Origin: Providencia vermicola
GTDB taxonomy: Bacteria; Pseudomonadota; Gammaproteobacteria; Enterobacterales; Enterobacteriaceae
DNA: 64,000 nucleotides
Direction: 5' to 3'
NCBI RefSeq assembly: GCF_020381325.1
Contig: NZ_JAGSPI010000005.1
Coordinates: forward strand, 248,001 to 312,000
Part shown: in pieces, positions 1-64,000 of the stretch
Layout: every line of letters starts with the position of its first letter
Numbering within the stretch: the stretch's first letter is position 1
Position numbers and translations under genes: made by a program
The notes under the pieces: generated by a model
The model's input: the letters and a program-made list of their open reading frames with translations, nothing else
What the model was told of the DNA's origin: nothing
Database searches by the model: none

Positions 1-94
1 CCAAGTATTAACGGCTAAAAATTATTTACGGCGTACTCAAATATTCCCGTGGTTTACAGTTGAAGAAGATGAAAATGATACGTTAGAAGGGTAA
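1..94 (+). CDS. C-terminal end of an upstream gene, possibly TcB (partial)
   Basis: An open frame runs in from the left edge and stops at 92-94, giving about 30 residues that end in an acidic tail (EEDENDTLEG). The stop is 13 bp before the first TcC gene, so the two are probably co-transcribed. In toxin-complex loci a TcB gene commonly precedes TcC, and that context is the only reason for naming TcB. The fragment is too short to identify by itself. Confidence 0.5.
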   Translation, partial: QVLTAKNYLRRTQIFPWFTVEEDENDTLEG

Positions 95-107
95 TCAGGG
101 GGAGACG

Positions 108-2990
108 ATGAAAAAAAGCGTAAACATGTCTTTTCATGCAGGAACACCCACAATACAAGTTACGGATAATCGGGGCTTGACTATCCGCCATCTACAGTAT
201 TATCGGGAACCCAAACAACCCACAGATCTCGATGAACGAGTCACATTACAGCAGTTAAATATACAGGGGTATTTAGTCAGTTCAGCTGATCCTCGGTTAG
301 GCTTAAGCAAGATAAACAACATTATTTCCCTCTATAATTTAATGGGGGAGACCCTGTTCACTCATGGGGTTGATGTGGGGGATTCCGCTGCGCTAAATGA
401 TATTGAGGGACGTTTATTATTTAGCATTGACGCGAATGGCGTTCGTCGAACTTGCCGATATGAGGTAAAAACGACGTTGGGTCGGCCTATCAGCATCTCG
501 GAACAAATTAAAAACGAAGCGCCTTATATCAGCGAATGCTTTATTTATGCAGGTTCCTCCATCGACGAACAAAAAGCAAATTTGGCGGGGGCCTGTATTG
601 GTCACTATGATACAGCGGGGTTATTAGTATTAAAACAGGTTTCCCTTCAAGGGAAGCCGTTGTTAACGACTCGTCAGTTTATACTGAAAATTGAAGAGAG
701 GAAAACGGATGTTAATTGGAGTAATGGTGAAGAAAAACAAAAGCTTGAAACAGAAGAATACTGCCATCAAATACACGTTGATGCCACAGGGAGTTTACTG
801 AAATCTATCGATGCGAAAGGCCACCAGCAACGCTATGCATACAATATTACTGGGCAACTTAAACATCATTGGCTAACTATTAATGGTCAAAAAGAGCGCT
901 CAGTGATTCAATCGGTTGAATATTTAGCAACAGGGCAAAAACAGCAAGAAGAATTGGGTAATCGTGTGCTCACACAGTATGAATATGAGCCACAAACACA
1001 GCGTTTATTGTGCGTCAAAACACAACGGCCTAATACTCATCCGCTAGGCTTCAAACTTTTCCAAGACATCCATTATGAATATGATCCTGTGGGAAATAGG
1101 GTAAGTATGCGTAATGATGCAGAAAAAACGCATTTTTGGCGTAACCAAAAAATATCCCCTGAACAGTGCTATCAATATGATTCATTATACCAACTGGTTA
1201 GCGCAACAGGGCGTGAAATGGCAAATATTGGGCAACAACATCATCAAATACCTCACTATGTGCTTTTTGATAATGCAACTTATACCCAATATATTCGGCA
1301 TTATGTTTATGACCGAGGAGGAAACCTAACCAAAATCCATCACCATTCTCCTGCCACCAATCAAAGTTATATAACGCAAATGACGGTGAGCGATAAAAGT
1401 AACCGTGCCATCAGCACGTCATTAGTCACAGAATCGAACCAGGTTGATGATTTTTTTACTTTAAATGGCCAGCAAAAACAGCTGATGAAAGGGCAATATC
1501 TCAATTGGAACCCGCGTCAGGAATTAAAGCATGTTTCCAGCCTAAGCTTGAATGAACATTATCGTTATGACAGTGCAAGTCAGCGTGTTTTCAAAATGAG
1601 TCAACAAGATCATTCTTGTGTCCAAACAAGGTATTTAACGGATTTGGAAGTCAACATTACACAACGAAACGACATCATAAAAGAGCGTTTACAGGTCGTT
1701 AACATCGGGGGGGAAGATAATGTTCAAGTGCACGTTTTACACTGGGAGGACAACGCGCCGGATGGTATCAAGAATAATTTATGGCGTTACAGCCTCGATT
1801 TTTGGGCTGGTAATGGGGGTTTAGAGTTAGATGAAGAGGGGAGAATTATCAGCCAAGAGGAGTTTTATCCCTATGGTGGTACAGCTGTTTGGTTGGCAAG
1901 TAATCAGGTAGAAGCTGATTATAAAACACGACGTTATTCGGGGAAAGAACGTGATAAGACTGGGTTGTATTATTACGGTTACCGCTATTACCAACCGTGG
2001 GTTGGTCGTTGGTTAAGTGCAGACCCCTTGGGAACGGTGGATGGGCTGAATTTCTACAGAATGTCTCGTAATAATCCGATCAACTATCATGATCCTAATG
2101 GCCTATTTCCTTTTCATTTGCTTAATCCATTACATTGGGTCAGAGAGTTAAGGCGAAGAGCAGCAGAAAGAAAAACGGCTGAAAATGCAGATTATAGTTA
2201 TATTTTCATGGCTAATGGCCGTTATTGGAACAACGGTTTTTATGATAAAGCGAGCTTTGATCGGATCACGCGTAAAAACATTGAGTACTTACGCAAGGTT
2301 ACCTCACCATTGAATGAGATGGAATCAAGTTTTGTTGAACGATTTACCAAATTGAATTTTACATTACTTCATGCGTCAAAGACGGATTTTATGGTTAATG
2401 GTGAGGTCACATTTAAGTCACGAGTCGCATTAAGAAGAAATAATGTTATTGATTATACACATGAGCACACCAGCTATTCAGATGAAATGAATTTACAAAC
2501 AAAGGAATTTGTTTTTTTCTCACTAGGTATTGAAGGGGCGGAAGGTAAGCAGGTTAGCCGATTTGGCGATAAATTATATAGTACCCCGTTAAATAGTGTC
2601 GAAAATGAACAATATATGCCGTATTCACATATTGCGATTAATGACACCTTAAACTACGGCACGCGACAATTCTCAACGCGCTTAGGGCGTACGTTTGGCC
2701 GTGATGATGGCAATATCCTTAAAGAAGAAATAATTGCGGGAGAAGCTAGCGAAACTGTCTATGCCTACCGCAATTTTAAAGAAGCAATTGCGTTAAGAAT
2801 AATCAACTCTGCAAAGCTACTTTCTCCAGCGGGATATGGCCGCATAGTTAATACTCAGAGCAATCAAGAGTTTGATATGTTTATGTCATTATTATTTCGC
2901 CCCCAGCTTCTCGTTCCAAGAGAATTAAAATCAAAAAATACCACAATAAGAACAATTCAGCATAGGCCTGAACTCATGGGGACATGTTAG
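108..2990 (+). CDS. TcC-type RHS toxin-complex protein with uncharacterised C-terminal toxin domain (copy 1)
   Basis: This 960-residue protein has the TcC architecture. The N-terminus is the family signature (TPTIQVTDNRGLTIR). A long RHS/YD-repeat shell follows, with units such as YEYDPVGN, YVYDRGGN and YRYDSASQ. The shell closes with the RHS core end (YYYGYRYYQPWVGRWLSADP) and a DPLGTVDG motif near residue 639. In characterised TcB-TcC cocoons this end is an aspartyl self-protease that frees the C-terminus. Residues ~668-960 are the variable cargo, similar to that of the next gene, with a LLHAS motif, an FKSR motif and FVFFSLG. I do not recognise it firmly; an ADP-ribosyltransferase-like fold is one guess. 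The start has a good ribosome-binding site (GGGGAG). It is the first of three tandem paralogues, and its cargo is expected to act in a eukaryotic target cell. Confidence 0.85.
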   Translation: MKKSVNMSFHAGTPTIQVTDNRGLTIRHLQYYREPKQPTDLDERVTLQQLNIQGYLVSSADPRLGLSKINNIISLYNLMGETLFTHGVDVGDSAALNDIEGRLLFSIDANGVRRTCRYEVKTTLGRPISISEQIKNEAPYISECFIYAGSSIDEQKANLAGACIGHYDTAGLLVLKQVSLQGKPLLTTRQFILKIEERKTDVNWSNGEEKQKLETEEYCHQIHVDATGSLLKSIDAKGHQQRYAYNITGQLKHHWLTINGQKERSVIQSVEYLATGQKQQEELGNRVLTQYEYEPQTQRLLCVKTQRPNTHPLGFKLFQDIHYEYDPVGNRVSMRNDAEKTHFWRNQKISPEQCYQYDSLYQLVSATGREMANIGQQHHQIPHYVLFDNATYTQYIRHYVYDRGGNLTKIHHHSPATNQSYITQMTVSDKSNRAISTSLVTESNQVDDFFTLNGQQKQLMKGQYLNWNPRQELKHVSSLSLNEHYRYDSASQRVFKMSQQDHSCVQTRYLTDLEVNITQRNDIIKERLQVVNIGGEDNVQVHVLHWEDNAPDGIKNNLWRYSLDFWAGNGGLELDEEGRIISQEEFYPYGGTAVWLASNQVEADYKTRRYSGKERDKTGLYYYGYRYYQPWVGRWLSADPLGTVDGLNFYRMSRNNPINYHDPNGLFPFHLLNPLHWVRELRRRAAERKTAENADYSYIFMANGRYWNNGFYDKASFDRITRKNIEYLRKVTSPLNEMESSFVERFTKLNFTLLHASKTDFMVNGEVTFKSRVALRRNNVIDYTHEHTSYSDEMNLQTKEFVFFSLGIEGAEGKQVSRFGDKLYSTPLNSVENEQYMPYSHIAINDTLNYGTRQFSTRLGRTFGRDDGNILKEEIIAGEASETVYAYRNFKEAIALRIINSAKLLSPAGYGRIVNTQSNQEFDMFMSLLFRPQLLVPRELKSKNTTIRTIQHRPELMGTC

Positions 2991-3025
2991 GAGGTAATTA
3001 ATTTCTTTGTAACATAAGGAGAAAT

Positions 3026-5890
3026 ATGACTTTTTTATTGTCAACAAAAACACCAACAATCGATGTTGTTGATAATCGAGGACTAAACATACGGACGTTT
3101 GAATATCATCGACACCCTAATGCACTGGATATGACTGATGAGCGAATTTCATATCAGCAGTTTAATATAAAAGGTGATCTGTACAAAAGTACTGACCCAC
3201 GTTTACATATTCATGTCCAAGCTAATTTTTGTTATCACTATGATCTGCTGGGAACACAGCTTTATTCAAATGGCGTTGATAATGGTGAGGTACGGCGGCT
3301 AAATGACATTGAAGGGCGTTTGTTAGTCAGTATTGATGCTAATGATATTTGGCGTACGTGTGATTACGAGGGTAAAAACACGTTAGGGCGATTAATTCGT
3401 TGCTTTGAACGTGATGCTGTCACTACTGCGAGTGATTTCTTTGTTTATGCAGGTAATTCTCCCGCAGAGCAGGCAAACAACTTAGCAGGGCACTGCGTTT
3501 CCCACTATGACCCCGCAGGGTTATTACAGCTAAATCAAATATCCCTCACTGGAGCGCCGCTTTCAACTGTTCGGTGTTTTATTCAAGATGCCGAGAATGC
3601 GGAAGTCATTACAAATTGGCGGCAGGGTGAAATGGATAATGTGCTTTCGCAAGAGATTTTTGTTAATCAAAAGGCCTATGATGCGACAGGCTCTATATTA
3701 TTGACGCAGGATGCGAAAGGCCATCAGCAGCGCTTATTTTATGATATTGCGGGGCAGTGTACAGGGCATTGGTTAACGATTTCGGGTGAGCCCGAACAGG
3801 TTCTTGTTCAATCTATCACTTATACCGCCAATGGAAATATTGTGCGAGAGGAATGGGGGAATGAGGTGGTTTCATGGAATGAATATGAGCTTCAAACCCA
3901 ACGTTTGGTTCGATCTCGAACAGAGCGACCAGTAACCCATCCTCTCGGTTTTAAACGCCTACAAGATTTATATTATCAATATGATCCCGTAGGAAATATT
4001 GTTTGTATTTACAATAATGCTGAACCTATACGCTTTTGGCGAAACCAAAAAATAGAGCCGAAACAAAGCTTTGTCTATGATAGCTTATATCAATTGGTGA
4101 GTGCATCAGGGCGTGAAATGGCAAGCAATATCACGGAAAAGACTAAACTACCTAGGTATTGTTCGTTCGATAATATGACTATCACCCAATATTTTCGTAC
4201 CTATCAATATGATCGCAGTGGCAATTTAATACAGATTCACCATCGAATGCCAGCGACAAACCAATGTTATACCCAATCAATGACCACAAGTACGCACAGT
4301 AATCGTGCTGTTCTCGATTCACTTACTACACACAGTGATGAAGTTGACCACTTTTTTACACCTAGCGGACAGCAGACACAGTTATTTCAAGGGCAATGTC
4401 TTAACTGGACGGTACGGCAAGAATTACGACAGGTTTATCAGGGAGGGGTTAATGAACATTATCGGTATGATTCGAATAGCCAGCGTGCTTTAAAGGTTAG
4501 CCAACAAAAATCAAATAGTTACCAAACCTATTACTTAGACGACTTAGAATTGCGTTACAAACAAATTCATGGAAAAGAAGCAGAGGAACTACAACTGATT
4601 GTTGTAGGGGATGTGGGTATTGCATCTATTCGCGCTTTGCATTGGACGAATAGAAGGACAGATAAAATTAAAAATAACGTAATACGCTACAGTATTAATG
4701 CGTTAGCGGGGAGTGGTGATTTAGAGCTGGATCAATCAGGGCAATTGATGAGTTATGAAGAGTATTATCCCTATGGTGGAACTGCAATATGGGCAGCACG
4801 TAGTGCGCTTGAAGGGGAAGATAAGACACATCGTTATTCAGGTAAAGAACGGGATGCAACGGGGCTTTACTATTATGGTTATCGCTATTATCAGCCATGG
4901 TGTGGGCGTTGGTTAAGTGCCGACCCTGGTGGAACTGTCGATGGATTGAATTTGTTTCGAATGGCAAGGAATAACCCACTGAAATATAAAGATAATAATG
5001 GGCTAAATCCGTTTAATCAGATTGTTGAATATTATCATCGGCGTATTGATGAAAAGGCTAAAATAAGAGCCAATGAAAGTTATAAAATCATGTCGACAGG
5101 AATCGACTGGGTTTCACGTTATGATGATTCAATCCCGTTTATGGATCTCGATTCTTTCAATGCAATGACGCAGGATAATATGCAGAATTTGCGCCTTTCT
5201 GCGGGTGAAATCAGGGGCGATGCGTTAGAGTTTGTGACCAATTTCAATGAATTAAACTTTGATTTAATTCATTTTACAGATAAACAATTTTTAGAACGTG
5301 GTAGTCATGCCGTTTTTCGTTCCCGGGATAGCTTGCTAGACAAAATGCTGATCCGCTCTGACCAAACGAATACCACAAATTTCGATTTTGTGGGTTTAAA
5401 AACAAAAGATTTTGTTTTTTTCTCTCTCGGTGTTGAGGGAGTGACAGGGAAAACAAGTAGCCGATTTGGTGATTTAAAATATGTTACCCCACTAAATTCA
5501 GTGCGTGATTATAAGTATTTAAAATATGGACATATGGCAATTAATGACACGGTGCTGTTTGATAAAAGAATGACATCACAAAATAGGCTTGTTGACAAAT
5601 TCCAAGGTGATCTGTGTGCTGCGGTGACATTAACTCATGAAAAAATTGCAACAAAACCCAGTGATACGCTTTATCCATATAGTGATTTTAAAGAAGCACT
5701 TGCATTACGCATCGTCAAATCAACACGATTACTCAACAAACGTTCGCAACAACTTGTTTTCTCAACAACTTCAGATTCAGAATTCGATAAATTAATTTCC
5801 CTTTTTTACCGACCTCAAATTCTTGTCCCTAAAAAATTACATTCGAAGAATACTCGAATTGAACAAGGGCGGAGAATGATTCTTCATTAA
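3026..5890 (+). CDS. TcC-type RHS toxin-complex protein with C-terminal domain related to copy 1 (copy 2)
   Basis: The protein has 954 residues and the same plan as its upstream neighbour: TPTIDVVDNRGLNIR at the N-terminus, YD repeats, then the RHS core end (GRWLSADPGGTVDGLN) and a C-terminal cargo from about residue 660. The cargo is a diverged homologue of copy 1, sharing a LIHFT/LLHAS motif, FRSR, KDFVFFSLG, SRFGD, TPLNSV, HMAINDT, ALRIV and a terminal RPQILVP. Conservation of these blocks between two copies points to a real enzymatic domain. The gap to copy 1 is 35 bp and contains TAAGGAG before the start, so an operon is likely. The proposed ADP-ribosyltransferase-like activity is inference from motif style only. 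Confidence 0.85.
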   Translation: MTFLLSTKTPTIDVVDNRGLNIRTFEYHRHPNALDMTDERISYQQFNIKGDLYKSTDPRLHIHVQANFCYHYDLLGTQLYSNGVDNGEVRRLNDIEGRLLVSIDANDIWRTCDYEGKNTLGRLIRCFERDAVTTASDFFVYAGNSPAEQANNLAGHCVSHYDPAGLLQLNQISLTGAPLSTVRCFIQDAENAEVITNWRQGEMDNVLSQEIFVNQKAYDATGSILLTQDAKGHQQRLFYDIAGQCTGHWLTISGEPEQVLVQSITYTANGNIVREEWGNEVVSWNEYELQTQRLVRSRTERPVTHPLGFKRLQDLYYQYDPVGNIVCIYNNAEPIRFWRNQKIEPKQSFVYDSLYQLVSASGREMASNITEKTKLPRYCSFDNMTITQYFRTYQYDRSGNLIQIHHRMPATNQCYTQSMTTSTHSNRAVLDSLTTHSDEVDHFFTPSGQQTQLFQGQCLNWTVRQELRQVYQGGVNEHYRYDSNSQRALKVSQQKSNSYQTYYLDDLELRYKQIHGKEAEELQLIVVGDVGIASIRALHWTNRRTDKIKNNVIRYSINALAGSGDLELDQSGQLMSYEEYYPYGGTAIWAARSALEGEDKTHRYSGKERDATGLYYYGYRYYQPWCGRWLSADPGGTVDGLNLFRMARNNPLKYKDNNGLNPFNQIVEYYHRRIDEKAKIRANESYKIMSTGIDWVSRYDDSIPFMDLDSFNAMTQDNMQNLRLSAGEIRGDALEFVTNFNELNFDLIHFTDKQFLERGSHAVFRSRDSLLDKMLIRSDQTNTTNFDFVGLKTKDFVFFSLGVEGVTGKTSSRFGDLKYVTPLNSVRDYKYLKYGHMAINDTVLFDKRMTSQNRLVDKFQGDLCAAVTLTHEKIATKPSDTLYPYSDFKEALALRIVKSTRLLNKRSQQLVFSTTSDSEFDKLISLFYRPQILVPKKLHSKNTRIEQGRRMILH

Positions 5891-5915
5891 TAATTTGAAT
5901 ATAAAGGAGAATAGG

Positions 5916-6026
5916 ATGAATTTGTCTTTGTTTACATCAACACCATTAGGGGTTGTGGGGTCAATTAAACGTTTTTTAAAGGATGAAAAATGGATAAATT
6001 TTCAATGGAGAAAACACCAACAATAA
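5916..6026 (+). CDS. Short ORF overlapping the start of TcC copy 3
   Basis: A 36-codon frame begins at an ATG with a strong ribosome-binding site (AAAGGAGAATAGG) and ends 37 bp inside the next TcC gene in another frame. Its first residues (MNLSLFTSTP) resemble the short leader that precedes the TPT motif in TcC proteins. It may be a leader or coupling peptide, or the displaced original start of copy 3 after a small indel. No function can be assigned. Confidence 0.3.
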   Translation: MNLSLFTSTPLGVVGSIKRFLKDEKWINFQWRKHQQ

Positions 6027-8845
6027 CGGTTACTGATAATCGCGGGCTCAATATTCGGTTAATTGAGTATTATCGTCATCCAGCTACCCCCGAAACAACA
6101 GATGAAAGACTCACCTTTCAGTCAGTTGATATTCGTGGATTTCTGACTGGGATAAGTGATCCTCGTTTACAGGAGAAAACGTCTTTTAATTTTCGTTTTA
6201 AAGCTGATTTGTCAGGCTTTGTATTGGGGAGTGAAGGCGTAGATAACGGGCACACGGTGACGATTAACGATATAGAGAGTCGATTATTAGTGAGTATTGA
6301 TGCTAATGGTGTTACCCATACTTATGACTATGAAGATAGTACTTCCTTAGGTAGGCTATTGTACTTGAAAGAAAAATTGGCTGGTGGAAAGACCCGAGTA
6401 ACCGAATGTTTCGAATATGCGGATAATTCCATTATTTATCAAAACATTAATTTATGCGGCCAATGTATTTCTCACTACGATACGGTAGGATTATTACAAT
6501 TAAACCAAGTCTCATTATTGGGAAAAGCGATTTCACAAACTCGACGTTTAATTCAACATGCTGAAGATGTTGAATATGACGTGGATTGGCAAACTGATGA
6601 AAGGGAGGAGCAACTTGCAGTTAGCCCATTTGTCAGTTATTGCATCACGGATGCAACAGGGGCAAACTTAGTGACTGAAGACACTAAGGGCCACCAACAT
6701 CGGCAATCTTATGATATTGCAGGGCAATTAAAAACCTACAGATTAAAAATTAAAAACGCGTTAGAGCGGTGGGTTGCAAAAGAGATACAGTATTCTCCTT
6801 CAGGTTTGAAAACCTGCGAAGAACTCGGTAATGGCATTGTTACAAATTACGAATATGAAGCACAGACTCAACATTTAGTTCGCGTGAAAACCCAAAGACC
6901 AACGGATCATTTATTGGGGTTTAAATTAATTCAAGACTTAATTTATCAGTATGATCCTGTGGGCAATGTTGTTTGTGTTCGTGATCAGGTGGGGCAAACA
7001 CGTTTTTGGCTCAACCAAAAAGTTGAGGCAAGACAAGATTTTCAGTATGACTCATTGTATCAATTAATCAGCGCGTCTGGGCGCGAAATGGCAAACCAAG
7101 TTTACCAATCTTCAGCACCTTCCCGTTGTATTTCGTTTGATAATGCAACCTATACGCGATATTTCCGTACTTATTGTTATGATAATAGCGGGAATTTAAC
7201 AAAAATCTCCCATCGCTCACCCGCAACAAACCAGCGTTATTCAACACAAATAATCACTAGCCATCAGAGTAATCGCGCAGTATTAAACGAATTGGCTTCA
7301 AGCGCAGAAAAAGTCGATGAGTTATTTACTGCAGCGGGACAACAGAAAACACTGCTTCAAGGCCAACACCTTAACTGGACAACTCACCAGGAACTTCGCT
7401 CTGTCAAAAGCGCTGACGCTATAGAACATTACTGTTATGACCACCAATACCAACGAACAGTGAAAGTGACTGAACGTTCGGGACAAAAAATGAAAGTAAT
7501 ATATTTACCGAATCTAGAGTTAAGGAATCGCAACGATGATGAAATATTACAAGTGATTACGGTTAATCGCTTGATTGGGTTACAGTTTCAAGTTTTACAC
7601 TGGGAAGATGGCCAGCCAAAAGGGGTTGCCAATAATGCCATGCATTATTCACTTAGTTCATTAACGGGAAACCAAGGAATTGAACTTGATAACGAAGGAA
7701 ATATCCTTAGCCAAGAAGAATATTATCCTTATGGCGGCACAGCAATTTGGCTAGCAGATAATACCTCTTTAGCAGGTTATAAAACGCGGCACTATGGTAA
7801 TAAGGAACTTGATATGACAGGGTTATATTATTATGGTCGCCGTTACTACCAACCATGGATTGGGCGCTGGTTGAGTGCTGACCCACTGGGGGCTGCTGAC
7901 GGGAGTAATTTATACCGTATGGCGCGCAATAACCCAATGACATATTATGACGAACAAGGGCAATACCCTAAAATTGCTCATTATATTTGGCTTGGTAACA
8001 AAGAACTTCCCGCTGATGGCATCAGTAATATTGCCAGCTTTAAACATAATAACCCTCAATATCAGATTAATTTGTGGAGTGATAACCCAACAAAGTTGAA
8101 AAATAACCTCATTGAACGAGGTTATAGCCAAGCGATATTCAATGTTATCAATGTTCAAAAACCCGCTCCATTTGATTATCAATATCAAGCGGCGATTAAT
8201 CGAGAATCGACTAATACAGCCTATGCGAATTATGCGGCTGCATCAGATATGTTAAGAATCGGTATTTTAAGGCGGTTTGGTGGGTTGTATATGGATATTG
8301 ATGTTATGGTCGATGGTCCAATTGGGGAAATTAGACCATTTTTAGACAACCAAGACGAACTTCCCGATCTGTTAATTCATCGTGGGAGGGATTACAAAGG
8401 AAAAACTGCTTTAGGTAATGCGGTTATTGCCGCCAATAGGAATGCATTTAGTCTACACAGTGTAATGCGTTATATTCGCCATCTTTATACGCATAATGGG
8501 GTAGAGCCTTTTATCGATATTGTGCCTCAACGCAAATTTGATACATTGACAGCTAAAAAAAATCACTACTATGCTAATCTTCCTTGGTCATATCTCATGT
8601 GGCAAGGAAAGCGTTCAATTCCACACATACGGCGAAATATCACCGTTGATGGAACAGGCCCTGGTATGTTTGTTAGTTGGATCCGTTCTAGCTGCCCATT
8701 TGATACAAGCTTGCGAGCGCGAAAACTCATCAATCAGTCAGGCTTTTTTGGTCATAGAGCCTCACTAATGAGTTGGGGGTTTGGACTTAATGCAGATGGG
8801 CAAACATGGTATAAACCCCGCAAAGCTCGACGCGCTTCCATCTAA
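5990..8845 (+). CDS. TcC-type RHS toxin-complex protein with clostridial-toxin-like glycosyltransferase cargo (copy 3)
   Basis: The protein has 951 residues. Residues 1-655 repeat the TcC shell (TPTITVTDNRGLNIR, YD repeats, GRWLSADPLGAADG). From about residue 659 the cargo is unlike copies 1 and 2. It opens with YPKIAHYIWLGNKELP, followed by a block with D753, R756 and GGLYMDIDV, the DXD pair being D769 and D771. These features belong to DXD sugar-binding glycosyltransferases, including the large clostridial toxin family GT44, which transfer a sugar from a nucleotide-sugar to host proteins. Target and sugar cannot be read from sequence. The start at 5990 has an AAGGA site; Met-6 (6005) is an alternative. 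A short ORF with a stronger ribosome-binding site overlaps this start. Confidence 0.85.
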   Translation: MDKFSMEKTPTITVTDNRGLNIRLIEYYRHPATPETTDERLTFQSVDIRGFLTGISDPRLQEKTSFNFRFKADLSGFVLGSEGVDNGHTVTINDIESRLLVSIDANGVTHTYDYEDSTSLGRLLYLKEKLAGGKTRVTECFEYADNSIIYQNINLCGQCISHYDTVGLLQLNQVSLLGKAISQTRRLIQHAEDVEYDVDWQTDEREEQLAVSPFVSYCITDATGANLVTEDTKGHQHRQSYDIAGQLKTYRLKIKNALERWVAKEIQYSPSGLKTCEELGNGIVTNYEYEAQTQHLVRVKTQRPTDHLLGFKLIQDLIYQYDPVGNVVCVRDQVGQTRFWLNQKVEARQDFQYDSLYQLISASGREMANQVYQSSAPSRCISFDNATYTRYFRTYCYDNSGNLTKISHRSPATNQRYSTQIITSHQSNRAVLNELASSAEKVDELFTAAGQQKTLLQGQHLNWTTHQELRSVKSADAIEHYCYDHQYQRTVKVTERSGQKMKVIYLPNLELRNRNDDEILQVITVNRLIGLQFQVLHWEDGQPKGVANNAMHYSLSSLTGNQGIELDNEGNILSQEEYYPYGGTAIWLADNTSLAGYKTRHYGNKELDMTGLYYYGRRYYQPWIGRWLSADPLGAADGSNLYRMARNNPMTYYDEQGQYPKIAHYIWLGNKELPADGISNIASFKHNNPQYQINLWSDNPTKLKNNLIERGYSQAIFNVINVQKPAPFDYQYQAAINRESTNTAYANYAAASDMLRIGILRRFGGLYMDIDVMVDGPIGEIRPFLDNQDELPDLLIHRGRDYKGKTALGNAVIAANRNAFSLHSVMRYIRHLYTHNGVEPFIDIVPQRKFDTLTAKKNHYYANLPWSYLMWQGKRSIPHIRRNITVDGTGPGMFVSWIRSSCPFDTSLRARKLINQSGFFGHRASLMSWGFGLNADGQTWYKPRKARRASI

Positions 8846-8850
8846 AATTT

Positions 8851-8888
8851 AACCTCAATCTGGCTAAAAAATAAGTGAGATTGGGGTT
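8851..8888 (+). terminator. Hairpin after the TcC array
   Basis: An inverted repeat of AACCTCAATCT with AGATTGGGGTT (one wobble pair) begins 5 bp after the last TcC stop codon. The U-run after it is weak. It probably ends the toxin operon. Confidence 0.5.
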
Positions 8889-9011
8889 ATCTTGAATTAA
8901 TGTAGATAAGTAAAATTTACTAAGTGACTGTTTATCAGAGTGTTCTACTAGAAAATTTAGCTTATTTACCGTAATTTGGCTTAATACATTTCTGCCAAAG
9001 ATGCTTTTACG

Positions 9012-9542
9012 ATGAAAAAACGTATTTTATTGCTGATTTTGTTTACCAGTTTTAGTTATGCAAAATCCAACTATCATAATAATTCCTCCCGTCATGATAA
9101 ACAAGTTGTGCATATCTGTGCATTATCACCATTTTCTGAATTTTATGCAGAAGCTGCGTTTTCAGAACAAAATGCACGGCAAAAAACGTCGCGTCGCTGT
9201 GAATTGGGGCAAGGGAAAGGCAGTATTTTTTGTAAAGCCAAAGATGCGAAATGTAGCACCAGCAAAATATCATTCAATGGTGATTATCTCGAAGAGAGCA
9301 TGTTTGTATACACAAAAACATGGCAAAAGGGAGAGTATCTTGAAATTGATGAAAATATTCCTAACTTATCCCGTTATGATTTTGCAGATAAAATTGCCTC
9401 TTACAGTATTCCTGATGGTTGGACAGTGCGTTTTTATGAAGGGGTTAATTATACAGGAAAATACCACACAGAATCGGGTGGTGAACACAACACATTAGGT
9501 TATGGTGAGAAAATACGTTCCATTAAAATCATACGTCGTTGA
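9012..9542 (+). CDS. Secreted protein with C-terminal beta/gamma-crystallin-like motif
   Basis: The 176-residue product begins with a typical signal peptide (MKKRILLLILFTSFSYA). The mature part has four cysteines (CALSP, RRCELG, IFCKAKDAKC), suggesting disulfides. The C-terminal ~45 residues (VRFYEGVNYTGKYHTESGG, then LGYGEKIRSIKI) match the Greek-key pattern of beta/gamma-crystallin repeats, which often bind calcium. The gene follows the toxin genes in the same direction after a 166-bp gap containing a hairpin, so it is probably transcribed separately. Its role is unknown; an extracellular or periplasmic structural protein is plausible. Confidence 0.7.
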   Translation: MKKRILLLILFTSFSYAKSNYHNNSSRHDKQVVHICALSPFSEFYAEAAFSEQNARQKTSRRCELGQGKGSIFCKAKDAKCSTSKISFNGDYLEESMFVYTKTWQKGEYLEIDENIPNLSRYDFADKIASYSIPDGWTVRFYEGVNYTGKYHTESGGEHNTLGYGEKIRSIKIIRR

Positions 9543-9614
9543 TAAGGAATATATTGCCTGAAATTGCCTTGGCAGAATATGCTCTTCTTGTATTCTAGCA
9601 GAAAAAAACTTTGC

Positions 9615-9634
9615 ACTAGACCAATCAGTCTAGT
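9615..9634. promoter_or_regulatory. NemR-type operator upstream of nemR
   Basis: The perfect 7-bp inverted repeat ACTAGAC...GTCTAGT contains TAGACC-AATC-AGTCTA, close to the TAGACC-N4-GGTCTA box of the NemR repressor. It lies 11 bp before the nemR start codon, in a position suited to autorepression. Confidence 0.75.
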
Positions 9635-9645
9635 ACAGTACAGCT

Positions 9646-10245
9646 ATGAATAAACACACAGAACACGATACACGTGAACATCTTTTAGCTACGGGTGAGC
9701 GCCTTTGTCTTCATCTCGGTTTTACGGGGATGGGGCTTAGTGAGCTTTTAAAAACCGCGCAAGTACCTAAAGGATCGTTTTACCATTATTTTCGCTCTAA
9801 AGAAGCGTTTGGTGTTGCGATGTTAGAACGTTATTACACAGACTACTTACAACGTCTAACAATACACCTCGAACAAGGAGCAGGGAATTATGGCGACCGT
9901 TTTTTAGCTTATTATGGTGAAATGCTGCAACAGGTCTGCCAGATGGGGCATATTAATGGTTGCCTTACGGTAAAACTATCAGCTGAAGTGTGTGATTTAT
10001 CTGAAGATATGAACAAAGCGATGGATGAGGGTGTTCGGCAAATTATTGGTTTGCTTGCAGATGCCTTAGAAAAAGGTCGCCAAGAAAAATCGCTTTATTT
10101 TATGGGTGATCCTTTATCAAAGGCTCAAGTTTTCTATGCGCTTTGGTTAGGTGCAAATTTACAGTCAAAAATTACACGTAGCACGGTTCCATTAGAAAAC
10201 GCGTTGGAACATGTAAAGAATACACTTCAGACGCCATATAGTTAA
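9646..10245 (+). CDS. nemR: TetR-family electrophile/hypochlorite-sensing repressor NemR
   Basis: The 199-residue protein matches E. coli NemR through its whole length, from MNKHTEHDTREHLLATGE to the tail ENALEHVKN. The N-terminal TetR helix-turn-helix includes GLSELLKTAQVPKGSFYHYFRSK. Cysteines 21, 98, 106 and 116 are all present, as is Lys175. In E. coli Cys106 and Lys175 form the redox switch that releases DNA on exposure to hypochlorite or electrophiles such as N-ethylmaleimide and methylglyoxal. An operator lies just upstream. A hairpin terminator overlaps the stop codon, so nemA seems to be a separate transcription unit here. Confidence 0.95.
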   Translation: MNKHTEHDTREHLLATGERLCLHLGFTGMGLSELLKTAQVPKGSFYHYFRSKEAFGVAMLERYYTDYLQRLTIHLEQGAGNYGDRFLAYYGEMLQQVCQMGHINGCLTVKLSAEVCDLSEDMNKAMDEGVRQIIGLLADALEKGRQEKSLYFMGDPLSKAQVFYALWLGANLQSKITRSTVPLENALEHVKNTLQTPYS

Positions 10246-10260
10246 ATGGCGTTTTTATTT
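10231..10260 (+). terminator. Rho-independent terminator of nemR
   Basis: The stem ACGCCAT/ATGGCGT overlaps the nemR stop codon and is followed by TTTTTATTT. It separates nemR from nemA. Confidence 0.65.
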
Positions 10261-10269
10261 CCCCAATGA

Positions 10270-10285
10270 CTAGTCGACCGGTCTA
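10270..10285. promoter_or_regulatory. Second NemR-like half-palindrome before nemA
   Basis: CTAGTC-GACC-GGTCTA keeps a perfect right half (GGTCTA) and a degenerate left half of the NemR box. It lies 13 bp upstream of the nemA start codon and after the nemR terminator, suggesting direct control of nemA by NemR. Confidence 0.5.
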
Positions 10286-10298
10286 ATATGGAGCTGTT

Positions 10299-11399
10299 AT
10301 GTCGCAAAAACAATTATTCACACCACTTAAAGTTGGTGCTTTCACAGCAGCAAATAGAATATTCATGGCACCATTAACGCGTTTGCGTAGTGTTGAGCCC
10401 GGTGATGTCCCTACTGAATTAATGAGGGAGTATTATCGTCAACGTGCTAGTGCAGGGCTGATCATTTCGGAAGCGACACAAATTTCAGCGCAAGCAAAAG
10501 GCTACGCAGGGGCTCCAGGGTTACATAGCCCTGAGCAAATCGTCGCTTGGAAAAAGATTACAGAAGCGGTACATGATGCAGATGGTCATATTGCCGTACA
10601 GCTCTGGCACACGGGCCGCATTTCCCATGATACGTTACAACCAGAGAATCAATCACCTGTTGCACCTTCGGCACTAAGTGCTAACACACGTACGTCTTTA
10701 CGAGATGAACAAGGTAAACCAGTGAGGGTTGAAACCTCAATGCCGCGAGCACTAAAATTACAAGAAATCCCTCAAATTGTTGATGACTTTCGCCAAGCGG
10801 TAGAAAATGCGCGCCAAGCGGGATTTGACATGGTGGAATTGCATGGTGCTCACGGGTATTTATTGCACCAATTTTTATCGCCAGATGCAAATCATCGAGA
10901 TGACCAATATGGTGGTAGCATTGAAAACCGCGCACGTTTCTTGTTGGAAGTAATTGATGCCGTATGTGAACAATGGGCACCAGAGCGCATTGGTATTCGA
11001 CTGTCTCCAATTGGTAGTTTCCAAAATACAGGAAATGGCCCCGATGAAGAGTCAGACGCATTATATGTGATTGATGCGTTAAATCAGCGTGGGATTGGTT
11101 ATTTACATCTTTCTGAGCCTGATTGGGCAGGTGGCAAGCCTTATACAGAAGTATTTCGTCAAAAAGTTCGCCAGTGTTTTGATGGTGTCATTATTGGTGC
11201 TGGAGCTTATACTTTTGAAAAGGCAGAAGATTTAATCAAAAAAGGATTAATTGATGCCGTAGCTTTTGGCCGTGATTTTATCGCAAACCCTGATTTAGTT
11301 GCGCGTTTGCAGCATGGTGCACCACTGAATCCTCAGCACCCTGAAACATTTTATGGTGGTGGTGCAGAAGGTTATATTGATTATCCATTTATGAAGTAA
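10299..11399 (+). CDS. nemA: N-ethylmaleimide reductase, old yellow enzyme family
   Basis: This 366-residue FMN-dependent oxidoreductase matches the length and motifs of E. coli NemA (365 residues). The N-terminus [25 protein letters not shown] is typical of the family. The substrate-binding pair is H182 and H185 in [16 protein letters not shown], followed by the family block [13 protein letters not shown]. The enzyme reduces alkenes of maleimides, quinones and nitro compounds using NAD(P)H in the cytoplasm. It follows nemR in the same direction but has its own NemR-like site and a GGAG ribosome-binding site. gloA, the third gene of the E. coli operon, is not here. Confidence 0.95.
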
Positions 11400-11415
11400 A
11401 AATATAATAGATATA

Positions 11416-11453
11416 GGCGCAAGCAACTGATGACCGCTAATTTTGCTTGCGCC
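11416..11453 (+). terminator. Hairpin after nemA
   Basis: The 11-bp perfect stem GGCGCAAGCAA/TTGCTTGCGCC lies 16 bp after the nemA stop, without a clear U-run. It separates nemA from the convergent hipA. Confidence 0.55.
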
Positions 11454-11456
11454 AAA

Positions 11457-11476
11457 TTGTAATGTATATATTGCAA
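11457..11476. promoter_or_regulatory. HipB-type palindrome 1 of the downstream pair
   Basis: TTGTAATGTATATATTGCAA differs at one position from the perfect palindrome found upstream of hipB. It lies beyond the 3' end of hipA, 41 bp from the next copy. Confidence 0.6.
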
Positions 11477-11497
11477 TATTGGCTTTTATTATGGGTT

Positions 11498-11517
11498 TTG
11501 TAACATATACGTTACCA
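11498..11517. promoter_or_regulatory. HipB-type palindrome 2 of the downstream pair, overlapping the hipA stop
   Basis: TTGTAACATATACGTTACCA is a diverged copy of the same 20-bp palindrome. It covers the last bases of hipA. Spacing to its partner is 41 bp, equal to the spacing of the upstream pair. Confidence 0.55.
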
Positions 11518-12819
11518 TTTTAATCTGAGCGTATTCCAGACACTCTCCCTCAGCGCAGCTGGAACACCATGGTGTTCAGCAAGCTCTTGCCATGTTGAGA
11601 CCACGGCAATTGTTTCATCAATTATTTTTTTTGCTTTATTTCTACGTAGGTGCGTAATTTGTTCTGTGATTGACAGCAAGTCATCATGGGTAAACTTATC
11701 ACGTTTGCCCGCTAAGGACAGTTGGTGAGATTGTACCCATTCTGAATCTTTTTTATAACTCCAAGCGAGGTCATAAGCAGGCGCTAACTGCCATTCGTAT
11801 TGGTCGTTCACCATAAATGACCAATTCTTGGTGTGGTCATCATGGTTACGGGCGATGATATTAAACACCATTCGGCGATATATTTGCTCTTGCTCCTTAT
11901 TTGATAAACCCAATTGCCTTGCAGTTAACAGTAGCTCTTCGTAACTAAATGCACCTGGTTTTCTAAAGTCTGCATGCGCTAAACCACATAAACTGAGGAC
12001 GTGATATTTTAAATTTCCCACTCTGTCAAAGCGCTTAGTCATAAAATGAGCACGCCCACTCTGTGCTTCCCTTAATAACTCACATTCTGACATTTCAATA
12101 CCCACTTTCGTGGCCATCAGGTAATAAACATACTCCATCACCCCAAATCCTTTTGGGTCGCCAAAGGTTTCTTTATTGCTTTGGTGCTCTACAACACCAT
12201 CAAATTTAAGTAAGTAATGTTCAAATCCTTCAGGGACTTTTACTTGGCCTGAGCGTATTTCTGTGCGGTCTTTATTGACTGCAACTACGGCTTTAGCACG
12301 TGCGCCACCTGCAGAGGTGCCGATTTGCAGTAATTTAGACATCGAGGATTCTTCACTATCCGTTAAATGCAAATCATCTCGTGCATCCAACACTTTTTGG
12401 GCAATATTGACTAATTCTTCAATCAATATTGGGGTGTCTTCTTTAGCGTTCGGGTAGTTCGTCGGTTGGTATTCAAGTGCGCCCATGCCCCGAGTTCCAG
12501 TATAGAGTAATCGGTCTAAGGCTAAAAATTGTGATTTGTCTTTACCTTGGCGTGCCAGCCACGCATTGATCAGGGCATTTCCGAAATCATCGGGCAAGGA
12601 GTCTGCAAATACAGCAGGCAAACCGCGATAGGTATCAACAGGTAAACTGCGGAAAGTATAGGTTTGTGAACTCAACGGTAAGTGAAGTGGGGAGAGACTA
12701 AAACCCTCTTTTTGCCACTCTTTGGTATATTCAAACGTTGCAAATCCGCTATCATCTGTATAGGCCAAATAGCCCGTGGGTATATTATCAAAAAAGACAG
12801 TGCAAGATTTGGCTATCAT
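11512..12819 (-). CDS. hipA: HipA-family serine/threonine kinase toxin
   Basis: The 435-residue protein has the HipA layout: an N-terminal couple_hipA domain (~1-120) with GLPAVFADSLPDDFGNALI, then the kinase lobe. A glycine-rich loop GTSAGGARAKA spans 167-177. The catalytic segment ARNHDDHTKN spans 323-332 with the Asp-Asp-His and Asn residues intact, and PAYDL contains D350 as the metal-binding Asp. HipA kinases phosphorylate aminoacyl-tRNA synthetases or other targets and induce dormancy. The start codon overlaps the stop of hipB by 4 bp (ATGA), as usual for hipBA. All key residues are present, so the toxin looks active. Operator-like palindromes lie on both sides of the operon. Confidence 0.9.
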   Translation of the reverse strand: MIAKSCTVFFDNIPTGYLAYTDDSGFATFEYTKEWQKEGFSLSPLHLPLSSQTYTFRSLPVDTYRGLPAVFADSLPDDFGNALINAWLARQGKDKSQFLALDRLLYTGTRGMGALEYQPTNYPNAKEDTPILIEELVNIAQKVLDARDDLHLTDSEESSMSKLLQIGTSAGGARAKAVVAVNKDRTEIRSGQVKVPEGFEHYLLKFDGVVEHQSNKETFGDPKGFGVMEYVYYLMATKVGIEMSECELLREAQSGRAHFMTKRFDRVGNLKYHVLSLCGLAHADFRKPGAFSYEELLLTARQLGLSNKEQEQIYRRMVFNIIARNHDDHTKNWSFMVNDQYEWQLAPAYDLAWSYKKDSEWVQSHQLSLAGKRDKFTHDDLLSITEQITHLRRNKAKKIIDETIAVVSTWQELAEHHGVPAALRESVWNTLRLKW

Positions 12820-13163
12820 ATCGAACCTTTATTTTTTCGGTTAGCTAACATTTCTTTGACAGAGAGTTTGGTCTGTATTTGATTACGCCTAACATTTTGT
12901 TGTTTAACTATTTCTGAAGGGCGTAAAGACGGTGGGGGGACCAATGTGTCGAACCCTTCCAATAAATTCAGCTCGCGTAATACGCTGATAAATGTTCCAA
13001 GGCTACAAGTGCCTTTTTGTATTCGTGCGTAGGTTGGCCGGCTAATACCTAGATTTTCGACAAGCTCTTCCTGTGACAGCCCCCTAGATTGTCTATAATA
13101 TTCAAGGCGGTTATAGAGTTCTTGTGTTATTGCTAAATCTGACATTGCCATTGAAATTTTCAT
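12816..13163 (-). CDS. hipB: HipB-like XRE antitoxin and autorepressor
   Basis: The 115-residue protein carries an XRE helix-turn-helix at about residues 18-60 (RGLSQEELVENLGISRPTYARIQKG). A basic C-terminal tail follows (RRNQIQTKLSVKEMLANRKNKG). It precedes hipA with a 4-bp overlap, the expected antitoxin-first order. A GAGG ribosome-binding site lies 5 bp before the start. Two palindromes 13 and 54 bp upstream of the start are its probable operators. It would both neutralise HipA and repress the operon. Confidence 0.85.
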   Translation of the reverse strand: MKISMAMSDLAITQELYNRLEYYRQSRGLSQEELVENLGISRPTYARIQKGTCSLGTFISVLRELNLLEGFDTLVPPPSLRPSEIVKQQNVRRNQIQTKLSVKEMLANRKNKGSI

Positions 13164-13175
13164 AGCAGCCTCGGA

Positions 13176-13195
13176 TTGTAATGTATATATTACAA
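13176..13195. promoter_or_regulatory. HipB operator, upstream pair, promoter-proximal
   Basis: TTGTAATGTATATATTACAA is a perfect 20-bp palindrome immediately upstream of hipB. It is the best copy of four in the locus. Confidence 0.7.
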
Positions 13196-13216
13196 TTTAG
13201 CGGTTTTTTGAGTATT

Positions 13217-13236
13217 TTGCAATGTATACGTTACAA
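13217..13236. promoter_or_regulatory. HipB operator, upstream pair, distal
   Basis: TTGCAATGTATACGTTACAA is a near-perfect copy, 41 bp from the proximal operator. It also lies 118 bp before the divergent exported-protein gene at 13354, which it could influence. Confidence 0.6.
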
Positions 13237-13353
13237 TCATTTCGTGAATTAAAATTCTGATGAGCCCAGACTGATGAATAAGATAATTCACTCTTTTCTT
13301 TATATAGGTAAACCTCGTACAGTAAAGGGACATTTATTCTCGTTGAGCCACTT

Positions 13354-13896
13354 ATGAAACGTATCCTTTCATTAATCACTGCGGGGTTTATCTCACTTTG
13401 TAGCATAACAAGTGCTTTTGCAGGTGATCCTGGTCCATACCGCTTAGTGTTTCTCGATATATCCCAAGACCCATACAAAGATGGACAAAAATTAGTGATC
13501 GAGCTGCGCGAAATGAACGCGCTTTCTGACGCTCAGGATCACAACTGTTTTATTTGTGATGGCAATGATGGTAGCTATTCTGTTGAGGTGCTGTATGTTT
13601 ATTCCGCCCCCGTTGGCTTATTAACAGAAGACTTACGCAAAGCCGTGGAAGGGGATAAGCAAGCGAAAACCCGCATGCAAAAGGTATTAACTGAGTTCCA
13701 TGATAAGCAAGGTGAGGGGGTTGATGGCTTATTATTATATGAGCATGTTGCTGGCAAAGTGAATATCTATACTATGGATAAAAAAATTGGATCTCAACTG
13801 GAGGTTGAAAGCAAAGCGGTGAAAAACCACTTACTGCATTCCAGCTTAGATAGCTTGTTAGAAAAAGCGGCCAATAAAATAGATAGGCCTGTTTGA
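13354..13896 (+). CDS. Exported protein of unknown function
   Basis: The 180-residue product begins with a clear signal peptide (MKRILSLITAGFISLCSITSAFA, cut before GDPGP). The mature part contains one close cysteine pair (NCFICDGNDG, near residues 65-68) that could form a disulfide or bind metal. The rest is mixed alpha/beta with a charged C-terminal helix region (SSLDSLLEKAANKIDR). It is divergent from hipBA and convergent with the marR-type gene. I do not recognise the family. Confidence 0.7.
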   Translation: MKRILSLITAGFISLCSITSAFAGDPGPYRLVFLDISQDPYKDGQKLVIELREMNALSDAQDHNCFICDGNDGSYSVEVLYVYSAPVGLLTEDLRKAVEGDKQAKTRMQKVLTEFHDKQGEGVDGLLLYEHVAGKVNIYTMDKKIGSQLEVESKAVKNHLLHSSLDSLLEKAANKIDRPV

Positions 13897-13905
13897 TTAA
13901 AAACG

Positions 13906-13926
13906 CCCCTTACTTATGTTAAGGGG
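13906..13926. terminator. Bidirectional hairpin between the exported-protein gene and the marR-type gene
   Basis: The stem CCCCTTA/TAAGGGG, preceded by AAAAACG and followed by TTTC, overlaps the 3' end of the minus-strand gene and follows the plus-strand stop. It can serve both convergent genes. Confidence 0.6.
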
Positions 13927-14383
13927 TTTCAAATTGCGTTAAGGCGCTTGAAAACTTTTCAATCAACATCTTAAAGATGTCTATCTCATCATCACTCCAT
14001 TGATTAAACATTTGTTGATAAAACTGGTAGCGTGTTTGGTCTATTTTTGTTGTCATTTCTTTTCCCTTAGGGCTGATTAGGGCATTATTAATGCGCTTAT
14101 CTTGGCTATCTTGCTGGCGGATGGCTAATTGTAATGTAACTAATTTCCCCACTTGGCGACTGACGGTGGTGTAATCCCGCCCGACCATGTTCGCTAACTC
14201 AACAATGCCCACAGGGCCAAATCTATCTATACCAATTAGTAAAGGAAACAATGCCTTATCTAAATTTATTCCTGCTGCCTTAATAAGAATATCATCGCGG
14301 TTAGGATCATTAAATTGAAAAACAATACGCAGCAATGCGTTATGAAGTTCATCTATTTTCCGTAAATTAGGTGTATTTTGCAT
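13919..14383 (-). CDS. MarR-family transcriptional regulator
   Basis: The 154-residue protein has the MarR winged helix (GIVELANMVGRDYTTVSRQVGKLVTLQLAIRQQDSQDKRINNALISPKGKEM, residues ~58-108), including the wing DxRxxN variant. Dimerisation helices flank it on each side. MarR proteins bind small phenolics or sense oxidants and repress neighbouring genes. It is divergent from an oxidoreductase gene whose start is 70 bp away, the usual arrangement for a regulator and its target. Confidence 0.85.
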   Translation of the reverse strand: MQNTPNLRKIDELHNALLRIVFQFNDPNRDDILIKAAGINLDKALFPLLIGIDRFGPVGIVELANMVGRDYTTVSRQVGKLVTLQLAIRQQDSQDKRINNALISPKGKEMTTKIDQTRYQFYQQMFNQWSDDEIDIFKMLIEKFSSALTQFETP

Positions 14384-14415
14384 ATTATTTCTTGGTGTTT
14401 AATTTATCTTCATTT

Positions 14416-14437
14416 AATATGTGCATTATACACTTAT
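14416..14437. promoter_or_regulatory. Possible MarR operator in the divergent intergenic region
   Basis: An imperfect inverted repeat with GTG...CAC half-sites flanked by AT-rich arms lies between the marR-type gene and the oxidoreductase. Its placement suggests a regulator site; the match to a defined consensus is weak. Confidence 0.3.
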
Positions 14438-14452
14438 ATGGAAGGAATAAAA

Positions 14453-15391
14453 ATGAAAGCCGCTATTGTGAAAAATAAAGGGGAGACCCCGGTCTATGCT
14501 GATGTCGATGCACCTATCGAACAAGAAGGGCACTTTCTCATTAACGTTGAAGCAAGTGCATTAAGTCAGTTGGCAAGAGTACGTGCGGCGGGGGCCCATT
14601 ATAGCTCCCCGACGCAATACCCATTTATTGCAGGGGTTGATGGCGTAGGACGGCTTGAAAATGGAAAGCGCGTCTATTTTTTATTGCCTGATGCTCCATG
14701 GGGTGGTATGTCAGAGCAAACGTTGGTGCCAGTAGCCCATTGTATTGATATACCTGAAAATTTAGACGCCGCACTGGCGGCTGCGATTGCCAACCCTGGC
14801 TTTTCATCTTGGGCGGCATTAACTCGCCAAGCAAAAATTCAACCTGGTGATACCGTTTTGATTAACGGTGCAACAGGGACATCAGGCTCGCTTGCCGTCC
14901 CCATTGCGAAACATCTTGGGGCAGCAAAAGTGATTGTCACGGGGCGTAATCTCGAAAAACTAGAACTGTTATGCCAACAAGGTGCGGATGAAGCTATTCC
15001 GTTAGATAAACTTGCAGAAGAATTACCCCGATTATTTAATAGAGGCATTGATATTGTTCTGGATTATTTGTGGGGAGAAAGTGCAACGACTATCCTCAAC
15101 GCAGCGGTAAATGTGGAAAGTGACCCGATTCGTTTTGTGCAAATTGGTTCAATTAGCGGCGATGAGGTTCAGTTAAGCAGTAAGGTATTACGTTCTTCGA
15201 GCCTTATGTTAATCGGCAGCGGGTTAGGTAGTGTTTCGCTTGAGGATTTAGTGACTTGCGTTGGAGAGTTATTGCTCGCAACTGCGAGGAAAGGATTTAA
15301 CTTGCCTTACCAAACCATCCCATTAAGCCAATTAGCACATGTGTGGCACGTTGATAACAACGATAAGCGCACCGTATTTTTGGTTTCTTAA
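14453..15391 (+). CDS. Medium-chain dehydrogenase/quinone oxidoreductase family protein
   Basis: The chosen start (MKAAIVKNKGETP) is preceded by GGAAGGA and gives 312 residues; the open frame extends upstream into the promoter region but has no good site there. The protein has an N-terminal GroES-like fold with PFIAGVDGVGRLENGKRVYF. A Rossmann domain follows, with INGATGTSGSLAVPIAKHLGA around residues 140-160. The cysteine and histidine ligands of zinc dehydrogenases are absent, as in quinone oxidoreductases. It probably reduces quinones or enals with NADPH and is likely controlled by the divergent MarR protein. The substrate is unknown. Confidence 0.8.
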   Translation: MKAAIVKNKGETPVYADVDAPIEQEGHFLINVEASALSQLARVRAAGAHYSSPTQYPFIAGVDGVGRLENGKRVYFLLPDAPWGGMSEQTLVPVAHCIDIPENLDAALAAAIANPGFSSWAALTRQAKIQPGDTVLINGATGTSGSLAVPIAKHLGAAKVIVTGRNLEKLELLCQQGADEAIPLDKLAEELPRLFNRGIDIVLDYLWGESATTILNAAVNVESDPIRFVQIGSISGDEVQLSSKVLRSSSLMLIGSGLGSVSLEDLVTCVGELLLATARKGFNLPYQTIPLSQLAHVWHVDNNDKRTVFLVS

Positions 15392-15589
15392 ATTATCTCT
15401 CGTGATAATAGTGGCGGAAATTCCCCATTATTATCCTTATCGAGTTTAAAATACAAAACTCAGTGCGTAATTAAGTGAAAATACATAACAAAATCAAATG
15501 TTTTATTAATGTTTGCATTTGAAGATACCGAACTCTCTACCTATACTTAACATTATTCCAACTTAGTGCTTTATTTTATAGGAAGAGAA

Positions 15590-16162
15590 ATGAAAAAAAC
15601 GATCCTTTTATTCGGTATGTTGAGTACCTCAGTTTTATTCGTATCTGGTTGCAGTTCAAATACCGATGTTTGGGGGAAATTTTCCAATATATTAGATGGT
15701 GCAATGCCATTTGTTAAAGAATCGGAAGATTGGGAAGAATATAGCGTTAAAACAGCGCAGCAGGGTGTCATTTATGCCAAATCAACAACAGCAGATCAGC
15801 AGTTTGTCAGCAAGAAAATGAATGATGAGTACGCTGATGCTGTTAATCGTGTTGCCAGCCCATTTGCTTTGACTTCAAAGACAAAACAAAAACTGGCTGA
15901 TGCAAACCAAGGTTATCAGTTTAAGTATAATGAAATCATGACAGTAAAAGACAAACAGTCATCTAAAATTATAGGGTATTGTGTGAATTATGATTCAGAC
16001 AGAATCATTGATGGCAAAATTGCAGAGGTCAAAGATGAAGATAAAATAAGAAAAGATTTTATCTATGTCGCGAAAGATAGGCCAATCTCTGTTGCTACTG
16101 TAACTGAAACTTTCACAAAAACGATATGTGGCCAAGAATTTTATAAAAAATTTAAAGGTTAG
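15590..16162 (+). CDS. Putative lipoprotein
   Basis: The 190-residue product starts at the ATG preceded by GGAAGAG. It has a lipoprotein signal peptide with lipobox VSGC, Cys21 being the lipidated residue, followed by SSNTD (no Asp at +2, so outer-membrane sorting is expected). The mature part is charged and has two further cysteines (IIGYCVNYD and TKTICGQEF). No known family is recognised. It is preceded by 198 bp of AT-rich intergenic DNA and stands alone. Confidence 0.75.
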   Translation: MKKTILLFGMLSTSVLFVSGCSSNTDVWGKFSNILDGAMPFVKESEDWEEYSVKTAQQGVIYAKSTTADQQFVSKKMNDEYADAVNRVASPFALTSKTKQKLADANQGYQFKYNEIMTVKDKQSSKIIGYCVNYDSDRIIDGKIAEVKDEDKIRKDFIYVAKDRPISVATVTETFTKTICGQEFYKKFKG

Positions 16163-16192
16163 TGGTTTATCAATTATATAGTTGAAGAAGAA

Positions 16193-16215
16193 TAGGGCTA
16201 AATAAACCAGCCCTA
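16193..16215 (+). terminator. Hairpin after the lipoprotein gene
   Basis: The perfect 7-bp stem TAGGGCT/AGCCCTA with a 9-bp loop lies 30 bp after the stop. There is no U-run, so it is a weak terminator candidate. Confidence 0.35.
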
Positions 16216-16297
16216 CGCCCGTTTAAACTTAAAGTGCTGCACCAATACGTGACACCGTAACATTGGTATAGTAAGTCAGTCACTTACGACTCGTCAT

Positions 16298-16750
16298 TTA
16301 TTCCATTTTTTGATAAATATCTGGCCTAACAATTCCCCAAACAAAGTTTTCTCGGTTTATCGGTTCATATCCGACTTTTTCATATAACCAGGGGGCTGTT
16401 GATGTTACCAACATGACCCGACGTAGACGCATTATTAAAGGGTGAGAATGGCAGCATTTCATTAGCCATAGCCCGAGCTTCTGGTGTTGATATTCTTCAA
16501 GAATATAAACATCACATAAATAACCAAATGTCGCCCAATCAGTGACGATACGGGCAAAACCAATTTGCTTATCATTGTGAAAAAGGCCAAAGGAAAGGCT
16601 ATGAGAAATACTCCGAGTCACCGTCTCTAGGTCAATTCCTTTTGCCCAACTTGAACGAGTTAGGTACTGATGAATAGAAGGTATATCAAAATCGTCTGGA
16701 TCTGTTGTTATTCGATAATTTTGGTGAGCCCATTGATAAATTTTTTTCAT
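16298..16750 (-). CDS. GNAT-family N-acetyltransferase
   Basis: The 150-residue protein has the GNAT fold pattern: IGFARIVTDWATFGYLCDVYILEEYQHQKLGLWLM (residues ~63-97) contains beta-4 and the acetyl-CoA loop, here QHQKLG in place of the usual Q/RxxGxG/A. A C-terminal LYEKVGYEP motif follows. The family acetylates small molecules or proteins; the substrate is unknown. It is a single gene with a 190-bp AT-rich upstream region shared with the divergent GNAT gene. Confidence 0.8.
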   Translation of the reverse strand: MKKIYQWAHQNYRITTDPDDFDIPSIHQYLTRSSWAKGIDLETVTRSISHSLSFGLFHNDKQIGFARIVTDWATFGYLCDVYILEEYQHQKLGLWLMKCCHSHPLIMRLRRVMLVTSTAPWLYEKVGYEPINRENFVWGIVRPDIYQKME

Positions 16751-16940
16751 TTTCCACTCAATATATAAGTATTAAAGAAGACAATTTATACGGCTGATGA
16801 TAGCGCTTATTTGCGCCTAAATGCTTATCATTTTATTGGTAAATATAATTTTTAAATAAGATTCAATAAAAAAATACGTAAGACCTTATATTGATATAGA
16901 GTATATAAAAGTTAATATTCAGGAAATAAAATTTAATACT

Positions 16941-17438
16941 ATGACTGAACCTAAAATTCGCCTACTTGGCGTTGATGATGTACACGATTTTCGTAACATT
17001 CGCTTATCAGCGCTGAAGGAATCACCAGAAATGTTCGGTTCCATTTATGATTGCGAGAAAAAACTGTCAATTCAACAATTTATGAAAAGGTTGGATAGTT
17101 TTACGGCATTCGGTGCATATATAGAAGAGAAGATTGTCGGTTTATGCGTCTTTAAACAAGAGGATGGAGTGAAGGATGCTCACAAAGCTTATTTATCGAG
17201 TGTTTTTGTTGAGCCTGAATTTCGGGGGCGAGGTGTAGCTGAAAAGCTACTGCAATCAGTAAAAAACTATGCACGTGAGCATGTTGAGCAAATCATGTTG
17301 AGCGTAGTAGACGGAAACATCGCCGCTATCAAACTCTATGAAAAACAGGGTTTCAAAATTTACGGTGTGGAACCTCGAGCGTTGAAAGAGGGCTCGGAAT
17401 ATCGAGACGAAATTTTGATGGCCTTAATTCTTTATTAA
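16941..17438 (+). CDS. GNAT-family N-acetyltransferase
   Basis: The 165-residue protein has a canonical acetyl-CoA loop, RGRGVA at residues 95-100, within LSSVFVEPEFRGRGVAEKLLQ. A NIAAIKLYEKQGFKIYG motif near the C-terminus is typical of ribosomal-protein or small-molecule acetyltransferases. It has no operon partner and is not closely similar to the neighbouring GNAT. The upstream ribosome-binding site is weak (AGGAAAT). Confidence 0.85.
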   Translation: MTEPKIRLLGVDDVHDFRNIRLSALKESPEMFGSIYDCEKKLSIQQFMKRLDSFTAFGAYIEEKIVGLCVFKQEDGVKDAHKAYLSSVFVEPEFRGRGVAEKLLQSVKNYAREHVEQIMLSVVDGNIAAIKLYEKQGFKIYGVEPRALKEGSEYRDEILMALILY

Positions 17439-17588
17439 TATTTTCTGTATAAACTCGACACTGTAAACGTTATTTTAAAGAGGCTGGGTAGCTCACTGTA
17501 GGCGCTCAGCCCATGAGGTTATTATAATTCTTAACACGCCTACGTTAATTTAACTTCTACGGAATTTGACTAGGTTCACGTCTGCTTT

Positions 17589-18017
17589 TTATGACATAGA
17601 AAAAGTTTCTATAAGTTCAAATTCCTCAAAGATAAGTTCCATTTCTTCAGAATAAGAGCCTTCACGTTCAAAAAAACGCTTATGGCCTTCTTTCCAATGT
17701 TCTAAACTTAAATCACCTTCACCTTCTTTACTGGCGAGTTCACTGGTCATTTCATTGAAGCGAATGACTTGCATCTTGAGAGTTCTGATCACGCACATCG
17801 GCTGCCCGGTTCCGTTAAGAACAATATTATAGCTACCAACACAGGGGGCTTCGCCGCGTTTATATTCATGCTGAAAAGACGCTATCGAAGAGCATGTCGC
17901 TGTTTTAATCCCACTCAAAACTAGTTGTACGAGCTCGTCAGCAAGTTCTGGGCTATCGCCAAATTGCCATACAAGTGCATCGGGATAAATATTTTTTAAT
18001 TCTTCAAGCTTTGTCAT
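17589..18017 (-). CDS. ASCH-domain protein (YhfF-like)
   Basis: The 142-residue protein shows the ASCH pattern: WQFGDSPELADELVQLVLSGIKTATCSS (residues ~18-45) with the conserved G-x-K-x-x-T block, followed by a beta-rich core (GSYNIVLNGTGQPMCVIRT) and EGDLSLEHWKEGHKRFFE. ASCH proteins resemble PUA domains and are proposed RNA- or nucleoside-binding proteins; some hydrolyse modified nucleosides. It stands alone, convergent with the upstream GNAT gene. Confidence 0.8.
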   Translation of the reverse strand: MTKLEELKNIYPDALVWQFGDSPELADELVQLVLSGIKTATCSSIASFQHEYKRGEAPCVGSYNIVLNGTGQPMCVIRTLKMQVIRFNEMTSELASKEGEGDLSLEHWKEGHKRFFEREGSYSEEMELIFEEFELIETFSMS

Positions 18018-18365
18018 TTTCAGCCTTTGTTAATTTAACTTTCTTCGTAGAAGTGAAATATTTCCAATCAATATGAACGATCTAATTCAAAAAATCATCT
18101 TTGTTGCACTACTATATGTGCGTCAGCTCTTCGCTTAAATTAGATACTTGAGCGTTTGTTTGAGGGCAGTGCAGTGCCAAATTTGGATATTGTCTCTCCA
18201 CTGAACAATTCAATGTTATTGTGCTTTATATAGCTCATTTGGCTGTGATGAGAAATCCCCTATGTTATTATTGCTGAATTAACCACTGTGTTATGAGGCA
18301 CGCTGCCCCGATTTTATACTACCGCTGACCTGCGACAGAGGATCCCGAAAAAAGAGAGTGACACC
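18018..18365. other. Gene-free stretch upstream of the winged-helix/ATPase regulator
   Basis: This 348-bp AT-rich interval has no convincing gene, hairpin or operator. It must hold the promoters of the divergent ASCH gene and of the regulator at 18366; no clear -35/-10 pair stands out. Confidence 0.4.
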
Positions 18366-21104
18366 ATGAAATCTACCGATGAAATCCGCTTTGCTGAGTG
18401 GCAAATGTGGCCTCAATTGAGGATCCTGCTGCATCGCGGTAAACCGGTTAAAATTTCTGCCAGAGCCTTTGATGTGCTGGTTGTTCTGGTCAGTGCACAA
18501 GGCCAAGTCGTAAGTAAAGACCGATTGCTTACTCAGGTATGGGGTAATGAAATTGTTGAGGAAAATAATCTTCAGGCGCAGATTTCTGCCATCCGTCGCG
18601 TGCTTGGCAACGATCGTCATCTTCTGACGACCGAATTTGGTGCCGGCTACCGTTTTGATCTTTTGCCTAGTCATCAAGTCGTATCGCCAAAACTTAGCAG
18701 AAACCCACCCGTTGTTTTTCCTTTTCTAACCTCTATTTTAGGGCGTGATCAAGCAGTGCAGGAGGTATGCGCCTTAATACGTCAGCACCCACTTGTCACT
18801 ATCACTGGTCTAGGCGGCGTGGGTAAAACACGTTTAGCTTGGGAAGTCGTTAATCTCGTTCGGACAAAGTATCCAGATGGCGTTTGTGTGGTTGAATTGG
18901 CGCACATCTCTGATGCTACCAGTCTTCTCTCCGCTTTCTCACAGGCTTTGCATCTGCCACTGACTGCCGTTCATAACGGTTATGATTTATCTCATCAGCT
19001 CGCTCAACGCCAATGCTTGTTGATGATTGATAATGGTGAGCATGTTATTAAAGAGTTAAAACCAGTGATTGCCTTGCTACTGAATGCAGCGCCGCATATT
19101 GCCATGTTGCTTACTAGTCAGGCGGCAACAGAAATTGCTGGTGAGCAACAGTACCTCCTTCCGCCACTGGTGGTTCCGGAAAAAGAAGAGGCCGATTTTC
19201 AACGATTGCTCCAGTTTCCCTGCGTCCGCCTCTTTATTGAACGAGCTCAGACTCAGCGATTTGATTACCATCCATCAAATGCTGAGCTGCCAGTGATAGG
19301 TGAATTATGCCGTCATCTTGACGGGCTCCCCCTAGCAATTGAACTTGCAGCCTCTCGGTTGCCTATTATGAGTGTCAGTGAGATTTATCATTGTCTGGAA
19401 GATCGTTTTCAGCTTTTGAGCAACAGGCAAAGCGTTCGGGTATCTCGACATCAAAAAATCAAGACTACGCTAGAGTGGACTTATCAATTACTCAATCCAC
19501 GTGAACAGAAATTATTCTGCTCTTTGGGGATTTTCACCGATATGTTCACCGTGAACGTCGTGACTGACTTATTACAGACTCCTGAAGAACATAGTTGGCA
19601 GATTGTCGATGATCTCCAACGATTGGTTTCCCTGTCACTGATTCAAGTCATCACTCAGGTACCCGTTACCCGTTTTCGTTTACTGGAAACCCTTCGTCAG
19701 TTCGCTTGCGATAAACTCAGGCTGCAAGGAGTATATCCAATGCTTGCCGCTCAGTTTGCTGACTATTGCCATCGCCAAGCGGAGCAAGCTCAGCTCGATT
19801 GGTATAGGCTGCCAACAAAACAGTGGCGAGCGCATTATGACTGCGTCCTGAATGATTTACGCAGTGTTTTACAGCACACCTTAACTGAAGGGAGTAACCC
19901 TGCAAAAGGACTTGATATATTACAGTCCATGACGCCATTTTGGATTGAATATTCACTTTATCATGAATGTCAGCGTCATATTTATCCGCAACTTAATGAA
20001 GTGCGTTTGCAGGGAGTATTAACATTACATCAGAGAATGAATCTCAGCGCAGCAGCGGGTAAAGCATCAACTTGGGCAAAAGGTCCCACTCCTGAAACAC
20101 GATTCACTTGGCAAACTGCGCTGTCACTTGCTGAACAACTCGACGATAACGAAATCCGCTTACAAGCTTATTATGGGCTATGGTTATATTACTTACGTAC
20201 CGGAAAACTGGATCTATCCCTTCATCATGCACAGTCAATGTGCTCGCTCGCGCGGGCGATTAATGATACGAACGCGCTGGCTACAGGATTACGAATTGTG
20301 GGGGTATCTTGGCATTTTTTGGGCCTGCATGCTCTCGGTCGTGATTATTTGCAACAATCTTTAGACCGGTTTGCCATTGACGGTTCCGAGCACGCTTTCC
20401 GTTTTGGGCTCGATCAGCAAACTGCCGGAGAGGCATTTTTATCCCGTGTACTTTGGGTACAGGGTGAATATAAAACCGCTAAGCAGATTGCATGGCGAGC
20501 AGTGAAAAAAGCGGCGCGTTTACAACATATTTGTTCGTTGTGTTGCGCTTTGGCGGAAGGTGCCTGCATGACTGCGGCACTAGATCGCAATCCGCGCTGG
20601 GTAAGAAAGGCCGCTCTCTGGCTTATTGAACTGGCTGAAAAACATGATCTCTATTTTTGGAAAACTTACGGTGAGTTGTTCCTCCATTGGGCTGAGCAGT
20701 TCAGTCATTCCAATATCCAACAAACTATGTTATTTAGATCGCTGAGAGGCATGGGGCTAGACTGGCAGTACTCTCCTTTATTATCAGAAATGGATAGCAA
20801 ACTTTCCCAGCAAACTCCGTATGAAAACTGGTGTACTCCTGAACTGATGCGTCTTTCCGCGATACATTTACCGATCTGCGCTCAGCGCCAGCAATTAGAA
20901 CTGGCACTTAATAAAGCATATCAGCAACAAGCATATGGCTGGGCTTTGCGCATTGTTTGCTCGCTAGCAACGCTGCTAGTTGAAAGCGGTGACCGTGTGA
21001 TGGCAAAACAGTTAATCACGGAGGTGTTAAACCATATCGATGATTCTCAACACTCAACAGATATCAGAAATGCGCTAGAGCTATGTACTCGTTTGGGTGG
21101 ATGA
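18366..21104 (+). CDS. Large transcriptional regulator: OmpR-type winged helix plus NB-ARC-like ATPase and helical repeats
   Basis: The 912-residue protein begins with an OmpR/Trans_reg_C DNA-binding domain (residues ~8-97: FDVLVVLVSAQGQVVSKDRLLTQVWG and HLLTTEFGAGYRF). The ATPase module has Walker A GLGGVGKT (148-155) and a Walker B-like LLMIDNGEH with D222, the DNxEH variant common in these regulators. A sensor block GLPLAIELAASRLP and a long alpha-helical C-terminal repeat region follow. Such STAND-type regulators act as ligand-driven switches. The gene overlaps the 3' end of the convergent MFS gene by 24 bp. Its less AT-rich composition differs from the flanks, suggesting a transferred cassette with the MFS and SDR genes. 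Confidence 0.8.
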   Translation: MKSTDEIRFAEWQMWPQLRILLHRGKPVKISARAFDVLVVLVSAQGQVVSKDRLLTQVWGNEIVEENNLQAQISAIRRVLGNDRHLLTTEFGAGYRFDLLPSHQVVSPKLSRNPPVVFPFLTSILGRDQAVQEVCALIRQHPLVTITGLGGVGKTRLAWEVVNLVRTKYPDGVCVVELAHISDATSLLSAFSQALHLPLTAVHNGYDLSHQLAQRQCLLMIDNGEHVIKELKPVIALLLNAAPHIAMLLTSQAATEIAGEQQYLLPPLVVPEKEEADFQRLLQFPCVRLFIERAQTQRFDYHPSNAELPVIGELCRHLDGLPLAIELAASRLPIMSVSEIYHCLEDRFQLLSNRQSVRVSRHQKIKTTLEWTYQLLNPREQKLFCSLGIFTDMFTVNVVTDLLQTPEEHSWQIVDDLQRLVSLSLIQVITQVPVTRFRLLETLRQFACDKLRLQGVYPMLAAQFADYCHRQAEQAQLDWYRLPTKQWRAHYDCVLNDLRSVLQHTLTEGSNPAKGLDILQSMTPFWIEYSLYHECQRHIYPQLNEVRLQGVLTLHQRMNLSAAAGKASTWAKGPTPETRFTWQTALSLAEQLDDNEIRLQAYYGLWLYYLRTGKLDLSLHHAQSMCSLARAINDTNALATGLRIVGVSWHFLGLHALGRDYLQQSLDRFAIDGSEHAFRFGLDQQTAGEAFLSRVLWVQGEYKTAKQIAWRAVKKAARLQHICSLCCALAEGACMTAALDRNPRWVRKAALWLIELAEKHDLYFWKTYGELFLHWAEQFSHSNIQQTMLFRSLRGMGLDWQYSPLLSEMDSKLSQQTPYENWCTPELMRLSAIHLPICAQRQQLELALNKAYQQQAYGWALRIVCSLATLLVESGDRVMAKQLITEVLNHIDDSQHSTDIRNALELCTRLGG

Positions 21105-22268
21105 AGTGTTGTATCTGATGGCGATTAACATACCCAACATCACGAACCCTGCTCCAGCAGCCACAATCAACATCCAGTTATGCGTGGTTTCCCATAGCCA
21201 AGTTGCCGTCACTGATCCACATGCGCCACCGATAAACATGATGCACATAAATACTGTGTTAAGACGGTTTCGGGCCTCGATACACAAAGAATAAATGGTG
21301 TGCTGATTCGCGATCAGGACGCATTGTTCCCCCGCATCCAGTAATAGAATGCCTACCACCATACCGGCTATGCTGTTCCAGCCCCAGAAAATAATCCAGG
21401 CCAGCAGCATAAGCACTATGCCCAAGACAACCATTCTAAAAGAGCCTTGACGATCGCTGATACTTCCTGCCAGAGGCGCACACAGAATTCCGATTAACCC
21501 TAGCGCTGCCAGAGACCCAGTTATGCCTGCCCCGTAATGGTAGCGGTAGTCTAACCAGAAAGGGAGGGCTGTCCATAATACGCTGAAGGAGGCAAATAAC
21601 AGGGCTTGTGTCAGTGTGGCATTTCTCAGTTGTGGTTCATTTTTCCACAACAGCGCTAAGGAACGCAGTACTGTGAGATAGTTAAACTTTGGGGTGGGTA
21701 ATGACTGAGAAGGCAAAATACGGGCGATGAAAAATATCGCTAACAGTGTCATGACTGCGCCTGATAAAAAGACTCCTCGCCAATCGAAATATTGACCGAT
21801 AAAGCCGCCAATAGCCCGTCCCGCTAGAATTCCTGCCAAAACACCACTCATTACCGTTCCCACCGTTTTACCGCGTGAAGAACTTTTTGATAGCGAAGCT
21901 GCAAGCGGTACAATCTGTTGGGCGACGGTGGCTGCAATGCCAGTCAGGAAAGAGAAAAACACTAGCACTGATGCTGTTGGAGAGAATATCATACCAATCA
22001 GTGCCAAAAACAGCACTTGTGCCTGACGAAGGATAAGTCGTTGACGTTCTATATAATCACCCAGCGGGATCAACAAGAACAAACCTACCGCATAACCTAA
22101 TTGGGTGGCCATGGGGATCAAAGAAATGGCTTTCCATTCATTAGGAAAAGAACCCGCAATCAGATTCAGAATGGATTGATTAAAATAAATATTCGCGACA
22201 ACAATACAGCAAATAATTGCCAGCATTAAGATCTTGACGGAAGAAAGTTCCTCGCTATCAGTACACAT
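21081..22268 (-). CDS. MFS transporter (drug-efflux-like)
   Basis: This membrane protein has about 12 predicted helices and the MFS motif between helices 2 and 3 (LGDYIERQRLI). It has a second cytosolic motif (AGSISDRQGSF) in the second half. I place the start at MCTDSEELSS because GCGAGG sits 7 bp before it; upstream in-frame ATGs extend the frame to 22301. It is divergent from the SDR gene with a 16-bp palindrome between them, and its 3' end overlaps the regulator gene. Likely role: export of a small molecule related to the SDR substrate; this is inference. Confidence 0.8.
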   Translation of the reverse strand: MCTDSEELSSVKILMLAIICCIVVANIYFNQSILNLIAGSFPNEWKAISLIPMATQLGYAVGLFLLIPLGDYIERQRLILRQAQVLFLALIGMIFSPTASVLVFFSFLTGIAATVAQQIVPLAASLSKSSSRGKTVGTVMSGVLAGILAGRAIGGFIGQYFDWRGVFLSGAVMTLLAIFFIARILPSQSLPTPKFNYLTVLRSLALLWKNEPQLRNATLTQALLFASFSVLWTALPFWLDYRYHYGAGITGSLAALGLIGILCAPLAGSISDRQGSFRMVVLGIVLMLLAWIIFWGWNSIAGMVVGILLLDAGEQCVLIANQHTIYSLCIEARNRLNTVFMCIMFIGGACGSVTATWLWETTHNWMLIVAAGAGFVMLGMLIAIRYNTSSTQTST

Positions 22269-22339
22269 GTTCATACCTCGCTCTAAACTCAATGTTGTCA
22301 ACTCTAAGCAATATCTATTTTTGATTCTTTGACCACTTT

Positions 22340-22355
22340 ATTCAGACGTCTGAAT
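22340..22355. promoter_or_regulatory. Perfect 16-bp palindrome between divergent MFS and SDR genes
   Basis: ATTCAGACGTCTGAAT is perfectly symmetric and sits in the shared promoter region, 71 bp from the chosen MFS start and 82 bp from the SDR start. It is a likely operator for a dimeric regulator. Confidence 0.6.
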
Positions 22356-22437
22356 TTTATTCCCCAAGTGTTTGAAACCGAAAATTGTTATTAATGTTAT
22401 TCACATTAATCACTGAACATAATGTAAGGAGTTAAAG

Positions 22438-23244
22438 ATGGATTTAAAACTGGCCGGTAAAGTGGCTCTAGTAACTGGAGCTCGAACTGGTATTGGTTTC
22501 AGTATTTGTGAAGAATTGGCCGCGAATGGTGTGCATCTGATCATGGTTGCTAGACAAAAAGCACAACTGATATTAGCGGCACAAAAACTTGCAGATAAAT
22601 ACGGTGTAACAGTACTGCCTATTGCTGGGGACGTGATGGATCCTGAACTGCCTGAGCTAGTGGTAAAACAGGCGGAAAGTATTTTTCAGCGCATTGATTT
22701 GCTTATAAATAATGCCGGAAGGGCCCACGCAGGCACGCTGCTGACTACATCAGAAGAAGAGTGGCAGTTGATGACAGAGACTAAGTTTTCTGCAATGCGA
22801 CGGTTTTGTAAGGTTGTTATACCCGGAATGCAGGCCCGAAACTGGGGACGCATTGTCAACATTTCCTCTATTGGTGGTATCTATCCAAACCCCCAACTGA
22901 CGGTTTCACATGCTCTGAGCGCTGCAATCAATAATCTAACTCGTAGTTTGGCACTGAGTGTTGCACCTGATGGGATTTTGGTTAACGCGGTGGGGGTAGG
23001 TGCTGTTATGACGGATAACTGGGCTCAGAATATGCTGCCGAATGTCCGTGATCGTCATCATGAGCTAGCGGACAAAACAGATAAAGAGATCATGGCATTA
23101 TTAGGCAAAGAGAAAACGCCTGTAGGGCGTTTTGGATTGCCAGAAGATATTGCGGCAATCACCGCATTTTTACTTTCTGGTCGGAATCAGTTTGTTACTG
23201 GCCAGACTATTGAGGCTTCAGGCGGGGCTGACCGTTTTATGTAA
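22438..23244 (+). CDS. Short-chain dehydrogenase/reductase-like protein lacking the catalytic Tyr and Lys
   Basis: The 268-residue protein has the SDR cofactor motif G14-x3-G18-x-G20 (TGARTGIG), NNAG at 91-94 and the catalytic-serine region NISS (141-144). The standard YxxxK dyad is replaced: by position the Tyr is Ser157 and the Lys Ser161 (VSHALSAAINNLTRS). The C-terminus is normal (PVGRFGLPEDIAAITAFLLS, VTGQTIEASGG). It may therefore bind a dinucleotide without normal SDR catalysis, or use another residue such as His158. A strong ribosome-binding site (TAAGGAG) precedes the start. It is divergent from the MFS gene. Confidence 0.8.
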   Translation: MDLKLAGKVALVTGARTGIGFSICEELAANGVHLIMVARQKAQLILAAQKLADKYGVTVLPIAGDVMDPELPELVVKQAESIFQRIDLLINNAGRAHAGTLLTTSEEEWQLMTETKFSAMRRFCKVVIPGMQARNWGRIVNISSIGGIYPNPQLTVSHALSAAINNLTRSLALSVAPDGILVNAVGVGAVMTDNWAQNMLPNVRDRHHELADKTDKEIMALLGKEKTPVGRFGLPEDIAAITAFLLSGRNQFVTGQTIEASGGADRFM

Positions 23245-23265
23245 TAGCTGGATGCTTTTTTACAG

Positions 23266-23305
23266 ACGCTGGCTGGCTGATGAGTACTTTCGGGCCAACC
23301 AGCGT
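23266..23305 (+). terminator. Hairpin after the SDR gene
   Basis: The ends ACGCTGG/CCAGCGT extend into a second paired segment (TGGC/GCCA), giving a long stem. There is no strong U-run. It probably ends the SDR transcript just before the dif region. Confidence 0.45.
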
Positions 23306-23379
23306 AGCTGCTCTTTAAGCGAAATGTATAGGAAGTTATGAACAAGTTATCTAATCCATATAATATATGTAAGTAAAAT

Positions 23380-23387
23380 GGGCAGGG
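23380..23387 (+). other. KOPS-like octamer pointing toward dif
   Basis: GGGCAGGG fits the FtsK-orienting motif GGGNAGGG. It lies 59 bp left of dif and reads toward it. Confidence 0.45.
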
Positions 23388-23446
23388 AAGCTAACTCATT
23401 ATATAAGGTCATAAAAAGGTTATGGGCTTTATGTCTCATTAATTCA

Positions 23447-23474
23447 ATTTAACATAATATGCATTATGCGAACC
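23447..23474 (-). other. dif: dif-like XerCD recombination site
   Basis: On the plus strand the XerD arm is ATTTAACATAA (23447-23457), the centre is TATGCA, and the XerC arm is TTATGCGAACC (23464-23474). Compared with E. coli dif from memory, 26 of 28 positions agree, with one change in the centre and one in the XerC arm. Nearby tus, Ter sites and terminus genes support its being the chromosomal dif where XerC and XerD resolve dimers. The transposon at 23480 starts 5 bp beyond the XerC arm. Confidence 0.85.
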
Positions 23475-23479
23475 TAAGT
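23475..23479. repeat. Target-site duplication, left copy
   Basis: TAAGT directly abuts the left end of the element and is repeated exactly at 29054-29058. Confidence 0.8.
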
Positions 23480-23527
23480 TGTAGAGGCTCAATGCTAATG
23501 TCTATTCCTGGCTCAATCTAAATGTCT
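23480..23527 (+). repeat. Left terminal inverted repeat with internal 18-bp direct repeat
   Basis: Within the end lie two related 18-mers, at 23486-23503 and 23510-23527 (GGCTCAATGCTAATGTCT and GGCTCAATCTAAATGTCT), 24 bp apart. They probably represent two transposase-binding sites. The same two-part arrangement is recognisable at the right end. Confidence 0.75.
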
Positions 23528-23606
23528 GCACTATATTTATCTATGGGGTTAACCTTTCTTTTTTCGACGTGGGGAAAGAAAAAGGATATTTCCTGGAGAT
23601 ATGGTC

Positions 23607-25007
23607 ATGAGTGCAGAAAGCTCAGGACGATTCACGTTGAAAGAATTAAACCGCATTAAAGTTCTGCAAGATGTCATTGATCGCAACATGACACCAGGTC
23701 GTGCTGCCATGATACTCGGTATTACACCACGTCATTGTAGCCGACTGATAAAGCGCTACCGTGAGCATGGCCCCTTAGGTATGAATAACATTTCTCGAGG
23801 CAATCCGAGTAACCGTTTATTGCCAAAATCATTCACTGACCAAATTGTAGATATCGTTAAGAAAAATTATCCTGACTTTGGACCTACGCTAGCACGCGAA
23901 AAACTAGAAGAAATACATGGGCTGACTATTGGTAAAGAAACACTTCGTCGGCTGATGATCTGTGCAGGTTTATGGATTCCGAGAAAAATGCGAGCCCCAA
24001 AAATTCACCAACCCCGGTATCGACGCCCTTGTACCGGTGAATTGATCCAAATTGATGGCTGTGACCATGATTGGTTTGAAGGACGTGGTCCAAAATGTAC
24101 AGCATTAGTCTATGTTGATGATGCGACAAGTAAAATCATGGAGCTCCTTTTTGTCCAGGCTGAATCCACATTTACATACTTTAATGCCACTCGGCGTTAT
24201 ATTGAGAGACATGGAAAACCATTGGCACTTTACAGCGATAAGGCTGGCATATTTAGAATTAATAACAAAAATGCTATAGGTGGTGATGGTCATACTCAGT
24301 TTGGTCGGGCTATGCATGAGTTAAGTATTCAAACTATTTGTGCAGAAACCAGTCAAGCAAAAGGCCGAGTTGAACGTGCGCATAGCACACTTCAAGATCG
24401 CTTGGTTAAAGAGTTTCGCCTTAAGAAAATCAGTTCAATCGAGTCTGCAAATGCATTCACTGATGAGTTTATGGTTGATTATAATCATCGCTTTGGCAAG
24501 CTCCCTCGCCATGAATATGATGTACATCGACCTCTAGAACAAGATGAGGATTTGGATACCATTCTTACAATCAGAGAGTACAGAAAAGTCTCTAAAAACC
24601 TTACTGTTCAATATGATAAGATTATTTATCTAATTGAAGATACTGAACATAGTCGGCGAGCTATTGGTAAATATATCGATGTGTATCACTATCCTGACGA
24701 ACGTAAAGAACTGCGATTGAACGGCATCCCCCTTCCCTTTATCACGTATGACCGACTGTCTGATGTTGACCAAGGTGCTATTGTGGACAACAAACGGCTT
24801 GGTCGAACTCTCGAACTCATTAAAACAGTTGTCGATGATAAGAGAGATAACCGGCGCTCACAATCTGTACCTGCTGGAAATGGGCCGTCACGACGCAAAG
24901 AAAAAGCGCCAGGCAAAAAATCCCAGCGCTCTATCGATCAAAATGACATGTTAGAAGCCCTCGTTAAACTTCAAGGGCGTTCAAAGGAAATTTTTGGTAA
25001 AAGTTAG
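23607..25007 (+). CDS. IS1202-superfamily (formerly ISNCY) DDE transposase
   Basis: Counted from MSAESSGRF, whose ATG lies 8 bp after GGAG, the protein has 466 residues; an ATG at 23601 is an alternative. The N-terminal helix-turn-helix includes MTPGRAAMILGITPRHCSRLIKRYREHG. The integrase-like core has D150 in IQIDGCDHDW, D211 in YSDKAGIF and E256 in KGRVERAHSTLQ, so the DDE triad is intact. The C-terminal tail is basic and low-complexity. The gene sits 127 bp inside the left end of the element; its stop is 38 bp from the stop of the convergent cargo gene. It looks functional. Confidence 0.9.
   Translation: MSAESSGRFTLKELNRIKVLQDVIDRNMTPGRAAMILGITPRHCSRLIKRYREHGPLGMNNISRGNPSNRLLPKSFTDQIVDIVKKNYPDFGPTLAREKLEEIHGLTIGKETLRRLMICAGLWIPRKMRAPKIHQPRYRRPCTGELIQIDGCDHDWFEGRGPKCTALVYVDDATSKIMELLFVQAESTFTYFNATRRYIERHGKPLALYSDKAGIFRINNKNAIGGDGHTQFGRAMHELSIQTICAETSQAKGRVERAHSTLQDRLVKEFRLKKISSIESANAFTDEFMVDYNHRFGKLPRHEYDVHRPLEQDEDLDTILTIREYRKVSKNLTVQYDKIIYLIEDTEHSRRAIGKYIDVYHYPDERKELRLNGIPLPFITYDRLSDVDQGAIVDNKRLGRTLELIKTVVDDKRDNRRSQSVPAGNGPSRRKEKAPGKKSQRSIDQNDMLEALVKLQGRSKEIFGKS
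24730..24737 (-). other. KOPS-like octamer on the minus strand
   Basis: CCCTTCCC is the complement of GGGAAGGG. It lies right of dif and reads leftward toward it, though inside the mobile element. Confidence 0.35.
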
Positions 25008-25045
25008 AATCTATGCTCTGAACTTATCCAAATTCCTTTGGTTAA

Positions 25046-28000
25046 CTATGATTTAGTTAAAAATCCATCTCCATATATGGTCATTGCAAGCGAATATTGC
25101 GGGTGTTTTCCTAAATTTCTGGCAGTAGCCTCATTTGCTGCTTTTGTTGAATCAAACAGTGATGCACCAGAATCCCATGCTGTTAAAAATGGTTCCAACC
25201 AATTATATGTTACCTTAACATCTAACGGCCATGGTGATGCAATAACTGCTTTTACCCCCCTACTTAGCAGTAATTTTGGTAATCCTACAGTTGTATTACT
25301 CCATGGGTTTTTGTCAATTCGTCCCCCGCTACAGACAAAAAGAATAACTACATCTGAATCTGCTAGTGCATTAGCCAACGCTGTAGGTGCTTCAACTAGC
25401 ATTTCTTCATCACTAATACGATGAATATAACGTTTTACTCTTGTTAATCCACCGTGAGCAACCACTACTGCAATTTCAGCACTACTTAAGTCTGGTATCC
25501 GTTGCATAGTATCTAGAGTAAAATTGAACTCATCAAAAGTTCCCTCTAATCTACGTAAAGCAACCCCCATTGCTCCACCTCCGTCAGGATTATCCTGATG
25601 AGAGATCCAAGATTTTCTCGTACTATGAACACTACTATAGTTTTGTCTTGTTGATGCTAACCATGTTAATGAAGGCACCATCGCAATGGCAGAATTATAT
25701 CCAAGAAAGTCGCCCATGCATTCATCATGACTCTTTACTAGAGAAAGATTAAATGTAATCTGTTGTAATTCAGGTTCAGCAATTATAAGCAACTTAGAGG
25801 CTATAGGTAATTTAATATCTAATGATTCCATAGCAGCAAAAAACTCATTATTACCGTCGAAAGAATCAATCGCACCATATTTATATGGGTATTCTTCCAA
25901 CCATGTTAGCATGCGATTTTTAAAGCTTCTAGAATGCACTGACTGTTCAATTCTCTCTATCTTGTCTTGAGAAATATGAATAACCACTAATTCACCAGAA
26001 GTATCTAAACCAAGAAATAAAATATCAGCACCTAATGTATTTAATTCACGAGAATAATTTACTAGCCAATCTATATGGAGAGGAACTGGTTTCGATATAC
26101 TTGAAACCGAATGATCCGCAAGAATTTCAATAGCTAAAGCATTTTCAGACACTGGGCGTGAAACACCAACTTGATCATTTAGCAGTCTTCTTGCAGCTAC
26201 AGTTATCATTGCATAATCTTTTGATATATCAGATGAATAAGATGCTTTTTCAATAAGATTAAACTGTTGTACAACAGATTCTACAGTTGGTTCAATATCT
26301 GAAACTGTCGAAATAAATTCTGTTACTTGTGAGCCTAAAAATTCAAGTCCTTCAGATAATACTCGCCGAGATTCATCAGAGACCACAACATGGAAATAGT
26401 CAGCACGTCTAATAACTTGACTTAATTGTATAATTAGTGGCATTAAATCGCTTCGATTACCTGCTGCATTTAAACATCCTTCAGTCAAACGACTAAGCAT
26501 TCTTGCAATTATCGAGGGATTTTCACTTGTAGATGCGCAAAGGTTAATACTCTCTTCTATTGATAACATCCGAGGATCAGTATCAGGGTCAGCTCCACAA
26601 TTTTGTAATAAAAGCCGAAGTGTCGGAAGTAAACTACGTGCATGATCAAGTAAACCTAGATCACGGAGAATGCGACTAGCTGCAAAAAATTCTTGCCACA
26701 TATCTGCGGGTGTAGTTGATGCATTGGTGGCAAAAGCACAAGCTAGGCTATAGATGGCTTGTAATGGGTCATTACAACGTTGATAAATATCGGAATAAGC
26801 CAGCCAAGCCAGACGCTTGCGCTCAGCATTTTCTGAGCCCAGCAATAAAGCTTGTTCTGCATAATTCCTAGCATGTTGAAATTGCGATGCTGCCGCAAAT
26901 TGACCACCTAGTAACCTAAGCACCCTTAAATCCATATTAGTTTCATATTTAGCATGTGGAGTTAACATGCAAACTACGCTGACCATTTTTTCCATAAAAT
27001 TAAGGTCAATGTCTTCTTTTTCTGGAGCAGCATAATTAATTATTCGCGCAATGAGCCGAATCAAACTATCGGGAGATTCAACGATATTACTGGGTAGGAC
27101 AGTTACACCATTTTCTACTACACATTGAGCACTTACCCATACTAGGATACGTTCAAGATATTCCATTAATGTGTTGTAATCAGGTTCTTTCAAGTTATTG
27201 TTTTCTTCGTCTTCTTGCTCTTCATTTTGTGATGGTGAAATATTTTGACTTTGTTCACTAGCAATATCCAGCATAGTAAGTGTAATCGCAGGAACACCTA
27301 TTTCTCCACAAGACTCAACTGAAAGTAATTCAGTAAGTTGTTGACGAACTTGTTCATCATTAGGGTAATTAGCAAGATAACGAATTACCGATTGAAGTAG
27401 GATACGATAATGGTCATGCTCTTCATAACTAATAGCCTCTACAAGCATAATCTTACGTAATGAGCTTAAAACTATTAGTGTGGCTTGCCGCCCGTATATT
27501 GCTGAGGTAGTGATAAGAGAAGCAACATCCGCTGCGTCTCTTGAATTTCCCAATGAATTAGCATGGGTACAACAACTGATTGCAGCAAGTTGAGCCCATT
27601 CATTTCCCCAATCATTTGCAGCTTCAACAATAGAGCTGTAAATAGGATTTTCAGAAAATAATTCACTTTGTAAGGTTAAGTGATACTGAGAAAAACCAGC
27701 AGTGGTAAAAATCCATTTTTTATCCTTATGAGTCAAGCTACAATTAATTAACAATCGACGATCTCGATTTTCCCTGAGAGATTCTGAATTTGGGAATAAC
27801 AATTCCATAGCTTGATCATACATTTCAATTAAAGTGTCATCATGTAGATAAGTTGCAAGATCTAATGCCTTCTCCAACCAATCATGAGAAGCTAGTCCAT
27901 TAGCATCCTTAGGCAACAAACTCTTTACTAACGGTTTATTTTCTATTTTATGTGCTATTGACGCTAATTGAATTAGGCTCTCTATATCCCATAAATTATA

Positions 28001-28852
28001 GTAGTCTAGGCAATGTGTGAGAATTCTAATTACTTCATCACACTTGTTTGCCCGAGAATACAACTGAGCAAGTAAATGTAATCTATTTATTTCAGGTAAA
28101 TTTAAACTTTCAATTTCAGCTAATACTTGATCAGTAAGTCCTCCCATAATTTGCGTGACCCAACGTTGAGCATGCTGATCTACCAATTCTTTTTTATCGT
28201 TTTTAAAAGACAAACATGCAACGTAGCAATCATCAATACCAGTCAATATTTCATTATTTTTATCACTCAATATACAACTGTCGTCTATATGTACTACAGC
28301 ATAAGCATCATGTTTTTTTAACTCAACCATTACTTGTCTGCAAATAGATTCCACATGTCGAGTCCAGATATCTTGGGAGGTGAATACAACAGAAAGACCA
28401 GTTATCGCTTGTGGTGGAAGCCTATTATCTCGATATTTATTGATTTCAGGGATAGCAATAAGTTGTTTATTGCCTTTATCTCTGACCATATCAATCAAAT
28501 CTATTGCATCCAAAGATGTACCATGAATAATATGGACTATATTTTCAAGGAAAGTAATTTCTTCTTCTGTCAGTTTACCTTTTTTAAGTGTTTCTATTCC
28601 GTAATATAGTGCATTCATTACTGATACATGCGTTAGGCTAGTAGCCGATTTTGGCGGTAAAATAACCAGAATACCATCAAAGGTTTTTTTCGGTAATCCA
28701 CACCAAAGAGCGGTTGGTGTTCTACCAATCACATCCTTAAAGTTACCACCTTGTATAATGTCCATGCTCCCCAGATTAAACCCTGCCGAAAATAAGATGG
28801 AAGGGTCAAATTCAAGTAACTCACTGTTTAAATGCTTACTATTTTCATCCAT
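25046..28852 (-). CDS. TPR-CHAT caspase-like protease, cargo of the transposon
   Basis: The protein has 1268 residues. Residues 1-~230 are an unrecognised N-terminal domain. Residues ~240-860 are helical repeats of TPR type (for example HARNYAEQALLLGSENAERKRLAWLAYSDIYQR), interrupted near 540-560 by a very acidic stretch. The C-terminal ~330 residues are a CHAT domain with the caspase-like dyad H1133 (VVVAHGG) and C1174 (LFVCSGG), ending YGDGFLTKS. TPR-CHAT proteins are known partners of type III-E CRISPR effectors and of gasdermin-type death systems, where they cut a specific protein. No partner is present, so it is an orphan effector. The start has an AAAGGA ribosome-binding site. Its 3' end faces the transposase. 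Confidence 0.85.
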   Translation of the reverse strand: MDENSKHLNSELLEFDPSILFSAGFNLGSMDIIQGGNFKDVIGRTPTALWCGLPKKTFDGILVILPPKSATSLTHVSVMNALYYGIETLKKGKLTEEEITFLENIVHIIHGTSLDAIDLIDMVRDKGNKQLIAIPEINKYRDNRLPPQAITGLSVVFTSQDIWTRHVESICRQVMVELKKHDAYAVVHIDDSCILSDKNNEILTGIDDCYVACLSFKNDKKELVDQHAQRWVTQIMGGLTDQVLAEIESLNLPEINRLHLLAQLYSRANKCDEVIRILTHCLDYYNLWDIESLIQLASIAHKIENKPLVKSLLPKDANGLASHDWLEKALDLATYLHDDTLIEMYDQAMELLFPNSESLRENRDRRLLINCSLTHKDKKWIFTTAGFSQYHLTLQSELFSENPIYSSIVEAANDWGNEWAQLAAISCCTHANSLGNSRDAADVASLITTSAIYGRQATLIVLSSLRKIMLVEAISYEEHDHYRILLQSVIRYLANYPNDEQVRQQLTELLSVESCGEIGVPAITLTMLDIASEQSQNISPSQNEEQEDEENNNLKEPDYNTLMEYLERILVWVSAQCVVENGVTVLPSNIVESPDSLIRLIARIINYAAPEKEDIDLNFMEKMVSVVCMLTPHAKYETNMDLRVLRLLGGQFAAASQFQHARNYAEQALLLGSENAERKRLAWLAYSDIYQRCNDPLQAIYSLACAFATNASTTPADMWQEFFAASRILRDLGLLDHARSLLPTLRLLLQNCGADPDTDPRMLSIEESINLCASTSENPSIIARMLSRLTEGCLNAAGNRSDLMPLIIQLSQVIRRADYFHVVVSDESRRVLSEGLEFLGSQVTEFISTVSDIEPTVESVVQQFNLIEKASYSSDISKDYAMITVAARRLLNDQVGVSRPVSENALAIEILADHSVSSISKPVPLHIDWLVNYSRELNTLGADILFLGLDTSGELVVIHISQDKIERIEQSVHSRSFKNRMLTWLEEYPYKYGAIDSFDGNNEFFAAMESLDIKLPIASKLLIIAEPELQQITFNLSLVKSHDECMGDFLGYNSAIAMVPSLTWLASTRQNYSSVHSTRKSWISHQDNPDGGGAMGVALRRLEGTFDEFNFTLDTMQRIPDLSSAEIAVVVAHGGLTRVKRYIHRISDEEMLVEAPTALANALADSDVVILFVCSGGRIDKNPWSNTTVGLPKLLLSRGVKAVIASPWPLDVKVTYNWLEPFLTAWDSGASLFDSTKAANEATARNLGKHPQYSLAMTIYGDGFLTKS

Positions 28853-29005
28853 ACAACAATCCTTTATATATGTTTAATAATCTAAGATCTTTGAAAAACA
28901 GTATAAAGGTAAATGTCATCATTCAGTAAAAAAAAGTTATGGTTAGTACTCCATTCTTATACACGATCAACTCACTGAGGTATTTACTTGTCGGTTATTC
29001 GGTAG

Positions 29006-29053
29006 GACATTTCTAATAAGCCAGCGACTAGACATTCCTATCGAGCCTTGACA
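29006..29053 (-). repeat. Right terminal inverted repeat of the element
   Basis: Reverse-complemented, this segment aligns with the left end over its full length. AGGCTC, AATGTCTA, CTGGCT and AAATGTC occur in the same order, with one extra base. It is the evidence that the element extends past the cargo gene rather than ending after the transposase. Confidence 0.8.
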
Positions 29054-29058
29054 TAAGT
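29054..29058. repeat. Target-site duplication, right copy
   Basis: TAAGT, identical to 23475-23479, directly abuts the right end. Confidence 0.8.
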
Positions 29059-29427
29059 ATGAAATGAAGAAATCCAGCGTTCTGGCTGGTTAATCGTGTT
29101 GGTTCATTTAGGCTTTAAATCGATGTTATTTTCATCACCTGCTATCATTAGGCTCAATCTTAGATCTTCGTGGTACATTTAAATGAAAATGCATAACTCG
29201 CCACACATTGACGAGCTCATCAATGAAACCTTTTCATTTTTAATTTTTGAGCCATTAATATTCCATTTGTCATCCCTTTAGCCACTGGATACTTTATCTA
29301 CCAAATAAAAAAGTACAAATAAAATATTTTAGGCTTTATCTGTTATCAAGTGACAAACGGATAAAATATGATGAGTAAATCGCCGATTTATCAAATTTTG
29401 CTCATTATATATTCTTGGAGTTTCACT
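29059..29427. other. Gene-free stretch between the mobile element and the MuiA-like gene
   Basis: This 369-bp AT-rich interval is the ancestral DNA on the far side of dif. It presumably contains the promoter of the gene at 29428. No RNA gene or clear operator is seen. Confidence 0.4.
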
Positions 29428-31056
29428 ATGACGGTTTCCATTCGTATTGCAAGTGGCTTACTTTTAACATCACTTCTTGCTGCTGGCCATGCTCTAGCGG
29501 AAGCAGAAAGTACTTTAAATCAAAATGTTAAGCTAAATCATGCGACTATATTTTTACGTGGGGCTGAGTTGGATAATAATGTGACCCTGTCACTTAAATC
29601 AGGCCAAAATGATGTTATATTAACCAATATTGCAACAAACATAGACCCACGAACTCTGTCCGTTAGTTTGAAAAATAATGATGTTATTATTCGCTCAATT
29701 AATGTCCAAAAGGTCTCTGTTCCCCCTACTTACTCACCTGAAATAATTACGCTTCAAGAACAACAAAAACAAAATAATCAACAAATTGAACGCTTAAATA
29801 TTGCAATTAAAGTGGGAGAAGAACAATTATCGTTGTTGAAAGATCAACGCTTTTTTGGTGAAAACAATAGCCAGACAATTGAACAATCGTCACAAAAGTT
29901 GAATTTTATCCGTCAACAGATGACGCAAATATTGCAAGAACAGCAGCAAAATCAAGCATCAGTGGATGAGCTTGAAGAAAAAAACATGTTGCTACAAGCT
30001 CAAATTGATGAAAACTTGCCTGCGGTTGTCGGGCAGCAAACTCAAGTGGTGATGGTTATTGATGCGAAAAACGCGACCACAGCACAAATGCAACTTTCTT
30101 ACCTTACCCCTGATGCCGCTTGGTCCCCAAGTTATGATTTTCGTAGTGAAGATGTTGAATCCCCTATTGTTCTTACCTACAAGGCCAATGTTGTGCAAAA
30201 CACAGGGATTGATTGGCGAGATGTCAATCTAACGTTATCTTCTGTAAACCCGTCTAAAAATATTACGCCATTTAACCTGCAACCTTGGCGCTTATCAGTT
30301 TATGATGACAATATACAGTACGAATCCCAAGCCTTAATGCGACAGGCTCCTGCTCCCGTCGCAATGATGGACGCCAATCTGCGTGGAAAAAAAAGTCGTG
30401 ATAATTCAGGTATTGCCGATTTTGTCACTGCATCAAACAATGGCATCAATTTAAACTACGATATTTCATTACCTTATAGCCTAAAAAGCAGCACAAAACC
30501 CAACTCGTTGACCATCAAACAAACAGATGTTATAGGAAAATACCAATACACGGCGACACCGAAACTGGCGGAAGATGTCTTCTTACAAGCCGATATCGAT
30601 AATTGGCAGGCTCTGAATTTACTGAATGGTAACGCCAATATTTACTATGGCAATACGTATATTGGTAATTTCCAAATTGATACCACTCAGTTGAATGATA
30701 CTCTCTTTATTCCTTTTGGCATTGATAAAAACATTCAGATTTCTCGTGAAAATAACGAAAAAATGAAGAAAAAACCAAGCTTTATTGGTTCAACTATTGA
30801 ACAAAAGGAAGGATATTTAATTAAAGCCAAAAATATGCATACTAAGCCAATTAATTTAACAATTATTGACCAATTACCGATTAGTCAAGATAGTGAAATT
30901 AAAGTTTCTGAAATTGATAATAAACAGGCTGTTGTCAATAAAACAACAGGAGAATTAACTTGGGATGTGACTTTAGAAGCTAACCAACAGATTGAAATTC
31001 CATTTAATTATACGTTGAGCTACCCAAAAGATAAGCATATCGTTGGTCTTGAATAG
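29428..31056 (+). CDS. Exported DUF4139/DUF4140 (MuiA-like) protein
   Basis: I start at MTVSIRIASGLL, preceded by TTGGAG, because it gives a clean signal peptide (cut after HALA); the frame is open further upstream to 29368. The 542-residue product has an N-terminal DUF4140 domain (ATIFLRGAELDNNVTLSLKSGQNDVILTNIATNIDPRTLSV), a coiled coil at about 100-190 (EQQKQNNQQIERLN, QQMTQILQEQQQNQASVDELEEKN), and a DUF4139 domain with LSYLTPDAAWSPSYDFR and NTGIDWRDVNLTLSS. These proteins are predicted periplasmic and were named for inhibiting mucoidy; the mechanism is unknown. Confidence 0.8.
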   Translation: MTVSIRIASGLLLTSLLAAGHALAEAESTLNQNVKLNHATIFLRGAELDNNVTLSLKSGQNDVILTNIATNIDPRTLSVSLKNNDVIIRSINVQKVSVPPTYSPEIITLQEQQKQNNQQIERLNIAIKVGEEQLSLLKDQRFFGENNSQTIEQSSQKLNFIRQQMTQILQEQQQNQASVDELEEKNMLLQAQIDENLPAVVGQQTQVVMVIDAKNATTAQMQLSYLTPDAAWSPSYDFRSEDVESPIVLTYKANVVQNTGIDWRDVNLTLSSVNPSKNITPFNLQPWRLSVYDDNIQYESQALMRQAPAPVAMMDANLRGKKSRDNSGIADFVTASNNGINLNYDISLPYSLKSSTKPNSLTIKQTDVIGKYQYTATPKLAEDVFLQADIDNWQALNLLNGNANIYYGNTYIGNFQIDTTQLNDTLFIPFGIDKNIQISRENNEKMKKKPSFIGSTIEQKEGYLIKAKNMHTKPINLTIIDQLPISQDSEIKVSEIDNKQAVVNKTTGELTWDVTLEANQQIEIPFNYTLSYPKDKHIVGLE

Positions 31057-31130
31057 TAACTTTTGTAGTTCCCTTTCGAAGGCGTTAGAATAAATTTACG
31101 CAAGACAACAATAATAGCTTAGAGGTTTTC

Positions 31131-31880
31131 ATGATTATATTAGTGACTGGTGCATCATCTGGATTTGGCGAATCTATCGCGCGTAGATTCATTCAGCAAG
31201 GTCATACCGTTATTGGTACAGGGCGTCGAACCGAACGTTTAGAAGCGTTACAACGCGAATTAGGCAATAGTTTTCACCCTCTAACATTAGATGTTCAAGA
31301 TAGAAAAGCGATTCAAACTGCCGTTGCTAATTTACCTACCTCCTTGAAAAATATTGATGTTCTTGTCAATAATGCAGGTTTAGCACTTGGTTTGGAACCT
31401 GCGTTTAATGCAAACCCAGATGATTGGGCAGTAATGATTGATACCAATACCAAAGGTTTGGTCAATATGACCTATGAAGTCCTACAAGGTATGGTGGCAA
31501 AAGATCATGGCCATATTATTAATATTGGTTCAACCGCAGCAAGTTGGCCTTACAAGGGGGGGAATGTGTATGGCGCCACTAAGGCATTTGTTAAACAATT
31601 TTCATTAGGTTTACGTGCTGATTTACAAGGTAAAAAAATTCGAGTGACGGATATTGAGCCAGGTTTAGTCGGTGGAACTGAGTTTTCTAACGTGCGTTTT
31701 AAAGGTGATGATGATAAAGCTGCAAACACCTATAAAGGTGCTGAGGCATTAACACCTGAAGATATCGCTGAAACGGTATTTTGGGTTGCAACGCTGCCTG
31801 CGCATATGAACGTGAATACTCTGGAATTAATGCCTGTCTGCCAAACATTCGCTGGTTTAACCGTTCATAAACAACTTTAA
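31131..31880 (+). CDS. ydfG: NADP-dependent 3-hydroxy acid dehydrogenase YdfG
   Basis: This 249-residue SDR is near-identical in plan to E. coli YdfG: TGASSGFGESIARRFIQQGHTVIGTGRR at the cofactor site, NNAGLALG, IGSTAASWPYKGGNVYGATKAFVKQFS with the YxxxK dyad intact, and IEPGLVGGTEFSNVRFKGDD. It oxidises L-allo-threonine, serine and 3-hydroxy acids, and acts in malonic semialdehyde reduction in E. coli. ydfG is also a terminus-region gene in E. coli, so its position fits the backbone. AGAGG precedes the start. Confidence 0.95.
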   Translation: MIILVTGASSGFGESIARRFIQQGHTVIGTGRRTERLEALQRELGNSFHPLTLDVQDRKAIQTAVANLPTSLKNIDVLVNNAGLALGLEPAFNANPDDWAVMIDTNTKGLVNMTYEVLQGMVAKDHGHIINIGSTAASWPYKGGNVYGATKAFVKQFSLGLRADLQGKKIRVTDIEPGLVGGTEFSNVRFKGDDDKAANTYKGAEALTPEDIAETVFWVATLPAHMNVNTLELMPVCQTFAGLTVHKQL

Positions 31881-31961
31881 TTTTCGTACTATTCTCTACA
31901 GACGAAATGGTTTATCTTTGGCTATACTCAAGATATTGACCCTGTTTAGTAAGGAATTTAC

Positions 31962-32336
31962 ATGAGTACTCAGAATATTTTAAAGAAAAGCGTAGCAACA
32001 ATGTGTGTTTGTTTACCATTACTTTGGGCAACAGTTGCACCTGCTGCTCAGGGAAATACAACAACGTCATGCACTGCAGGCAGTACTTGTGTTTCTGTTG
32101 GTAAAGGTGATGATACTTTAAATAAAGAACAAGCTCGCCAAGAAAAAGAACAATGGGATAACACTCGAATGTTACGCAATAAAGTGAATACGCGTACTGA
32201 AAAAGAGTTCGATAAGATTGACGCCGCATTTGATGCAAAAGATAAGTGTGAAAAAAGCTTGAATCTGAATGCCTATTGGGAACCTAGTACAAAACGCTGT
32301 TTAGATGTTGGTACTGGTCGTCCAATTAACCCGTAA
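31962..32336 (+). CDS. ynfB: Exported DUF1283 protein YnfB
   Basis: The 124-residue product has a signal peptide (cut near APAAQG). Its C-terminal half matches E. coli YnfB closely: [55 protein letters not shown]. Two cysteine pairs are possible (TSCTAGSTC and KCEK...RCLD). The function is unknown; it is periplasmic by prediction. A second small exported gene (ynfD-like) follows 44 bp later. Confidence 0.9.
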
Positions 32337-32380
32337 GTTGTTAATTTGTTCGTTATGGAGTCATTTACCAAGGAGGATCG

Positions 32381-32614
32381 ATGCAAAAAAAATTGTTAGT
32401 TCCATTATTTTTAGTGATGTTGGCCCCTGCTTTTGCTCAAGCTTCATGTGAAAGTGTAATAGAAGAAATTAAACAAAAAATTATCAATAATGGCGTACCT
32501 GCCGATAGTTTTAGTTTAGTTGCAGTTCCTAATGATGAAGTTGACCCATCAAAAGGCCAAGTTGTCGGTCACTGCCAAAATGATTCATATAAAATTATTT
32601 ATACCCGCCATTAG
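32381..32614 (+). CDS. ynfD: Small exported DUF1161 protein YnfD-like
   Basis: The 77-residue product has a signal peptide (cut after AFAQA) and the DUF1161 core SCESVIEEIKQKIINNGVPADSF...VVGHCQNDSYKIIYTR, matching E. coli YnfD. Two cysteines probably form a disulfide. The start has an AAGGAGG site. It probably shares a transcript with ynfB and ends at the strong terminator at 32632. Confidence 0.9.
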   Translation: MQKKLLVPLFLVMLAPAFAQASCESVIEEIKQKIINNGVPADSFSLVAVPNDEVDPSKGQVVGHCQNDSYKIIYTRH

Positions 32615-32631
32615 GCATGGATAAATAATAC

Positions 32632-32660
32632 AAAAAAGGGCGAATTAATCGCCCTTTTTA
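32632..32660. terminator. Rho-independent terminator between ynfD and bioD2
   Basis: The stem GGGCGA/TCGCCC is flanked by an A-run and by TTTTTA, and can work in both directions for the convergent genes. Confidence 0.85.
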
Positions 32661-32679
32661 CTTGTTTTTTTTCAAATAA

Positions 32680-33354
32680 TTATGCGGGTACAGTAATAAA
32701 TTCCTGCAATTTTTCGATATGCAAATAGTGTCCTAAATCCCGCTCTTCTGGCCGTAATAAATACGGAATTTCACCAATTAGAGGCGCTTTAATGTGGTGC
32801 TGCAGGCGGTCAATAATTTGTGCGTAATGAGCAAGACCTGGGTTAATTCGGTTTGCCATCCAGCCAATTAGCGGTAAACCATCGGCCCTAATTGCATCCG
32901 CTGTTAACAAGGCATGATTGACACAACCGTGCTGAATACCCACCACTAAGATGACTCCGACAGATTGTCCTTTGAGCCAATCGGCATAAAAAGTATTATC
33001 ATCAAGCAAATAGCGCCAACCGCCATTTCCTTCAATAACGACCATATCGCATTGTTCATGTAAATGCTCTAAACCTTGTTTGATTTTACTAAAATCAATG
33101 CTGTTCTCATGGCTGTAGTTGTCAGTGATGCGAACTGGATTAACTTCATCATAAGAAACGAGGTCTTTAGACACACTGTGAATCAATAATGCATCTTTAT
33201 TCCTGGTTCCTTCAGGGGTATCAATGCATTGATCTGCAATAGGTTTGTATCCTACGGCTTTAATTCCTTGTCCATTGAGTGCTTGCAAGATAGCAAGTGT
33301 TGATACTGTCTTCCCGACATCTGTATCTGTCCCGGTAATAAATAGATTGATCAT
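32680..33354 (-). CDS. bioD2: Dethiobiotin synthetase paralogue BioD2 (YnfK)
   Basis: The 224-residue protein has the BioD P-loop GTDTDVGKT at residues 8-16, the substrate lysine in VGYKPIADQ, and VVIEGNGGWRYLL. It corresponds to E. coli YnfK, the second BioD, which lies directly before mlc there as here. BioD closes the ureido ring of dethiobiotin with ATP and CO2. Whether this paralogue contributes to biotin synthesis is uncertain in E. coli. It is 140 bp downstream of mlc on the same strand. Confidence 0.9.
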   Translation of the reverse strand: MINLFITGTDTDVGKTVSTLAILQALNGQGIKAVGYKPIADQCIDTPEGTRNKDALLIHSVSKDLVSYDEVNPVRITDNYSHENSIDFSKIKQGLEHLHEQCDMVVIEGNGGWRYLLDDNTFYADWLKGQSVGVILVVGIQHGCVNHALLTADAIRADGLPLIGWMANRINPGLAHYAQIIDRLQHHIKAPLIGEIPYLLRPEERDLGHYLHIEKLQEFITVPA

Positions 33355-33494
33355 GGTCTTTTTCTATCCTGAAGTGACAGACTAACAGCAATAAGCTGTA
33401 AAAATGATATGGATTCAGTTTATGGGAATGGGAAAGTGATAAGTTTGCGTTAGCTCAATTTTGTGGTCGATAGTCAAAAGTTTATCGAATTGTT

Positions 33495-34718
33495 TTAGCC
33501 TTGTAGCAATTGTAGTAGCAGTGAACCATCATATAAAGCGCGCTGAATTAATGTAGATTCACTTTCTTTTACTGAAAAATTAGATTTTTCAATTAGCAAA
33601 TGTGAACTATACAGAGGAGATGCGTATTGATGTATATAATGATGCAACCGCTCAAATAATCTCTCTGATGCTATATTTAAGGGGGAATTAATAAGAATAA
33701 GTTCAGTGCCAAATAGGCTTACCATTAACGCTAATGGTTTGGCCAATTGTTTTGCTACCATTTCTATTAGATAAACACAAAGGGGATCGCCTAATATTGC
33801 GCCAGCACAAATTTTATCGATTGATATTTCACTTTGGAATAAGACGCTGTCAGGGTAATTACAAGATAAATTACTGGCTTTTTGTAATACCACTGGAATG
33901 GAAACATGCGTTTCTAAGCAACCTTCACCACCACAATAACAGGCAACTTGGTTCGATTCATCTAACTGACTATGACCGAATAGAAGCGGTTTTTGTGTAT
34001 TAGCATCTAATGTCACGCCACGGTTTAGCACAGTGGCATTCACCACATCCTGTATTTGAAGGTAAATAATATTTGTGGCTTGCCGTTTTGCTGAAAGCGA
34101 AAAATGATCCATTAATGCCAGTGCATCAACGGTTGAGTGTAAATAAACAGGTAAACCTGTTTGTTTAGTCAGATGTTGTGCTATTGGTAAAGAATTAATA
34201 TTGAAACCCGTAAGTTGGAAAACAATCCCTTGGTAAGGATCTATGATACCTTCTGCAAGGATGCTTATCGCAGTAAGCCGCTCAATTAACATTTGATGAT
34301 CAGCAAAAAACTGGCTGATTAACTCAAGCAATTCATAAATAAAAGCATCATTACCACACACATCAAATGGGTATGTGTTTTGCGCTAGCGTCACCCCGTT
34401 GATTTCCTTCAAAGAAACCGTGATTTTACGTGGCTCAATAACCATAGAAAGAAACTGCCACCCTTCACTTTCAATGACCAGACCAATTGCGGGGCGACCT
34501 CGCAAACCCAATACTGGAAATTCTAGCTCTTTAATAAGGTGGGCATCCATTAGTTCACGGGTAATTTTAGTGATACTTGCAGGGGCTAATGAAGCTTGCT
34601 TAGATAAGGCAATACGCGATATTGGACCATGTTGATCAATTATTCGATACACAATACCTGTGTTTAATTGTTTTATTTGGTCAATATGACCCGTTTGGTT
34701 CAGCATAGCGATTGTCAA
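33495..34718 (-). CDS. mlc: ROK-family repressor Mlc (DgsA)
   Basis: The 407-residue protein aligns with E. coli Mlc: N-terminal GHIDQIKQLNTGIVYRIIDQHGPISRIALSKQASLAPASITKITRELMDAHLIKELE with the helix-turn-helix, the zinc site GHSQLD...CYCGGEGCLE, and the end ALYDGSLLLQLLQG. Mlc represses pts and glucose-uptake genes and is withdrawn to the membrane by dephosphorylated PtsG. The middle is unusually diverged: the ROK glycine block (HNVGAGV in E. coli) reads DVVNATV. The order bioD2-mlc-ynfL-ynfM equals E. coli. Confidence 0.9.
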   Translation of the reverse strand: MTIAMLNQTGHIDQIKQLNTGIVYRIIDQHGPISRIALSKQASLAPASITKITRELMDAHLIKELEFPVLGLRGRPAIGLVIESEGWQFLSMVIEPRKITVSLKEINGVTLAQNTYPFDVCGNDAFIYELLELISQFFADHQMLIERLTAISILAEGIIDPYQGIVFQLTGFNINSLPIAQHLTKQTGLPVYLHSTVDALALMDHFSLSAKRQATNIIYLQIQDVVNATVLNRGVTLDANTQKPLLFGHSQLDESNQVACYCGGEGCLETHVSIPVVLQKASNLSCNYPDSVLFQSEISIDKICAGAILGDPLCVYLIEMVAKQLAKPLALMVSLFGTELILINSPLNIASERLFERLHHYIHQYASPLYSSHLLIEKSNFSVKESESTLIQRALYDGSLLLQLLQG

Positions 34719-34802
34719 ATCCTTTATAAAGCAATTAGTTATTATGCCTTATTCTGTATATGAATGATTCTGCATACATACCAAATGTGACTTCAGTCAC
34801 GT

Positions 34803-35708
34803 TTATTTGCCGACAATATTGGAAATCAAAATTTGAGTCAATTTTTTAGCGACTGCGGGTAAGGTTCTACGGGTATTGTAAACTAACCATACTTCAGATG
34901 ATGCCTCAATATTAATTAATTTTATATATCTTACACCATCAATTTTCATGCGTGTGAATGATTCAGTAATAATAGATATCCCCATTCCTGCGGAAACTAA
35001 TCCAAGAATTGTCATGGCTTCCCCAGCTTCTTGTGAGATTTTAGGGACGATCCCCGCGGAGGTTAATAACTGGCTGATCTCATCATGTAATGCCGTTCCT
35101 ACTTCACGTTCAAAGAAAATTAGAGGGTAATTAGCCAACAATTGAATATCGACACCTTGTTCTTCGAATTCTAACAGTGGGTGCCCTTCATAAACGGCCA
35201 CCATAAATGATTCTTTAAATAGCAATTGATAGTCAAGTTGCTCAGGCAAAATAGTATTTCGCATAATCCCCATGTCAATGCGCCCAGTTACTAAAGGCGC
35301 AATTTGTTGTTTTGTATTCATTTGGTGCATGTGAATAGAGACTTCAGGGTAGGTTTCACGGTATTGCCTTAAGCTCATTGTGACTTTATGCATAAAGGGT
35401 GTTGTGGAAGTAAAACCAATAGATAATTCACCGAGCTCACCTTTTTCCATTCGAGCTGCTTTAGTTGCAGCCGCATTAACTTGAGCAAGTATTTGATAAG
35501 CCTCTTTTAAAAACATGGTTCCTGCAGGTGTTAGAGCGACATTTCGATTATTTCTTTCCAATAATTTGGCATGAATTTGTTCTTCAAGTGATTGTATTTG
35601 TTGGCTTAGTGGAGGTTGTGATATATGTAGGCGCTCAGCGGCTCGCCCAAAATGGAGCTCTTCTGCTACCGCAATAAAATAGCGTAAATGTCTCAGTTCA
35701 ATGTTCAT
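34803..35708 (-). CDS. ynfL: LysR-family regulator YnfL
   Basis: The 301-residue protein has the LysR helix-turn-helix at the N-terminus (MNIELRHLRYFIAVAEELHFGRAAERLHISQPPLSQQIQSLE) and a type-2 periplasmic-binding fold for the effector. It occupies the ynfL position between mlc and the divergent MFS gene ynfM, the usual layout for a LysR protein controlling its neighbour. Sequence beyond the first 60 residues is only moderately like E. coli YnfL, so the call rests partly on position. Confidence 0.85.
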   Translation of the reverse strand: MNIELRHLRYFIAVAEELHFGRAAERLHISQPPLSQQIQSLEEQIHAKLLERNNRNVALTPAGTMFLKEAYQILAQVNAAATKAARMEKGELGELSIGFTSTTPFMHKVTMSLRQYRETYPEVSIHMHQMNTKQQIAPLVTGRIDMGIMRNTILPEQLDYQLLFKESFMVAVYEGHPLLEFEEQGVDIQLLANYPLIFFEREVGTALHDEISQLLTSAGIVPKISQEAGEAMTILGLVSAGMGISIITESFTRMKIDGVRYIKLINIEASSEVWLVYNTRRTLPAVAKKLTQILISNIVGK

Positions 35709-35783
35709 AAGTATATTGATATTTTAAAAGTATCATTTTAGATAATTAATATATTAGACAAAAAACTTAGGAATTTCTATTCT

Positions 35784-35797
35784 TTGATCAAAATCAA
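35784..35797. promoter_or_regulatory. FNR-type box upstream of ynfM
   Basis: TTGAT-CAAA-ATCAA is a perfect match to the FNR consensus TTGAT-N4-ATCAA. It ends 26 bp before the ynfM start codon, a position more suited to repression or to a leader-near promoter than to classical activation. Confidence 0.5.
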
Positions 35798-35823
35798 ATG
35801 AGTTGGTATGACAAGGAATACAC

Positions 35824-37095
35824 ATGGAACACTCATCCAATAGCCTGACTACTGAGCAACCTACTGAAAGGGAAGAAACTGACTCCACGGTACATATCGC
35901 ACCTAAAAAACATTATATTCAAAGAGATGACGCTTTATACCTACGCGTCACCCTCTCCTTTTTTACGGTTGGTTTTGCAACATTTGCGTTGCTGTATTTT
36001 GTGCAGCCTATCCTGCCTTTATTATCCACAGATTTTAACGTATCTCCTGCAACAGCCAGCCTAGCTCTTTCATTAAGCACAGGCTTAATGGCTTTAGGTT
36101 TGTTAATCACGGGGCCAATATCAGATGCGATTGGCCGTAAAAACGTAATGGTGATAGCGTTGACATGTGCGGCATTATTTACATTATTAAGTTCAGTGAT
36201 GCAAAGCTGGCATGGTATCTTGATTGCTAGAGCCTTAGTCGGCTTATCCCTTAGTGGCGTTGCTGCTGTAGCCATGACTTATTTAAGTGAAGAGATACAC
36301 CCAAGCTATGTTGCTCTTTCTATGGGACTTTATATCAGCGGGAATTCCATTGGTGGAATGAGCGGACGATTAATGACGGGGGTTGTTGCCGATTATTTTT
36401 CATGGCGTGTCGCTGTCGTGATTTTAGGGACATTGGCTTTGATTGCTGCAATAAGTTTCTGGCGTTTATTACCCCCTTCCCAACACTTTCGTGCCAGCTC
36501 GTTAAAACCGAAAAATTTATGGGTCAATTTACATCTTCATTTTAGGGATAAAGGCTTACCTTGGCTATTTGTTGAGGGTTTTGTGCTCATGGGCGGGTTC
36601 GTCACCATGTATAATTATATTGGTTACCGCTTATTAGAAGCCCCTTATAATTTATCACAATCTACTGTTGGTTTTTTATCCGTCATCTACTTAACAGGTA
36701 CATACAGCGCAACAAAAACAGGCAGTCTAACCCAGAAGTATGGATTAGGTAACATCTTGATTGCCGCTATTTCATTGATGCTATTAGGTATTTTAGTTAC
36801 ATTACATTCAAATGTCTGGATTGTTCTACTGGGAATGACCTTATTAACAACTGGTTTTTTCGCGGCACACTCTGTTGCTAGCAGCTGGGTTGGGCGTCGA
36901 GCTAAACGGGCTCGAGGGCAAGCATCTTCACTATACTTATTCAGCTATTATGCAGGCTCAAGTATTGCAGGTACGGTTGGTGGGCTATTCTGGGCTAATT
37001 ATGGTTGGAACGGTGTTGCTTTATTTATCGCAGGGATATTATTGGTTGGTGTTATGATTGCATACCGATTGAAATCAGGCTGTTATGACCATTAG
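35824..37095 (+). CDS. ynfM: MFS transporter YnfM
   Basis: The 423-residue protein has 12 predicted helices and aligns with E. coli YnfM: LRVTLSFFTVGFATFALLYFVQPILPLLS, GPISDAIGRKNVMV (MFS motif), SLSGVAAVAMTYLSEEIHPSYVALSMGLYISGNSIGGMSGR, and SVASSWVGRRAKRARGQASSLYLFSYYAGSSIAG. An arabinose/drug-exporter type of MFS is the family assignment; the substrate is unknown. It is divergent from ynfL with a possible FNR site between them. Confidence 0.92.
   Translation: MEHSSNSLTTEQPTEREETDSTVHIAPKKHYIQRDDALYLRVTLSFFTVGFATFALLYFVQPILPLLSTDFNVSPATASLALSLSTGLMALGLLITGPISDAIGRKNVMVIALTCAALFTLLSSVMQSWHGILIARALVGLSLSGVAAVAMTYLSEEIHPSYVALSMGLYISGNSIGGMSGRLMTGVVADYFSWRVAVVILGTLALIAAISFWRLLPPSQHFRASSLKPKNLWVNLHLHFRDKGLPWLFVEGFVLMGGFVTMYNYIGYRLLEAPYNLSQSTVGFLSVIYLTGTYSATKTGSLTQKYGLGNILIAAISLMLLGILVTLHSNVWIVLLGMTLLTTGFFAAHSVASSWVGRRAKRARGQASSLYLFSYYAGSSIAGTVGGLFWANYGWNGVALFIAGILLVGVMIAYRLKSGCYDH
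36474..36481 (-). other. KOPS-like octamer on the minus strand
   Basis: CCCTTCCC, complement of GGGAAGGG, lies inside ynfM and points leftward toward dif. Confidence 0.35.
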
Positions 37096-37128
37096 CTTAG
37101 ACACTGATAAAGGTTAAAATTTTCTCTC

Positions 37129-37170
37129 CCTCGTTATTACTGGATGATACACGCTCTTTTAATAACGAGG
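37129..37170 (+). promoter_or_regulatory. Inverted repeat covering the LPMO ribosome-binding site
   Basis: CCTCGTTATTA at 37129-37139 pairs perfectly with TAATAACGAGG at 37160-37170, leaving a 20-base loop. The right arm contains the GAGG ribosome-binding site 7 bp before the start codon at 37178. In RNA this hairpin would hide the site; it could also act as a terminator of ynfM or as a DNA operator. Confidence 0.55.
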
Positions 37171-37177
37171 AAATGAG

Positions 37178-37762
37178 ATGAAACAGTTGTTGCTTGCCCC
37201 AGTTCTTTTCTGCTGTAGTTTTTTAGTTTGGTCCCATGGATATGTTGAATTCCCCGAAAGCCGAGCATACTATTGCCAAAAAGGCCTAAATATTAATTGT
37301 GGCCCTGTGCAATACGAACCTCAATCTGTGGAAGGACCTAAAGGTTTTCCACAGGTAGGCCCAGTTGATGGTAAAATAGCAAGTGCTGGAATTGCCCGTT
37401 TTAGTCAGTTAGATGAACAATCAGCAAACCGCTGGAAACGCTCTAAATTAGAATATATTCAAATTGACTTTAGATGGAAAATAACAGCCAAACATAAAAC
37501 TACAAAATGGGAATACTTTATTACAAAGAAAGGTTGGAACCCAAATGCACCATTAACACGTAGCCAATTTGAATCAAAACCTTTTTGTAAAGTAGACCAA
37601 ATAGGCCCAATTAGTGAGCAGGAAAGTCACAGTTGTCATTTGCCCGTTCTTAACTATGGACAACAAATTGTGTTAGCGGTTTGGACAATTGCAGACACTC
37701 CAAATGCATTCTATCAAGTGATTGATTTAGATATACATTTAACGCCAGTTGGCTTGAAATAA
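37178..37762 (+). CDS. AA10 lytic polysaccharide monooxygenase / chitin-binding protein
   Basis: The 194-residue precursor has a signal peptide that ends exactly before His20, giving a mature N-terminus HGYVEFPESRAYYC, the hallmark of AA10 LPMOs. The second ligand of the copper histidine brace is H106 in ITAKHKTTKWEYFITKKGWNP, also family-typical. Four mature cysteines (33, 41 and two near residues 140-160) could form disulfides. It is a single-domain enzyme without an added chitin-binding module. LPMOs oxidatively cut chitin or cellulose outside the cell and some act in virulence. It has its own terminator; its ribosome-binding site sits in an inverted repeat. Confidence 0.9.
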   Translation: MKQLLLAPVLFCCSFLVWSHGYVEFPESRAYYCQKGLNINCGPVQYEPQSVEGPKGFPQVGPVDGKIASAGIARFSQLDEQSANRWKRSKLEYIQIDFRWKITAKHKTTKWEYFITKKGWNPNAPLTRSQFESKPFCKVDQIGPISEQESHSCHLPVLNYGQQIVLAVWTIADTPNAFYQVIDLDIHLTPVGLK

Positions 37763-37774
37763 AATAATGCTAGA

Positions 37775-37800
37775 ATAAGGGGAATACTCGCTCCCCTTAT
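37775..37800 (+). terminator. Terminator of the LPMO gene
   Basis: The perfect 9-bp stem ATAAGGGGA/TCCCCTTAT with an 8-base loop lies 12 bp after the stop codon; a short T-rich tail follows. Confidence 0.7.
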
Positions 37801-37860
37801 CTTGTTGAGCTATTATTGTTTCTTGTACTCGATGTTAATGTTATTCTTTATTAAACCCAT

Positions 37861-37877
37861 AGTATGTTGTAACTAAA
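37861..37877 (+). other. Ter replication-arrest site at the tus start (TerB-like)
   Basis: AGTATGTTGTAACTAAA matches the E. coli Ter consensus AGNATGTTGTAACTAA. It directly abuts the tus start codon, as TerB does in E. coli, where Tus binding also represses tus. With the non-permissive face on the AG side, it should stop forks moving rightward in this window. Confidence 0.9.
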
Positions 37878-38786
37878 ATGAACAAAAAACAGATATTAAT
37901 AGAATCATTTAATGTATTAGAATCACGAATAAAGCAATTATCTGGCTTATTGTCTGAGCAGAAACAATATATAGCTAAAGTTTATACATTACCCGATGTC
38001 ATTAAAGGTGATGAAAACAATGAGGTCAGCGAAATTATTGTTGATGAGATTACTGGCGATGATGCAATAAAAGAAGTCATTACCCTACTTAACCTATTGT
38101 TTATACATAATAAATCTACTGAAATCAGTAACAAAGCTGCTATTAGGCTACCTGGTGTCATTTGTATTCAAATAGACAACCAAGGGTATCAGCAATTTAA
38201 CCAATTAATAGATGAAATCAATCAGCTGAAGATATCTATTAAAACCCTTGTTACGCAGATAGATGAGACTCAACGTTTTGAGTTTATTAGAGAAAGTTTA
38301 CATGGCCTACTCACGTTAAATACTTACCGTACAATCACAAGCTTAGTGGATGTCGATACATTAGGCTTTGGTTGGGCAAATAAAAAAGTGATCAATAAAA
38401 TCACTAAAGAAACATTGCTCGATAAATTACAATATAGTTTAGAAAATGGCCGTTGCCCTGCTCATTTACCGCGAGAACATTGGCAATTGCAATTAAAAAC
38501 AGAAATACAATTGGTTGAGTCCCTTCCCCATGATGCCATTTTAAAAACCCAGCGCCCTGTAAAAGTGCAGCCAATTGCACGCGTTTGGGATAAGGCACAG
38601 CAAAAACAGACCCAATTTGCCTGTGCAACACCATTATTTGTTTTTGCTATAGAGAAAACATTGGCTGAAATCAAAATTGGGGAGTTGCCTGACTACCATG
38701 CAGATAATATTGCATTACGTAATCGCCCTCGCGCAAAACCTGTTGAGTTATTGATCCCTCGATTAAATCTTTACATTGAGCGATAA
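37878..38786 (+). CDS. tus: DNA replication terminus site-binding protein Tus
   Basis: The 302-residue protein aligns with E. coli Tus (309 residues): KAAIRLPGVICIQIDNQGYQQ, LLTLNTYRTITSLVDVDTLGFGWANKKVI, KTQRPVKVQPIARVWDKAQQKQTQFACATPL, and the end LLIPRLNLYIER. The VQPIARVW and FGWANK blocks include DNA-contacting residues of the family. Tus bound to Ter blocks DnaB-driven forks from one side. The ribosome-binding site is not obvious because the Ter site occupies the leader, consistent with autoregulation and low expression. It converges with fumC, as in E. coli. Confidence 0.95.
   Translation: MNKKQILIESFNVLESRIKQLSGLLSEQKQYIAKVYTLPDVIKGDENNEVSEIIVDEITGDDAIKEVITLLNLLFIHNKSTEISNKAAIRLPGVICIQIDNQGYQQFNQLIDEINQLKISIKTLVTQIDETQRFEFIRESLHGLLTLNTYRTITSLVDVDTLGFGWANKKVINKITKETLLDKLQYSLENGRCPAHLPREHWQLQLKTEIQLVESLPHDAILKTQRPVKVQPIARVWDKAQQKQTQFACATPLFVFAIEKTLAEIKIGELPDYHADNIALRNRPRAKPVELLIPRLNLYIER
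38521..38528 (-). other. KOPS-like octamer on the minus strand
   Basis: CCCTTCCC inside tus, the complement of GGGAAGGG, points leftward toward dif. Confidence 0.35.
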
Positions 38787-38820
38787 AAAACACCCGCTAG
38801 TTTAACCAAGCGGGTGCTTT
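38785..38820. terminator. Bidirectional terminator between tus and fumC
   Basis: The stem CACCCGC/GCGGGTG is preceded by an A-run and followed by CTTTAAAATTT, and lies between the convergent stop codons. Confidence 0.8.
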
Positions 38821-38850
38821 AAAATTTAATCTTAGATCTTAGCGTTTAGA

Positions 38851-40248
38851 TTAAGACTTCATACTGCCAACCATGTCCTCTGGACGAACCCAATCATTAA
38901 ACTGCTCTTCTGTTAAATAGTTCAGCTTTAATGCAGATTCTTTCAGTGTTAGGCCTTCTTTATGCGCTTTTTTCGCAATTTCAGCTGCTTTATCATAACC
39001 AATGTGCGTATTTAATGCGGTGACTAACATTAATGATTCATGTAGTAATTTCTCAATACGCTCACGGTTTGGCTCGATACCCACAGCGCAGTGTTCGTTA
39101 AAGCTACGCATACCATCAGCTAATAAACGTACTGATTGCAGGAAGTTATCGATTAACATTGGACGGAAAACGTTTAATTCAAAGTTCCCCGAAGCACCAC
39201 CGATATTCACAGCAACATCATTACCCATGACTTGTGCACACAGCATGGTTAATGCTTCACATTGTGTTGGGTTAACTTTACCTGGCATGATTGAACTGCC
39301 TGGTTCGTTTTCTGGAATTGAAATTTCACCAATACCACAACGAGGACCAGACGCTAACCATCTCACATCATTAGCGATTTTCATTAATGATGCCGCTAAG
39401 CCTTTTAACGCACCGTGAGCATGGACTAAGCTATCGCATGTTGCTAATGCTTCGAATTTATTCGGTGCAGTGATGAATGGTTGCCCTGTTAATTCTGCAA
39501 TTTTTTTCGCAACACGAACTGCATACTCAGGATGAGTATTCAGACCTGTACCGACTGCAGTACCGCCTAATGCTAATTCACAAACATGAGGAACTGCGTT
39601 CTCAATGTGTTTTTCGCTGTGAGCTAACATCGCAGCCCAACCCGAAATTTCTTGGCCTAAAGTCAGCGGTGTTGCATCTTGTAAGTGAGTGCGGCCAATT
39701 TTAACAATGTCTTTAAATTCTTTTGCTTTTGCATCTAGAGTTTTATGCAAAATTTTCAGTTCTGGGAGCAGATGTTCACGAATTGCTACAACAGCAGCTA
39801 CGTGCATCGCAGTTGGGAAGACATCATTCGAACTTTGGCTTTTGTTAACGTCATCGTTTGGGTGGATCAGACGGTCATTACCTCTTTGACCACCTAAAAT
39901 TTCACTACCACGATTTGCTAACACTTCATTCATGTTCATGTTACTTTGTGTACCAGAACCCGTTTGCCAAATAGCTAAAGGGAATTCTGTTGGGTGTTTA
40001 CCCGCTAAAACTTCGTCAGCAGCGGCAATAATTGCATCGCCACGTTCTTTAACGAGTAGTCCCAAATCCATATTCACACTTGCTGCCGCTTTTTTAGTAA
40101 TCGCAAGTGCGTGGATAAGCGCGACTGGCATTTTTTCTACAGATATACGGAAATGTTCTAAAGAACGCTGCGTTTGCGCGCCCCACAACTGGTCAGCAGG
40201 TACTTCGATAGGCCCCATTGAGTCTTTTTCAATGCGAGTGGCTGCCAT
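38851..40248 (-). CDS. fumC: Class II fumarate hydratase FumC
   Basis: I start at [29 protein letters not shown], preceded by TAAGGAGATAGTA; the frame is open 30 codons further up but homology begins here. The 465-residue protein carries the fumarase/aspartase signature [11 protein letters not shown] with the mobile catalytic Ser loop, [14 protein letters not shown], and [18 protein letters not shown]. It hydrates fumarate to malate in the TCA cycle; FumC is the iron-free, oxidant-stable isoenzyme. It is single here, without fumA beside it. Confidence 0.95.
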
Positions 40249-40427
40249 TACTATCTCCTTAGGTACATACACAGAATAATTAATTTTAGAATCATCTGCT
40301 TGCAGGTAAGCAAATAACCGAGCAGTATAATGCCACAAATTGAATTTAATTTATGAGACTTGGTCGAGCTTATTGTACCCTGATGTTAAGGAAATGAGTT
40401 GATTTTTACAAAAAAGAGAATTTTGCT

Positions 40428-41603
40428 ATGCTTAAAATGATAAACAAAGTCCAAAATTATGATTGGGGAAGTAAAAATGCCCTAACACAGCTGTATGGAA
40501 TCGCAAATCCAGAGAATTTGCCAATGGCTGAACTTTGGATGGGAGCGCATCCTAAAGCTAGCTCCGACGTTATCGATAGCCAAAATAATCAAATTACTCC
40601 GTTAAATACATTGATTGATAGCCATCCTGAATTGTATTTAGGAAAAAAGGTTGCGCAAACTTACCACCGATTGCCTTATCTTTTCAAAGTGCTTTGTGCA
40701 GCTCAGCCTCTGTCGGTTCAAGTTCATCCCAATAAGAAATATGCTGAAGTTGGCTTTGCCAAAGAAAATGCGGCAGGTATACCACTCGATTCCCCTTTGC
40801 GTAATTACAAAGACGATAATCATAAACCCGAATTAATCTATGCATTAACGCCTTTCAAGGCGATGAATGCGTTTCGTCCCCTGAATGAAATTGCGGCTTT
40901 ACTTGATTTTGTTTCCGCAGCTCATCCCGATATTCAGTTATTTGTTCAATCTCCTTCTGAAGAGAAGCTTTCTCGATTGTTTGCACAACTTCTGAATCTA
41001 ACTGGCGCACAAAAAGAATTGGCTCTAGGGGTATTAAAGGCGGCCTTAAATAGCCGTCAGGGAGAACCTTGGGACTCAATAAAACAAATGGTTAGCTTAT
41101 ATCCTGAAGATAATGGCTTATTTACCCCTCTTCTTTTAAATATCATTGAATTGCAACCTGGCGAAGCAATGTTTTTATATGCGAGAACACCACATGCTTA
41201 TTTAGAGGGTGTCGGTTTAGAAGTGATGGCCAACTCCGATAATGTGCTACGCGCAGGCCTGACAAATAAGCATATCGATATACCTGAGTTAATTGCGAAT
41301 ATTGATTTCAACCCCACGCCCGCGCATGATTTGTTAAATATTCCCGAAAAATCTGGAAATATCTGGAAATATCATATTCCAGTAGAAGATTTTTCATTTA
41401 ATATATATTCTATTAATCACTCGGGGGTTACCCTAACTAACGATACAGCCTCAATTTTATTCTGTATTGAAGGCGAGTTAGTTTTAAACTCAGGCGATAA
41501 AGAAATTAGCATTGATTCTGGTGAGTCTATTTTTCTGCCTGCGTATGAGAAACATGTTTCCATTAAAGGTAATGGTAAACTTGCTCGAGTGTTTAATCTT
41601 TAG
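40428..41603 (+). CDS. manA: Mannose-6-phosphate isomerase ManA
   Basis: The 391-residue protein has the same length and motifs as E. coli ManA: NKVQNYDWGSKNALTQLYG, AELWMGAHPKASS, the zinc-ligand segment LSVQVHPNKKYAEVGFAKENAAGIP, YKDDNHKPELIYALTPFKAMNAFR, and EAMFLYARTPHAYLEGVGLEVMANSDNVLRAGLTNKH. It interconverts mannose-6-phosphate and fructose-6-phosphate, feeding GDP-mannose synthesis and mannose use. It is divergent from fumC and upstream of ydgA, as in E. coli. Confidence 0.95.
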   Translation: MLKMINKVQNYDWGSKNALTQLYGIANPENLPMAELWMGAHPKASSDVIDSQNNQITPLNTLIDSHPELYLGKKVAQTYHRLPYLFKVLCAAQPLSVQVHPNKKYAEVGFAKENAAGIPLDSPLRNYKDDNHKPELIYALTPFKAMNAFRPLNEIAALLDFVSAAHPDIQLFVQSPSEEKLSRLFAQLLNLTGAQKELALGVLKAALNSRQGEPWDSIKQMVSLYPEDNGLFTPLLLNIIELQPGEAMFLYARTPHAYLEGVGLEVMANSDNVLRAGLTNKHIDIPELIANIDFNPTPAHDLLNIPEKSGNIWKYHIPVEDFSFNIYSINHSGVTLTNDTASILFCIEGELVLNSGDKEISIDSGESIFLPAYEKHVSIKGNGKLARVFNL

Positions 41604-41619
41604 TGTCATATTCTGTATT

Positions 41620-41653
41620 AACCGTCTTTCTTACGCAGCATTAAGACGGTTAT
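41620..41653 (+). terminator. Terminator of manA
   Basis: The 10-bp perfect stem TAACCGTCTT/AAGACGGTTA begins 17 bp after the manA stop. The tail is A/T-rich without a long U-run. Confidence 0.6.
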
Positions 41654-41713
41654 ATAAAACTTATACAAATTTATAAGTGCGTTAGAAACGTACTGAAAGG
41701 ATGGATGTTTATA

Positions 41714-43360
41714 ATGAAAAAGTCATTAGTCGCGGTTGGTGTTATCGTTGCTCTGGGCGCAGTGTGGACCGGTGCATCATGGTACACAGGTTCTAAAGTT
41801 AAAGATGAACTTGATAGAGTCATCCTGAAAACCAACGATTTTTTTGCTGTAAATGTACCTGAGTCAGGTGTGAACTTTAAATTAGAAAACTACAAAAAAG
41901 GCGTTTTCTCTTCACAAGCTGATATCGTAATTACGTCAGCAGATTCGACTACACCTGATGAATCAATCGTATTTAAAGCAAATATCGACCATGGCCCATT
42001 CCCTATTTCACAGGTTGCTAAATTTAATTTAATGCCTAAATTAGCAGCGACCCAAGTTGAATTAGCCAATAATGCTACAACTAAAGAATTATTTGAAGCA
42101 ACCAAAGGGAAGCCATTCATTCATGGTAATGCTGTTATCGGCTACAGCAAAAGCATTGATACTAATTTAGAGTTAATCCCTGTTGAATACTCTAAGGATG
42201 ATGCTACCGTTTCTTTCAGTGGCTCTAAGTTTGATATTTCAACAACGGCTGACCTTGCTGCGGTTGATGCGTCTTTAATTACTGACAGTTTAATTATCGG
42301 TAAGAAAGATAAAACTGAATCCATGACATTAAAAGGCTTAAAATTAGTCTCTAATGTGACAAAATCTCAGTACGGTTTCTATACAGGTAAACAATCGTTT
42401 GTTATCGCAGACACTGACTTTAACATCCCTGATACCAAATTCTCATTTAAGGATTTCAAAATCTCAAGTGATACCGCTATCACAGGTGAAGATGTTAAAG
42501 GGAATATCTCTTACAGTATCGCTGACTTAAAAGCATTAGAGCAAAACTTAGGTTCGGGCGAATTAACTGTTGCAATTGAAAAGTTAGATGCAAAAGCATT
42601 GGGCAAATTTGTTGAGCAGTACAACGAAGCATTGGCACAAGGCTTAGCAAATGGCGATCCAACTGAAGCAACAGAACGTTTAGCGATGGAAATGATGTCT
42701 ACTACATTACCTGAGCTGATGAAAAGCAAACCTGTTTTCACTGTTAGCCCGTTCTACTGGAAAAACGAAGCGGGTCAAAGCTCTGTTGACTTGAACATTA
42801 CGTTTAACAAATGGAACCAAGACGAAATCACAGCCTTAGCAATGTCTAACAAAGTTGATGAAGCTGTTAAGCAATTGATTTCATCTTTCGACTTCAACCT
42901 GAAACTGAACAAACCAATGTTAATCGAATCTATGACGCAAGCCATGATCATTGACCAAGGTACGCCAGTTGATGCTGATACAAAGAAAGAAATGAAAGGC
43001 ATGGTAACGTCTGAGTTCGAAGGCGTGCAGCAAATGTTAACATCTGACATGTTCTCTTCCCCATTCGAAGAAATGTTCATGACAGATGAAGAACGTACTG
43101 AAAAAGCAAAACAGAAAAAATCACCGTGGATGATTGATAGTGAAAATGATTTAACAATGACTATCAAGTTTGCAGGTAATGACCTCACATTCAACAATGA
43201 TAAATACACATTAGCTGAATTCCTGACTAAGATGAAAATTATGTCGAATCCAGATGATGCTTTAGAGTACGAAGCTATTCCAGCGCCGGATGCAGAGCCT
43301 GCTCCAGAAATGGAAGCGCCAGAATTAGCCCCTGCTCCGCAAGAAGCACCAGCTAACTAA
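41714..43360 (+). CDS. ydgA: YdgA family (DUF945) protein
   Basis: The start MKKSLVAVGVIVALGAVWTGASWYTG aligns with E. coli YdgA; an ATG nine bases earlier is closer to the AAGGATGG site. The 548-residue product has one N-terminal membrane or signal segment and a long, mostly beta, DUF945 domain (VDHGPFPISQVAKFNLMPKLAA and QDLGSGxLT-type blocks conserved). The C-terminus is a Pro/Ala/Glu-rich tail (APDAEPAPEMEAPELAPAPQE). E. coli YdgA is an inner-membrane-anchored periplasmic protein of unknown function. Confidence 0.9.
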   Translation: MKKSLVAVGVIVALGAVWTGASWYTGSKVKDELDRVILKTNDFFAVNVPESGVNFKLENYKKGVFSSQADIVITSADSTTPDESIVFKANIDHGPFPISQVAKFNLMPKLAATQVELANNATTKELFEATKGKPFIHGNAVIGYSKSIDTNLELIPVEYSKDDATVSFSGSKFDISTTADLAAVDASLITDSLIIGKKDKTESMTLKGLKLVSNVTKSQYGFYTGKQSFVIADTDFNIPDTKFSFKDFKISSDTAITGEDVKGNISYSIADLKALEQNLGSGELTVAIEKLDAKALGKFVEQYNEALAQGLANGDPTEATERLAMEMMSTTLPELMKSKPVFTVSPFYWKNEAGQSSVDLNITFNKWNQDEITALAMSNKVDEAVKQLISSFDFNLKLNKPMLIESMTQAMIIDQGTPVDADTKKEMKGMVTSEFEGVQQMLTSDMFSSPFEEMFMTDEERTEKAKQKKSPWMIDSENDLTMTIKFAGNDLTFNNDKYTLAEFLTKMKIMSNPDDALEYEAIPAPDAEPAPEMEAPELAPAPQEAPAN

Positions 43361-43380
43361 TTTCTGTTACCTAAAAATTA

Positions 43381-43413
43381 AAAGCGCCAGTCAATTTGAT
43401 TGGCGTTTTTTTT
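43381..43413 (+). terminator. Terminator of ydgA
   Basis: A stem of GCGCCAGTCAA with TTGATTGGCG (one wobble) is followed by a run of eight T, a strong intrinsic terminator. Confidence 0.85.
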
Positions 43414-43429
43414 ATTTCTGCACATTAAA

Positions 43430-43445
43430 TGTGATTTAGATCACA
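43430..43445. promoter_or_regulatory. CRP-cAMP box upstream of add
   Basis: TGTGATTTAGATCACA is a perfect TGTGA-N6-TCACA site, with its end 106 bp before the add start codon. It suggests catabolite control of adenosine deaminase. Confidence 0.75.
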
Positions 43446-43551
43446 CTATAAATGTAATAATCAAATACGTTTCACATTTTTCGTGATTTGAATTTGCTTT
43501 TGGCGTTATAACCGCCAAAATAAGGGAAGAAAATAGATAAAGGAACATTCC

Positions 43552-44553
43552 GTGATAAAAACAAATCTCCCTTTAACCGATTTACATCGCCACCTTGATG
43601 GTAATATCCGTCCAGAAACCATTCTTTCTTTAGCTAAAGAACACAATATTCAGCTACCCGCCACGGAACTTGAAGCTCTTCGCCCTCATGTGCAAATTAT
43701 AGGCCAAGAAGCCGACTTAGTGGGTTTCTTAACAAAATTAGATTGGGGTGTGGCGGTTCTTGCTGATTTAGATGCATGTCGTCGTGTTGCGTTTGAAAAC
43801 GTTGAAGATGCCTTCAATGCAGGTATCGATTATGCAGAATTGCGCTTTTCACCTTATTACATGGCAATGAAGCACCAATTACCCGTTGAAGGTGTCGTGG
43901 AAGCAATAATTGATGGTGTACAAGCAGGTTGTCGCCAATATGATATTAGAATCAATCTGATTGGTATCTTGAGCCGTACGTTTGGACAAAAAGCGTGTAC
44001 CACTGAATTACAAGGCTTGCTTGCACATCGCAACCAATTGTGTGCTTTAGACCTTGCAGGTGATGAGTTAGGTTTCCCTGGTGAGCTATTTGAAGAGCAT
44101 TTTATTAAAGCTCGTGATACAGGTTTAAACATTACCGTACATGCAGGAGAAGCCGCTGGTGCTGCCAGTATCTGGCATGCAATTAAAGTATTAGGCGCGC
44201 AACGTATTGGTCATGGTGTAAAAGCTATTGAAGACCCTGCTTTGATTGAATATTTAGTTCAACATCAAATTGGCATGGAAAGTTGTTTAACATCGAATAT
44301 CCAAACTAGCACAGTGCCTTCACTGGCTGAGCACCCACTCAAAACCTTTTTGCAACAAGGTGTGTTAGCATCAATTAATACTGACGATCCTGCTGTTCAA
44401 GGCATTGAATTACGCCATGAATATGAAGTCGCCGCACCACAAGCAGGTTTGAGCGTTACAGAGATAGAACAAGCACAGCGTAACGGCTTAACAATGGCAT
44501 TTTTATCCGATAGCGAAAAAGTCGCGTTAACCCAAAAAGCGGCCAACCGTTAA
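43552..44553 (+). CDS. add: Adenosine deaminase Add
   Basis: A GTG start is used (preceded by AAAGGAA), giving 333 residues as in E. coli. Metal and catalytic motifs are intact: HRHLDGN near the N-terminus, VHAGEAAG in the middle, [10 protein letters not shown] and [11 protein letters not shown] at the C-terminal end. The enzyme deaminates adenosine and deoxyadenosine to inosine compounds for purine salvage. A perfect CRP box lies upstream and a strong terminator follows, so it is a single-gene unit. Confidence 0.95.
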
Positions 44554-44567
44554 TCAGTGAATTATTG

Positions 44568-44590
44568 AGGGCATAGAATAATGCCCTTTT
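44568..44590 (+). terminator. Terminator of add
   Basis: The 7-bp perfect stem AGGGCAT/ATGCCCT with a 6-base loop is followed by TTTTCC, 14 bp after the stop codon. Confidence 0.85.
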
Positions 44591-44704
44591 CCTTCAGTTC
44601 TTTCTTCCAGACAAACTCACATTATTTTCAATCATCCCTGTCAAGCTACTAACTGCTAACATATTAATTTCAATGCTAAGGTGCGTTATTTAATGATAAC
44701 GCAC

Positions 44705-44722
44705 AGCATGTTGTAACTAAAA
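44705..44722 (+). other. Second Ter replication-arrest site
   Basis: AGCATGTTGTAACTAAAA matches AGNATGTTGTAACTAA exactly. It lies in the gap between add and the yfeH-like gene. It has the same orientation as the tus-proximal Ter site, 6.8 kb away, so it is a back-up trap for rightward forks. Confidence 0.88.
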
Positions 44723-44790
44723 ACAAGACAAACTGTAAATAACAAAAACAGCTTAAATAAGCATATTATTCAAGCTATTCGATAAAACGA

Positions 44791-45765
44791 TTACTTCACT
44801 AAGCGTTTTGCATAACGCTGTGCCAATACCGCGCTCACCATCAATTGGACTTGGTGGAAAATCATCAGAGGCAATAAAATCACGCCTACCGTGGCTGCTG
44901 GAAATAACACATTCGCCATTGGAACACCATTTGCTAAGCTTTTCTTTGAACCACAAAAAACAATCGTGATTTCATCTTCTTTGCTAAAGCCAAGTAAACG
45001 AGCCGCTAACGTGTTTACCACTATCACAACAAATAAAATAATGCATGTCACAACAACAATCATCAATAATGAATAAGCATCAATTTTCTGCCAAATTCCC
45101 TCTACCACTGCTTCACTAAATGCCACATAAACAACAAGTAATATTGAAGATCGGTCAGTGATATTGACTAACTTACGATGGCGATTAATCCAATTAGCAA
45201 TTAATGGGCGAGATAAATGCCCCACAACAAAAGGCAACATTAACTGCATAAGAATGGAACCAATTGCATTAAGTGTATCCATCGCTTGGCTACCATCAGC
45301 ATCCATCAACAACCCCACCAAGATAGGTGATAGAAAAACACCTAAAATACTTGAAGCGGAGGCACTACAAATCGCGGCAGCGATATTTCCACCTGCAACA
45401 GAGGTAAATGCAATGGCAGATTGGACGGTTGCTGGTAATGCACATAGATAGAGGAAGCCCATATAAACCGTCGGCGACATCCATGCAGGCACAATAACGG
45501 CTAAGCCGAGACCTATAATGGGGAATAATATAAATGTACTTGCAAATACCAGTAAATGTAATCGCCAGTGCCCTATCCCTGCCATTATTGACTCACGTGA
45601 TAGCTTAGCTCCATGCATAAAAAACAAGAGAGCAATCGCCGCAGTTGTTAGGTATTGGAAGCCGGTCTTAATATCTCCTTCACAAGGAAATAGGCTTGCC
45701 ACGACCACAACACAAATCATGATCAGTAAAAAAGGGTCAATTCTTAATTTTGCAAGTAAGTTCAT
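44791..45765 (-). CDS. yfeH: Bile acid:sodium symporter-family membrane protein (YfeH-like)
   Basis: I start at MNLLAKLRIDPFLL, which aligns with the E. coli YfeH N-terminus; the frame is open to 45846. The 324-residue protein has about 9-10 membrane helices and strong YfeH identity: LTTAAIALLFFMHGAKLSRESIMAGIGHWRLHLLVF, GFLYLCALPATVQSAIAFTSVAGGN, and EITIVFCGSKKSLANGVPMANVLFP. It is an SBF-like (PF13593) transporter of unknown substrate. Its place between add and ydgK differs from E. coli, where yfeH is far away. Confidence 0.9.
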   Translation of the reverse strand: MNLLAKLRIDPFLLIMICVVVVASLFPCEGDIKTGFQYLTTAAIALLFFMHGAKLSRESIMAGIGHWRLHLLVFASTFILFPIIGLGLAVIVPAWMSPTVYMGFLYLCALPATVQSAIAFTSVAGGNIAAAICSASASSILGVFLSPILVGLLMDADGSQAMDTLNAIGSILMQLMLPFVVGHLSRPLIANWINRHRKLVNITDRSSILLVVYVAFSEAVVEGIWQKIDAYSLLMIVVVTCIILFVVIVVNTLAARLLGFSKEDEITIVFCGSKKSLANGVPMANVLFPAATVGVILLPLMIFHQVQLMVSAVLAQRYAKRLVK

Positions 45766-45846
45766 TTGCTTATCCATAACAAAAGCCAGAGCTTTAATTG
45801 GCCTTAAAATCGGTTTTAGCCTTAAAAGATAGCCGTAATAATTCAT

Positions 45847-46158
45847 TTTTCAATGGAAAAAATCTCAGCATCCCTGAAGATTATTAAAGTGACAGTGTCA
45901 CTCCATGTTATCAATTAACGACGGTTATTTAATAAGTTCGCTAAAAAAGCCTGTTTACAGTGTAAAATAGCCAGTTATTATGAAGATCCTCACTAGATCT
46001 TAATCGATCATGGGTTAATCGTCGTTATGCCTAAGCTTTTTTATTACTGTAGATATAAATAAGCATCGAAAAGTAGCATTAGAAGGAATGAGTTGGCAAA
46101 TAAATCTATGATAGAATTATTAAATCTATTGCGATTGGCTAAAAATGGATAATTATTT
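45847..46158. other. Divergent intergenic region between yfeH-like and ydgK
   Basis: This 312-bp AT-rich gap holds a perfect palindrome at 45888-45902 and presumably both promoters. No RNA gene is seen. Confidence 0.4.
45888..45902. promoter_or_regulatory. Perfect 15-bp palindrome upstream of yfeH-like gene
   Basis: AGTGACA-G-TGTCACT is symmetric about one base and lies 123 bp upstream of the chosen yfeH-like start. It is a plausible operator for an unidentified regulator. Confidence 0.45.
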
Positions 46159-46599
46159 ATGAGTTCAGTTTATGACGCTAACCGCCTGACGGGTTGGCTT
46201 TTGGTTCCTGCAATCTACTTGCTACTCACTTTCTTGGCTGTTTGTAGTATGACGGTGATGTATTGCATCAAGCTGTATGAAATCATCACCACGGTAGAGG
46301 GTTGGACAAGTTTTATTCCTGCCGCATGGTATTTGTCATTTGCAATCTCGATTGGTATGACAATATTTAGTGTTCATGTGCTTCAATTAATGTTTTCTCG
46401 TTCAAAGCACTTCCCTCGCCGCTTTACGATTTGGTTACTTATTTTATTATTATTAGGACTAAAAACATTTGCATTTTCACCCATTGATGACAAAACGGCT
46501 CTGCAAGTCCTTGCTTGGCCACTATTAGGCGCAGGGTTCTTTGTTCCTTATTTAAAACGTTCTCAACGAGTTAAAATGACTTTCACACAAGATCGATAA
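46159..46599 (+). CDS. ydgK: DUF2569 membrane protein YdgK
   Basis: The 146-residue protein has four predicted membrane helices (LLVPAIYLLLTFLAVCSMTVMY, AAWYLSFAISIGMTIFSVHV, FTIWLLILLLLGLKTFAF, ALQVLAWPLLGAGFFVPYL) and the DUF2569 start LTGWLLVPAI. It sits just before rsxA, as ydgK does in E. coli, but a strong terminator separates them. The function is unknown. Confidence 0.88.
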   Translation: MSSVYDANRLTGWLLVPAIYLLLTFLAVCSMTVMYCIKLYEIITTVEGWTSFIPAAWYLSFAISIGMTIFSVHVLQLMFSRSKHFPRRFTIWLLILLLLGLKTFAFSPIDDKTALQVLAWPLLGAGFFVPYLKRSQRVKMTFTQDR

Positions 46600-46636
46600 G
46601 CATCACAAAAATTGCTTGATATCATAATGGCTGTTT

Positions 46637-46657
46637 AGCTGGCTTCGGCCAGTTTTT
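46637..46657 (+). terminator. Terminator between ydgK and rsxA
   Basis: CTGGC-TTCG-GCCAG followed by TTTTT is a compact stem with a UUCG tetraloop. It suggests that rsxA has its own promoter or relies on read-through. Confidence 0.8.
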
Positions 46658-46687
46658 GTTCTTTATATTTTCATTTCAGGCAATAGC

Positions 46688-47269
46688 ATGACTGATTATC
46701 TACTACTCTTTATTGGTACGGTGCTGGTTAACAACTTCGTCCTTGTGAAATTCCTCGGATTATGCCCCTTTATGGGCGTCTCAAAAAAACTTGAGCCCGC
46801 CATTGGCATGGGGCTTGCAACTGCGTTTGTTATGACGTTGGCCTCCATAAGTTCATGGTTAATTGATACGTTAATCTTGGTTCCCCTTGACCTTCTCTAT
46901 CTGCGTACATTGAGCTTTATCCTTGCGATAGCCGTTGTGGTGCAATTTACAGAAATGGTTGTACGGAAAACGAGCCCTACCTTATACCGATTATTAGGTA
47001 TTTTCTTACCGCTGATCACGACGAACTGCGCGGTATTAGGTGTCGCACTGTTAAACATCAATATGTCCCACAGCTTCTTACAATCAGCGGTGTATGGGTT
47101 TGGTGCTTCAGTGGGCTTTTCTCTTGTTATGGTCCTGTTCGCAGCTATCCGTGAACGACTCGCTGTTGCCAATGTCCCTGCCCCATTCCGTGGTTCTTCC
47201 ATTGGCCTGATCACCGCAGGGCTGATGTCCCTCGCATTTATGGGCTTTAGTGGTTTGGTGAAATTCTAA
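46688..47269 (+). CDS. rsxA: Electron transport complex subunit RsxA
   Basis: The 193-residue integral membrane protein has six helices and the RnfA/RsxA signature: [47 protein letters not shown] and [15 protein letters not shown], each with the conserved cysteine now known to hold a membrane iron-sulfur centre in Rnf complexes. It is the first gene of rsxABCDGE, whose product uses electrons from NADH to keep SoxR reduced. Its stop overlaps the rsxB start. Confidence 0.95.
47176..47183 (-). other. KOPS-like octamer on the minus strand
   Basis: CCCTGCCC in rsxA, the complement of GGGCAGGG, points leftward toward dif. Confidence 0.35.
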
Positions 47270-47883
47270 TGATGTCTGTATGGATTGCCATCGGTATATT
47301 AGCCGTATTTGGTTTGATTTTCGGCCTAATTTTAGGCTACGCGTCGTTACGCTTTAAAGTCGAAGCTGACCCAATTGTCGAGCAAGTCGAAGCTATTTTA
47401 CCTCAGAGTCAATGTGGCCAGTGTAGCTATCCAGGTTGCCGCCCTTACGCAGAAGCGGTCGCTAATAATGGTGAAATGATCAATAAATGTGCCCCTGGTG
47501 GCGAGCAAGTCATGCTAAAGATAGCTGAATTGCTGAATGTTGACCCGCAACCTATTGATGGTGATGAAGCGGCGCAGAACCCTGTTCGTAAAGTTGCCAT
47601 TATCGATGAAGAAAACTGTATCGGTTGCACAAAATGTATCCAAGCTTGCCCTGTTGATGCCATTGTCGGTGCCACCCGTGCAATGCATACCGTAATTGAA
47701 GATTTATGTACTGGGTGCGATTTATGCGTCGCCCCCTGCCCAACTGACTGTATTGAACTTGTCCCCGTGAAAACCACAACCGCCAATTGGAAATGGGATT
47801 TAAACACCATTCCTGTGAAAAATATTTCTGTTGAACCTATTGAAAAAACTGAAGTGAAGGCAAGGGAGAACTCCCATGCTTAA
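47269..47883 (+). CDS. rsxB: Electron transport complex ferredoxin subunit RsxB
   Basis: The 204-residue protein has an N-terminal membrane helix, then a cluster motif [26 protein letters not shown]. Two 4Fe-4S ferredoxin motifs follow, [12 protein letters not shown] and [12 protein letters not shown]. It relays electrons between RsxC and the membrane subunits. The start overlaps the rsxA stop by one base, and its stop overlaps the rsxC start by 8 bp, indicating tight translational coupling. Confidence 0.95.
47734..47741 (-). other. KOPS-like octamer on the minus strand
   Basis: CCCTGCCC in rsxB points leftward toward dif. Confidence 0.35.
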
Positions 47884-50410
47884 GTTATTTAAATGGTTGA
47901 AAAAAGACAATATCTGGGACTTTGATGGTGGTATCCACCCGCCTGAAATGAAGTTACAATCCAGCCGTACCCCTATGCGGGTTGCAACTATACCTAATGA
48001 GCTGATTATCCCGTTGCAGCAGCATTTAGGCCCTGAAGGTGAACTTATCGTTCAAGTCGGTGATTCTGTGCTCAAAGGCCAGCCGTTAACGCGTGGTCTT
48101 GGTCGTACTGTACCAGTACATGCTTCAACCTCTGGAACGATTACTGCAATTGAACCGATGGTAACTGCACATCCATCGGGTTTAAAAGAATTATGTGTAC
48201 GTATTCAATCTGATGGTAAAGATACTTGGTGCCCATTAGAACCAACCCCTGATTATCATCAATTAGCCAAACCAGATTTATTACACAAAATTGAGCAAGC
48301 TGGGATTGCAGGCTTAGGTGGAGCGGGCTTCCCTACCGCCTCTAAATTGGCGGGAGGTAAAGATGCGATTAAAACATTGATTATCAATGCGGCTGAGTGT
48401 GAACCTTATATCACCGCTGATGATAGGTTAATGCAAGAGCACGCCCAAGAAGTGATTGAAGGCTGCCGCGTCTTACAGCATTTATTAAATCCGGACCAAG
48501 TATTAATTGGCATTGAAGATAATAAGCCAGAAGCCATTCAAGCACTGAATAAAGCCATTACTCAACAAGACCCAAACATTTTCGTCCGCGTTATCCCAAC
48601 TAAATACCCTTCAGGTGGGGCCAAACAACTGACTAAAATTTTAACAGGTCAAGAAGTGCCATCGGGTGCCCGCTCATCCCAAATAGGCGTGTTGATGCAA
48701 AACGTGGGCACTGTTGTGGCAATTAAACGTGCTGTTATTGATGGACAACCTTTAATTGAACGTGTTGTCACTGTAACAGGTGAAGCGATTTCCCAACCAG
48801 GAAATTTCTGGGCACGTTTAGGTACCCCAGTAAGACACTTACTGCAACAATCTGGATTCAACCCAGAACCTGAACAAATGGTGATCATGGGGGGGCCATT
48901 GATGGGCTTTACCCTACCCGACCTCAATGTTCCTGTCGTCAAAATTTGTAACTGTCTTTTAGTTCCTACAATGGAAGAAATGGGGCCAAAAGCCCTCGAA
49001 GAAGCATGTATTCGTTGTGGATTATGCGTCGATGCCTGCCCAGCAGCTTTATTACCGCAGCAACTTTACTGGTTCAGTAAGGGTGACGAGCACGAAAAAG
49101 CGCAAAAACACAATTTATTCGATTGTATTGAGTGCGGTGCCTGTGCGTATGTTTGTCCAAGCAATATCCCGTTAGTGCAATATTATCGCCAAGAAAAAGC
49201 AGAAATTCGTGAAATCGCACAAGAAGAGCGCCGCGCCGCAGAAGCGAAGTTGCGCTTTGAAGCGAAACAGCAACGAATGGAGCGCGATAAACTGGCCCGT
49301 GAAGAGCGCCATAAGAAAGCGGCTGTTCAAGTTGAAAGTGCCGATAAAGACGCAGTAAATGCAGCATTAGCAAGAGTGAAGGCAAAACAAACTGCAAGCC
49401 AAGAGCCGATTAAAATTGTTTCTGGCGAATTACCTGACAACAGCGCAGTTATTGCGGCACGTGAAACACGAAAAGCCCAAGCACGTGCGAAACAAGCTGA
49501 GAAATTGGCTAATGTGCAAGCTAATGCTCCTGTTAGCGGATCTGATGATGACCCACGCAAAGCCGCTGTTGCTGCTGCCATTGCCCGTGCGAAAGCCAAG
49601 AAAGCGGCGCAAGAGCCAACGGCTCCTGTCATTGACGCTCAACAGGAAGTAGAAGTCGACCCACGCAAAGCTGCGGTTGCTGCTGCTATTGCCCGTGCGA
49701 AAGCCAAGAAAGCGGCACAAGAGCCAACGGCTCCTGTCGTTGACACTCAACAAGAAACAGAAGTCGACCCACGCAAAGCCGCGGTTGCTGCCGCCATTGC
49801 CCGTGCGAAAGCCAAGAAAGCGGCGCAAGAGCCAACGGCTCCTGTGGTTAACGCTCAACAAGAAACGGAAGTCGACCCACGCAAAGCCGCGGTTGCTGCT
49901 GCCATTGCCCGTGCGAAAGCCAAGAAAGCGGCACAAGAGCCAACGGCTCCTGTCGTTGACGCTCAACAGGAAATAGAAGTCGACCCACGCAAAGCTGCAG
50001 TTTCTGCAGCCATTGCCCGTGCGAAAGCCAAGAAAGCGGCACAAGAGCCAACAGCTCCTGTGGTTAACGCTCAACAGGAAACAGAAGTCGACCCACGCAA
50101 AGCTGCAGTTGCTGCCGCCATTGCCCGTGCGAAAGCCAAGAAAGCGGCACAAGAGTCAACAGCTCCTGTCGTTGACACTCAACAAGAAACGGAAGTCGAC
50201 CCACGCAAAGCCGCGGTTGCTGCTGCCATTGCCCGTGCGAAAGCCAAGAAAGCGGCGCAGAAACAAGCAACAATTGATGAGTTATCGCCTGCGGCTGAGC
50301 AACCCATAGATGAAGAGACCGACCCTAGGAAAATTGCAGTTGCTGCTGCGATTGCCCGCGTCAAAGCAAAACAAGCTGAAAAGCACAATGAACAAACGAT
50401 AACAGAGTAA
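47876..50410 (+). CDS. rsxC: Electron transport complex NADH-binding subunit RsxC with long C-terminal repeats
   Basis: The 844-residue protein has the RnfC barrel-sandwich and NADH/FMN-binding core ([42 protein letters not shown]). Two 4Fe-4S motifs follow, [12 protein letters not shown] and [12 protein letters not shown], and then a charged helical linker. From residue ~559 a 36-residue Ala/Lys-rich unit starting [20 protein letters not shown] is repeated seven times, plus a diverged eighth copy. RsxC oxidises NADH and passes electrons to RsxB. Similar repeats occur in E. coli RsxC; their number is high here. Confidence 0.95.
48912..48919 (-). other. KOPS-like octamer on the minus strand
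   Basis: CCCTACCC in rsxC, the complement of GGGTAGGG, points leftward toward dif. Confidence 0.35.
49550..50305 (+). repeat. 108-bp tandem repeat array inside rsxC
   Basis: Units begin at 49550, 49658, 49766, 49874, 49982, 50090 and 50198, exactly 108 bp apart, each coding for DPRKAAV(A/S)[12 protein letters not shown] plus a spacer. Units are nearly identical in DNA, so the array can expand or contract by recombination. A diverged eighth copy starts at 50321. Confidence 0.95.
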
Positions 50411-50421
50411 GTGATAACGAA

Positions 50422-51501
50422 ATGAAATTTAGGCCAATTGATGCGAAAAATCGCCGACTAAAAATTGCAAGCGCACCATTTACTCATAATAACCAAAGCA
50501 CCAGCTTAGTGATGTTTTGGGTGCTTCTCGCTGCCATTCCAGGAATAGCAGCACAAATTTACTTTTTTGGTATAGGTACGCTCTATCAAATTGTTCTAGC
50601 GATACTCACAGCGGTTGTCACTGAAGCGGTTTCCATACGCTTACGCAAGCAGCCTGTAGTTCCTGTACTTAAAGATAATTCTGCTATTGTTACTGCCCTA
50701 TTACTCGGGATCAGCTTACCCCCGTTATCACCTTGGTGGTTGATTGTATTAGGGACATTCTTTGCCATTACCATCGCTAAACAATGTTATGGTGGATTAG
50801 GGCAAAACCCATTCAACCCAGCAATGGTTGGCTATGTTGTATTATTAATATCCTTTCCTGTACATATGACCAACTGGCTGCCACCACAAGAATTGCAAAA
50901 CATGCATATCTCTGCCATTGATAGCTTGTCTGTGATCTTCAGTGGGCAGACTTCTTCCGGGGTGACGCTTGAACAGTTACGAACAGGTATAGATGGGATG
51001 AGCCAAGCGACACCGCTGGATAGCTTTAAAACAGGCTTACTAACACACTCTATTTCTGACGTATTACAGCAACCTATTTTACAAGGCTCATTAGCTGGGA
51101 TTGGCTGGCAGTGGGTAAATATTGCTTATCTTATTGGTGGCTTAATTATGATTAACCGCCGTATTATTAGCTGGCATATTCCGTTGTCATTCTTAGGAAC
51201 ATTAGCTGTTTTCTCCATAATCAGCTACTTGATTGATGATAGCCGTTATGCGCCGCCATTGGTTCAGTTACTGTCAGGTGCCACCATGTTGGGTGCGTTC
51301 TTTATCGCAACCGACCCTGTTACCGCTTCAACAACACCAAAAGGGCGAATTATTTTTGGAGTGATTATTGGTTTCTTAGTGTGGGTGATCCGTGTTTATG
51401 GCGGATACCCTGATGCCGTTGCCTTTGCTGTATTATTGGCAAACATCACCGTGCCGTTAATTGATTATTACACTCAACCGCGTGCATATGGACACAAATA
51501 A
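50422..51501 (+). CDS. rsxD: Electron transport complex subunit RsxD
   Basis: The 359-residue membrane protein matches RnfD/RsxD: SASAPF-type start ([37 protein letters not shown]), [26 protein letters not shown], and [18 protein letters not shown]. In the last motif a Thr carries covalently bound FMN in the family. About ten helices are predicted. It lies 11 bp after rsxC and 9 bp before rsxG. Confidence 0.95.
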
Positions 51502-51510
51502 GGAGCCAAC

Positions 51511-52140
51511 ATGTTAAATACAATGCGACGTCACGGAACTATCCTTGCCATATTTGCCGCAGGGACCACGGCATTGAGCGCAGCGGTCTATACTTTAACG
51601 AAAGACATTATTGCAGAACAAGCCGCCATTGTGCAGAAAAAATTGCTCGACCAAGTCGTCCCCAATGAACTCTATGATAATGATTTGACTAAAGAATGTT
51701 ATCTAGTCACCAATGAGGCTATATTAGGTAACAAACAGCCACGGCGTTTATATATAGCCCGTAAAAATGGTGAACCCGTTGCTGCGGCGTTAGAAACCAC
51801 GGCATTAGATGGTTACTCAGGGGCTATCCACTTGTTGGTAGGCGCTGATTTTAACGGCACTGTTTTAGGTGTCCGTGTGACTGAACACCATGAAACACCT
51901 GGGCTTGGTGATAAAATTGAAACGCGTATTTCAGATTGGATCACCCATTTAAGCGGGAAGCAAATCGAATCGGAAAATGACCCCAAATGGGCTGTAAAAA
52001 AAGATGGTGGCGAGTTTGACCAATTCACTGGCGCCACCATCACACCAAGAGCGGTGGTCAATGCCACCAAACGAACTGCGGTCTTTATGCAAACTATTCC
52101 GCAAGAATTAGCAACTTACCCAAATTGTGGGGAAGAATAA
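51511..52140 (+). CDS. rsxG: Electron transport complex FMN subunit RsxG
   Basis: The 209-residue protein has one N-terminal membrane helix and a periplasmic FMN-binding domain. The flavinylation motif is [14 protein letters not shown] (SGATxT-type, the last Thr carrying FMN) and is preceded by [13 protein letters not shown] good AAGGAG site precedes the start. The stop shares one base with the rsxE start. Confidence 0.95.
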
Positions 52141-52853
52141 TGAGTGAATCTAAAGATTTATTAGTCCAAGGGTTATGGAAAAATAACTCTGCATTAGTCC
52201 AGCTGTTAGGGCTTTGCCCGCTATTGGCTGTGTCTTCTACAGCAACGAATGCACTCGGGCTTGGCCTTGCTACAACACTTGTGCTGATATGCACTAACGT
52301 AGCTGTTTCTGCCCTTCGCCGCTGGGTGCCCTCTGAAATTCGTATCCCAATTTATGTGATGATCATTGCATCGGTTGTGAGTGCGGTACAAATGCTAATC
52401 AACGCCTATGCTTTTGGTTTATATGAATCGCTCGGGATTTTTATTCCGTTGATTGTGACAAACTGCATCGTCATTGGCCGTGCAGAAGCCTACGCATCTC
52501 GCAACCCCGTTTCGTTATCAGCATTAGATGGCTTAGCGATGGGCTTAGGGGCAACCGCGACATTGTTTGTTTTGGGGTCAATTCGTGAAATTTTAGGTAA
52601 CGGTACCTTATTTGATGGCGCTGATTTACTGTTAGGCTCATGGGCTACCTCATTACGCATTGAAGTTATTCACCTTGATTCTCCATTTTTACTCGCTATG
52701 CTACCACCAGGTGCCTTTATTGGCCTTGCCCTATTGTTGGCTGCAAAATATTTAATTGATGAAAAAATGAAAAAAAGAGCAGCTTTGCAAGCTGATCATC
52801 AGTCAGTACGCGAATATGAAAAACAACAAGGTTGTGGCGGTCATCTTTCTTAA
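52140..52853 (+). CDS. rsxE: Electron transport complex subunit RsxE
   Basis: I start at [42 protein letters not shown], sharing one base with the rsxG stop (TAATG); the frame is open a few codons upstream. The 237-residue, six-helix protein is homologous to RsxA and has the paired cysteine motif [13 protein letters not shown]. It ends the rsx operon in the usual place, 20 bp before nth. Confidence 0.95.
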
Positions 52854-52873
52854 TAAACAAATTAATGTGAGCA

Positions 52874-53515
52874 ATGAATAAATCAAAACGTATTGAAATT
52901 TTAACTCGCTTACGGGACAACAATCCCCACCCAACAACGGAGCTAGAATTTAGCTCCCCGTTTGAGCTATTAATTTCTGTGTTACTCTCCGCCCAAGCGA
53001 CGGATGTCAGCGTTAATAAAGCCACGGCAAAGCTTTACCCCGTAGCAAACACACCTGAAACAATTATGGCGCTGGGTGTTGATGGAATTAAAGAATACAT
53101 TAAAACAATTGGCTTATTTAATACTAAGGCAGAAAGTGTTTATAAAACTTGTAAGATACTGATTGAAAAGCACAATAGCCAAGTTCCCGAAAACCGTGAA
53201 GCCCTTGAAGCGCTTCCAGGCGTTGGCCGTAAAACAGCCAATGTCGTTCTTAATACGGCCTTTGGTTGGCCAACTATTGCCGTCGATACTCATATATTCC
53301 GCGTATGTAATCGTACCAACTTTGCCCCAGGTAAAGACGTTGTCGCGGTTGAAGAAAAGTTACTGAAAGTCGTCCCTGCTGAATTTAAAGTCGATTGCCA
53401 TCACTGGTTTATTCTACATGGGCGTTATACTTGTATTGCACGCAAACCCCGCTGTGGTTCATGCATCATCGAAGACCTCTGTGAATTTAAAGACAAAGTC
53501 TACCCAGAGGATTAA
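52874..53515 (+). CDS. nth: Endonuclease III
   Basis: The 213-residue protein is nearly collinear with E. coli Nth. The helix-hairpin-helix LPGVGRKTANVVLNTAFGWP contains the catalytic Lys, and VDTHIFRVCNR contains the catalytic Asp. The C-terminal 4Fe-4S loop reads C-x6-C-x2-C-x5-C (CIARKPRCGSCIIEDLC). It removes oxidised pyrimidines from DNA. The position directly after rsxE is the same as in E. coli and implies co-transcription. Confidence 0.96.
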   Translation: MNKSKRIEILTRLRDNNPHPTTELEFSSPFELLISVLLSAQATDVSVNKATAKLYPVANTPETIMALGVDGIKEYIKTIGLFNTKAESVYKTCKILIEKHNSQVPENREALEALPGVGRKTANVVLNTAFGWPTIAVDTHIFRVCNRTNFAPGKDVVAVEEKLLKVVPAEFKVDCHHWFILHGRYTCIARKPRCGSCIIEDLCEFKDKVYPED

Positions 53516-53649
53516 CTATATATCGTGCTTTTGATGATAAAAAAGATAGCTCATCGTGCTAATCATAAGCACAACGCATTTTTTCCTTGCTCTAAGACTT
53601 TGTCTTACGTAACAATAGAGCCAAACTCAAACTTAATAAAACGGTAAGT

Positions 53650-55593
53650 ATGTTTCAAGACAACCCACTGCTCGCACAACTAAAACAGACATTACATGCC
53701 CAAACACCTCGTGTTGAAGGGTTAGTAAAAAGCACTGAAAAAGGTTTTGGCTTTTTAGAAGTTGATGGCCAAAAAAGCTATTTCATTCCGCCTCCTCAGA
53801 TGAAAAAAGTGATGCACGGTGATCGTGTCATCGCCGCAGTACATACAGATAAAGACCGTGAATTCGCTGAGCCAGAAGAGCTTGTCGAGCCTTTTTTAGA
53901 GAGATTTGTCGGTAAAATTCAGAAAAAAGAAAACGACAATCGCTTATTTGTTATCCCCGATCACCCGTTACTCAAAGACATGATTTTATGTCGTCCTGTG
54001 AATGGTATTACCCATGAATTTAAACAAGATGATTGGGTCGTCGCCGAAATGCGCCGTCATCCCTTAAAAGGCGATAAAAACTTTTACGCAGATATTACAG
54101 AATACATCACTGAAGGCGATGATCACTTTGCACCATGGTGGGTAACGTTACGCCGTCACCAATTAGACCGTGATGAACCTCAAATGGTGGAAAGCGAGCG
54201 TGATGATCAAGGCATTGAACGAGTTGATTTAACTGACTTACATTTTGTGACCATCGATAGCGCTAGCACTGAAGATATGGATGATGCGTTGTATGTTGAG
54301 AAAACCGCTGAAGGCAATCTCAAATTATTCATCGCTATTGCTGACCCAACCAGCTATATCCAAGAAGGCAGTAAATTAGATAAACTGGCACTTGCGCGTT
54401 CTTATACTAACTATTTACCTGGTTTCAATATCCCAATGTTACCGCGTCAATTGTCAGATGATTTATGCTCCTTGCGCCCAAATGAACGTCGCCCTGCTTT
54501 AGTGTGTGTGGCGCAAATTCATGCAGATGGCAGCCTTGATAGTCACATTGAGTTTTTCAGTGCTTGGGTCGAATCAAAAACCAAATTAGTGTATGACGAA
54601 GTTTCTGATTGGCTTGAGGAAATTGGGAATTGGCAACCCGCCAATGATACAGACAAACAACAAATATTGCTGTTAAAAGAAATGGCGGATAAACGCTTAC
54701 ATTGGCGCGAAACTCATGCATTAGTCTTTAAAGACCGCCCTGATTACCGCTTTGTGCTTGATGATAAAGGCAATGTCGTTGATATTGTCTCAGAAAGCCG
54801 CCGCAGTTCTAACCGCATTGTTGAAGAGGCGATGATCACTGCTAACCTTTGTGCAGCCAGCGTGTTAAAAGAAAAACTCGGCTTCGGCGTTTTCAACGTG
54901 CATATGGGCTTTGAGCCATTGCAAATTGACCAGGTTGTTCAAACCTTAAAAGACAATGGTATTGAAACCACCGCAGAATCGCTGTTATCGCTGGAAGGTT
55001 TCCGTCAATTACGTCGTAAGCTTGATGCAGAACCTACTCAGTTCTTAGATAGCCGAATTCGTCGTTACCAAACATTTGCCGAAGTTAAAGCCGATCCTGG
55101 TCCTCACTTCGGCCTTGGTTTTGACGCTTACGCAACATGGACATCCCCGATTCGTAAATACACCGATATCGTTAACCATCGGTTATTAAAATCTATTATT
55201 GCGGGCAAGCCTTCAACAGATAAACCCACTGAAGCGCTTTCCATTAAATTAGCAGAACGCCGCCGAGCAAACCGTATGGCGGAACGTGACGTGGGTGATT
55301 GGCTTTATTCACGTTACTTAAAACCGTTTGAAGGTACTGACACTAAATTCCCCGCAGAAATTATTGATATTACCCGTGGCGGTATACGTGTACGCCTCGT
55401 AGATAATGGCGCGGTGGCATTTGTTCCCGCACCATTTATTCACAGTGTTCGCGATGAAATTCAGTGTAGCCAAGAAACTGGCAGTGTTCTAGTTAAAGGC
55501 GAAAAAGTATATCAACTCAATGATATTATTAATGTCACCATTGCTGAAGTCCGTATGGAAACACGTAATATCGTTGCTCGCCCTGCAGAATAA
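53650..55593 (+). CDS. rnb: Exoribonuclease II
   Basis: The 647-residue protein (E. coli 644) has N-terminal cold-shock domains ([40 protein letters not shown]). The RNB domain holds the catalytic Asp cluster [15 protein letters not shown] and later [16 protein letters not shown]. An S1 domain at the C-terminus reads [26 protein letters not shown]. It degrades single-stranded RNA from the 3' end. It is 134 bp after nth, which is not its E. coli neighbour. Confidence 0.96.
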
Positions 55594-55612
55594 TACTTGT
55601 TGTGCTATCTTT

Positions 55613-55644
55613 AAAAGACCATAAGTTAATGCTTATGGTCTTTT
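55613..55644 (+). terminator. Terminator of rnb
   Basis: The 13-bp perfect stem AAAAGACCATAAG/CTTATGGTCTTTT with a 6-base loop begins 20 bp after the stop codon. Confidence 0.9.
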
Positions 55645-55793
55645 CTTCGTTCGCAACTTAATCAGTCGTGGTTAATTCGCATTTTACGTTAAAATTTATA
55701 CGCTATTCGCTATTTTTTCCTGATTATTCTTATTCGTAAATTTACCTATCATGCTAATTTATGATTTGTTTAATACGTGTTAAGGATTAAAAA

Positions 55794-56012
55794 ATGAATA
55801 CTGTCAGCAAACGCATTTTATCATTTATGGTTATCGCAACCGTCGCTATTAGCGTGAGTGCCTGTTCCAACATGTCTAAGCGCGATAAAAATACTGCCAT
55901 TGGTGCTGGTGTCGGTGCCGTCGGTGGTGCCGTGCTTACTGGGGGTAGTTCACTTGGTACGGTAGGCGGTGCCGCCGTTGGCGGGATCATTGGCCACCAA
56001 ATTGGCAAATAA
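55794..56012 (+). CDS. osmB: Osmotically inducible lipoprotein OsmB
   Basis: The 72-residue product has a lipoprotein signal with lipobox VSAC at Cys24 (SVSACSNMSKRDKNTAIGAG). A glycine-zipper segment follows (GAVGGAVLTGGSSLGTVGGAAVGGIIGHQIGK), matching E. coli OsmB. It is outer-membrane-anchored and induced by osmotic stress and the Rcs system in E. coli. It has its own terminator. Upstream DNA is AT-rich, and no clear Rcs box was seen. Confidence 0.93.
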   Translation: MNTVSKRILSFMVIATVAISVSACSNMSKRDKNTAIGAGVGAVGGAVLTGGSSLGTVGGAAVGGIIGHQIGK

Positions 56013-56040
56013 CCGACAATAATCTACGCCCCTATTCTCT

Positions 56041-56074
56041 AAATAGCGCCATCCATTTGGCGCTATTTTATTTT
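56041..56074 (+). terminator. Terminator of osmB
   Basis: The 11-bp stem AAATAGCGCCA/TGGCGCTATTT is followed by TATTTTC. Confidence 0.8.
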
Positions 56075-56121
56075 CAGTGTTCTAACGCTAACCCCACCTG
56101 AAATAATGCTTGACCACCAAA

Positions 56122-56138
56122 AGTGTACAAAGTACACT
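56122..56138. promoter_or_regulatory. Operator of the toxin-antitoxin pair
   Basis: AGTGTAC-AAA-GTACACT is a perfect inverted repeat 29 bp upstream of the toxin start. It is a likely binding site for the XRE antitoxin. Confidence 0.7.
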
Positions 56139-56167
56139 AATTAAATCGACTTTAGGGAGGGAGCCCT

Positions 56168-56501
56168 ATGAGCCATGCCATTGAATTTATTGAAACCACT
56201 TTTTTCACCAAACAGATACAAACCGTTGCCACAGCGGAAGAACTTAGGGCGCTACAAAACCAACTCATCGCATGGCCAGATAAAGGCGACCTCATCCAAG
56301 GAACCGGTGGGCTACGCAAAAATTAGAATGGCAATGGGTAATCAAGGAAAAAGTAGCAGTGCAAGGGTTATTTATTTTTTAGCGACTAAAGAAATTATAT
56401 ATTTTATAATGGCTTATGCTAAAAGTGAGAAAGACACGCTCACTGACAAAGAAAAAGCAGAATTAAAAAAACTCACAACGATACTAAAAGGAGAGGTATA
56501 A
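56168..56501 (+). pseudogene. RelE/HigB-type toxin gene broken by a frameshift
   Basis: Reading from the ATG after GGGAGGGAGCCCT gives MSHAIEFIETTFFTKQI...DLIQGTGGLRKN and then a TAG at 56324. Dropping one A from the A5 run at 56318-56322 restores the family sequence: GTGGLRKIRMAMGNQGKSSSARVIYFLATKEIIYFIMAYAKSEKDTLTDKEKAELKKLTTILKGEV. Both halves fit a RelE/HigB (NadS-partner) mRNA-interferase toxin of about 110 residues. It is therefore inactivated by a one-base insertion unless slippage or a sequencing error explains it. It ends one base before the antitoxin start. Confidence 0.8.
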
Positions 56502-56502
56502 G

Positions 56503-56787
56503 ATGAGCATTTTCAATGAATTAAAAGCCTCTTTAGAAGAAGCCGTTGAAATCAAGAATGGTACAAAAAAAGCCGCTAAAATCACACGTTATGAAGTGGC
56601 TGATGTAAAAGCGATTAGAGAGCAACTCAATGTTTCACAAAGCGAATTAGCTAATGTGTTAGGAACTAGCGTTGATACCATTAAAAGCTGGGAACTCAAA
56701 CGACGTAACCCAACAGGGTTAGCAGCTAAAGTATTAGTGGCGATAAAAAGAAACCCTGAATTATTCAAAGAACTCGCAGCAATTTAA
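56503..56787 (+). CDS. XRE-family antitoxin (NadS/HigA-like)
   Basis: The 94-residue protein has a DNA-binding helix-turn-helix in its middle (VKAIREQLNVSQSELANVLGTSVDTIKSWELKRRNPTGLAAKVL, residues ~34-77), typical of NadS and HigA antitoxins. It follows the toxin frame by one base and has a GGAGAGG ribosome-binding site. It should bind the perfect palindrome upstream of the operon. It appears intact, although the toxin is frameshifted. Confidence 0.85.
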   Translation: MSIFNELKASLEEAVEIKNGTKKAAKITRYEVADVKAIREQLNVSQSELANVLGTSVDTIKSWELKRRNPTGLAAKVLVAIKRNPELFKELAAI

Positions 56788-56793
56788 ACCATA

Positions 56794-56828
56794 AAAAACG
56801 GTGATTACATCTGCAACCACCGTTTTTC
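56794..56828. terminator. Bidirectional terminator between the antitoxin and yciH
   Basis: The stem AAAAACGGTG/CACCGTTTTT with a 14-base loop lies between convergent stop codons. Confidence 0.85.
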
Positions 56829-56842
56829 TTTAATCATTTTAA

Positions 56843-57169
56843 TCAGCCGCCAGCTAATTTTACCTGCATGCCTTTTGCTTCAAGGAGTTGCTTAATCACA
56901 TCCCGCTTATCCCCTTGAATTTCAATGTTTCCATCCTTTACTGCACCGCCGCAACCACATTTCTTTTTCAGTTCAGCGGCAAGTTTTATGAGCTCAACAT
57001 CATCAAGATCAAGGCCCGTCACGATACAAACCCCTTTTCCTTTACGACCTGATGTTTCACGACGGATTCTAACGATGCCATCACCTTTTGGCCTTTCTAC
57101 CTTCAGTTTTTCTTCATCAATACGCCCGATGTCTGTGCTATATACTAGACGGCTATTTGAATCACTCAT
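56843..57169 (-). CDS. yciH: SUI1-family translation factor homologue YciH
   Basis: The 108-residue protein matches E. coli Yci[62 protein letters not shown], the SUI1/eIF1 fold. It affects fidelity of translation initiation and is proposed as a stress-time inhibitor of protein synthesis. Its start overlaps the pyrF stop by 4 bp (ATGA), as in E. coli. Confidence 0.95.
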
Positions 57170-57891
57170 GAGAGACCTTTAATAGATTGGTTAATTTGCT
57201 GTAATGTTAACGTTGGGTTTTCGCTACGCGTGATCGGGCGCCCAATCACCATATAGTCAACCCCTGCTTTGACAGCATCTTGTGGTGTCATGATACGGCG
57301 TTGATCGCCAACATCACTACCTTCTGGGCGAATACCTGGTGTGACCAGTTTAAAATCTTTGCCACATAAACTTTTTAAGCGTTTTGCTTCATGGGCAGAA
57401 CATACAACGCCATCGAGACCACACTGTTTGGTCAGCAATGCAAGGCGTTCTGCATGAACCGCAGGAGAGTCTTGGATCCCCACGCCCACTAGATCTGTCC
57501 CATCCATGCTAGTTAAAACAGTTACTGCCGTTAATAAAGGCGCATCTTTACCATAAACTTCGAGTGATTGGCGAGCCGCTTCCATCATTCGAGCCCCACC
57601 ACCCGCATGCACATTCACCATCCACACGCCCATTTCAGCAGAAGCAGCGACGGCACGAGCAACCGTGTTTGGAATATCATGAAATTTTAAATCAAGGAAA
57701 ACATCAAAGCCGCGATCATGGAGTGATTTGACAAATTGAGGACCATTGAACGTGAACATTTCTTTGCCGACTTTAAGGCGGCAATCACGCGGGTCAATGC
57801 GGTCAACAAACGCCAGTGCAGCATTAGCATCTTCATAGTCAAGTGCCACAATGATTGGCGAGTGTGTCTGGTTCTCAGTTGAGGAAATCAT
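57166..57891 (-). CDS. pyrF: Orotidine 5'-phosphate decarboxylase
   Basis: The 241-residue TIM-barrel enzyme has the catalytic motif [13 protein letters not shown] (DxKxxD type), the N-terminal [19 protein letters not shown], and the phosphate-binding ends [20 protein letters not shown] and [12 protein letters not shown]. It makes UMP from OMP in pyrimidine synthesis. The order lapB-pyrF-yciH is as in E. coli; the gap to lapB is 44 bp. Confidence 0.96.
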
Positions 57892-57935
57892 TTCATAGCC
57901 TTTAATGAGTTGTTATGAGGTTAAAAGTGACGTTG

Positions 57936-59108
57936 TCACTGGCCATCTAACCCGCGAATGGGTTTAATCGTATCCCAAGAACGACAAGATGGGCAGTGCC
58001 AATATAATGAACGAGAAGTAAAGCCACATTTATGGCAACGGTAATCAGGCTTTGTTCGGATTTGTTCACCCACCATTTTTCTTAGCAAAATCAAACTTTC
58101 TTTTGCACGGCCCTCTTCGGCTTCTTCAAGGTGGTAATCCATTAAACGATAAAACAGTCGCATGGTTGGGTGACGTTGGATTTGGTCATTAATATAGTTT
58201 GCAGCTGCTTCATGATTTTGTTTTTCAACAATAATATCAGCAAGATACAGCTCTGCAATTGCACCTGAATTACCCGCGACACATTGGCGCAAGTAATCTT
58301 CCCATTCATCCAATTGACCTGTACGTTGATAGCAATCATGGAGCAGTGGCAGCGTTTCAGTAACCAATTCTCTATCTTGATCATACACTTGCTTTAAAAC
58401 ATGAATAGCCTTTTCATAAGCGCCTTGCTCAATAAAAATACGCCCTTTCATAATCGAAACGCGCGCACAGTTTTTATCGGCTTGTTCTGCTTTATTTAAT
58501 AAGGCTTGTGCATCATCAAGATCATCACTCGCCAATTGTTGTACCGCAAGCTCACAGTAAAAGTGTGCAATTTGCTCGCGTAATTCGTTATGGCCTAATT
58601 TAACTAGTTTACCTGCAACATCGATAGCTTTCGACCATTCACTGGTTAACTGGTAAATATTTAATAAAGATTGTAAAGCACTTTGCTTGAAATCCACTTC
58701 ATCAGTGAGTTGCTGGAACATATTTTCGGCGCGATCGTATACCCCTGCGGTCATGTAATCACGGCCAAGTTGTTGAGTTGCAAGGAGGCGTTGCTCGAAG
58801 GATAACGATGCACTTTCCACCAGCGATTGGTGAATGCGAATAGCACGTTCAACTTCACCTCGAGAACGAAATAAATTCCCTAAGGTTAGATGTGCTTCAA
58901 ATGCAGAGCTATCATAATTTTTAAGCATGTCTAGAAACAAATCAACTGCTTTATCTTGCTGATTTGACAAAAGAAAGTTCACGCCTGTCACATAATCACG
59001 GGACAAGCGGTTAGCATGTAGTTGCTTATCTTGTTGAGCACTTCTGCGCCCCATATACCAACCATAAGCGGCAGCCACAGGAAGCAACAGAAACAGCAAC
59101 TCGAACAT
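57936..59108 (-). CDS. lapB: Lipopolysaccharide assembly protein B (YciM)
   Basis: The 390-residue protein has an N-terminal membrane anchor (LLFLLLPVAAAYGWYMG) and a TPR array (VNFLLSNQQDKAVDLFLDMLKN, HLTLGNLFRSRGEVERAIRIHQ). A rubredoxin-like domain closes it, with the pairs CHKCG and CPSCR, and the end IKPIRGLDG. It is the cytoplasmic adaptor that regulates LpxC degradation by FtsH and so LPS amounts. It follows lapA by 6 bp. Confidence 0.96.
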   Translation of the reverse strand: MFELLFLLLPVAAAYGWYMGRRSAQQDKQLHANRLSRDYVTGVNFLLSNQQDKAVDLFLDMLKNYDSSAFEAHLTLGNLFRSRGEVERAIRIHQSLVESASLSFEQRLLATQQLGRDYMTAGVYDRAENMFQQLTDEVDFKQSALQSLLNIYQLTSEWSKAIDVAGKLVKLGHNELREQIAHFYCELAVQQLASDDLDDAQALLNKAEQADKNCARVSIMKGRIFIEQGAYEKAIHVLKQVYDQDRELVTETLPLLHDCYQRTGQLDEWEDYLRQCVAGNSGAIAELYLADIIVEKQNHEAAANYINDQIQRHPTMRLFYRLMDYHLEEAEEGRAKESLILLRKMVGEQIRTKPDYRCHKCGFTSRSLYWHCPSCRSWDTIKPIRGLDGQ

Positions 59109-59114
59109 ACAGGA

Positions 59115-59432
59115 TTATTCCTTGTTCTGAGTCGTCACTAATGAGGTTGAGTCAGAAATATTACTTTCTCCATCACCTAATTGTGATTCTAAACGTCTAA
59201 TTTTACGACGTGCGTTTTTCAGGCTAACGATTGTACGTAAATAAAATGCTGCACACACCAGCCATCCCAGCACAAAACCGACACCAAAAAGTGATGCAAG
59301 AAGGGTTGATAAAGAAAAATCCCCTTTTGCAATCAGGTAGTTAAATGTAATAACCTGATCATTGCTTGAACCTAGCGTAATCGAAATAATAAAAAATGCG
59401 ACCGCCAGTAATAAAATCAGAAAGTATTTCAC
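59115..59432 (-). CDS. lapA: Lipopolysaccharide assembly protein A (YciS)
   Basis: The 105-residue protein has two membrane helices (LILLLAVAFFIISITLGS and LLASLFGVGFVLGWLVCAAFYL) and a C-terminal coiled coil (LKNARRKIRRLESQLG), matching E. coli LapA. It works with LapB in LPS assembly and LpxC control. It is the first gene of the lapAB-pyrF-yciH run on the minus strand. Confidence 0.95.
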   Translation of the reverse strand: MKYFLILLLAVAFFIISITLGSSNDQVITFNYLIAKGDFSLSTLLASLFGVGFVLGWLVCAAFYLRTIVSLKNARRKIRRLESQLGDGESNISDSTSLVTTQNKE

Positions 59433-59559
59433 ATTTGTTCCCGTTATCAGTTCTTATCCATTCAATAATATCTACCTGATAAGGTAGCATTTCCCGCGCA
59501 TCCAGACAAAGCAATTTATTTTATACAAATGCGAAAATTCACAGAGTTTGTCGCAACAA

Positions 59560-60300
59560 TCACTCTCTTGACGGAAGATTAACCGACTTTTTTTTCCGCT
59601 TAAGAAACAGAAATACACCGTAAGCCAAAATAGCAAAAATGGCACTGATAAATACTGACGTAATGACATCAATTGGCCAATGCATACCTAATAACATGCG
59701 GCTAAATGCGATCCCCTCAGCCCAGAGTGCTAGGCCAATCGAAAAGCCATAATAGCCTCTTTGCCAAAAAAAGGCGATAAACAAGAGGGCCCAGCCAGCA
59801 GCAAATAACATATGGCCTGATGGAAATGAGTACCCTGTTTCTGCTTGCCAATGCTTTCTTTGCCACTTAGCAATATCATCATGTTGTTTAACAACCGTTT
59901 TAATCAACTTGGCTCGAGCTGTTCGTGTTAATTCATAAAAATCCGAATGCGTCACATCATATTGTTCTTCGAGCCAAACCACATAAGGTCGAGGCTCTTG
60001 AAAATGGTTTTTAAGTAATGTTTTGGTTCCTTGTTGCAGTAGCAAAGCGCTAGCAACAATAATCACAATCTTTAAGACCATGCTTTTTTCTGCACGTAGT
60101 CTGAATATGATTATCCCCATAAATGCTAATGACGTAATAATACTGTATGGTGCGCCTGCTGTATCGGTCAGCCATAGCAGCCATTTCATTGATTTAAATT
60201 GGCTTTCAGGCGTCCATTGCCACCCTGAAATTAGCATTATCATGGGCGGTAATGCTAATAAAAAAGCAAACAGACTAACGACGAAAATAGTCTTTCTCAT
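59560..60300 (-). CDS. pgpB: Phosphatidylglycerophosphatase B (PAP2 family)
   Basis: The 246-residue membrane protein has the three PAP2 phosphatase motifs: LKNHFQEPRP, FPSGHMLFAAGW and SRMLLGMHWPIDV. Six helices are predicted and the layout matches E. coli PgpB. It dephosphorylates phosphatidylglycerol-phosphate and undecaprenyl pyrophosphate in the inner membrane. It is separated from lapA by 127 bp and is divergent from ribA, as in E. coli. Confidence 0.94.
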   Translation of the reverse strand: MRKTIFVVSLFAFLLALPPMIMLISGWQWTPESQFKSMKWLLWLTDTAGAPYSIITSLAFMGIIIFRLRAEKSMVLKIVIIVASALLLQQGTKTLLKNHFQEPRPYVVWLEEQYDVTHSDFYELTRTARAKLIKTVVKQHDDIAKWQRKHWQAETGYSFPSGHMLFAAGWALLFIAFFWQRGYYGFSIGLALWAEGIAFSRMLLGMHWPIDVITSVFISAIFAILAYGVFLFLKRKKKSVNLPSRE

Positions 60301-60504
60301 TCAATGCATTCCATAAATATTAATTCCGCCTTATAAAGAAATATTCCATTCACTCACGATTAACTCTGTTATAGTAATACAGTGTTGGTTGTGTGCAAAG
60401 ATTACCAGCCTCTATATGCAAAACGTCATATAGCTTCGATATATTATACTGATGTACCTTATATCGATTTACGTTATTACATTAAGCAAGAGTTACTTTA
60501 ACTA

Positions 60505-61113
60505 ATGAATGAAAATATGCAGCTAAAACGTGTTGCTCAAGCAAAACTCCCAACACCGTTCGGTGAATTTCTGATGGTAGGTTTTGAAGAAATTGCAACG
60601 GGTCATGACCATGTCGCGTTAATCTTTGGCGATATATCTGGGGATACCCCCGTTCTTAGCCGTATTCACTCTGAATGTTTAACGGGTGATGCGCTATTTA
60701 GCTTACGTTGCGATTGTGGTTTCCAATTAGAAGCCGCGCTTTCTCAGATTAGTAAAGAAGGCCGCGGGGTGTTACTTTACCATCGCCAAGAAGGCCGCAA
60801 TATTGGCTTGCTAAATAAAATCCGTGCATATGCGCTACAAGACCAAGGTTTAGACACTGTCGAGGCAAATTTAAAACTGGGTTTTAAAGCCGATGAGCGT
60901 GATTTTACCCTCTGCTCAGATATGTACAAATTACTGGGGATCAACGAAGTTCGTTTGCTAACGAATAACCCGAAAAAAATCGATATCATGCGTGAAGCGG
61001 GTATAAATGTAGTTGAACGCGTGCCTCTGATTGTTGGCCGTAATCCAAGTAATGAACATTATTTGGATGTTAAAGCACAAAAGATGGGTCATATGCTGTT
61101 TAAACACCAGTAA
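60505..61113 (+). CDS. ribA: GTP cyclohydrolase II
   Basis: The 202-residue enzyme has the zinc ligands in [19 protein letters not shown], the catalytic region [26 protein letters not shown], and NNPKKIDIM. The E. coli protein begins at the equivalent of Met-5 ([14 protein letters not shown]), so the start may be 60517; neither ATG has a strong ribosome-binding site. It opens GTP as the first step of riboflavin synthesis. A 204-bp upstream gap holds no recognised FMN riboswitch. Confidence 0.95.
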
Positions 61114-61123
61114 GCTACGCAAT

Positions 61124-61155
61124 AAGGGAGGAGTTTCTACGTTCTTCCCTTTTCT
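61124..61155 (+). terminator. Terminator of ribA
   Basis: The stem AAGGGA/TCCCTT with a long loop is followed by TTTCTC, 10 bp after the stop codon. The stem is short, so confidence is moderate. Confidence 0.5.
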
Positions 61156-61295
61156 CTCAAATATCCTCTCAATGTGTGCCATTTCTTGATGGTTATATTC
61201 ACTTTCTTTCTATAAGGTTTATACTGTTCTCAATATTATGACTTTGATGAATGACCTTTATCTTTTGCTTATTCATCAAACTACAAGGAGATATT

Positions 61296-62273
61296 GTGAA
61301 CAACCTGCATTCTATTCAACGCATGAGAAGACTGCGTAAAACTGAAAAACTCCGCACTTTATTCCAAGAAACTCATTTATCGATTAATGACCTTTGTTTA
61401 CCCATTTTCGTTGAAGAAGAACTCGACGATTATATGCCGATCAATAGCATGCCTGGTGTTATGCGTATTCCTGAAAAACGCTTAGCGTATGAAATTGAAC
61501 GCATCGCAAATGCGGGCATTAAGTCTGTCATGACATTTGGCGTTTCCCACCACCTTGATGATAATGGCAGTGATGCATGGCAGGAAAATGGCTTAGTTGC
61601 TCGAATGTCCCGTATCTGTAAAGACACAGTTCCTGAAATGATTGTGATGTCAGATACCTGTTTTTGTGAATATACCTCCCATGGTCACTGCGGGGTGATG
61701 CATGACCATGTTGTTGATAATGATGCCACTATTCACAATTTAGGTCTGCAGGCGGTTGCTGCTGCCCGTGCAGGTGCAGATTTTATCGCCCCTTCCGCTG
61801 CAATGGATGGACAAGTTGCGGCGATCCGCCGAGCACTAGATGAAGCAGGTTTTACGGATACGGCCATTATGTCCTACTCCACAAAATTTGCATCCGCATT
61901 ATATGGCCCATTCCGTGATGCAGCTGGCTCATGTTTAAAAGGTGACAGAAAAACTTACCAAATGAATCCAATGAACCGCCGCGAAGCGCTGCATGAGTCG
62001 CTGATTGATGAGCGCGAAGGCGCAGATGCGCTGATGATCAAACCTGCTGGGGCTTATCTTGATATCATTCGTGATTTACGTGAACACACACAATTACCGA
62101 TTGGTGCGTATCAAGTTAGTGGCGAATATGCGCAAATCAAATTTGCAGCACAAGCGGGTGCGATTGATGAAACTCGTGTGGCGCTGGAAACATTAGGTTC
62201 AATTAAACGTGCAGGTGCTGACCTTATCTTCACTTACTTTGCCTTACAACTGGCTGAAAGTAAGGCTTTATAA
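61296..62273 (+). CDS. hemB: Delta-aminolevulinic acid dehydratase (porphobilinogen synthase)
   Basis: A GTG start preceded by AAGGAG gives 325 residues (E. coli 324); the frame is open further upstream without homology. Zinc ligands are in [14 protein letters not shown]. The Schiff-base lysines lie in SYSTKFAS and [13 protein letters not shown]. It condenses two 5-aminolevulinates to porphobilinogen for haem. In E. coli hemB is elsewhere; here it follows ribA by 182 bp as its own unit with a strong terminator. Confidence 0.96.
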
Positions 62274-62286
62274 TTTTTAACTTATA

Positions 62287-62330
62287 GAAAAACCGCAATA
62301 CTGGATATAAACACAGTGTTGCGGTTTTTT
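62287..62330 (+). terminator. Terminator of hemB
   Basis: The stem AAAACCGCAATACTG/CAGTGTTGCGGTTTT, with one mismatch, is followed by TTGG; the T-run is TTTTTT. Confidence 0.9.
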
Positions 62331-62382
62331 GGCATTTAAGATTAAAAAACAAGCTAAACCAGATTAAAAATAATCCAATCGG

Positions 62383-62826
62383 CTATTTGCCACGCTGAAT
62401 TTCAAGCTGATGCGTTAATGTTTTTGCATAATGCTGAGCAACTTCTGCTGAAGGTAAGCCCGCTATCAATAAATCGTCTTTACCTGCCGTCGTCTTGGCA
62501 ACAACGCCCCAAAATTCCACCTCAAAAGTAATACTCTCTGGGTTTTGATCCGGAATAGGCACAATATCAAAATACTCTTTTAATGGTGCGATAGTAATTG
62601 CAGTGTAATCAGCATTTAAGCCAAGTGGGAATTCTTTGTCCGCATAGAGACGCAAGTCGTGAACTTCCGTTTCAGGTGTTCTCATCACAATAGAATACAA
62701 ATTAGGAATATGTTCTAAAATATCGCGAACCTCTTCATTCGAACCATCGAAATGAGAAGTTGTTAATAAGATATCTGCTGCCCACAATGCCCCTTTATAG
62801 AAATCGGTTTCATTGATATCTGCCAT
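62383..62826 (-). CDS. Conserved hypothetical cytoplasmic protein
   Basis: The 147-residue acidic protein has no signal peptide or membrane segment. It is predicted mixed alpha/beta, with a helical N-terminus (TDFYKGALWAADILLTTSHFDGSNEEVRDILEHI) and a beta-rich centre (SITFEVEFWGVVAKT). I do not recognise the family. GGAAATATAT before the start is a plausible ribosome-binding site. It lies between hemB and acnA on the minus strand as a single gene. Confidence 0.65.
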   Translation of the reverse strand: MADINETDFYKGALWAADILLTTSHFDGSNEEVRDILEHIPNLYSIVMRTPETEVHDLRLYADKEFPLGLNADYTAITIAPLKEYFDIVPIPDQNPESITFEVEFWGVVAKTTAGKDDLLIAGLPSAEVAQHYAKTLTHQLEIQRGK

Positions 62827-63047
62827 ATATATTTCCTTTACGTTGTTTTCGATAAATTTAGCGAGTCCGAATCCATTACATGGATACTAATTCAAACAAA
62901 GAAACTGATTTATGGCGAACTTCACTCAGTACTCACTGAATAAAGAATGGTCTTCTCCCCTATATTTAACCATCTACCTAACACCATAACGTAGATCTAC
63001 ATCGAAAATATTGAGAAAAAACAAGATTAAGAAATAAGATAGGAATT

Positions 63048-63084
63048 AAAAAACGTCTGCTGGATTAACCAAACAGACGTTTTT
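63048..63084. terminator. Terminator of acnA
   Basis: The 11-bp stem AAAAACGTCTG/CAGACGTTTTT with a 14-base loop lies just beyond the acnA stop on the minus strand. Confidence 0.88.
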
Positions 63085-63096
63085 AGTTAACGTGTG

Positions 63097-64000
63097 TTAA
63101 TGAAGCATTTGTCGAATGACATAATGCAAGATACCGCCATGGCGGTAATACTCCATTTCGGTGCCTGTATCAATACGACAACGGGTAGTGATCTCCTTAA
63201 CCTCGCCATTACCAAGAGTAATATTCACCTTCAAGTCTTGCCCTGGCGTCAGGGATTGCAGGCCAACAACGTCAATGCGTTCGTCTCCTTTTAATCCAAG
63301 AGTTTTGCGAGACATACCATCTTTAAACTCCAGAGGTACGACCCCCATACCAATTAAATTTGAACGATGAATACGTTCATAAGACTCTGCAATCACCACT
63401 CGAACACCTAACAAATTAGTTCCTTTTGCAGCCCAGTCACGACTCGAACCTGAACCATATTCCTTACCTGCAATAATCGCTAATGGGCGTTTTTCTTGCT
63501 GATACAACATTGCTGCATCATAGATAGCCATTTGCTGCCCTGTTGGAATATGTAAGGTATAACCACCTTCAACACCTGGTACCATTTCATTACGAATACG
63601 AATATTGGCAAAGGTGCCGCGCATCATCACTTCATGGTTACCTCGTCGTGAGCCATAAGAGTTAAAGTCTGCAACAGCAACACCATGCTCTTGAAGGTAG
63701 CGCCCTGCGGGACTGTCTTTTTTGATATTCCCCGCAGGAGAAATATGGTCAGTAGTGACTGAATCACCAAGGATAGCCAAAATATTGGCACCATGAATAT
63801 CTTTAACTGGCGCAGGCTGGGCTTGCATGCCCTCAAAGAATGGTGGATGGCGAATGTAGGTCGAATCCGCCTGCCAATGATAAGTTGATGAGCTTTCAAC
63901 CTCGAGAGCACGCCACGCATCGTCACCTTCAAATACGGCATTATATTCTTTGCGGAACATCTCTGTTTTAACTTGTTGTACAGCTTGGGCAATTTCAGCA
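63097..64000 (-). CDS. acnA: Aconitate hydratase A, C-terminal part (runs off the window)
   Basis: The open frame enters at the right edge and ends at 63097, giving about 301 residues of the C-terminal swivel domain. Motifs match AcnA: ILGDSVTTDHISPAGNIKKDSPAGRYL, FNSYGSRRGNHEVMMRGTFANIRIRN, and AGKEYGSGSSRDWAAKGTNLLGVRVVIAESYERIHRSNLIGMGVVPLEF, including the catalytic serine region SGSSRDW. It interconverts citrate and isocitrate and is the stress-stable isoenzyme. In E. coli acnA is also near ribA and pgpB. The start lies outside the window. Confidence 0.95.
   Translation of the reverse strand, partial: AEIAQAVQQVKTEMFRKEYNAVFEGDDAWRALEVESSSTYHWQADSTYIRHPPFFEGMQAQPAPVKDIHGANILAILGDSVTTDHISPAGNIKKDSPAGRYLQEHGVAVADFNSYGSRRGNHEVMMRGTFANIRIRNEMVPGVEGGYTLHIPTGQQMAIYDAAMLYQQEKRPLAIIAGKEYGSGSSRDWAAKGTNLLGVRVVIAESYERIHRSNLIGMGVVPLEFKDGMSRKTLGLKGDERIDVVGLQSLTPGQDLKVNITLGNGEVKEITTRCRIDTGTEMEYYRHGGILHYVIRQMLH

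Follow-up and report, generated by a model that had tools for sequence, protein, structure and literature searches.

A dif-type site is a general feature of circular bacterial chromosomes and is also found on many plasmids, and the targeting of XerCD sites by relatives of IS1202 was reportedly treated in a 2023 paper in Plasmid. Targeting of dif by the IS1202 family is already known (PMC10132070). The members described there are 1.3-2.5 kb in length and have either no additional ORF or a single one of unknown function; they encode transposases of about 394-507 aa with a Q seven residues after the E. Their imperfect inverted ends, about 22-29 bp long with TGT/ACA termini, each have a further copy of the motif on the inner side, and the branch with short target-site duplications (TSD) inserts at a distance of about 5 bp from the XerC arm, in a fixed orientation and with a 3-5 bp duplication (PMC10132070).

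The window analysed here is a stretch of 64,000 nucleotides from Providencia vermicola, in which an element of 5,574 bp (23480-29053) is inserted beside dif (Table 1). A sequence-only reading had recognised an IS1202-superfamily transposase at this locus, and we likewise find an IS1202-family, dif-targeted transposon in which the gene for a TPR-CHAT protein is cargo. The transposase has the Q seven residues after the E (motif positions were assigned by eye from the description in PMC10132070), is 73% identical to the transposase of ISKpn21 and falls in the same clade of our tree. The features of the short-TSD, dif-targeting branch were found in the element, namely a 468-aa DDE transposase with the Q, TGT/ACA ends with internal motif copies, a 5-bp duplication where 3-5 bp is expected, an insertion point some 5 bp away from the XerC arm and the fixed orientation. 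Its size, with a 1268-aa cargo gene, exceeds that listed for the family, which is a description of the listed members and not a definition. We consider it very probable that the locus is a cargo transposon of this branch with a swappable slot, in which TPR-CHAT is a probable stand-alone sensor-protease.

Table 1. Features of the element and its flanks in the window.
Feature	Position	Strand	Basis
Chromosomal dif: XerD arm - 6 bp - XerC arm, the latter toward element	23447..23474	+	exact match
Left target-site duplication TAAGT	23475..23479	none	one copy at empty sites
Left end: terminal inverted repeat and second related motif block	23480..23527	+	end comparison
IS1202-family DDE transposase, 468 aa (D152, D213, E258, Q265)	23601..25007	+	ORF, homology, motif
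Cargo gene, 1268-aa TPR-CHAT caspase/separase-like protein	25046..28852	-	CHAT PF12770, E 1e-6
CHAT protease domain, about aa 925-1268 (His1133, Cys1174)	25049..26080	-	homologue alignment, structure model
Helical (TPR-like) repeats, about aa 220-924	26081..28195	-	structure model
N-terminal alpha/beta domain, aa 16-218, predicted RecA/DnaB-like fold	28199..28807	-	prediction from structure model
Right end: terminal inverted repeat and second motif block	29006..29053	-	end comparison
Right target-site duplication TAAGT	29054..29058	none	sequence
Right chromosomal flank of dif, conserved, formerly next to the XerC arm, small hairpin	29059..29110	none	flank comparison with empty sites

The earlier reading had also placed the right inverted end beyond the TPR-CHAT gene, with ends of about 48 bp containing two motif blocks each, exact TAAGT flanks around the unit and an insertion 5 bp from the XerC arm, and these proposals were borne out. 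The terminal inverted ends are imperfect and match at 19 of 26 positions (TGT at 23480 on the left, ACA at 29053 on the right), the ungapped inverted alignment of both ends matches at 26 of 48, and the inner motif blocks fit best with a 1-bp offset (16/25). As a control for the right end, the 15 kb to the right of the transposase was subjected to 100 first-order Markov shuffles. When TAAGT had to follow, the best inverted match in the shuffles had a mean of 11.3 and a maximum of 14 of 26 against the observed 19, and without the TAAGT condition the mean was 16.2 and the maximum 19. Since shuffles reach 19 without that condition, the proof of the right end rests on the duplication and the empty sites. 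Only two large genes lie between the ends in the ORF list. A simple IS beside an unrelated CHAT gene is ruled out by the right end, the duplication and the empty sites. No known RNA family was found by Rfam at gathering scores in 22000-31000; predicted promoters are rarer than in shuffles and predicted terminators are within the shuffle range.

The dif site is intact and is the only good copy in the genome, the sole other match at three or fewer mismatches being one with three mismatches on contig C1. Among the 23 other genomes of the genus, dif was present in the fetched stretches of 22; the stretch fetched for G020 contains no intact dif. Twenty of the 23 have an empty dif, with no left end of the element beside it, and two (G010 and G017) are filled. 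The empty sites with a single TAAGT next to dif that the sequence-only reading had proposed to look for do exist (nine of the 20), and the G001 site equals the joined site, with a single TAAGT and 40/40 bases of the right flank. The cargo gene was found in only two of the 24 genus genomes, both times inside the element, and the arrangement named beforehand as contrary to the claim, TPR-CHAT kept where the transposase is lacking, was not seen among the 24.

The surroundings of dif also bear on an arrival without transposition, in which TPR-CHAT and transposase would have come jointly, either as part of a larger element integrated by Xer or through homologous recombination spanning the dif region. 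Matches between species begin at dif and the sequence left of it is not common to them. Sister species have arrays of phage type at dif, and phage-type junctions are present at the same site in four sister genomes (G007, G011, G019 and G020). To the right of the G017 cargo lies a partial XerC arm, which could be the trace of a circle integrated by Xer. We nevertheless regard this route as very improbable, because both ends of the window element abut an exact 5-bp duplication, its right flank is as in the G001 empty site, and no dif copy was found at its right junction.

The same element occurs in P. stuartii NCTC11800 with 98.7% DNA identity, compared with about 73% for the backbone to the right of dif, and these identities strongly indicate a recent transfer of the element between species. 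P. stuartii matches one stretch to the left of dif at 88% identity, so the divergence of the backbone is not uniform. Elements with closely related transposases (95-97% aa) were found with cargo other than TPR-CHAT, and the cargo thus does differ among near-identical elements, as the earlier reading had suggested checking. The element on a Moellerella plasmid, with unequal 5-bp flanks (GCGTT/GGGGT), carries a complete type III CBASS, and that of G017, whose right end was sought and not found, carries a retron III-A and Gabija, assigned to it by position only. The left end is identical at 50/50 bases in L040, L042 and L043, and the right end is kept in L040 (46/50) and L042 (48/50) despite the unrelated cargo in L040. 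In the tree, the split of the window, L040 and L043 from L042 is on short branches, and the program warns that long branches meet where the clade joins distant IS.

More distant members carry a CBASS with a 4TM effector, arsenic resistance (L064, L065, L111, L112), redox enzymes (L062, L063) or a Fic protein; a nitroreductase (L105), a P450 cluster (L110), GrpB (L107, L108) and a superinfection-immunity-like gene (PF14373, in L134) were also found, and the largest relative is 11.3 kb. Ordinary genes are thus among the sister cargo and the vehicle is not confined to defence. These genes would suit a generic cargo transposon that picks up anything useful, with TPR-CHAT as a non-defence accessory and the defence run of the window's own subclade as sampling luck, and just four elements of that subclade are known. 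We think this unlikely, as all four carry defence-system or TPR-CHAT cargo of three kinds (G017 by position only), and TPR-CHAT relatives are found on contigs resembling prophages and, on plasmids, in the company of conflict genes.

In 24 of the 29 tabulated elements the distance to a dif XerC arm is 4-5 bp and the orientation is the same, and four more are stacked behind another member; the proposal that the element spreads through Xer sites was right as to target choice. The table omits L067 (left end past the contig edge), L068-L071, L081 and L084-L087 (fragmentary transposases or contig edges), the more distant L072-L080, L082, L083 and L092-L104 (43-52%), the element in front of that of L112, the IMG/VR copies L118-L128 and the duplicates L001, L002 and L010-L012; L006 and L133-L137 are in the table and absent from the tree. 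L009, with a right end at 1,639 bp (AGTGT, 19/26), is outside these counts. PADLOC was run on the cargo of 15 of the 29, several in part (window, L040, L043, L063, L066, L003, L105-L107, L109, L133-L137); the arsenic elements and L110 were outside the scan, so the count of defence carriers is a lower bound. The 13 order-wide loci L092-L104 (transposase about 45-52%) are read as plain IS: their best-scoring ends are 1.5-1.6 kb apart in 11 of 13 (3.0-kb and 1.5-kb solutions tied in L097, and 3.4 kb scored above 1.6 kb in L099) and most have no exact duplication. L077 (46%) is at a dif-like site, and no right end was settled for it. At megablast sensitivity, no locus in 5,426 E. coli genomes covered 80% of the window's transposase region. 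Viral contigs gave 11 transposase loci, all at about 73% identity (L118-L128, ISKpn21-like), and the transposase was found in none of one genome in the genus of G034 and in one of 30 in that of G035 (49% match).

The CHAT domain was present in all six aligned homologues of the cargo protein; the CHAT fold has a His-Cys dyad, His1133 and Cys1174, that is invariant in every homologue aligned. The predicted protease fold matches separase and Craspase TPR-CHAT, with the Craspase comparisons that cover helices and protease jointly at an rmsd of 10-20 only. Pfam matches to TPR are below threshold, and the helical repeats N-terminal to CHAT come from the predicted model; the models, built from alignments of five sequences, are of middling quality (mean pLDDT 68 and 75). 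Sequence searches of the PDB and of PADLOC and PHROGs models gave no matches to the protein. A class-wide search found TPR-CHAT in one of 369 genomes, the window's own, and the P. stuartii copy is broken into three pieces. We infer that TPR-CHAT is a defence or cell-death gene from its fold, the contexts of its relatives and the cargo of sister elements.

The gene might instead serve the transposon, either through addiction, by killing cells from which the element is lost, or through exclusion, by blocking rival dif-integrating phages. The phage-type junctions at the same dif and the PF14373 gene of L134 would agree with such a role, which we judge distinctly improbable, as the element contains no antitoxin-like partner and TPR-CHAT relatives on plasmids (23 records, surroundings inspected for five) and phage-like contigs have no copy of this transposon alongside in the stretches inspected.

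Under the preferred reading of a cargo transposon, one TnsB-like transposase would read the paired motifs at both ends and place the element 5 bp beyond the XerC arm, with its left end nearest dif; the position, orientation, duplication and intact dif of the insertion are observed directly. The slot from the transposase stop codon to the last 40-50 bp or so of the right end takes different genes, in the subclade TPR-CHAT (window, P. stuartii), type III CBASS (Moellerella plasmid) and probably retron III-A with Gabija (G017, by position). The helical repeats and the predicted RecA-like N-terminus probably serve as sensor of an infection signal that would set free the His-Cys protease; the protease would cleave a host or phage protein and lead to growth stop or death of the infected cell. 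Since dif is an address on nearly every chromosome and many plasmids, the element can move among plasmids and chromosomes of different species, and it probably travels by this route. More tentatively, the lineage may be a dedicated immunity vehicle with XerC-bound dif as universal address, where head-to-tail stacking and the loss of inner ends between stacked copies would allow neighbours to fuse and exchange cargo, making the terminus a growing, swappable defence island, and TPR-CHAT with its RecA-like head may be a new stand-alone caspase-like immune protein.

dif looks like an address for the delivery of immunity genes. With dif-type sites so widespread, an element requiring nothing but its own transposase and such an address could move immune systems and resistance operons between distant hosts with no harm to genes. 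The region between a dif-adjacent IS1202-type transposase and the right end is a predicted hunting ground for unknown defence genes, and whether the transposase reads XerC bound at dif becomes directly testable in E. coli K-12.

Compared with known systems, the cargo protein resembles Borvo (PMC10952713) in being a single-gene CHAT-domain candidate; no PADLOC model matches the cargo protein, which would separate the two only if that library can detect BovA. Unlike Csx29, the Craspase TPR-CHAT of type III-E CRISPR, it is 1268 aa long with an extra predicted RecA-like N-terminal domain, and identity with Craspase was rejected as no CRISPR partner genes were seen in the element (Cas7-11 and Csx30 neither there nor, by eye, among the ORFs of 20000-33000). 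The element shares transposase type, TGT/ACA ends, internal repeats, 5-bp duplication, the 5-bp distance from the XerC arm and single orientation with ISAjo2/ISAba32-type and transporter IS (ISKpn21, ISKpn65, ISRel10; PMC10132070) and differs from them in its 5.6 kb and in relatives that reach 11.3 kb and carry entire defence systems or operons. No description of multi-gene, interchangeable, defence-rich cargo on IS1202-family elements was found in the open-access literature searched. A site-specific address and large exchangeable cargo including defence systems are shared with Tn7-like transposons (PMC8649781), and a TnsB-like transposase is common to both (for IS1202, PMC10132070). A Tn7-like transposon was ruled out by the two large genes between the ends and the lack of TnsC; the element has a single transposase gene with no TnsA or target selector, and its address is dif/XerC. 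It would thus be a simple, single-protein counterpart of the Tn7-like cargo transposons.

The element in the window was found to consist of two large genes arranged tail to tail, encoding a 468-aa IS1202-family transposase and, on the opposite strand, a 1268-aa TPR-CHAT protein of the caspase/separase-like protease class. The sequence-only reading had placed the right end beyond the TPR-CHAT gene, with TAAGT flanking the whole unit, and the left end 5 bp from the XerC arm of dif; both placements hold. The outer 26 bases of the left and right ends match in inverted orientation at 19 positions, and a second related motif block is present at each end. When the 15 kb on the right side were shuffled 100 times, the best inverted match followed by TAAGT reached at most 14/26, compared with the 19 observed.

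Stronger proof of a real insertion than the shuffles is given by the empty sites. Stretches from 23 other genomes of the genus were inspected for dif and the left end: dif lacks the left end in twenty, the same left end adjoins dif in two (G010, which is P. stuartii NCTC11800, and G017), and the stretch fetched from one (G020) holds no intact dif. Related genomes with a single TAAGT next to an empty dif, proposed earlier as a check, are present, with exact TAAGT in 9 of the 20 empty sites; the site in G001 reads dif, TAAGT and then 40/40 bases of the window's right flank. A 912-aa ORF upstream of the dif region resembles, as read by eye, a winged-helix regulator plus an ATPase part.

Positions and contents of the element, its relatives and neighbouring features (L, loci with related transposases or with dif; G, Providencia genomes)
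Feature	Position	Length	Flank or duplication	Content or remark
dif site, window	23447-23474			exact match; only good copy in genome
Element, window	23480-29053		TAAGT on both sides	starts 5 bases past dif
912-aa ORF, window	18366-21104
Kept right flank, window	29059-29110	
Right junction of retron and Gabija block, G017	L043:13237-13270		AAAGT	partial XerC arm, AAAGT, usual right flank
L066		4,483 bp	AACGT	CBASS with 4TM effector
Small ORFs, L066	L066:2553-3304
L109, Enterobacter kobei plasmid		4,506 bp		4TM effector (PADLOC) adjoining annotated nucleotidyltransferase
Small ORFs, L109	L109:3092-3843
Small ORFs, L106	L106:10590-11341
L063		7,206 bp	GATGA	redox genes
L064, L111, L112		7,188 bp		arsenic operon
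L105, Cronobacter		5,360 bp	GGATA	nitroreductase and hydrolase
L110, Klebsiella		11,348 bp	AATTT	P450 cluster
Second transposase, L110	L110:10890-11866			partial
L134		6,520 bp		includes superinfection-immunity-like gene
L137		2,513 bp		Fic protein
ISKpn21		2,278 bp		DUF6904
Stack, L112	4456-16182		TATAA
Stack, L006	7907-12467		GGCTT
Repeated units (L051, L052)	G011:C6:1565998-1583797			right-flank copies spaced by exactly 8,865 bp
Repeated units (L044, L045)	G007:C1:1420979-1441157			right-flank copies about 10.06 kb apart

The unit of transposition is the whole element, transposase and cargo together. The same element occurs at dif in P. stuartii NCTC11800 (L042), where it is 98.7% identical across 5.57 kb and 97.3% identical over the first 1.8 kb. 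The backbone right of dif gave four main matches of 72-78% identity between the two genomes, covering about 13.2 kb of the 14.9-kb query, and one stretch on the left side is 88% identical. The 5-bp flanks of the P. stuartii copy fit either a 4-bp duplication or the loss of one base, and its cargo gene is split into three pieces. Among 24 genomes of the genus, the cargo gene is limited to these two.

Whether cargo differs between otherwise identical elements had also been raised, and different cargo was found behind close relatives of the transposase. On the Moellerella plasmid pW51-a (NZ_CP093246.1; L040), a 97% identical transposase and the matching right end enclose six genes, the whole element measuring 6,638 bp. 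Five of these form a complete type III CBASS (CD-NTase, HORMA, TRIP13, a Cap17-like effector and an exonuclease; PADLOC and Pfam), while the sixth has no match in PADLOC or Pfam. This element and the window share DNA at their two extremities: the first 1,523 bp, which break off shortly ahead of the transposase stop codon, and some 40-50 bp at the far end. In G017 (L043), the transposase next to dif is 95.5% identical, and the genes behind it are a type III-A retron pair and a Gabija pair; a right end was sought at this locus and not found, so this cargo is assigned to the element by position. The right junction of the block looks as if it were a second, decayed dif copy. In the transposase tree the window, Moellerella and G017 sequences group together (99/86), with the P. 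stuartii transposase outside despite its having the window's cargo. This grouping, on short branches, and the lower identity of the first 1.8 kb are compatible with cargo passing between transposase lineages.

Related transposases were sought in 198 genomes of the family, of which 22 gave a match at E 1e-60, and in 394 of the order, where 13 did so at 1e-100; both counts take in the window's own genome. A plasmid collection yielded more, and L133-L137 were found later via the transposase of L110. In a tree of 40 transposases, all the cargo carriers included fall in one clade of 24 (100/100). Where the transposases are about 45-52% identical, eleven of the thirteen loci look like plain IS of 1.5-1.6 kb and the other two are ambiguous. 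Small ORFs of 91 and 159 aa lie behind the transposase in the CBASS carriers L066 and L109, and the same two fill the Serratia element L106, which has no CBASS genes.

A left end could be read in 29 elements. Of these, 24 adjoin a dif-like site (at most 5/22 mismatches) whose XerC arm is 4-5 bp away, and all 24 share one orientation; dif matches of this quality number 29 in 1,040,542 positions of 24 loci, the targeted ones counted. L064, L112, L134 and L136 lie directly behind the apparent right end of a further element, the front element being visible for L112 and L134 and, for L064, by its last bases only; L062 is neither beside a dif-like site nor behind another element. The 5-bp duplication is exact in 18 of the 25 elements with both flanks readable, whose flanks otherwise match at 4/5 (L106, L109 and L007) or do not match in register (L040, L042, L062 and L133). 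At L112 and L006, family elements are stacked behind dif and an identical duplication recurs within each stack; these repeats suggest that dif remains usable and that newcomers land between dif and older copies. Had two stacked elements fused, a second, partial transposase like the one inside the L110 element would remain; it hints at such fusion, which may be a route to cargo capture.

Repeated units were also observed at dif in the sister genomes G011 and G007, and these resemble Xer-integrated filamentous phages or similar. At the internal junctions of both arrays the XerD arm is replaced (TAACATAGCGT...TTATGCGAACC), and single junctions of this type occur in G019 (L061) and G020 (L034). 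The stretch of ~58 bp immediately right of dif, which contains a small hairpin, is kept across the genus and recurs at each phage-type junction; it seems that a copy of this chromosomal flank, hairpin included, is part of the presumed phage.

We propose that the transposase would bind two sites per end, pair the ends and insert next to XerC-bound dif, possibly through contact with XerC as Harmer and co-workers proposed (PMC10132070). Insertion leaves dif whole. Cargo lies behind the transposase, where it is swapped. What the data show directly is the element's anatomy and target, its near-identity across species, the exchange of cargo and the class of the protease fold. TPR-CHAT would most likely be a sensor-protease with a defence role, its putative trigger leading to cleavage of a putative substrate and its activation halting infected cells. 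In the open-access literature searched, no paper was found to describe IS1202 elements that target dif and carry either several cargo genes or defence genes. Already known are the targeting of dif by the IS1202 family and a transporter IS with one unknown ORF (PMC10132070), as well as Tn7-like transposons with defence cargo (PMC8649781).
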